IMG/VR virus record: IMGVR_UViG_3300017991_000457
Location: 1 to 20,191 of that record
Strand: one strand, 5' to 3'
Length of the DNA stretch: 20,191 nt
Source: a virus
Shown here: piece after piece, positions 1 to 20,191 of the stretch
How positions within the stretch are numbered: position 1 is the stretch's first letter
Layout: every line of letters starts with the position of its first letter
Made by a program: the position numbers and the translations under genes
Notes under the pieces: generated by a model
What the model was told of the DNA's origin: nothing
The model's input: the letters and a program-made list of their open reading frames with translations, nothing else
Database searches by the model: none

Positions 1-236
1 CCAGCAGACTGCTTGATGTCCTCTTCAGGAGTATCAACGAACTGTACGTCCAGCTTTGCCTGGTCGCGGTTGTCACGTACAACTTCTGCCGGCAGGTTCA
101 GCTTGCGGCCAAGCTCTAGGTCCTGGCCATGCTGTTCCGGGCTGAAGTCTGGTGTTGACTTGATCGTGTCAGAGAGAGTGGGTTGCTCCGTGTCGAGGCC
201 CAGATCGCTCCGCAGGTCACTATAGTCAAGGGGCAT
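1..236 (-). CDS. Large internal virion protein (gp16-like), N-terminal part
   Basis: The reading frame opens at an ATG at 236 and runs off the left edge with 78 codons and no stop. An upstream GAGGT sits about 8 bases before the ATG, and the preceding gene ends 5 bases away at 242. The visible part is acidic. It contains a segment with the pattern SPEQ...LELGRKLNLPAEVVRDN, which resembles the N-terminal helical segments of very large podovirus internal or ejection proteins that often carry a transglycosylase domain. No catalytic domain is visible because the gene is cut off. Position after gp13-, gp14- and gp15-like genes supports a gp16-type role: a core protein ejected with the DNA. The family call is inference from order and a short motif. 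Confidence 0.6.
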   Translation of the reverse strand, partial: MPLDYSDLRSDLGLDTEQPTLSDTIKSTPDFSPEQHGQDLELGRKLNLPAEVVRDNRDQAKLDVQFVDTPEEDIKQSA

Positions 237-241
237 TGAAA

Positions 242-1855
242 CTACCTCGTATAGCGTTTCTTCAGGTACGTGATAACCCGCTCTGGGGTTGCCACCATGT
301 CTTCTGCTTCAATGGCATCAACGATGGCCATTATCTCATCGTCCGCAAGGGTGTTGCCGTTCGCATCCACTGGGAGCTGTTTCTTGAACTCGGCCAGGGT
401 GATTTCTTCGTCGAACGGCCACCAGCCGCCTTGCTTGATCTTCGTCTTGTGGCGGTACACCACTTCGTTGACGATCTTGCTCTGCTCAGCTGCGTTGAGT
501 TTGTTGCCTTTGGCCTCGGTGGCTTCCTGGAGCGCGAGGTCAACGTCGCTCTTAAACTCAGCGGCGCGCTTGGGTGCCTTCTTGTGGTTGATGCCGACCC
601 CGGCCAATCCGCGCTTGTACAATTCAGACATGGTGGTCTGGATGCGCACCTCTTCCGGGTCACCGCTCTGCAACTTCTTCAGCTTACCGAGGTCCGTCGG
701 GGACAGCTCGTGCTGGTGTTGGTTCAGGTCTACGCCGTTAAGCTCATCACGGTCCATCAGCAGCAGCTTGTTCATCAGGACGTCGTTGGTCTTGATGTCG
801 CGGCCAGGGTTCTCCTGCTTGTGCTTGATGTACTTCTCCATGGAAATGTACACGGCCGGGTCAACTGTCCCAGGTACAGGCAGGTCGCGCATGGATGGGC
901 GCTCACTCTGCAGGATCTTGTTCCACTCTGCATCAGCCAGGCGCCGCTTCGCGTCCTTCTCGATGATGTCGCGCATGCGGATGTCTTCTTTCACCAGGCG
1001 CTGCACAGCTGAGCGGCGCTCTGGGTCCTGGATGTCCTTTGTTGCTTCCCACGCTGCCGTAGCATCGCCATCAGTTTCTGCCAGGATGCGATCTGCCTGG
1101 TCGAATGCCGCACGTTTGTCGACGTACGTCTGGACCTTGTTGTCCAGCTTCGCTGCGTCGCCCATGGTCAACTTGTCACGGTTGTCCTTGAACATCTGCT
1201 GCGCTGCGTACGGGTTTGACTCGAGCATGCTGTCGATCTTCTTCGTAACAGCAGAGCTGGTCATCTTCTGTTTTTGCAACGCTATGACGTCAGGTGCCCA
1301 GCCTGAGCGTTCACCCAGGTCCTCGATGTTTTCCATCAGGGCCTGCATCTCTTGTTCGCCTTCAGGTGTTCCGTATGAACTCGCAGCAGACTCAAGGTGC
1401 ATCTCACCCTGGGCTGTCAGTTCACCGATCTCCCACTCCTTCAGCGCCTTGCTAGCGTAGGTTTTACCGAACTCGATGGCCTCACCATGCTTGCGGTCAG
1501 CCAGGGGTGAGAACATTGTGCGCTGGCGGTCGTTCGCTAGACCGTCCATCGCCTCGCGCCGGATTTCGTCGACTGCCTTCTGGTAGTCCTCCTGAGACTC
1601 GAAAGCAACCTTGCCATTCTGTTGCGAGTACCCGCGCTTAAGATCGTTCAGCTTACGGGTGTACAGCGTGTCCGCTTCGCGTGCCCTGGTCTCGTCTTCG
1701 CGGTTGCGCTCATCCAGGGCGATCTTCATCAGCTCATTGCCGGCGCCCTGTAGCGCGCTCCCTACACCTGCACCGAACGCATCAGCACTTGGTGTGCGCA
1801 CGCCGGTGGTTGACGGTAGGCCACGTTGTTGTACTTGGGGGATACGGATTGCCAT
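242..1855 (-). CDS. Internal virion protein (gp15-like)
   Basis: A 537-residue protein that is highly charged and predicted mostly helical. It lacks cysteines and has no membrane segment. The N-terminus (MAIRIPQVQQRGLP, then a Gly/Ala-rich DAFGAGVGSALQGAG stretch) is the arrangement typical of podovirus internal virion or ejection proteins of about 500-800 residues. The body is a long run of Glu/Lys/Arg/Gln-rich helices. The start ATG has only a weak GGGTAA upstream and lies 5 bases after the preceding stop, so translation is probably coupled. It sits between the gp14-like and gp16-like genes, the place of T7 gene 15. Its likely job is part of the internal core ejected to span the cell envelope. 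No direct domain match could be checked; order is the main support. Confidence 0.65.
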   Translation of the reverse strand: MAIRIPQVQQRGLPSTTGVRTPSADAFGAGVGSALQGAGNELMKIALDERNREDETRAREADTLYTRKLNDLKRGYSQQNGKVAFESQEDYQKAVDEIRREAMDGLANDRQRTMFSPLADRKHGEAIEFGKTYASKALKEWEIGELTAQGEMHLESAASSYGTPEGEQEMQALMENIEDLGERSGWAPDVIALQKQKMTSSAVTKKIDSMLESNPYAAQQMFKDNRDKLTMGDAAKLDNKVQTYVDKRAAFDQADRILAETDGDATAAWEATKDIQDPERRSAVQRLVKEDIRMRDIIEKDAKRRLADAEWNKILQSERPSMRDLPVPGTVDPAVYISMEKYIKHKQENPGRDIKTNDVLMNKLLLMDRDELNGVDLNQHQHELSPTDLGKLKKLQSGDPEEVRIQTTMSELYKRGLAGVGINHKKAPKRAAEFKSDVDLALQEATEAKGNKLNAAEQSKIVNEVVYRHKTKIKQGGWWPFDEEITLAEFKKQLPVDANGNTLADDEIMAIVDAIEAEDMVATPERVITYLKKRYTR

Positions 1856-1860
1856 CGTTG

Positions 1861-2340
1861 TTACCCGAAGTAGTTGTACGCTCCGCTGGCGACGCTAGAC
1901 GCCCCGGAGATAAGCGAACTTGTTGCTCTGTTCTTCGACGCCGCAACCTGACTGCGCGTAGCCGCCCGCTCGCGGTAGTTATCAACACCGATGCCGTAGG
2001 CTTCACGTTGCGCGTTGTTGCGTATGGTCAGCGCCTCTACACCACCCATTGCCGTGATGTCGCTCTGTCGAGTCAGGGCGCTGCCTGTGTTGACGTCGAA
2101 TCCACCACCAGCCAGCTTTGACCTGGCAGTGCCAACATCCTGTTTGATCTGCATGCGACGCAGTGTCTCTTCGCGCTTGCCACGTTTGATCGCGTCCTTC
2201 TTCGCGCGATCGGCCATGATGTCATTATTGCGCTGTACTGCCTCTGCGTATTCAGCCTGGGCGTTCGCAGCTTGGAACTGCTGTATAGCCCCCATGCCTG
2301 TCATCACCAAACTTGCTACAGCTAACGCTGGTCCGCACAT
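1861..2340 (-). CDS. Internal virion protein (T7 gp14-like)
   Basis: A 159-residue protein beginning MCGPALAVASLVMTGMGAIQQFQ: a short hydrophobic N-terminus followed by an Ala/Gln/Lys-rich helical region and a Gly-rich middle (KLAGGGFDVNTGSAL). The MC-plus-hydrophobic start and the helical Ala/Gln body recall T7 gp14, the internal core protein that enters the outer membrane during DNA ejection. ATG 2340 is preferred over GTG 2343 because GGAGAA lies 7 bases upstream and the ATG shares a base with the preceding TGA (TGATG), a coupling arrangement also used elsewhere here. The C-terminus is Ser/Ala/Gly-rich. The assignment is by pattern and gene order. Confidence 0.65.
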   Translation of the reverse strand: MCGPALAVASLVMTGMGAIQQFQAANAQAEYAEAVQRNNDIMADRAKKDAIKRGKREETLRRMQIKQDVGTARSKLAGGGFDVNTGSALTRQSDITAMGGVEALTIRNNAQREAYGIGVDNYRERAATRSQVAASKNRATSSLISGASSVASGAYNYFG

Positions 2341-2807
2341 CACAATTCTCCGGTGTAGAAACGGCGGAAAAGTCTGTTCTCGACGCCGTACTTTTCAGGT
2401 TCATCAAACTCGAAGCCCAACCACTTAAGCCACCGCTTTGAGGTCTCGTTGCGATCGTCAACGTAGTTCTCGAGGTACTTATACTCTGCCAGTGCGTCCT
2501 GCACCCAAGGTCGGCTTTCGCGTAACAGCTGCACCTGGTGTTCAACTATCTTGTCAGTGCCAAGCAACCAGGGCACACCACCGCCAACCAGGATTGGGCC
2601 GGGAACCACTCCCCACATGGCGATCGGCTCACCGTAACAGCGTGCAACCGTTGTCTCGTGTTGTTCTACAGCACGCAGGATCAAGCTCTCTGCGTTGCGG
2701 CCGTGTGACGCTGCCACCTCTGCGGCATCCTCGTCGCGCAGGTTGTGCACGATGTGTAGCACATCAGAGGCCTCTGCCCTTGCTAACTTAACCCCCGGTT
2801 TCGACAT
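2340..2807 (-). CDS. Internal virion protein (T7 gp13-like, DUF2833/GNAT-like)
   Basis: A 155-residue protein resembling the T7 gp13 family, which has an acetyltransferase-like fold. Visible cues are an N-terminal helix with 'A.DVLHIVHNLRDEDAAEV', a strand-turn-strand 'GEPIAMWGVVPGPI', a 'PWLLGTD' segment, and a C-terminal 'NYVDDRNETSKRWLKWLGFEF' resembling the end of GNAT domains. T7 gp13 is a morphogenesis/internal protein of 138 residues, so the length fits. ATG 2807 is chosen. The frame is open upstream to a TTG at 2858, but that would deepen the overlap with the preceding gene. The Shine-Dalgarno sequence at 2807 is poor, so translation may be coupled to the upstream gene, which it overlaps by 20 bases. 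No enzymatic activity is claimed. Confidence 0.7.
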   Translation of the reverse strand: MSKPGVKLARAEASDVLHIVHNLRDEDAAEVAASHGRNAESLILRAVEQHETTVARCYGEPIAMWGVVPGPILVGGGVPWLLGTDKIVEHQVQLLRESRPWVQDALAEYKYLENYVDDRNETSKRWLKWLGFEFDEPEKYGVENRLFRRFYTGEL

Positions 2808-4950
2808 CTGGCACCAGCGCCAAAATAAACGACGGTAGCGGGTCTGGCTGTTCCACAACTACCTTGCCGCGGCCGCTCCACGTCGGCTCGATTACGATCT
2901 CAATGACGCCGGTGTGCGTAGTAGCCGGGTCACCCCAGTCTTCATAGAGCCTGGTAGGATACTCGGTCATGTTGTCTTCGTCTGGGCCAGCCCAAATGCC
3001 ACGTGTCTTGAGCACGCGGAGCTGTAGGCGCGACACCGACATCTCGTTGCCATAGGCGTCCTGGATAGGCGGCTCTAACGTCTTCAAGCGCGACACATAC
3101 GGCAGGCCTACACAGGCTTTCGCGTTGGTGTATGTGCGTGGCAGCGTGACCTCCCCGCTTGCCACGTTCAAGTTCGACACAACGTCACCGTCGATTAACG
3201 CAGTGACGTTCTTGGCCTCCAGGTGGTCAAGGTTGATGATCTTGGAACCAGTAATGGTGCCGGTCGAATGACAGTCCAAGAATGTGGCGTCTTCGGTAGG
3301 GTCGCCAACCCATGTCGACAGCTTCTCAATGTACCTTACAGGTGAGCCTACCTTGGTGCGTTTCACTACAAAGTACACCGCAGTGGTGTCACCTTCAGGG
3401 ACGGTGACTACATCTTCAACAACGCCATCATCGGCTAACTCGTGTTGGTGGAACGCCAGGACCTCATGTTCTGGTGCGATGGTCATGCCGATGAGTTTGC
3501 CAGCCGTGGTAACCATCCACACGATAGGCTCCGGTTCACTTACATACGCCCAGCGTACAACCGAGGTTTCGCTGAACAAGTGTTTGGCGATGATGCTGAG
3601 GTCACCGCCGGTGAATTTATCGGCTTCCAGGCTGTACGCAAAGTCACGCACCGCGGTACCACCGCGCTGTACAAACAGAATTTTGTCGCCAACTACCTGC
3701 GGCTTTACCCCAGCCTGGCACCCGTATGCGCTCTGGGTCTTACGACTTAGGTTGTCCAACACGAACGCGCTGTCGTGTGAGGTCACACGGACTTCCGCGC
3801 CTGCGGTGAACACAAGCAGATCAATCTGGCTTATCAAGTATCGGATGTCAGCCACCTTGTTGGTGACGACATCCAGCGTCAACGCATCGCCGTCACTGGC
3901 GGGCTCAGACACCGAAAAGTTGAAGTAGGTTCCAACCTGGCTGGTGTTTATGCGTTGCGGGTTTGCTCCACCGAAGCACAAGCGCTGCTCGTGCCAGGCT
4001 ACAGCTGAAGGATATTTGGCCGTAGAAGCGAATGGGTCACGCGCCACTGGAGGCGTGTCTTCAGTTTCCGCGATGTACTTTGCGTCCGTGAATCCGGTCG
4101 TCCCGTCACTGGACTGGCCAATGAACCCGAAGATGCCCTGCTCCTGCTTGTACACGTTGTACTTGCCGGCACCGGCTACGTCTGTCCAGGTAAGTGTCCC
4201 GCCATCCTCGGCCATGGTGGTGCTGGCCGAAGCCACGGACTCTTCCAGGGTTTCAGCGTTCACAGCCGTAACCACATAGGTGTAGGTCGTACCGGTGCCA
4301 CCGGATCCGGACAGCCCTGTTGGTGCTGCCGTAGACGGCGCGTAGCCTGGCGTTGTTAGGTCCCACACGTGGTGGTCACTGCGAGTCAACTTCAACGGGT
4401 ACGCGGACGAGTGCGTGAGCACCAGGGTGTCTGCACTCTGGTCGTAGTCCATGTACTGTAGCTGGGCATAGGTGAATGGCTGGTATAGTTCTACGATGTC
4501 GTCTTCAAGGGCGATCCAGTAGTCTTCCCAGTTTGCACCAACGCCAGGCTCATCGGTTGCCGCTGAGGTGTGTGCCAGGCGACAACTGTAATTGGTCCCG
4601 CCGTTGCTCACGAAATCACCATAGCTATAAGCAGTGGCTGTGACCCAAGCTGCGGGGGTGCTTGGGAGGAGTACCTGAGAACCGTTGCGATACACGCGGA
4701 AACGGTACTCGGTAAACTCCAGCAAATACGAGTCATCATCGTTGTACGCGAAGGCAACCAGGCGTGCCTGGTTGTTGTTACGCGTTGCGCCGCGGTATGC
4801 GGTCCCTGTGCGGTTACGCGCCCCACCCTGCGGCATGATGATGTAATTCAGGCACGTTTCAAGCGCCGTCTTATACAACGGCAGATCGGCACGCGCGTGC
4901 AGCGAGGGATCAATCTCGCCAGATGTGAACGACGGCTGTCCGACTTTCAT
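2788..4950 (-). CDS. Tail tubular protein B (nozzle, T7 gp12-like)
   Basis: A 720-residue structural protein. The N-terminus 'PSFTSGEIDPSLHARADLPLYKTALETCLN' followed by 'PQGGARNRTGT' is the signature of the podovirus tail nozzle / tail tubular B family, in which a β-propeller-type body forms the end of the short tail. Around residues 205-265 there is a Gly/Thr-rich insert with a fibronectin type III-like pattern (APTGLSG...YTYVVTAVNAETLEES). A 'WHEQRLCFGG' motif near residue 320 and a 'VRYIEKL' motif further on are also usual in this family. The start ATG overlaps the stop of tail tubular A (TGATG). It forms the tail together with the adaptor encoded immediately upstream. Confidence 0.88.
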   Translation of the reverse strand: MKVGQPSFTSGEIDPSLHARADLPLYKTALETCLNYIIMPQGGARNRTGTAYRGATRNNNQARLVAFAYNDDDSYLLEFTEYRFRVYRNGSQVLLPSTPAAWVTATAYSYGDFVSNGGTNYSCRLAHTSAATDEPGVGANWEDYWIALEDDIVELYQPFTYAQLQYMDYDQSADTLVLTHSSAYPLKLTRSDHHVWDLTTPGYAPSTAAPTGLSGSGGTGTTYTYVVTAVNAETLEESVASASTTMAEDGGTLTWTDVAGAGKYNVYKQEQGIFGFIGQSSDGTTGFTDAKYIAETEDTPPVARDPFASTAKYPSAVAWHEQRLCFGGANPQRINTSQVGTYFNFSVSEPASDGDALTLDVVTNKVADIRYLISQIDLLVFTAGAEVRVTSHDSAFVLDNLSRKTQSAYGCQAGVKPQVVGDKILFVQRGGTAVRDFAYSLEADKFTGGDLSIIAKHLFSETSVVRWAYVSEPEPIVWMVTTAGKLIGMTIAPEHEVLAFHQHELADDGVVEDVVTVPEGDTTAVYFVVKRTKVGSPVRYIEKLSTWVGDPTEDATFLDCHSTGTITGSKIINLDHLEAKNVTALIDGDVVSNLNVASGEVTLPRTYTNAKACVGLPYVSRLKTLEPPIQDAYGNEMSVSRLQLRVLKTRGIWAGPDEDNMTEYPTRLYEDWGDPATTHTGVIEIVIEPTWSGRGKVVVEQPDPLPSFILALVPDVETGG

Positions 4951-5624
4951 CAGAGTTTCCCGACCATCTCTTGGATGTTGCCATCCGCATCGGTGTACAA
5001 GAACCGTTGTGACGAGTCAGCGTAGCCACGAGCTTCAAGCCACGGGGCGGTGAAGTCCGGCTCTTCCAGGGTCATCTGGTCGTTCGCGTCTGCAGCATCA
5101 GCGATCTCGATCAGTCGTGCGTAGGTATCCTGCGCACTTTTAACCAAGTCGACCTTGCGTGTCAGCGGCATAGCCATCCGCGAGGACAGCTGAGCTGCCA
5201 GGGCGTCAACGAACTGCGGCGTGTAAGTGGCCGGGTTTTCGTTCTTGAACACATAGCGCCACACCGGCGCCTCTGTGTCTGTCAGGTACACGATCTGGCC
5301 ATTGTGGTTGGCTTTGACGAACTTCGCTGGACGATTCCGACGCGAGTTCAGACTGTCGATGATCTCAATGACCTTTACGTTGTTGGCTGGCTGAGCGTAC
5401 ATGTACGCCCAGTCACCAGGCGGGTCGTCTGCAAGCTTCGCACTGGTAGCCCAGGTGGTTGCGAACGACCAATTAGCGTAAGAGAGACAAGTGAGCAACG
5501 CGACACTGTAGTGAAGACGTGCTGTGCGTGCCTCCACACTCTGATCACTCTCGATGTCTTGGATCGTTTGCTTGGACCCAAGGCCTGAGAGCGCGAGGTT
5601 TACAATGTCTACTTTCGTTGCCAT
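4950..5624 (-). CDS. Tail tubular protein A (adaptor, T7 gp11-like)
   Basis: A 224-residue protein of the tail tubular A / gatekeeper family that forms the ring joining portal to nozzle. Support comes from the N-terminal 'VDIVNLALSGLGSKQTIQDIESDQSVEAR', the Trp-containing 'SYANWSFATT', a central β-rich 'IVYLTDTEAPVWRYVFKNENP.TYTPQFVDALAAQLSSRMAMPLT', and a C-terminal helix. Its length is close to T7 gp11 (196) and related adaptors. The ATG has GGAG 6 bases upstream. Its stop overlaps the start of tail tubular B, matching the gp11-gp12 pairing of T7. Confidence 0.88.
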   Translation of the reverse strand: MATKVDIVNLALSGLGSKQTIQDIESDQSVEARTARLHYSVALLTCLSYANWSFATTWATSAKLADDPPGDWAYMYAQPANNVKVIEIIDSLNSRRNRPAKFVKANHNGQIVYLTDTEAPVWRYVFKNENPATYTPQFVDALAAQLSSRMAMPLTRKVDLVKSAQDTYARLIEIADAADANDQMTLEEPDFTAPWLEARGYADSSQRFLYTDADGNIQEMVGKL

Positions 5625-5640
5625 CTATCGCTCCAGTGTT

Positions 5641-5883
5641 TCAGGTCCAGTCTTCGCCCTGCTCACCGGCCTCAGCCAGGGTCTCAGGGTTTTGTTCGAT
5701 GACCTTTGAGGTCTTGCGTGCGCGACGCCTCGGTGCAGCTTTTACGCCCTTGTCGGCTTTTGTGTCGAACTTGCGCATCCAGCGCTCGCTGAAGTGCTTC
5801 TCGTCTTCGAGCTCGAAGAGTTGCCCTTCTTCAAGCAGTTGTCCGTAGTATCCCCGTCGTGTGGCGACTACCTTAGTGCCCAT
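5641..5883 (-). CDS. Small conserved virion-region protein, function unknown
   Basis: An 80-residue protein with a compact N-terminal part (VVATRRGYYGQLLEEGQLFELEDEKHFSERWM) followed by a basic, then acidic, tail (KAAPRRRARKTSK...EQGEDWT). Small proteins with the pattern 'A.R.G.Y......G..FE..DE..FS..WM' often sit between capsid and tail genes of podoviruses, but no function is established that I can name. The ATG has a strong GGGAG 7 bases upstream. It lies between the cement protein and tail tubular A, so a minor head or head-completion role is possible but not shown. Confidence 0.7.
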   Translation of the reverse strand: MGTKVVATRRGYYGQLLEEGQLFELEDEKHFSERWMRKFDTKADKGVKAAPRRRARKTSKVIEQNPETLAEAGEQGEDWT

Positions 5884-5901
5884 ATTATTCTCCCGAGTAG
5901 C

Positions 5902-5941
5902 CAGCCCCAGCAGGGGCTGACCATGCTATAGGCTGCCTATA
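5902..5941 (-). repeat. Two tandem inverted repeats after the cement gene
   Basis: In the 58-base gap between the cement stop and the next gene there are two perfect inverted repeats. One is TATAGG-CTG-CCTATA at 5927-5941, abutting the cement stop codon. The other is CAGCCCC-AGCA-GGGGCTG at 5902-5919. Neither is followed by a T-run on the minus strand, so they are not classical terminators. In the transcript they would form two stem-loops just before the ribosome binding site of the 80-residue gene, and could stabilise the capsid/cement message or reduce read-through. Confidence 0.6.
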
Positions 5942-6352
5942 TTACAGGTTGCCCGGAATGTTACCGATGTTGCCTTCAGGTGCCTGGTAGACTTCAACGA
6001 AGGCAGACACTGCACCCGCGGTCGGGTTGTTGTCCACGTCGTATTGCAGACGCAGGTACTGCTGGCAGCCTTCAGGGATCTTCACGATGTAGTCGTCGCC
6101 GGCTACGTTCGGTGCAGTGAAGGACAGCAGAGTGGTGGGAGAGGCAAAGTTCTCGACGGTGTCGGTCTGCAGGTTGACGGTCAGTGCCGAGAAAGAACCA
6201 CCGGACAGGGCGGTGTCGACCTGGAAGCGTACCTGCAGCGGTACACCGGGTGCGACATCGGTGGCCTGGCCAAAGTCGATTACGTTGGTGGAAGCGGCGT
6301 CAGCGGTGATTGCCTGGCCGTCCGAGAGTTCAAGTTCCTTATCGATGATCAT
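5942..6352 (-). CDS. Capsid cement/decoration protein (Bbp16-like)
   Basis: A 136-residue protein whose N-terminus 'MIIDKELELSDGQAITADAASTNVIDFG' closely fits the Bbp16-type cement protein of Bordetella phage BPP-1, a jelly-roll protein that clamps capsomers on the outside of the head. The rest is β-rich with few charges ('LQVRFQVDTALSG', 'LTVNLQTD', 'YLRLQYDVDNNPTAGAVSAFVEV'), as expected of that fold, and there is no cysteine other than one in 'EGCQQYL'. The ATG has GGAG 7 bases upstream. It directly follows the major capsid gene, the same order as in BPP-1. It is likely very highly expressed. Confidence 0.88.
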   Translation of the reverse strand: MIIDKELELSDGQAITADAASTNVIDFGQATDVAPGVPLQVRFQVDTALSGGSFSALTVNLQTDTVENFASPTTLLSFTAPNVAGDDYIVKIPEGCQQYLRLQYDVDNNPTAGAVSAFVEVYQAPEGNIGNIPGNL

Positions 6353-6385
6353 GGTTTAACTCCAGATATTGATCAGTTGTACGAT

Positions 6386-6405
6386 CCCTCCCCCGAAGGG
6401 GAGGG
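6386..6405 (-). other. UUCG-loop hairpin after the major capsid gene
   Basis: Read on the minus strand, CCCTCCCC-TTCG-GGGGAGGG forms a perfect 8-bp G/C-rich stem closed by a UUCG tetraloop. It begins 8 bases after the capsid stop codon and ends 33 bases before the cement ATG. No T-run follows, so full intrinsic termination is unlikely. An expression-balancing, pausing or 3'-end-protecting element is more plausible, comparable in position to the leaky Tphi terminator after T7 gene 10. Confidence 0.65.
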
Positions 6406-6412
6406 GGACGGG

Positions 6413-7402
6413 TTAGCTGACAGTGGCTTCGGTGTTCAGAAGCGCGTCGGTCTTGCGGATGGGCACACCATCGATCGCGACAGACTTCTTACCGTACACC
6501 TCTTCCATGCTCAGACGCACGTTGGTGGTGTTCAGGATCTGACGGCGCAGATAGGAGGTGATGGTACGGTTCGCGTAGAACACGGTACGACCACGCATGC
6601 CCTTGACCTGCTCCAGCGCCTGAATCAACAGGTCAACCAGGTCCGCAGACGAGCCAGACTTGTCAGCGGTCAGGTCGGAGATGTCGATGTTCGCGATGCG
6701 AACGACATAGCGCCAGTCACGCAGGGTGAAACCGAGATCCCACTTGTAGTGAGTGCGGTAGCCCTGGTAGTAGCCGCCTGCGCCATCCTCGAGGGTGTCC
6801 TCGCCCAGGTCCTTGTGCTGCCAGCCAGCCTTGGAACCTTTCGGGTAGAACAAGTGGGCCACGTTCGGGTCCCAGTTGATCAGCCAGATGGAGGTGTTGT
6901 CAGAACCGGAACCACCACCAGAGATGATGTTCACGCCGTTCTCGGCGGACAGCGAGTTGAAGCGCGGGGCCAGGCCCATGAAGCGCTCAGGGTTCACGTC
7001 GGTGTCACCGTAGAACAGGGTGGAGGCCATCTCCTGGTTCATTGCTTCCAGGAACGCACGGTCCTCGGACAGACGGAACGCGGAGGTGTTGCCGTTCAGA
7101 TCGGCCAGGGCCTTATCCACTTCGGCGTATGCTTCCAGCATGCCTGCGGAGTCTTGGACCTGCGCGGTCTGAGACTTCGACTTCGCAACACCGTAGTTCA
7201 GCTTACGCCAGGTTGCGGACGGGAGGCCGGTACGAACAGTGGTACGGTGGCCAGTGGGAAGGTTGCCCTCTACGACAGTGGCGTCGTTGAGGATTTCGTT
7301 GTCTTCGTTGAGCATTTCAACGATGGTGCCAACCTTACCATCCGGGTCAGAGCGCTTTGCTACGTCAGCGTAGGTAGGGTTGTTGTTTCCGATAGTCGCC
7401 AT
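6413..7402 (-). CDS. Major capsid protein (BPP-1 Bbp17-like)
   Basis: A 329-residue protein that builds the icosahedral shell. It matches the podovirus major capsid family typified by BPP-1: N-terminal 'NNPTYADVAKRSDPDGKVGTIVEMLNEDNEILND', then 'LPTGHRTTVRTGLPSATWRKLNYGV', 'FYGDTDVNPERFMGLAPRFNS', and a C-terminal 'GRTVFYANRTITSYLRRQILNTTN...DGVPIRKTDALLN'. In BPP-1 this protein has a permuted HK97-like fold (established knowledge, not visible here). The ATG is preceded by AAGGAG at ideal distance, the best ribosome binding site of the structural block, which fits high output. Scaffold lies upstream and cement downstream. Confidence 0.93.
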   Translation of the reverse strand: MATIGNNNPTYADVAKRSDPDGKVGTIVEMLNEDNEILNDATVVEGNLPTGHRTTVRTGLPSATWRKLNYGVAKSKSQTAQVQDSAGMLEAYAEVDKALADLNGNTSAFRLSEDRAFLEAMNQEMASTLFYGDTDVNPERFMGLAPRFNSLSAENGVNIISGGGSGSDNTSIWLINWDPNVAHLFYPKGSKAGWQHKDLGEDTLEDGAGGYYQGYRTHYKWDLGFTLRDWRYVVRIANIDISDLTADKSGSSADLVDLLIQALEQVKGMRGRTVFYANRTITSYLRRQILNTTNVRLSMEEVYGKKSVAIDGVPIRKTDALLNTEATVS

Positions 7403-7426
7403 GGTTTACTCCTTGGTCGGTTTAGA

Positions 7427-8161
7427 TCAGTTCATATCAGGGTACAGGGTTTTTGCGGGATCAGTTTCGCCTGAAGAGCCACCTTGTCCGGTGTGGAAGT
7501 TACCCTCCCCAGCGAGCTTCCCAACGCGGTAGAAGAAACGCACCAACTCTGGGTGATCGCCCAGGCCGGTCTGGTTAAGGACTTGACGCAACTCCGGGGA
7601 ACCGAACTCGTTGACCGCAGTGGCCACGTGTTTCATGTTCTCGTTGAAGGCTTGGCCTCCGAACTCCTCATCGTTGCGAGCGTCCTTGACCCACGTTTCA
7701 CGGGTTTCAGTCCAGGCTTTCTGCTGATCTTCCATCATCGACTTGACTTCCTTCGCGTGGAAGTCAACCAGCTCTTGTGCGTGCTCTTGGCTAAGGTCCC
7801 ACTCCTTCGCGAACTCCTGGAAAGATTCCAGGGCCTCGGGATTGATGTTGAATCCTTCGGGTACTTCAAAGTCTTCGTAGGATTCTGGGGCGCCTTCGTA
7901 CTCCTCTTCCCCGTCGCCCTCGCCTTCGCCTTCACCTTCACTGGGTTTGCCTTTATCACCAGGCTGCCCTTCGCCTGCGCCTTCGCCGCCCGCGTCGTCG
8001 GCTGCAGCGCCTCCATCCGGATTGCCGTCACCTGCAGCCCCGGAACCTTCCTCGACTCCACCAATCAAAGATCCACCAGCAGCTCCGGCGCCGTCGCCTT
8101 CGCCACCGGCTTCTTCGTCAAAAAGCGGAAACATGGAATCGTTAAGAATTTTCTGCCACAT
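7427..8161 (-). CDS. Head scaffolding protein
   Basis: A 244-residue, very acidic protein with two parts. Residues 1-100 are low complexity, rich in Gly, Glu, Ala and Asp (runs of GEG, GAG, DGG). Residues 100-244 are helical, with 'FQEFAKEWDLSQEHAQELVDFHAKEVK', 'DARNDEEFGGQAFNENMKHVATAVNEFGSPELRQVLNQTGLGDHPELVRFFYRVGKLAGE', the pattern of tailed-phage scaffolds encoded just before the capsid. It would guide capsid assembly and leave or be removed. ATG 8161 is preferred over ATG 8134: the former has GAGG about 9 bases upstream, the latter has no ribosome site. The gene overlaps the Bbp19-like gene by 20 bases. Confidence 0.85.
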   Translation of the reverse strand: MWQKILNDSMFPLFDEEAGGEGDGAGAAGGSLIGGVEEGSGAAGDGNPDGGAAADDAGGEGAGEGQPGDKGKPSEGEGEGEGDGEEEYEGAPESYEDFEVPEGFNINPEALESFQEFAKEWDLSQEHAQELVDFHAKEVKSMMEDQQKAWTETRETWVKDARNDEEFGGQAFNENMKHVATAVNEFGSPELRQVLNQTGLGDHPELVRFFYRVGKLAGEGNFHTGQGGSSGETDPAKTLYPDMN

Positions 8162-8435
8162 CGTTGTCTACCTCATCGTTTTCGTCTTGTGCTCGTGCTA
8201 TCGCTTCGCGTTCCATCAGTTGATAGGACGCCATGGCGTGCTCGTGAAGGTCAGCAATTAGCCGGAGCCCGATAGACCGGCGACCTTCGTTGAATGCGGT
8301 GTCAGTTGGTTCAGGTGCGTAGGATGATTGGAACACCCCACACATGGACAGGTGGTCCCACACCCAGGCCCTGCCGTCTTCAGTTTTCATCAGCGCCTGG
8401 ATGCGACGCCGCTCTGTGTTGTGATCAACGCTCAC
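8142..8435 (-). CDS. Bbp19-like protein
   Basis: A 97-residue protein with 'RRRIQALMKTEDGRAWVWDHLSMCGVFQSSYAPEPTDTAFNEGRRSIGLRLIADLHEH', the pattern of the Bbp19 family found beside the portal and scaffold genes of BPP-1-like phages. Its biochemical role is not established. It starts with GTG, overlapping the portal stop as GTGA, and has no clear Shine-Dalgarno sequence, so it is probably translated by coupling to the portal gene. The C-terminus is acidic (DENDEVDNDVAENS). Confidence 0.85.
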   Translation of the reverse strand: MSVDHNTERRRIQALMKTEDGRAWVWDHLSMCGVFQSSYAPEPTDTAFNEGRRSIGLRLIADLHEHAMASYQLMEREAIARAQDENDEVDNDVAENS

Positions 8436-10162
8436 TGCGGTTGACCCACACCAGGTTGGTTACCTACACCGGTGACCTGCTGCACGGCGTCAGCTACCAC
8501 GTTGCGCTCGTCAGTCTTGATCGATCCAGCTGCAGCGGCAGCCTTCGCGGACTCAGCCATCATGGCCATCTGCTTCTGCTGCTCAGCGGCTTCAGCACGA
8601 CCCTTGCGGATCTCCTCGACTTCATCGTCTTCACGGATCAGCTTCGGGGTGGTACCGATAGAGTCGGTGTACTCCTCGATAGCCTCGTCGAAGTTGAACT
8701 TGTCAAGTACACCCGGCGCCTCACCAGAGGCAGCTTGGATCTGCGCGAGTCCACCCAGGTAGGTGGCCGTGCGTTCCAGGGAGTTTATGGCGATGGCCTT
8801 CTGTGCTTGCGCCAGGATGGAGATGTACTCCACCTTCAGGTCCTGATCGTCCAACTCAGGCGGCGGAGGCGGGACCAAGCCAGCGCGCAATGCGATCTGG
8901 AAGACACGATCTATAACCGGATCAAGCAGCTCGTCTTCCAGGCGTTCAAGCACCGGGCCAAGCATGATCAGCTTCTCTTCATGACGCTCCTCGATCTCAC
9001 GAGCGGTGATCTCACGGCGATCGGAACGCGCCAACATGAGGAACAGATCCTCGTAGAACGCACGACTGATGCGGTGCTTAGTCTCTGCGATGTCTTCAAT
9101 GAGGTTGCGCAGGTCGAATTGTACGTTGAACGCTGGTTCGAATCCGCGCATGCCCTGCTGGCCGTCGTAATAGGTTACGCCGCCAGGTACGGTAGTTTTG
9201 TGCGTGTGGCGCAACGCGGTCGGTGCCACCATTGGCGGACGCACCTGCTTGTGAATGCCTTCACCCTTCCAGCGCTGCATGGTCTGCAACTGAACAACAT
9301 CACCGAGGGCGTCCATGCCAGGTGAGGCTCCATACGTGTCGGTTCCGTTCACGTCCCAACGAGGGGCAACGAACGGTTTCTCCTGGAAGCCATTGAGCTG
9401 CAAGATCGGGTAGTCGGTCGTGTCACCGCGCTTCTCCCAGTATACGGAGCGCCACGGTTTGTCTGCCACGAACCCAGACTCTGGCCCGTCATACCCAAGG
9501 TCGTCCAGGTTTGGCTCGAGTGCATGGCGAACGGTCACCGGTTGGTTGTAGTTCCCGTTCTCATACTGCTGTTTGACCGAGGCGCTAACGCGCTTAAGGC
9601 CAAACTTCTCGACTACCATCTTTGCCGTCATCGGGATGTCACGGTAGATCGTGTCAACCTGCAGATTAGCGCCAAGGCCAAGAGCGTACGAACCGACAGT
9701 TATCGGGAATCCACGAATCACGTCATCGTAGTCCGTGATGATGTTCGCAGGTGCTGTGCCAAACACGCCTATCTCTTTGTACACGGTGTGCAGCGTGTTG
9801 TATAAGTTCGAGCGTGCCAGGATCTCGCGAAGGCGGATCTCCACGGCGTAGAGCCAGTCACGGACAGGTCCGTACTGCTTCATTTCCGGGTCAGGCGTAT
9901 CAAGGCGGAACCACGGCCGGGCCGGAGACGTTAGCCCGGCCATCATTCCAGACGCAAGGGTTCGAGCGGCCAGGGTGCCGCTGTTGTCGATGATGTTGTT
10001 GTGCCTCTTGGTACCGTCATTCCGATCGGTATCGAGGAAGCGTCCGCGGCGCGGCAGGATGTTCTCTTGAAGCTCCTTCCAGTGACCAATGTAGCTGGAA
10101 CGGTCCTTCTCAAGCTCTGTCATGCGCTTGTTCAGGCGGACTCTGAGATCTGTTTCAGCCAC
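8432..10162 (-). CDS. Portal protein (head-tail connector, T7 gp8-like)
   Basis: A 576-residue protein forming the dodecameric portal through which DNA is packaged. Typical family features are N-terminal 'RLNKRMTELEKDRSSYIGHWKELQENILPRRGRFL', then 'IIDNSGTLAARTLASGMMAGLTSPARPWFRL', 'NLYNTLHTVYKEIGVFGTAP', and a helical stem with 'RSDRREITAREIEERHEEKLIMLGPVLERLEDELLDPVIDRVF'. The C-terminus is Gln/Ala/Gly-rich. The start is GTG 10162: the N-terminal match to portals supports it, and the first ATG (10123) would remove conserved residues. A weak GGGGA lies about 9 bases upstream. It overlaps the preceding small gene by 8 bases. Confidence 0.93.
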   Translation of the reverse strand: MAETDLRVRLNKRMTELEKDRSSYIGHWKELQENILPRRGRFLDTDRNDGTKRHNNIIDNSGTLAARTLASGMMAGLTSPARPWFRLDTPDPEMKQYGPVRDWLYAVEIRLREILARSNLYNTLHTVYKEIGVFGTAPANIITDYDDVIRGFPITVGSYALGLGANLQVDTIYRDIPMTAKMVVEKFGLKRVSASVKQQYENGNYNQPVTVRHALEPNLDDLGYDGPESGFVADKPWRSVYWEKRGDTTDYPILQLNGFQEKPFVAPRWDVNGTDTYGASPGMDALGDVVQLQTMQRWKGEGIHKQVRPPMVAPTALRHTHKTTVPGGVTYYDGQQGMRGFEPAFNVQFDLRNLIEDIAETKHRISRAFYEDLFLMLARSDRREITAREIEERHEEKLIMLGPVLERLEDELLDPVIDRVFQIALRAGLVPPPPPELDDQDLKVEYISILAQAQKAIAINSLERTATYLGGLAQIQAASGEAPGVLDKFNFDEAIEEYTDSIGTTPKLIREDDEVEEIRKGRAEAAEQQKQMAMMAESAKAAAAAGSIKTDERNVVADAVQQVTGVGNQPGVGQPQ

Positions 10163-10376
10163 CGATCAAGGTCCCCGTTCCCTGGGCAGTGGTGGCCGGC
10201 GTCAATAGCCCGGATGCAGCAGACTTGGACGCGCCCTTAGCCTGGTTGGCTCGGTATGCGGCCGTCTGCTTGTCTTTCGCACGCGCAGCTTTCACACCTT
10301 CCGCTACCGGTTTCGGATCAGGCGGCGGCGCTTCTGGCAGCGGCGGAGGCGTTGGACTTTTGACATTCATACACAT
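10155..10376 (-). CDS. Small proline-rich protein, function unknown
   Basis: A 73-residue protein. The N-terminal third is almost only Pro with acidic residues (PTPPPLPEAPPPDPKP), the middle is basic and helical (GVKAARAKDKQTAAYRANQAK), and the end is Thr/Gly-rich. Short proline-rich proteins of this kind often precede portal genes in T7/BPP-1-like phages, but no role is known to me. The first ATG (10376) has GAGG 8 bases upstream; a second ATG at 10370 is possible. Its last 8 bases overlap the portal GTG start. Confidence 0.65.
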   Translation of the reverse strand: MCMNVKSPTPPPLPEAPPPDPKPVAEGVKAARAKDKQTAAYRANQAKGASKSAASGLLTPATTAQGTGTLIGG

Positions 10377-10379
10377 GTA

Positions 10380-10850
10380 TTATTCCTCTTGGCCTAGTAG
10401 AGCTGCCGAGCGCCTGCGCTTCTTGACGCGGCCGGTGCTGGGTTTCGGTTGGGCTTCCTTGGTCCCAAGAGCGGTTACCGAGCGCTCTCTGCGCAGGGCC
10501 TCTCGCTGCGGAGTCATAACACGGTTCCGCATTTCTCGTAGTGCGGCAGCGTGCTTGTCCCAGCCCTCGTCATAAGTCACCTCGTATGGCCGGTTTCCGC
10601 GGCGCCCGGTGCGTTTGACCATCACCATCCGCTCCAGCGGTACGTCTCGACCCTCACGGTCCTTGGTCGTACCAACCTGCACCTTGGTCCATTGGTCGTA
10701 ATTTGCGCCGATCAGGCTTTCCTTGGTGACGCCTGGGAGATCAGGGTCGCCCACCACCGTTGCCTTGGTCAACGGATCCGTTCGCTGTTGTCCCTTTCCG
10801 CGTGTGTTACGCGTCGGCTTGTAGATCTTGTCGTTGACTGGTCGACGCAT
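10380..10850 (-). CDS. Basic protein of unknown function before the portal gene
   Basis: A 156-residue, strongly basic protein. It has an N-terminal Arg/Lys/Thr-rich arm (MRRPVNDKIYKPTRNTRGKGQQRTDP), a central β-like section (WTKVQVGTTKDREGRDVPLERMVMVKRTGRRGNRPYEVTYDEGW), a helix (DKHAAALREMRNRVMTPQREALRRER) and a Lys/Arg tail. Charge suggests nucleic acid or scaffold contact, which is inference only. ATG 10850 is chosen over the upstream frame opening at 10886 because GGGAGG lies 8 bases before it. It is the first gene after the promoter at 10877-10906 and so heads the structural unit. Confidence 0.7.
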   Translation of the reverse strand: MRRPVNDKIYKPTRNTRGKGQQRTDPLTKATVVGDPDLPGVTKESLIGANYDQWTKVQVGTTKDREGRDVPLERMVMVKRTGRRGNRPYEVTYDEGWDKHAAALREMRNRVMTPQREALRRERSVTALGTKEAQPKPSTGRVKKRRRSAALLGQEE

Positions 10851-10866
10851 GCACTTTTCCTCCCTT

Positions 10867-10882
10867 TCTCGTTCCAACCTTA
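10867..10882 (-). repeat. 16-bp direct repeat shared by the two promoters (copy 1)
   Basis: TAAGGTTGGAACGAGA on the minus strand, identical to the copy at 19936-19951. It covers the -10 and the expected transcript start and is followed in both places by the ribosome binding site of the first gene of a block. Confidence 0.85.
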
Positions 10883-10906
10883 TCAAGAATCATTCTCACC
10901 TGTCAA
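10877..10906 (-). promoter_or_regulatory. Putative promoter of the structural block
   Basis: On the minus strand TTGACA (10906-10901) is followed 18 bases later by an extended -10, TGA-TAAGGT (TAAGGT at 10882-10877), about 30 bases before the first structural ATG. The -35 overlaps the stop codon of the large terminase. The -10 is weak (T1, A2 and T6 of TATAAT match) but has the TGn extension. The 16 bases from TAAGGT onward are identical to those in front of the early block at 19936-19951, which strongly suggests function. Confidence 0.6.
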
Positions 10907-10918
10907 TGAGAATTGTTC
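10887..10918. promoter_or_regulatory. Operator-like palindromes at the structural promoter
   Basis: Two GAANNNTTC palindromes, GAATCATTC at 10887-10895 and GAATTGTTC at 10910-10918, flank the -35 box. In addition ATTCTC (10892-10897) and GAGAAT (10908-10913) form an inverted repeat around TTGACA. One GAANNNTTC site (19996-20004) lies upstream of the matching early promoter. The placement suits a regulator that blocks or assists RNA polymerase; the protein is not identified. Confidence 0.45.
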
Positions 10919-12546
10919 GTATAAGGGTCATAGTCGTCGGGTATGGTGGTCTCTACGCCGTGCTGAATCCCAACCCTGTGTAACTTGTGTCGCGTGTGGT
11001 CGTCGCGCTTCTGAACATCGATGGCCGCCATGCACACCGCATCAGACCTGTCCGGTGAGCGTCCGATCTCATCCTTGACCTTGTCCTTACCCCACACCAG
11101 GATGCCGTTGGCATTGAGCTGGAACTTGTGTGCTGCCAGCTCTGCCATGAGGTCGTCATCTGGGGGTAGGGCGATGCCGGTCTCGTTGTTTGGGTCGAGC
11201 AGCCAGCGCAGGTGCCAGTACATGTACGCGCGCTTGTTGGCGAACCTCAGTCCATCGATCATGCCAGGGGCACGCTCTGAGTTGTTCCACCCGATCATGT
11301 GCAGACCCTGGAGGTTTCCGATGTCGACAACACTGCTACCGATGCCGATGATGTCGGTGTTCACCGGGGCGTCGTCTTGGCGCTCTGCAACGATCAGGCT
11401 GACCACAGTCTGGCCGTCTGGGGTGGCGCCGCCGGGGTACAACTTCAGCTCGTCGAACCACAGGTCCTCGTACTTGGGGGCGATGACCGTGTTGTCCATG
11501 CCGCCTCGCGCCGGGTCCACACCCATGACCAGCATCTCGCCTTTGGCCTTCTTGGTGGTCTTCTTCTCCCAGCGATCCTGGGCTGCCACGATCCAGTTGG
11601 TTGGGATGACCTGGTACGGGTCGTCATCACTGAAGGCGTTGAAGTCGCCCTTCAGCATCTGTGAGCGCAAAGGCTCTGGCAGCGACTGAAGCTGCTGTTT
11701 GTATCCTGTAGCCATGTAGACGGGGTTATCCTCAACCTTGGAAGGGATGAATGTCAGCGATCGCGGAATGATGACCTCCCCGTCCGCATCGATCTGCGGC
11801 TCTGGTTCAAGGAGAAACTTCATCGCACCGTTATCGTCGCGATAGTAGTAGGCCAGCTCACCTGGCTCGACTTTGTTGTACAGGGGGTTGTTCCGATCCA
11901 ACCAGGGTCCCCAGTATTTCTTGACCCACAAACCCTCTGGCCGTGTCGGCGGGTTTCCCGTGGCCACGGTGCGCACGCGCTGCTTGGGGTCTGACGAGCG
12001 CTTCCAGCCGTTGAGGAAGTTGTACTGCGCCTCGATGAAGTGGGTGATCTCGTCGAACCCCTTCAGGTCGTGCGGGCGGCCCTGATACTTTTCCTCGGAA
12101 CCTGGGTCCTTCACAGCCCCGAATTCGATCAGCTTGCCATCATGTTTCCAGATCTTGTCCTGGCCGCTGTACCCGTTGCGGTCCCCGATGATCTGGCTCA
12201 TTCGCTGGAGGATGCCCACCAGCTGGGTTGCTTCACGACGGTAGATGATCGTGTGCTGGTGCTGGGTCAGTGAGAGCCCGATCAACAGGTCAGACTTACC
12301 ACCACCAGCGGCACCGCCGTAGAACAGCTCGTCCGCCTTGCAGTGCAGCGCCTGGATCTGTGGCCCAGGGAAGGGCTCCCAGATGGCCATGCCGATGTTG
12401 AACATGTCCTCGATCAGGAGCAGGTCCTCACCGCTGAAGGCGTCAGGGTACTTTTCCAGGGCGTCGTATACCACGCGCTGGGCCTGTGTATCCCTGCCAT
12501 CCTCGACAAGGCGCATGGCCTTTTGGAGCATCTTGACTACATCCAA
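10903..12546 (-). CDS. Terminase large subunit
   Basis: A 547-residue DNA packaging motor. The N-terminal ATPase has Walker A GGAAGGGKS at residues 77-85, Walker B ending FDE at 164-166 (LKGFDEITHF), and a coupling motif TGNPP at 196-200. The C-terminal RNase H-like nuclease begins at MLVMGVDPARGG, with catalytic Asp344, and has a late acidic site DRSDAVCMAA. The protein cuts concatemers and pumps DNA through the portal. The start is TTG 12546: GGGAG lies 7 bases upstream, while ATG 12531 has no ribosome site. It overlaps the small terminase by 10 bases. Its stop codon lies inside the downstream promoter. Confidence 0.95.
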   Translation of the reverse strand: MDVVKMLQKAMRLVEDGRDTQAQRVVYDALEKYPDAFSGEDLLLIEDMFNIGMAIWEPFPGPQIQALHCKADELFYGGAAGGGKSDLLIGLSLTQHQHTIIYRREATQLVGILQRMSQIIGDRNGYSGQDKIWKHDGKLIEFGAVKDPGSEEKYQGRPHDLKGFDEITHFIEAQYNFLNGWKRSSDPKQRVRTVATGNPPTRPEGLWVKKYWGPWLDRNNPLYNKVEPGELAYYYRDDNGAMKFLLEPEPQIDADGEVIIPRSLTFIPSKVEDNPVYMATGYKQQLQSLPEPLRSQMLKGDFNAFSDDDPYQVIPTNWIVAAQDRWEKKTTKKAKGEMLVMGVDPARGGMDNTVIAPKYEDLWFDELKLYPGGATPDGQTVVSLIVAERQDDAPVNTDIIGIGSSVVDIGNLQGLHMIGWNNSERAPGMIDGLRFANKRAYMYWHLRWLLDPNNETGIALPPDDDLMAELAAHKFQLNANGILVWGKDKVKDEIGRSPDRSDAVCMAAIDVQKRDDHTRHKLHRVGIQHGVETTIPDDYDPYTNNSH

Positions 12547-12995
12547 TCGTCTTCTCCCTCGGGCTCCACCTCGACCTTCTCGTATTCGCCCTCAATGGCG
12601 TTGATCTGCTTCTCCTCCATGCTCGCCAGCAGCCTGGCCATCAGTACCTTGCGCTCAGGGTTCTCGACCTCTCGCTTGGTCATGTCAACGGCCTGCTCGG
12701 TGCGATCTTTCCAGTTCTCCGGGTCCAGGTTCTTCAGCTGGAATGCGATGTTGTTCTCCTCGCAATACTTCATGACCTTGAGCCTGGCCGTGTCCAGCAC
12801 GTGCTTGAAGTCCTCACCGTCGTACCCCTCGTACTTCTTCAGGGCGGTGAGGCTGGAGAATCCCAGGTGTAGCGCCAGGCCCGACAGTGTTGGCCTGCCA
12901 GGCGTCTCGCCCCCGGGCTCGTAACCCTCGAAATACTCGTCAGCGTGTTTCTGCATCAGGCTGGCTGACTGGTACCGTCTACGCTGCAGTGCCAT
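12537..12995 (-). CDS. Terminase small subunit
   Basis: A 152-residue protein that recognises phage DNA and activates the large subunit. The central pattern 'TLSGLALHLGFSSLTALKKYEGYDGEDFKHVLDTARLKVMKYCEEN' is a helix-turn-helix of the small terminase type. It is followed by 'NNIAFQLKNLDPENWKDRTEQ', the usual 'AIFALKN.GW.DK' motif of this family. The C-terminus is acidic (EYEKVEVEPEGEDD), as often seen for contact with the large subunit. The ATG has GAGG 7 bases upstream. The gene overlaps both the adenosyltransferase gene (17 bases) and the large terminase (10 bases). Confidence 0.9.
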   Translation of the reverse strand: MALQRRRYQSASLMQKHADEYFEGYEPGGETPGRPTLSGLALHLGFSSLTALKKYEGYDGEDFKHVLDTARLKVMKYCEENNIAFQLKNLDPENWKDRTEQAVDMTKREVENPERKVLMARLLASMEEKQINAIEGEYEKVEVEPEGEDDWM

Positions 12996-13488
12996 TCCAA
13001 TACCTCGGCTTCACAGGTCCAATGTGGATGGCCAGGATGTACAACACATCCGACAGCCGGTTGATGTACTTCAGGGTATCGTGGTCGATCTGAACGCCAG
13101 GCCCTGTGGCGGCCAGCATCTGTCGCTCCACACGTCGTGCGATTGCTCTCGCCAGGTGTAGCGTCCCTGACGTTCTGCCCTCCGGGATGATGAAGCCCTC
13201 CAGGGGCTCCTCGTACTGGTCGATCAGCCGCTCCAGGTATTGTACGTCGCCATCGTTGATGTACACCTTGCCGGTGTACAACTGGGCGCCAATATCCAGC
13301 AGCTGGTTTTGGATGGCGATAAGGTGCTTGCCCACCTCAAGGTTGAACAAGTCGCCAACGGCCATCCCGATGGCCGCGTTGAGCTCGTCCAGGGTGCCCA
13401 CCACCTCGCAGAATGCGCTGTCCTTGAGCACCCTCCCGCTTGGCCCGTCAGTCATGCCGGAGTCACCGGTCTTAGTGCATACGCTCAT
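12979..13488 (-). CDS. ATP:cob(I)alamin adenosyltransferase, PduO type
   Basis: A 169-residue enzyme that transfers the adenosyl group of ATP to cob(I)alamin, making adenosylcobalamin. PduO-family motifs are present: TKTGDSGMT at residues 5-13 (ATP-binding TxxGDxGxT), GRVLKD (18-23), GTLDELNAAIG (31-41), FIIPEG (99-104), LARAIARRVERQM (112-124) and the base-on cobalamin motif NRLSD (143-147). The loop after TxxGDxGxT is one residue shorter than usual and reads DGPSGR rather than SLFGGxR, so activity should be tested. ATG 13488 is chosen because GGGAG lies 8 bases upstream and the motif begins at once. It overlaps the 32-residue membrane protein stop (ATGA). It lies next to a B12-dependent reductase, its obvious client. 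Confidence 0.9.
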   Translation of the reverse strand: MSVCTKTGDSGMTDGPSGRVLKDSAFCEVVGTLDELNAAIGMAVGDLFNLEVGKHLIAIQNQLLDIGAQLYTGKVYINDGDVQYLERLIDQYEEPLEGFIIPEGRTSGTLHLARAIARRVERQMLAATGPGVQIDHDTLKYINRLSDVLYILAIHIGPVKPRYWNGTAA

Positions 13489-13583
13489 CGCTTCATCTCC
13501 CGCACGTAGATGCGCCAGGCCAGGAACAGAATGAGTAGTCCCCAGAAAATGTCCACCACAGTCATGATGTCCCAATGCGTCAT
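13485..13583 (-). CDS. Single-pass membrane microprotein, 32 residues
   Basis: A very short gene. It opens at ATG 13583 behind a strong GGGAGG and ends at TGA 13485-13487, overlapping the adenosyltransferase ATG as ATGA. The product has a polar N-terminus (MTHWDIM), a hydrophobic segment of about 19 residues (VVDIFWGLLILFLAWRIYV) and a basic end (REMKR). By the positive-inside rule the C-terminus would face the cytoplasm. A good ribosome site, exact coupling to the next gene and the clear membrane helix argue that it is real. The role is unknown; holin-like, host-membrane or complex-tethering functions are all possible. Confidence 0.7.
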   Translation of the reverse strand: MTHWDIMTVVDIFWGLLILFLAWRIYVREMKR

Positions 13584-13591
13584 AAATCCTC

Positions 13592-13662
13592 CCGTACGGG
13601 GCTAAATGCCCCGCAATGTGTCAGAAAAGCTGCGTGTTTTTACCGTACGGGGCAAGCCCCGC
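13592..13662. repeat. Duplicated GC-rich hairpin between reductase and microprotein
   Basis: The sequence CCGTACGGGGC followed by a short loop and GCCCCGC occurs twice in the same orientation: 13592-13614 (loop TAAAT) and 13643-13662 (loop AA). Both are perfect GGGGC/GCCCC stem-loops. The second encodes the last residues of the reductase, the first lies just before the ribosome site of the microprotein. No T-run follows either one. Confidence 0.75.
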
Positions 13663-15601
13663 CGGCACACTCCTGGTCCTCGAGCTCGTCGAAGCTGTTG
13701 GCCGCGTCGATGTCCACCGGCTGCAGTTGGTCAACATACTCGTCATAAACCTCCTTGGTGACCACTTCCTGGGGGAGGTACACGTAGCCCAGGTCCTTGG
13801 CCGTCTTGGTCGGGTCGTTGCGGTACAGGAAGCTCACGCCGACGTAGATGTCCCAGTTTGTGAGCAGCCAGGTGATGATGTCTGGCACCTCGTCCGGGCT
13901 GTAGCTGATGGTTGCGCTGACGTTCTGGTGGCACCAGTTCTCCTGCAGCATCTTGTACCGGTCCAGCTGGTCCACAGCGCTTTCGAGGTTCACTTCCTTG
14001 CCGTCCACCTTGTCGAACGGCACATCAGCCCACTCAACGGGCAGGGTGATCAGCACGCCGCTGGAGTCGGTTGGGTGGTCGAACACCCGATAGCCGGCGG
14101 CACGCATCTTGGCCACCAGGGGGTCGTGCTTGCTGAACATGACGTTGTTGAAGATGTACCGGCCCAGGGGCTTGTGCTTGCCCTCTGTGGTGTCCATCAC
14201 CTTGGACAGGGTGCCAGATGGCTTGATGGTGGTCACGTTCTTCGGGCGTGGCATGTCCAGCTCGTCCGCCATGCTGTAGGCGGCGTGGGTGGACTCGCGC
14301 TCCAGGGCCTTGTAGTCGTATGGACCCATGTCTGGGCGTCGGGCGATACCTGTCAGCCCCACACCGCACAGGCGCAGGAAGTCGTTGTTCAGGTGCCAGG
14401 CCTCCTGGAGGATGCCGTCCTTGAGGTTGACGCAGGTCTGGCGGTAGTTCGCTCGTGCTGCAATGTACGCGGCGCGGTGCAGGCCCGCGGTGTCCCCGTG
14501 GAACTTGCCAATGTCGATCTCGACGAGGTTGCAGAAGGTCTTGTTGCCCAGCAGGATCTCAGCGCACGGGTTGGTCCCCTTGTGCCAGGGAGCACGCTTG
14601 CGGGATGCCTCGGCGTTGATGAAGCCTGGCTCTGACCCGCCGGCGTCCATCATCATGTCGAAGATCTCCTCGAGCTCTGAACGCTCTGGCTTGTCGAAGA
14701 ACATCAGGCTGTTGTTGGACATCGCCCGCTGCGGGTTGCCCTCCCACCAGTCCTTCTTGGCAACAGCGAACTCGCGCCACTCCTCTTCCCCGTACACGTG
14801 CAACGCGATCTCGGCACTGCGGCGGGAGGACAGGATGGTGCCCATCCAGTTGACAACGTCCAGGATGTCGATGCGGGTCAGCAGGCTGCCGGCTCGCTTG
14901 GACAGGATGGCCGCTATGGCCGGGTAGGCGTTGGCGATCTGCTCGTCACCACTGGAGATCCAGCCGTATCCCTTGAGGCGCTCACCTGCAGGGCGTATCT
15001 GGCTCAGGTCGATGATCAGCTTGTCAGCCGGGTACTTGCCAGCCAGGAGCTTGCCGATCGACTTGGCCCAGGCCTCCGCGGAGTCACCGATCGCGATGGT
15101 CCAGGTCTTGGTCTCCGGATCCCAGGTCTCGACATTATGCTCGTTGCCGCCCTTGCCCTCTCGGGTGGAGCGGATGACCTGGACGTCCTTGATCGGCTTG
15201 GCGAAGCCGGTCAGCTGGCCCACGATAGGGCGGAAGCCGACGCCGGTGCCTTGCAGCAGCAGCCACAGCACGTCCACCGCATCGTACACGGTCTCCACGT
15301 GGGTGAAGCTGCAGTTGAACTGTGAAGACTCGCGTTCCTTGGCGACGTCTGTGCCACCCAGCCACAGGGTGCGACCGGATACTGAGATCTTGCGTTCGAT
15401 CATCAGCTGGCGCAGCTCCTCCAGCTCGTCCTTCTGGTGGCTGGTCAGGCGTGCACCCTTGGCCCGCTCCCACAGCCAGCGCTGGTGGTGGATGACGCGG
15501 TCAACGGTATCGGACCAGGTCTCGAATTTGTCCCCAGACTCGTCCAGGGGTCGGTTGTACGTGCGCCGGGTTACGACTTGTGCGCGGATGCTTGGTTCCA
15601 T
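13640..15601 (-). CDS. nrdJ: Adenosylcobalamin-dependent ribonucleotide reductase (class II)
   Basis: A 653-residue monomeric class II reductase of the Lactobacillus leichmannii RTPR type, which makes deoxynucleotides with adenosylcobalamin as radical source and needs no oxygen or second subunit. The catalytic set is complete. Cys97 in FNCSF and Cys357 in TFCNLVEI form the active-site pair. Asn344, Cys346 (thiyl radical) and Glu348 lie in NPCAEI. The Cys346-Cys357 spacing of 11 equals RTPR Cys408-Cys419. C-terminal Cys645 and Cys650 match the shuttle pair Cys731/Cys736. It is shorter than RTPR (739). The ATG has AGAGGA upstream. It feeds phage DNA synthesis and sits upstream of the adenosyltransferase. 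Confidence 0.95.
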   Translation of the reverse strand: MEPSIRAQVVTRRTYNRPLDESGDKFETWSDTVDRVIHHQRWLWERAKGARLTSHQKDELEELRQLMIERKISVSGRTLWLGGTDVAKERESSQFNCSFTHVETVYDAVDVLWLLLQGTGVGFRPIVGQLTGFAKPIKDVQVIRSTREGKGGNEHNVETWDPETKTWTIAIGDSAEAWAKSIGKLLAGKYPADKLIIDLSQIRPAGERLKGYGWISSGDEQIANAYPAIAAILSKRAGSLLTRIDILDVVNWMGTILSSRRSAEIALHVYGEEEWREFAVAKKDWWEGNPQRAMSNNSLMFFDKPERSELEEIFDMMMDAGGSEPGFINAEASRKRAPWHKGTNPCAEILLGNKTFCNLVEIDIGKFHGDTAGLHRAAYIAARANYRQTCVNLKDGILQEAWHLNNDFLRLCGVGLTGIARRPDMGPYDYKALERESTHAAYSMADELDMPRPKNVTTIKPSGTLSKVMDTTEGKHKPLGRYIFNNVMFSKHDPLVAKMRAAGYRVFDHPTDSSGVLITLPVEWADVPFDKVDGKEVNLESAVDQLDRYKMLQENWCHQNVSATISYSPDEVPDIITWLLTNWDIYVGVSFLYRNDPTKTAKDLGYVYLPQEVVTKEVYDEYVDQLQPVDIDAANSFDELEDQECAGGACPVR

Positions 15602-15698
15602 GTGTGTCCTCTTGTTGTGGTTTCAGGGCCAACGCCTCCGGACTCGGGGGCGCCGACCACAGGTTGATGGGTGGGAAGGTGAAGGCTGGCCAGTGCAT
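15501..15698 (-). CDS. Possible short protein overlapping the reductase start
   Basis: A frame of 65 codons starting at ATG 15698, two bases after the stop of the zinc-ribbon gene (TGACCATG), which suggests coupled translation. The N-terminus is MHWPAFTFPPINLWSAP; FPPINLWS-type motifs occur in small phage proteins of unknown function as far as I recall. The gene fills the otherwise empty 97 bases before the reductase, then overlaps its first 101 bases in another frame, where the sequence becomes Arg/Pro/His-rich and may only be a by-product. I am unsure where the functional part ends. Confidence 0.45.
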   Translation of the reverse strand: MHWPAFTFPPINLWSAPPSPEALALKPQQEDTHGTKHPRTSRNPAHVQPTPGRVWGQIRDLVRYR

Positions 15699-15700
15699 GG

Positions 15701-15886
15701 TCAGTCCCGCAGGCGGATCACCCAGGCCTTGAACCTGGACCACTGGTACCGAACCCAGGTCCGTCCAGGCTTCGGTGTCCAGTTGCTGGGTGGGCGTTCG
15801 TAGGGTGACCCCGCCGTGCAGGACCAGCATGGCTCCTCGTTGATGGTGGAGGTGATGTGCTTGCAGTTGCGGCATGTCTTAACCAT
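15701..15886 (-). CDS. Small zinc-ribbon protein
   Basis: A 61-residue protein. Two knuckles, CRNCKH (residues 5-10) and PCWSC about 10 residues later, give a four-cysteine zinc site. After that come Trp and basic residues (NWTPKPGRTWVRYQWSRFKAWVIRLRD). Phages commonly carry such proteins with CxxC...PCxxC followed by NWxPK; their role is unknown. ATG 15886 is chosen over the longer upstream opening because GGAG lies 8 bases before it and the ATG overlaps the previous stop (TGATG). The basic, aromatic tail could bind nucleic acid, which is inference. Confidence 0.75.
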   Translation of the reverse strand: MVKTCRNCKHITSTINEEPCWSCTAGSPYERPPSNWTPKPGRTWVRYQWSRFKAWVIRLRD

Positions 15887-16254
15887 CAGTCGCTCTCCAG
15901 CTGTTGGTTTTCCACGCATGGGTTGTACAGTTCTGGCCCGGCCATTGTCAGGTCCAGCGGCTCGACCTTCGGCTCCCACTGCACATTGGCGGCAGCTCGG
16001 TCCCTGGCCTCGGCCTCCAGGCGATCGATCTCTCGCTGGGCGAACCACAGCACCTTACGCATGTCCCGCAGGTCGTCACTGTGGGGGCATGTGCCGCGGC
16101 GGTAGCAGGCCTTGAAGATGTTGCCCAGGGCAAAGTTCATCTGCCTGTGCTCGATCAGGTCCTGCAGGTCTGTGGCGCCTTCGGGGATGCCGTACTGCGA
16201 GGGCGTGCTGCCCCCTGGCTGTTCGTCAGTGTGGCGTCGGTTGTGTTCAGTCAT
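15886..16254 (-). CDS. DUF3310-family protein
   Basis: A 122-residue protein. After a polar N-terminus it carries 'YGIPEGATDLQDLIEHRQMNFALGNIFKACYRRGTCPHSDDLRDMRKVLWFAQREIDRLE', the DUF3310 pattern (a short helix, FxxGNxxKYxxR-like, then a D/L-K-A-W-Y/F helix) common in phage early regions, sometimes called SaV-like or nucleotide-kinase-like without proof. ATG 16254 has GGAG 6 bases upstream and overlaps the preceding frame by 8 bases (ATGACTGA). The same frame is open upstream to 16716, and a good alternative ATG at 16545 would add a membrane anchor and a proline-rich linker (see the entry at 16255-16545). Confidence 0.75.
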   Translation of the reverse strand: MTEHNRRHTDEQPGGSTPSQYGIPEGATDLQDLIEHRQMNFALGNIFKACYRRGTCPHSDDLRDMRKVLWFAQREIDRLEAEARDRAAANVQWEPKVEPLDLTMAGPELYNPCVENQQLESD

Positions 16255-16789
16255 CGTGGTCTCCGATAATGACGGTTTCGGGGTCAACAGGGTACGCTGG
16301 CGTTCCCCTGGTGTTGCGCCCAGGCCCTTGTCCCTCGGCTTCGAAAGCGTGAGCGCTGGAGGGGCAGGCGGCACGGGTGGCGGGCCCAGGAGCGGGTTCC
16401 AGTCCGAGGGCTTCCGGGTTTCGGATGTCTCCGACTGGCACCTTGTACGGCACCCCAGATACACGGACCATGGCGGGGGCATCGCGGCTGCCAGCAGGCC
16501 CATGATCACCAGTATCATGCCCAACAGTAACAGCAACCCCTCCATTGTCCTCGCCCTCTGTAAGCGTCTCTGCGCCGTCTTCGTCGTCATCCTGCCACTG
16601 GTACACTGCCAGTAGGCCTTCCGCCTCGTACAGGAGCTCCTGTAGCTCCTCAGGGGTCTCCTGGACCCCCAGGATGTGCTCAAAGCTGAAACACACGTCA
16701 GATCCGCCGGATTCACGGGGCAACACGCACCAGGCGTGCTGCAGGTCCACCAGGGCCACCTTGCCGTCGAGTGTGGTCACCGTGATCAT
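16247..16789 (-). CDS. Small unknown protein with overprinted C-terminal half
   Basis: An open frame of 180 codons. Residues 1-80 look native: β-strands (MITVTTLDGKVALVDLQHAWCVLP), 'ILGVQETPEELQELLYEAEGLL', then an acidic DDDEDGAETLTEGED stretch, with most codons ending in G or C. The β-β-'V.E.PEEL' layout is shared by many small phage proteins of unknown function. From about residue 82 (16545) composition becomes Pro/Gly/Ala-rich and codon bias moves to the alternate frame. The frame still reaches a stop that overlaps the DUF3310 ATG, so full translation is possible. The ATG overlaps the previous stop (ATGA) and has only a weak ribosome site, GGTGAT. Confidence 0.6.
   Translation of the reverse strand: MITVTTLDGKVALVDLQHAWCVLPRESGGSDVCFSFEHILGVQETPEELQELLYEAEGLLAVYQWQDDDEDGAETLTEGEDNGGVAVTVGHDTGDHGPAGSRDAPAMVRVSGVPYKVPVGDIRNPEALGLEPAPGPATRAACPSSAHAFEAEGQGPGRNTRGTPAYPVDPETVIIGDHDD
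16255..16545 (-). other. In-frame upstream extension with membrane segment
   Basis: In the DUF3310 frame, 97 codons lie upstream of ATG 16254, from an ATG at 16545 with AGAGGG 8 bases before it. They encode MEGLLLLLGMILVIMGLLAAAM, a clear membrane helix, then a polar linker with PLLGPPPVPPAPPALTL. I counted 22 of 97 codons ending in A or T, the same GC-ending bias as confirmed genes, whereas the other open frame here (16247-16789) has a weaker bias. There is no stop before the DUF3310 part. This is either a longer, membrane-anchored DUF3310 protein or a separate membrane gene that has lost its stop. Confidence 0.5.
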
Positions 16790-17004
16790 GGGATCACCGG
16801 AAAGTCAGGTTGCTTCACCGTGACCCGCTGCTTGCCCGCTGCCAGGACACAGGCCGCGGTCAGCAGGCCGTCGCTGCTGTACATGCCAGGCAGCTCGTTC
16901 TCTGCCAGGGTTCTCAACATCGCCAGGTTGAGCATGATCTCCTGCTCGAGCGCCTCGTCAGGATGCGCGTCATAGGCCTTCGCCAGCTCGTCGTAGGTCT
17001 GCAT
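16786..17004 (-). CDS. Small protein, function unknown
   Basis: A 72-residue protein: a helical first part (MQTYDELAKAYDAHPDEALEQEIMLNLAMLRTLAENELPGMY) and a short, more hydrophobic end (GLLTAACVLAAGKQRVTVKQPDFPVIP). I do not recognise a family. GAGGTG stands about 7 bases before the ATG. It follows the 119-residue gene by two bases and overlaps the next gene (ATGA), so it is part of the same message. Confidence 0.65.
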   Translation of the reverse strand: MQTYDELAKAYDAHPDEALEQEIMLNLAMLRTLAENELPGMYSSDGLLTAACVLAAGKQRVTVKQPDFPVIP

Positions 17005-17006
17005 GG

Positions 17007-17366
17007 TTACACCTCGCGCTGGTGAAACAGGCGGTACAGCCAGCTGCGCCGCTTCACCAGGTACTTGGCCTGGACCGCCGGCTGCCCCTCAGGCGTCACC
17101 CCGTGTTCAGTGCAGGTCAGAACCAGGCGATCACCAGGCTCCGGGATCTCGCCCCCGATGAACAGGCTGGCCAGTTCGGGAACCGTCGGGGCCACAAACA
17201 TCATGGCCAGGTTCTGCGGCTGGCGCTGTTGCGCAGCCAGGACATGCTTCAGGTCTTCGGCGTTCTGTGCAGCAGGTTGCGCCTCGCTCGTCTCTGCCAG
17301 GTCTGGCTCGCCAGTCAGCTCGTCCAGGATTTCGTCGTTGGTCATGTCTTCCAGTTTCTTCGTCAT
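17007..17366 (-). CDS. Small acidic protein, function unknown
   Basis: A 119-residue protein. The N-terminal half is acidic and Gln/Ala-rich (KLEDMTNDEILDELTGEPDLAETSEAQPAAQNAEDLKHVLAAQQRQPQNLA). The second half looks β-rich (MFVAPTVPELASLFIGGEIPEPGDRLVLTCTEHGVTPEGQPAVQAKYLVKRR) and ends in a Trp/Arg/His-rich tail. I do not recognise a family. ATG 17366 is chosen over GTG 17414 because GAGG lies 8 bases upstream. It is the first gene after the candidate origin, so a replication or host-takeover role is possible but not shown. Confidence 0.65.
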   Translation of the reverse strand: MTKKLEDMTNDEILDELTGEPDLAETSEAQPAAQNAEDLKHVLAAQQRQPQNLAMMFVAPTVPELASLFIGGEIPEPGDRLVLTCTEHGVTPEGQPAVQAKYLVKRRSWLYRLFHQREV

Positions 17367-17432
17367 CGTCGTCTCCTCTTCAGTCTTCCAGGTTTGCGTG
17401 GTCCCGATCTCCACATCCAGGGCTAATCGTCA

Positions 17433-17588
17433 TTCCCCGTTTGGGGGGGAATGAATGGGGGAACCCCCTAAAGGGGATTCTCCCCCAATTCTCCGTTTCG
17501 TTCTCCGTTTTGTTCCCCGTTCACTGAATCACGTTATAAATCAATCACTTAAACGGGGAATTCTCCGTTATTCCCCGTTTTCCCCGTT
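17433..17588. repeat. Iteron-like repeat array TTCYCCGTT
   Basis: Seven direct copies of TTCYCCGTT start at 17433, 17489, 17501, 17513, 17561, 17571 and 17580, and one inverted copy (AACGGGGAA) lies at 17552-17560. Three are spaced exactly 12 bases apart (17489, 17501, 17513). The last three are 9-10 bases apart and run into the 3' end of the primase-helicase gene, where they encode its NGENGE end. Regularly spaced 9-mers beside a replication gene are the classic form of an iteron origin. Confidence 0.8.
17461..17551. other. Candidate replication origin: AT-rich stretch and G/C hairpins
   Basis: Inside the iteron array, 17522-17551 is about 70% A+T in an otherwise GC-rich genome. It is bounded by inverted copies of the 9-mer (17513-17521 and 17552-17560), as expected of a duplex unwinding element. 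Just to the left, 17455-17490 holds overlapping inverted repeats (GGGGGAACCCCC, CCCCTAAAGGGG, GGGGATTCTCCCC) that could form hairpins as single strands. There is no gene between 17367 and 17567. The alternative reading is a transcription attenuator for the downstream genes. Confidence 0.5.
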
Positions 17589-19574
17589 CAAGGCCAATTT
17601 CACCACCTGATGAGCCCCGTTTTCCGCCACCTCGAAGTGCTTGAACAGGTGTTGTTTTGCACGTTTGCGGTGATGCTTCTGCATGGCAAAAGACTCCTCG
17701 CCGTGGTGCTCGGCAACCCAGGCGCCCATCACAGAATTGTACTGACCCTGGTTCAAATCCGTGTTCCCGCACTCGATCAGTTTGTCACGCATGGCCTGTT
17801 CCAGCTCGACCAGGTCAGCTGCGTAGCTGTCCTCGGCTTTGACGTCCACATCCAGGTAAGGGGCAGACTCGGGTCCGAACTCAGTCTCCATGCCCGTGGC
17901 GATCGTCTTCAGGATGAACTGCTTGTGCCAGCCGAAGGATCCCAGGGAGCGCTGCTTGCTGCACTCGACAGTCCTGGCTGAGCCCTCGCCCTTGCTGACC
18001 CAGAACTGGGTGTCCAGGTCACCTTCGATGACGCCGGATCCACGAGACTTCTGGCCGGTCAGGGCGCCGCCCTTGGGTGGGTGGTGGATGTGCATCATGT
18101 GGCACTTTGTCTTGGCCACCAGGCCGCGCAGCGTCATCACCAGGGCGCCCACCCTTTCCTCGTCAGAGGTGGACATGCCGGGGGTTGCGGCGGCCAGGGT
18201 GTCGACCACGATCAGGCCAGGCTTCAGGTCCATGTACACCGGCAGCAGCCAATTCATCCAGGCCTGGGGATCCGTCAGCGGTGGGATCTCATGACCTTTA
18301 CCAGGTAGCACGTGAAAGTTCGATGGCAGCTGGCGACCCAGGGCACGCCAGGCACGTACACGCTGGGCCATCGCGCTCAGGCCTTCGTACGCCAGGTACA
18401 GCACCGGGGCGGGCTTCACGCGGTGGCCGAAAACCTTCTGGCCGGTGGCCACGGCGTAGGCCATCTCCATGGCAAAGAAGGTCTTGCCAGCACCAGGCTC
18501 GCCCGACACCTGGCTGGTCTGGCCGCGCGCGATCAGGTCCTCGATCAGCTGCTTGGGTGGTGGCGTGTGTGCCAGGTCCAACAGTGTCGGGATGTGCGAC
18601 GCCTCGTCGGCAGGCTCAGGATCATCAGGTACAGACTCGAAACCCTCCAGGACCTCGTCATCGTCCAGGTCCGGGAAGTCCTCAGCTGATGCCGGCTTGC
18701 TGGTTGGCTTGATGCGGATGCCCTGTGCCTTGGCCATGTCGAAGATGGTCCGCAGGGTGATCTCGCGGCCGGCGCCCTTGCCGAATCCGTGCCATTTACC
18801 ATCCAGCTCAGAGGCCTCATAGTTGGGCAGCTCAGCACTGGCCTTGTGCCAGATCTCGAGCCCCCGGTACTCGCCCTCAAACTGGTGGTGCAGCGCCATG
18901 CCCAGGTCCAGCCAGGGCTTGTAGCCGATCATCTCCGGGTCACGCTGGCACAGCTCGACGCAGATTCGCTCGATGTCCTCGTCATCGTCCTGGACCGGCT
19001 CCTCGGTGTACTCACCCACCTCCGGGCGGACCTTGTCCAGTGCCTCCAGCAGCCCCTTGGAGGTGTGCTGGCCAACCGTCTCGAACCCCTCCAGCACCTG
19101 GCCCGTGAAGGTCACAAACCGGCCTGACTCCTGGGTGTACACTTCCAGGCCACGTTCATGATTAATGAACGCGCCACAATCTGACATGACGACAGCCCGG
19201 AGGCCTCGCCCGCTGGGGCTGACCTCAACGTAACCCGCATGCTGGGCGATGTCCCAGGCCCACGCGTCCGGACCCTCCTCGTCGCTGTAGCACTTGTCGA
19301 AGTCCAGGATGGTGATGTCCTTGTGGAACCCGGTCATCACGAAGCCGACACCCGAGAAGCCGCCCTCCTCATATGCACGCGCAGCGTCCTTGAACGACAT
19401 CCAGGTGTGGGGCTTGTTCACCGCCGCCATGCTGCCGTTGCGCTGCACTGGCTGTTTGGCCACACGGCCATCGTCCATCACCTTGGCACGCCACACGACC
19501 CACCTCTTCTCGCGGGTGAGCTCCGGCGGCATGTTCTCGAACAGGGGCTCGAGGCCCCACCCGATATTGGACAT
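17568..19574 (-). CDS. Primase-polymerase/RepA-like helicase fusion
   Basis: A protein of 668 residues (672 if ATG 19586 is used; numbering below follows that). Residues 25-170 resemble an archaeo-eukaryotic primase (PrimPol): acidic pair in ILDFD (Asp95, Asp97), then SPSGRGLRAV and GRFVTFTG. The usual His after SGxG is Arg here. Residues 205-295 fit a PriCT domain (WLDLGMALHHQFEG...WHGFGKG). Residues 345-560 form a RepA/KaiC-like ATPase: Walker A GEPGAGKT (362-369), Walker B LIVVD (458-462), then HIHHPPKGG. The end looks like a winged helix. It would prime and unwind at the adjacent origin. ATG 19574 has GGGAG close upstream, ATG 19586 has no ribosome site but overlaps the preceding stop. 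Confidence 0.88.
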   Translation of the reverse strand: MSNIGWGLEPLFENMPPELTREKRWVVWRAKVMDDGRVAKQPVQRNGSMAAVNKPHTWMSFKDAARAYEEGGFSGVGFVMTGFHKDITILDFDKCYSDEEGPDAWAWDIAQHAGYVEVSPSGRGLRAVVMSDCGAFINHERGLEVYTQESGRFVTFTGQVLEGFETVGQHTSKGLLEALDKVRPEVGEYTEEPVQDDDEDIERICVELCQRDPEMIGYKPWLDLGMALHHQFEGEYRGLEIWHKASAELPNYEASELDGKWHGFGKGAGREITLRTIFDMAKAQGIRIKPTSKPASAEDFPDLDDDEVLEGFESVPDDPEPADEASHIPTLLDLAHTPPPKQLIEDLIARGQTSQVSGEPGAGKTFFAMEMAYAVATGQKVFGHRVKPAPVLYLAYEGLSAMAQRVRAWRALGRQLPSNFHVLPGKGHEIPPLTDPQAWMNWLLPVYMDLKPGLIVVDTLAAATPGMSTSDEERVGALVMTLRGLVAKTKCHMMHIHHPPKGGALTGQKSRGSGVIEGDLDTQFWVSKGEGSARTVECSKQRSLGSFGWHKQFILKTIATGMETEFGPESAPYLDVDVKAEDSYAADLVELEQAMRDKLIECGNTDLNQGQYNSVMGAWVAEHHGEESFAMQKHHRKRAKQHLFKHFEVAENGAHQVVKLALNGENGE

Positions 19575-19585
19575 AGTGGCTCCCA

Positions 19586-19921
19586 TCAGTGCCGCACCAC
19601 GTTTTCTGGCACGACCTCTTGTTCTCCATCATCGGCCATCAGGGCGGCGATCGTGTCTGTGGCGCACATAACGTAACCACCCAGCCAGCCCAGGAACAGG
19701 TTCGCGTCCAGGGATTCACCGTTTACAATCATTCGCTTGATCGTGAGTTCGAATTCTGTCCCCGGTCCGTACACCAGCTCCACCCCGAGCATCTGCACCG
19801 GGTCGTCCAGGTCTTCCCTGGTAGCGGCTCCAGACAGCACAGAAAGCTCGATCGTGCCATCAGGGCACACGGAAGCCAGAGCCCCAGACGCCAGGCTGTG
19901 GGCTTGTTCTATCGTGATCAT
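19586..19921 (-). CDS. First gene of the leftward early block, function unknown
   Basis: A 111-residue acidic protein, with β-rich segments (GTIELSVLSG, VQMLGVELVYGPGTEFELTIKRMIVNGE) followed by a helical part (LDANLFLGWLGGYVMCATDTIAALMADDG). I do not recognise a family. The ribosome site is excellent, AAGGAG 6-7 bases before the ATG, and the gene begins about 18 bases after the expected transcript start of the leftward promoter, so it should be made early and in quantity. Its stop overlaps the upstream ATG candidate of the primase-helicase. Confidence 0.75.
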   Translation of the reverse strand: MITIEQAHSLASGALASVCPDGTIELSVLSGAATREDLDDPVQMLGVELVYGPGTEFELTIKRMIVNGESLDANLFLGWLGGYVMCATDTIAALMADDGEQEVVPENVVRH

Positions 19922-19935
19922 TACGTTCTCCTTTC

Positions 19936-19951
19936 TCTCGTTCCAACCTTA
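19936..19951 (-). repeat. 16-bp direct repeat shared by the two promoters (copy 2)
   Basis: Identical to 10867-10882. It spans the -10 and presumed start of the leftward early promoter. Confidence 0.85.
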
Positions 19952-19985
19952 CCAGGCGACCATGGGACCCTGTCAAACCTGTCAA
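19946..19985 (-). promoter_or_regulatory. Putative leftward early promoter with doubled -35
   Basis: On the minus strand TTGACAGG(T/G) occurs twice in tandem (TTGACA at 19985-19980 and 19976-19971), followed 19 bases after the nearer copy by TGG-TAAGGT (TAAGGT at 19951-19946), an extended -10. A GAANNNTTC palindrome (GAACGGTTC, 19996-20004) lies upstream. The layout matches the structural promoter at 10877-10906. Confidence 0.6.
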
Positions 19986-20031
19986 GGGTTGTTGAGAACG
20001 GTTCCCATCAGGAATTAATTTCACGAATTGC

Positions 20032-20059
20032 TTGACATTCCGAAAACAGCCCCTATACT
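20032..20059 (+). promoter_or_regulatory. Strong sigma70-like rightward promoter
   Basis: TTGACA at 20032-20037 and TATACT at 20054-20059 are separated by 16 bases. Both boxes are near consensus, so this is the best promoter in the window. It points right, away from all annotated genes, and divides the genome into two divergent transcription units. A CTGGC-CACTAT-GCCAG inverted repeat at 20058-20073 covers the expected start site and could be an operator or a 5' stem-loop. Confidence 0.75.
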
Positions 20060-20063
20060 GGCC

Positions 20064-20191
20064 ACTATGCCAGGGAGGCAAGCGGACTGAAGAGTAAGGA
20101 GGGCACCCCGAACGCCCAGGTCCAAAAGGTACGGGGGAGACGAGAGGCTACTCGAGCCAAGACGTCTACCGGCCAGGGTCCCAGTAGGACC
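20064..20191 (+). other. Structured rightward leader or small RNA (incomplete)
   Basis: Downstream of the rightward promoter no convincing gene begins before the window ends, but the transcript can fold. AGACG (20138-20142) pairs with CGTCT (20163-20167), with an inner GGCT (20146-20149)/AGCC (20155-20158) stem. GGTCC (20177-20181) pairs with GGACC (20187-20191) at the very edge. AAGGAGG at 20097-20103 lacks a start codon at a suitable distance. It may be a long leader or a small RNA. Confidence 0.35.

Follow-up and report, generated by a model that had tools for sequence, protein, structure and literature searches.

The 20,191-nucleotide window analysed here (IMG/VR record IMGVR_UViG_3300017991_000457, positions 1 to 20,191) contains an intact gene for a monomeric class II, adenosylcobalamin (AdoCbl)-dependent ribonucleoside-triphosphate reductase (RTPR/NrdJ; 13640-15601, minus strand, 653 aa) and, downstream on the same strand, an intact gene for a PduO-type ATP:cob(I)alamin adenosyltransferase (ACA; 12979-13488, minus strand, 169 aa). 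The reductase scores 613 bits against TIGR02505 over residues 7-653 (cut-off 340) and 574 bits against phrog_367, and its only match in the Protein Data Bank is the Lactobacillus leichmannii RTPR, 1l1l. Alignment to 1l1l shows that the active-site cysteine set is kept, with the NPCAE, TFCNL and QFNC segments and the C-terminal C-x4-C (ECAGGAC) also invariant in A6. The 198-aa frame containing the ACA (12979-13575) scores 133.1 bits against PF01923 (cut-off 24) and 133 bits against TIGR00636 PduO_Nterm (cut-off 108.45); the ACA match (E 1e-38) is far beyond chance. The better start is the ATG at 13488, which follows GGGAG by 8 bases and lies about 3 residues before the beginning of the family alignment. 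From this ATG to the nrdJ stop is exactly 151 bases, as the original prediction had stated.

The gap between the two genes is not empty, a point that the original prediction missed. A 32-codon ORF (13485-13583, minus strand; MTHWDIMTVVDIFWGLLILFLAWRIYVREMKR followed by a stop), which could encode a predicted single-pass membrane peptide, is preceded by its own Shine-Dalgarno sequence (GGGAGGATTT) and its TGA overlaps the ACA ATG, although it is only a putative coding sequence, read from the sequence alone. At the other end, the ACA overlaps by 17 bases the start of the small terminase gene terS (12537-12995, minus strand; GP3_package, PF16677, 34 bits), an overlap that had also been missed, and this is followed by the large terminase gene terL (10903-12546, minus strand; phrog_979 and phrog_2). 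Two copies of GCCCCGTACGG lie within 13592-13653 (minus strand), one (13643-13653) covering the end of nrdJ and one (13592-13602) before the 32-codon ORF, but as 10 of 100 shuffles give at least two matches this is weak on its own. A phage primase-helicase with PriCT_2 and AAA_25 domains (17568-19586, minus strand) marks the start of the replication side of the module. Scans of the window for Rfam families, including a cobalamin riboswitch, and for tRNAs returned no match. The portal and major capsid proteins (PF12236, 525 bits; PF20911, 476 bits; major capsid protein 66% identical to BPP-1, portal 43-45%) and the terminase lie in one array, identifying the virus as a BPP-1/epsilon15-like podovirus. 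A second IMG/VR record holds the same arrangement at 99.9% DNA identity over 11 kb, so it is not an assembly accident. The observation of a reductase gene with an adenosyltransferase gene beside it is therefore confirmed.

The AlphaFold model of the ACA (pLDDT 91) has the five-helix bundle fold of PduO-type enzymes, its best Foldseek matches are all PduO-type ACAs, including ATP- and AdoCbl-bound structures, and the top 50 are dominated by PduO-type ACAs and their designed derivatives. All 20 invariant residues of the family are kept, among them the ATP motif T-x-T-G-D-x-G-x-T (T5, T7, G8, D9, G11 and T13) and D34, F99, R118 and E121, taken to correspond to the catalytic positions described for Lactobacillus reuteri (D35, F112, R132) and human (R190, E193) enzymes. 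However, the protein forms a long branch (1.65) and has suffered losses at near-invariant sites (Tyr4 to Cys, Arg154 to Ile and one residue missing before His111), and its activity is therefore not certain.

Comparison with the nearest phage relatives, L352 and L353, whose terL proteins are 75% and 67% identical to that of the window, indicates how the arrangement arose. Both carry a different RTPR (26-27% identical) whose stop directly abuts terS with nothing between, and no ACA. Here the reductase was thus swapped, and the ACA and the 32-codon ORF were added exactly between nrdJ and terS.

The pairing is a minority trait among RTPR viruses. None of the 17 nearest relatives of the window RTPR has it, and it is found in 6 of 72 close relatives of the other paired RTPR. 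We found no genuine cultured phage with an ACA: of 15 INPHARED records with ACA hits, the eight opened are bacterial or unverified contigs filed as phages, one of them a 254-kb Acinetobacter contig with trp, btuB and baeSR genes, and these were rejected as phage ACAs. A search of 46 RTPR virus records for an ACA of the CobA/BtuR type (PF02572) gave no match over the cut-off. The pairing does nevertheless recur. Of 93 unique viral ACA genes in IMG/VR, 44 have an RTPR immediately upstream on the same strand, with 0-1 gene between, 28 with enough context do not and 21 are cut short, such that 44 of the 72 with enough context are paired. These RTPRs belong to a lineage about 26% identical to that of the window. 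Other viral genomes carry an ACA and a third RTPR lineage at distant places, some viral ACAs have no RTPR within 3 kb upstream, and in groups L053 and L072 no reductase was detected in the record, although records are often incomplete. A search of 45 ACA records with PF02867 for a class I or dimeric class II reductase as the partner gave only weak RTPR-type matches. None of 80 bacterial ACA loci, with about 4 kb of flanking sequence, matched RTPR, in a search that did not extend to dimeric NrdJ.

The tree of ACA sequences places the window protein outside the other viral ACAs, with a single origin in 0% of bootstrap trees and disfavoured by the AU test (p 0.04), but given the long branch this is not firm. 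The best bacterial match is only 43% identical, leaving no close bacterial donor. The paired viruses other than the window are one related group, so that independent events number about two.

In that other group, both genes usually travel with a protein of about 150 aa, membrane-anchored or secreted, which gave no Pfam match (no DUF4430 match at E up to 10 in 45 members) and was therefore compared by fold. Its AlphaFold model matches the cobalamin-binding β domain of transcobalamin, the B12 carrier of human blood, and those of intrinsic factor and haptocorrin, as well as the DUF4430-type protein 3u7z, with Z of 9.6-10.3 over 93-99 residues, against 7.4 for the next unrelated fold. We regard it as a fold-alike only, and cobalamin binding would be an inference from the predicted fold. 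In RTPR-anchored loci with full context, the gene is present in 5/5 ACA-positive and 0/48 ACA-negative loci (6/6 when one shorter ACA-positive locus is included). In L088 the gene lies at 7400-7849. The window lacks the gene.

We propose, with reasonable though not full confidence, that the two genes form a cofactor-supply unit for phage DNA synthesis. NrdJ reduces ribonucleotides to deoxyribonucleotides and needs roughly one bound AdoCbl per active enzyme. In this model the ACA, made from the same transcript, would bind ATP and reduced cobalamin (salvaged cob(I)/cob(II)alamin) and transfer the 5'-deoxyadenosyl group, giving AdoCbl next to the reductase and re-adenosylating cofactor lost as cob(II)alamin. 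Phage dNTP production would then be limited by total cobalamin rather than by the AdoCbl pool of the host. Against this model, most RTPR phages do without any ACA, so host AdoCbl usually suffices, some viral ACAs sit apart from any RTPR, and the window lacks the transcobalamin-like gene. Our analysis establishes the intact genes, the conserved active sites, the overlapping gene junctions, the genuine phage context, the recurrence of the pair in unrelated phages and its linkage there to a transcobalamin-β-like protein, while the enzymatic activity of both proteins, including trimer formation by the ACA and AdoCbl-dependent NTP reduction by NrdJ, as well as co-expression, direct hand-over of the coenzyme and any benefit during infection are inferred. 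The interpretation offered in the original prediction, that the phage secures its own cofactor during DNA synthesis, is thus partly supported. That prediction had named, among the grounds for rejecting it, that the two genes would rarely be neighbours and only coincidentally so here; they are indeed rarely neighbours among RTPR viruses, but coincidence explains poorly the same pairing in unrelated viruses with a very different RTPR and a separately placed ACA, usually with a transcobalamin-like protein. Its further suggestion of hosts that take up but poorly adenosylate B12 remains conjecture on present evidence.

Other readings appear less likely but are not excluded. The ACA could be a bacterial gene picked up beside nrdJ by chance and without phage function, since it is present in only one virus (two near-identical records) of its RTPR clade, is absent from the nearest phage relatives, and most RTPR phages lack any ACA. 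This is unlikely considering that the reading frame and active-site residues are intact on a long branch with no close bacterial donor, that the gene junctions overlap on both sides and that the same adjacency arose with a different RTPR lineage. It is similarly doubtful that the ACA acts on host cobalamin metabolism or regulation, raising AdoCbl to switch host riboswitches or feed other host B12 enzymes. Riboswitch control by AdoCbl is established, and some viral ACAs sit in records with no detected reductase, but adjacency and co-orientation with RTPR in two distinct virus groups, and the fact that no riboswitch (no Rfam match) or other B12 gene was found in the window, speak against it. Least likely is that the ACA works mainly as a cobalamin chaperone or scavenger, binding and handing over corrinoid or using incomplete corrinoids, rather than as a net catalyst. 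PduO-type ACAs hold and deliver AdoCbl, the linked transcobalamin-like protein in other phages fits a capture role and the window protein has changed near-invariant residues, yet the ATP-binding motif TKTGDxGxT and the catalytic Asp, Arg and Glu are kept.

A more speculative model, which we put forward only tentatively, is that phages have repeatedly assembled a self-contained vitamin B12 kit consisting of a membrane-anchored or secreted transcobalamin-like capture protein, an adenosyltransferase and a B12-dependent reductase. This would free their DNA synthesis from the coenzyme B12 production of the host and let them exploit B12-scavenging hosts, with the window representing a reduced, independently built two-enzyme version. 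Viruses with class II reductases are abundant in the ocean (PMC10547690 describes their ubiquity) and are read as markers of hosts that make B12 (PMC6775973). If some of them carry the enzyme that turns scavenged B12 into the active coenzyme, that host inference fails for them, and cofactor activation, and possibly capture, become parts of the viral replication toolkit. The unit is small and gives a concrete lead for why phages choose one reductase class over another.

A literature search, confined to an open-access library, found no description of an nrdJ-ACA pair, although one list of AMGs names a cobA-type ACA (PMC11183165). Among known enzymes, the window ACA is closest to the PduO-type adenosyltransferases, such as those of Bacillus cereus (3ke5), human MMAB (6d5k) and L. 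reuteri (3ci1), with which it shares the predicted fold (Foldseek TM about 0.8), 30-39% identity and all invariant catalytic residues. It differs from these in being phage-encoded, with a short C-terminal tail, one residue fewer before the HxAR helix and Arg154 replaced by Ile, and in lying next to nrdJ and terS instead of pdu or cob genes. The reductase is 57-72% identical to the monomeric class II RTPRs of Roseobacter SIO1/CRP phages, Sinorhizobium phiM12 and oyster Zobellviridae phages, with the same catalytic Cys set, but those phages have no adenosyltransferase next to it, and the study of the 'cobaviruses' (PMC6775973) concludes that such phages need cobalamin-producing hosts. The viral cassettes of the IMG/VR groups L088, L106 and L039, which lie in phage gene context (with WhiB and integrase in the L039 group) and whose ACA is close in sequence to that of Candidatus Planktophila, likewise have RTPR followed by ACA on the same strand within 0-1 gene. 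Their RTPR and ACA are, however, about 26% and about 40% identical to those of the window, respectively, and they add the transcobalamin-β-like protein. This protein in turn resembles the β domain of transcobalamin and intrinsic factor, and 3u7z, in its predicted fold, but is a stand-alone domain behind a hydrophobic N terminus and lacks the α-barrel domain of transcobalamin.

All genes of the window run on the minus strand and, in the order of transcription, comprise a primase-helicase (17568-19586), small ORFs, nrdJ (13640-15601), the ACA (12979-13488), terS (12537-12995), terL (10903-12546), the portal (8432-10162), the major capsid protein (6413-7402) and tail proteins. NrdJ is a full-length monomeric class II reductase (TIGR02505, 613 bits against a cut-off of 340), which keeps the N-P-C-x-E active site, its partner cysteine and the C-terminal C-x4-C pair. 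The ACA passes both PF01923 and the PduO equivalog TIGR00636, and keeps all 20 residues that are invariant in a 37-sequence alignment of bacterial and viral ACAs. AlphaFold models the protein at pLDDT 91, and a Foldseek search with this model matches PduO ACAs crystallised with ATP and adenosylcobalamin. The original prediction of an intact reductase followed 151 bases downstream by a PduO-type ACA is confirmed, with its coordinates and spacing correct if translation starts at the ATG at 13488, a start supported by the Shine-Dalgarno sequence and the family alignment.

The 151-base gap, however, holds a feature that the original prediction missed, a 32-codon ORF with its own GGGAGG, encoding a predicted membrane-spanning peptide, whose stop overlaps the ACA start (ATGA). 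The end of the ACA also overlaps terS by 17 bases, and the ACA is thus built into the operon on both sides. A second IMG/VR record is 99.9% identical over 11 kb. A direct repeat, GCCCCGTACGG, lies at 13592-13602 and 13643-13653 on the minus strand, with each copy preceded by GGGGC and the two bracketing the nrdJ stop; this could be a scar of the insertion, although the statistics are weak.

The major capsid protein is 66% identical to that of Bordetella phage BPP-1, and the portal is 43-45% identical to those of BPP-1, epsilon15 and phiV10-like phages. The nearest IMG/VR relatives by terminase are two podovirus records, L352 (75%) and L353 (67%). Both have an RTPR in the same slot before terS (L352:1064-3121 and L353:5025-7097), but a different one, 26-27% identical to that of the window and 73% identical between the two; its stop abuts terS and there is no ACA. 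The window RTPR belongs instead with those of oyster Zobellviridae, Roseobacter and Sinorhizobium phages (57-72%). In this lineage, then, the reductase was exchanged and the small ORF plus ACA were placed between it and terS, in whichever order or together, with none of the 17 nearest RTPR relatives having an ACA in its record.

To assess whether the pairing recurs, we scanned IMG/VR by ACA alignment, which found 346 viral contigs with a PduO-type ACA, while a second scan from another query found 301; 80 loci were kept from each. Among 93 unique ACA genes, 44 have an RTPR immediately upstream on the same strand (with a gap of about 22 bases, or of 510-915 bases with one gene between), 28 with at least 3 kb upstream have none and 21 are cut short. 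These RTPRs form one family (62-76% identity among representatives) that is only about 26% identical to the window RTPR. Phage context was checked on representative loci of these cassettes, and revealed portal, head maturation protease and tail genes among the ORFs of L088 and L106, and WhiB, integrase and phage dCMP deaminase around L039. In at least four further records the ACA and another RTPR lie far apart in one genome, and the three of those RTPRs that were placed on the tree fall in a third deep lineage. ACA and RTPR therefore co-occur across three deep RTPR lineages and are adjacent in two of them. The viral ACA of the L053 group (7983-8570) sits inside a phage replication module (UvsX, DnaB, polymerase) with no reductase detected in the record, while L072, L073, L096 and relatives, contigs of 200 kb and more, carry ACA genes among sugar and DUF1501 genes, twice in one 221-kb ‘virus’ record, and may be bacterial DNA or a giant phage.

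INDEPENDENCE. In the ACA tree, the other viral ACAs cluster near alphaproteobacterial and Phycisphaera sequences, and the window ACA falls outside. One origin appears in 0% of 200 bootstrap trees, and forcing the window together with the six clustered viral representatives gives an AU p of 0.04. As the window is the longest branch, two origins are favoured, not proven. Two separate landings of an ACA directly behind an RTPR would be unlikely for random insertions, at a few per cent for each event by our rough estimate.

Viewed from the reductase side, the pair is a minority trait, present in 6 of 72 close relatives of the L088 RTPR with context and in 0 of the 17 nearest relatives of the window RTPR. 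No CobA-type ACA was found in 46 RTPR virus records. In INPHARED, 1,190 records match the window RTPR, whereas the only ACA matches are 15 records, and the eight that were opened are mislabelled or unverified and are not recognisable phage genomes. Records such as OR846747, OR846749, OR851203, PQ520108, CAKLQH020000002 and others are filed as phages but look like bacterial contigs or carry bacterial ACA genes, and could mislead searches for phage metabolic genes.

In the recurring cassettes, a protein of ~150 aa with a hydrophobic N terminus sits between RTPR and ACA (31 loci) or directly after the ACA (10 loci), for example at L088:7400-7849, at L106:7397-7849 and downstream of the ACA in L039. 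Among RTPR-anchored loci with full context, and without correction for relatedness, it is present in 5 of 5 with an ACA and in 0 of 48 without, while one shorter ACA-positive locus also has it. Together with 45 distinct homologues that we aligned, these proteins represent a family tightly linked to viral ACA genes, in which Pfam searches find nothing. The AlphaFold model (pLDDT 85) matches the beta domains of transcobalamin, intrinsic factor and haptocorrin, and the bacterial protein 3u7z, at Z 9.6-10.3, with the best unrelated fold at 7.4. The isolated human beta domain has been solved with cyanocobalamin (5np4). A cobalamin-capture role is therefore plausible, but remains unproven and does not amount to family membership. 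The window has no such gene.

RTPR needs bound adenosylcobalamin, and the adenosyl group can be lost as cob(II)alamin. In the mechanism we propose, a phage that makes much RTPR in a short time may outrun the host's adenosylcobalamin, above all in B12 scavengers, and a co-expressed ACA would refill the pool and re-adenosylate spent cofactor. While gene content, integrity, linkage and recurrence are demonstrated by our analysis, the activity of the enzymes, their co-expression, the hand-over of coenzyme and any benefit to the phage are inferred. The interpretation in the original prediction, that the phage secures its own cofactor supply during DNA synthesis, is supported in part.

Within an open-access library, we found no description of the nrdJ-ACA pair. 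PMC10547690 and PMC6775973 do not mention an adenosyltransferase, nor does PMC12918982 mention a cobalamin adenosyltransferase in the passages found, while one wastewater study lists a cobA-type ACA among viral genes without context (PMC11183165). Viral RTPRs themselves, in contrast, are well described (PMC6370689, PMC6459318, PMC10547690, PMC12918982), and the cobavirus paper states that phages of this kind need hosts able to synthesise cobalamin (PMC6775973).
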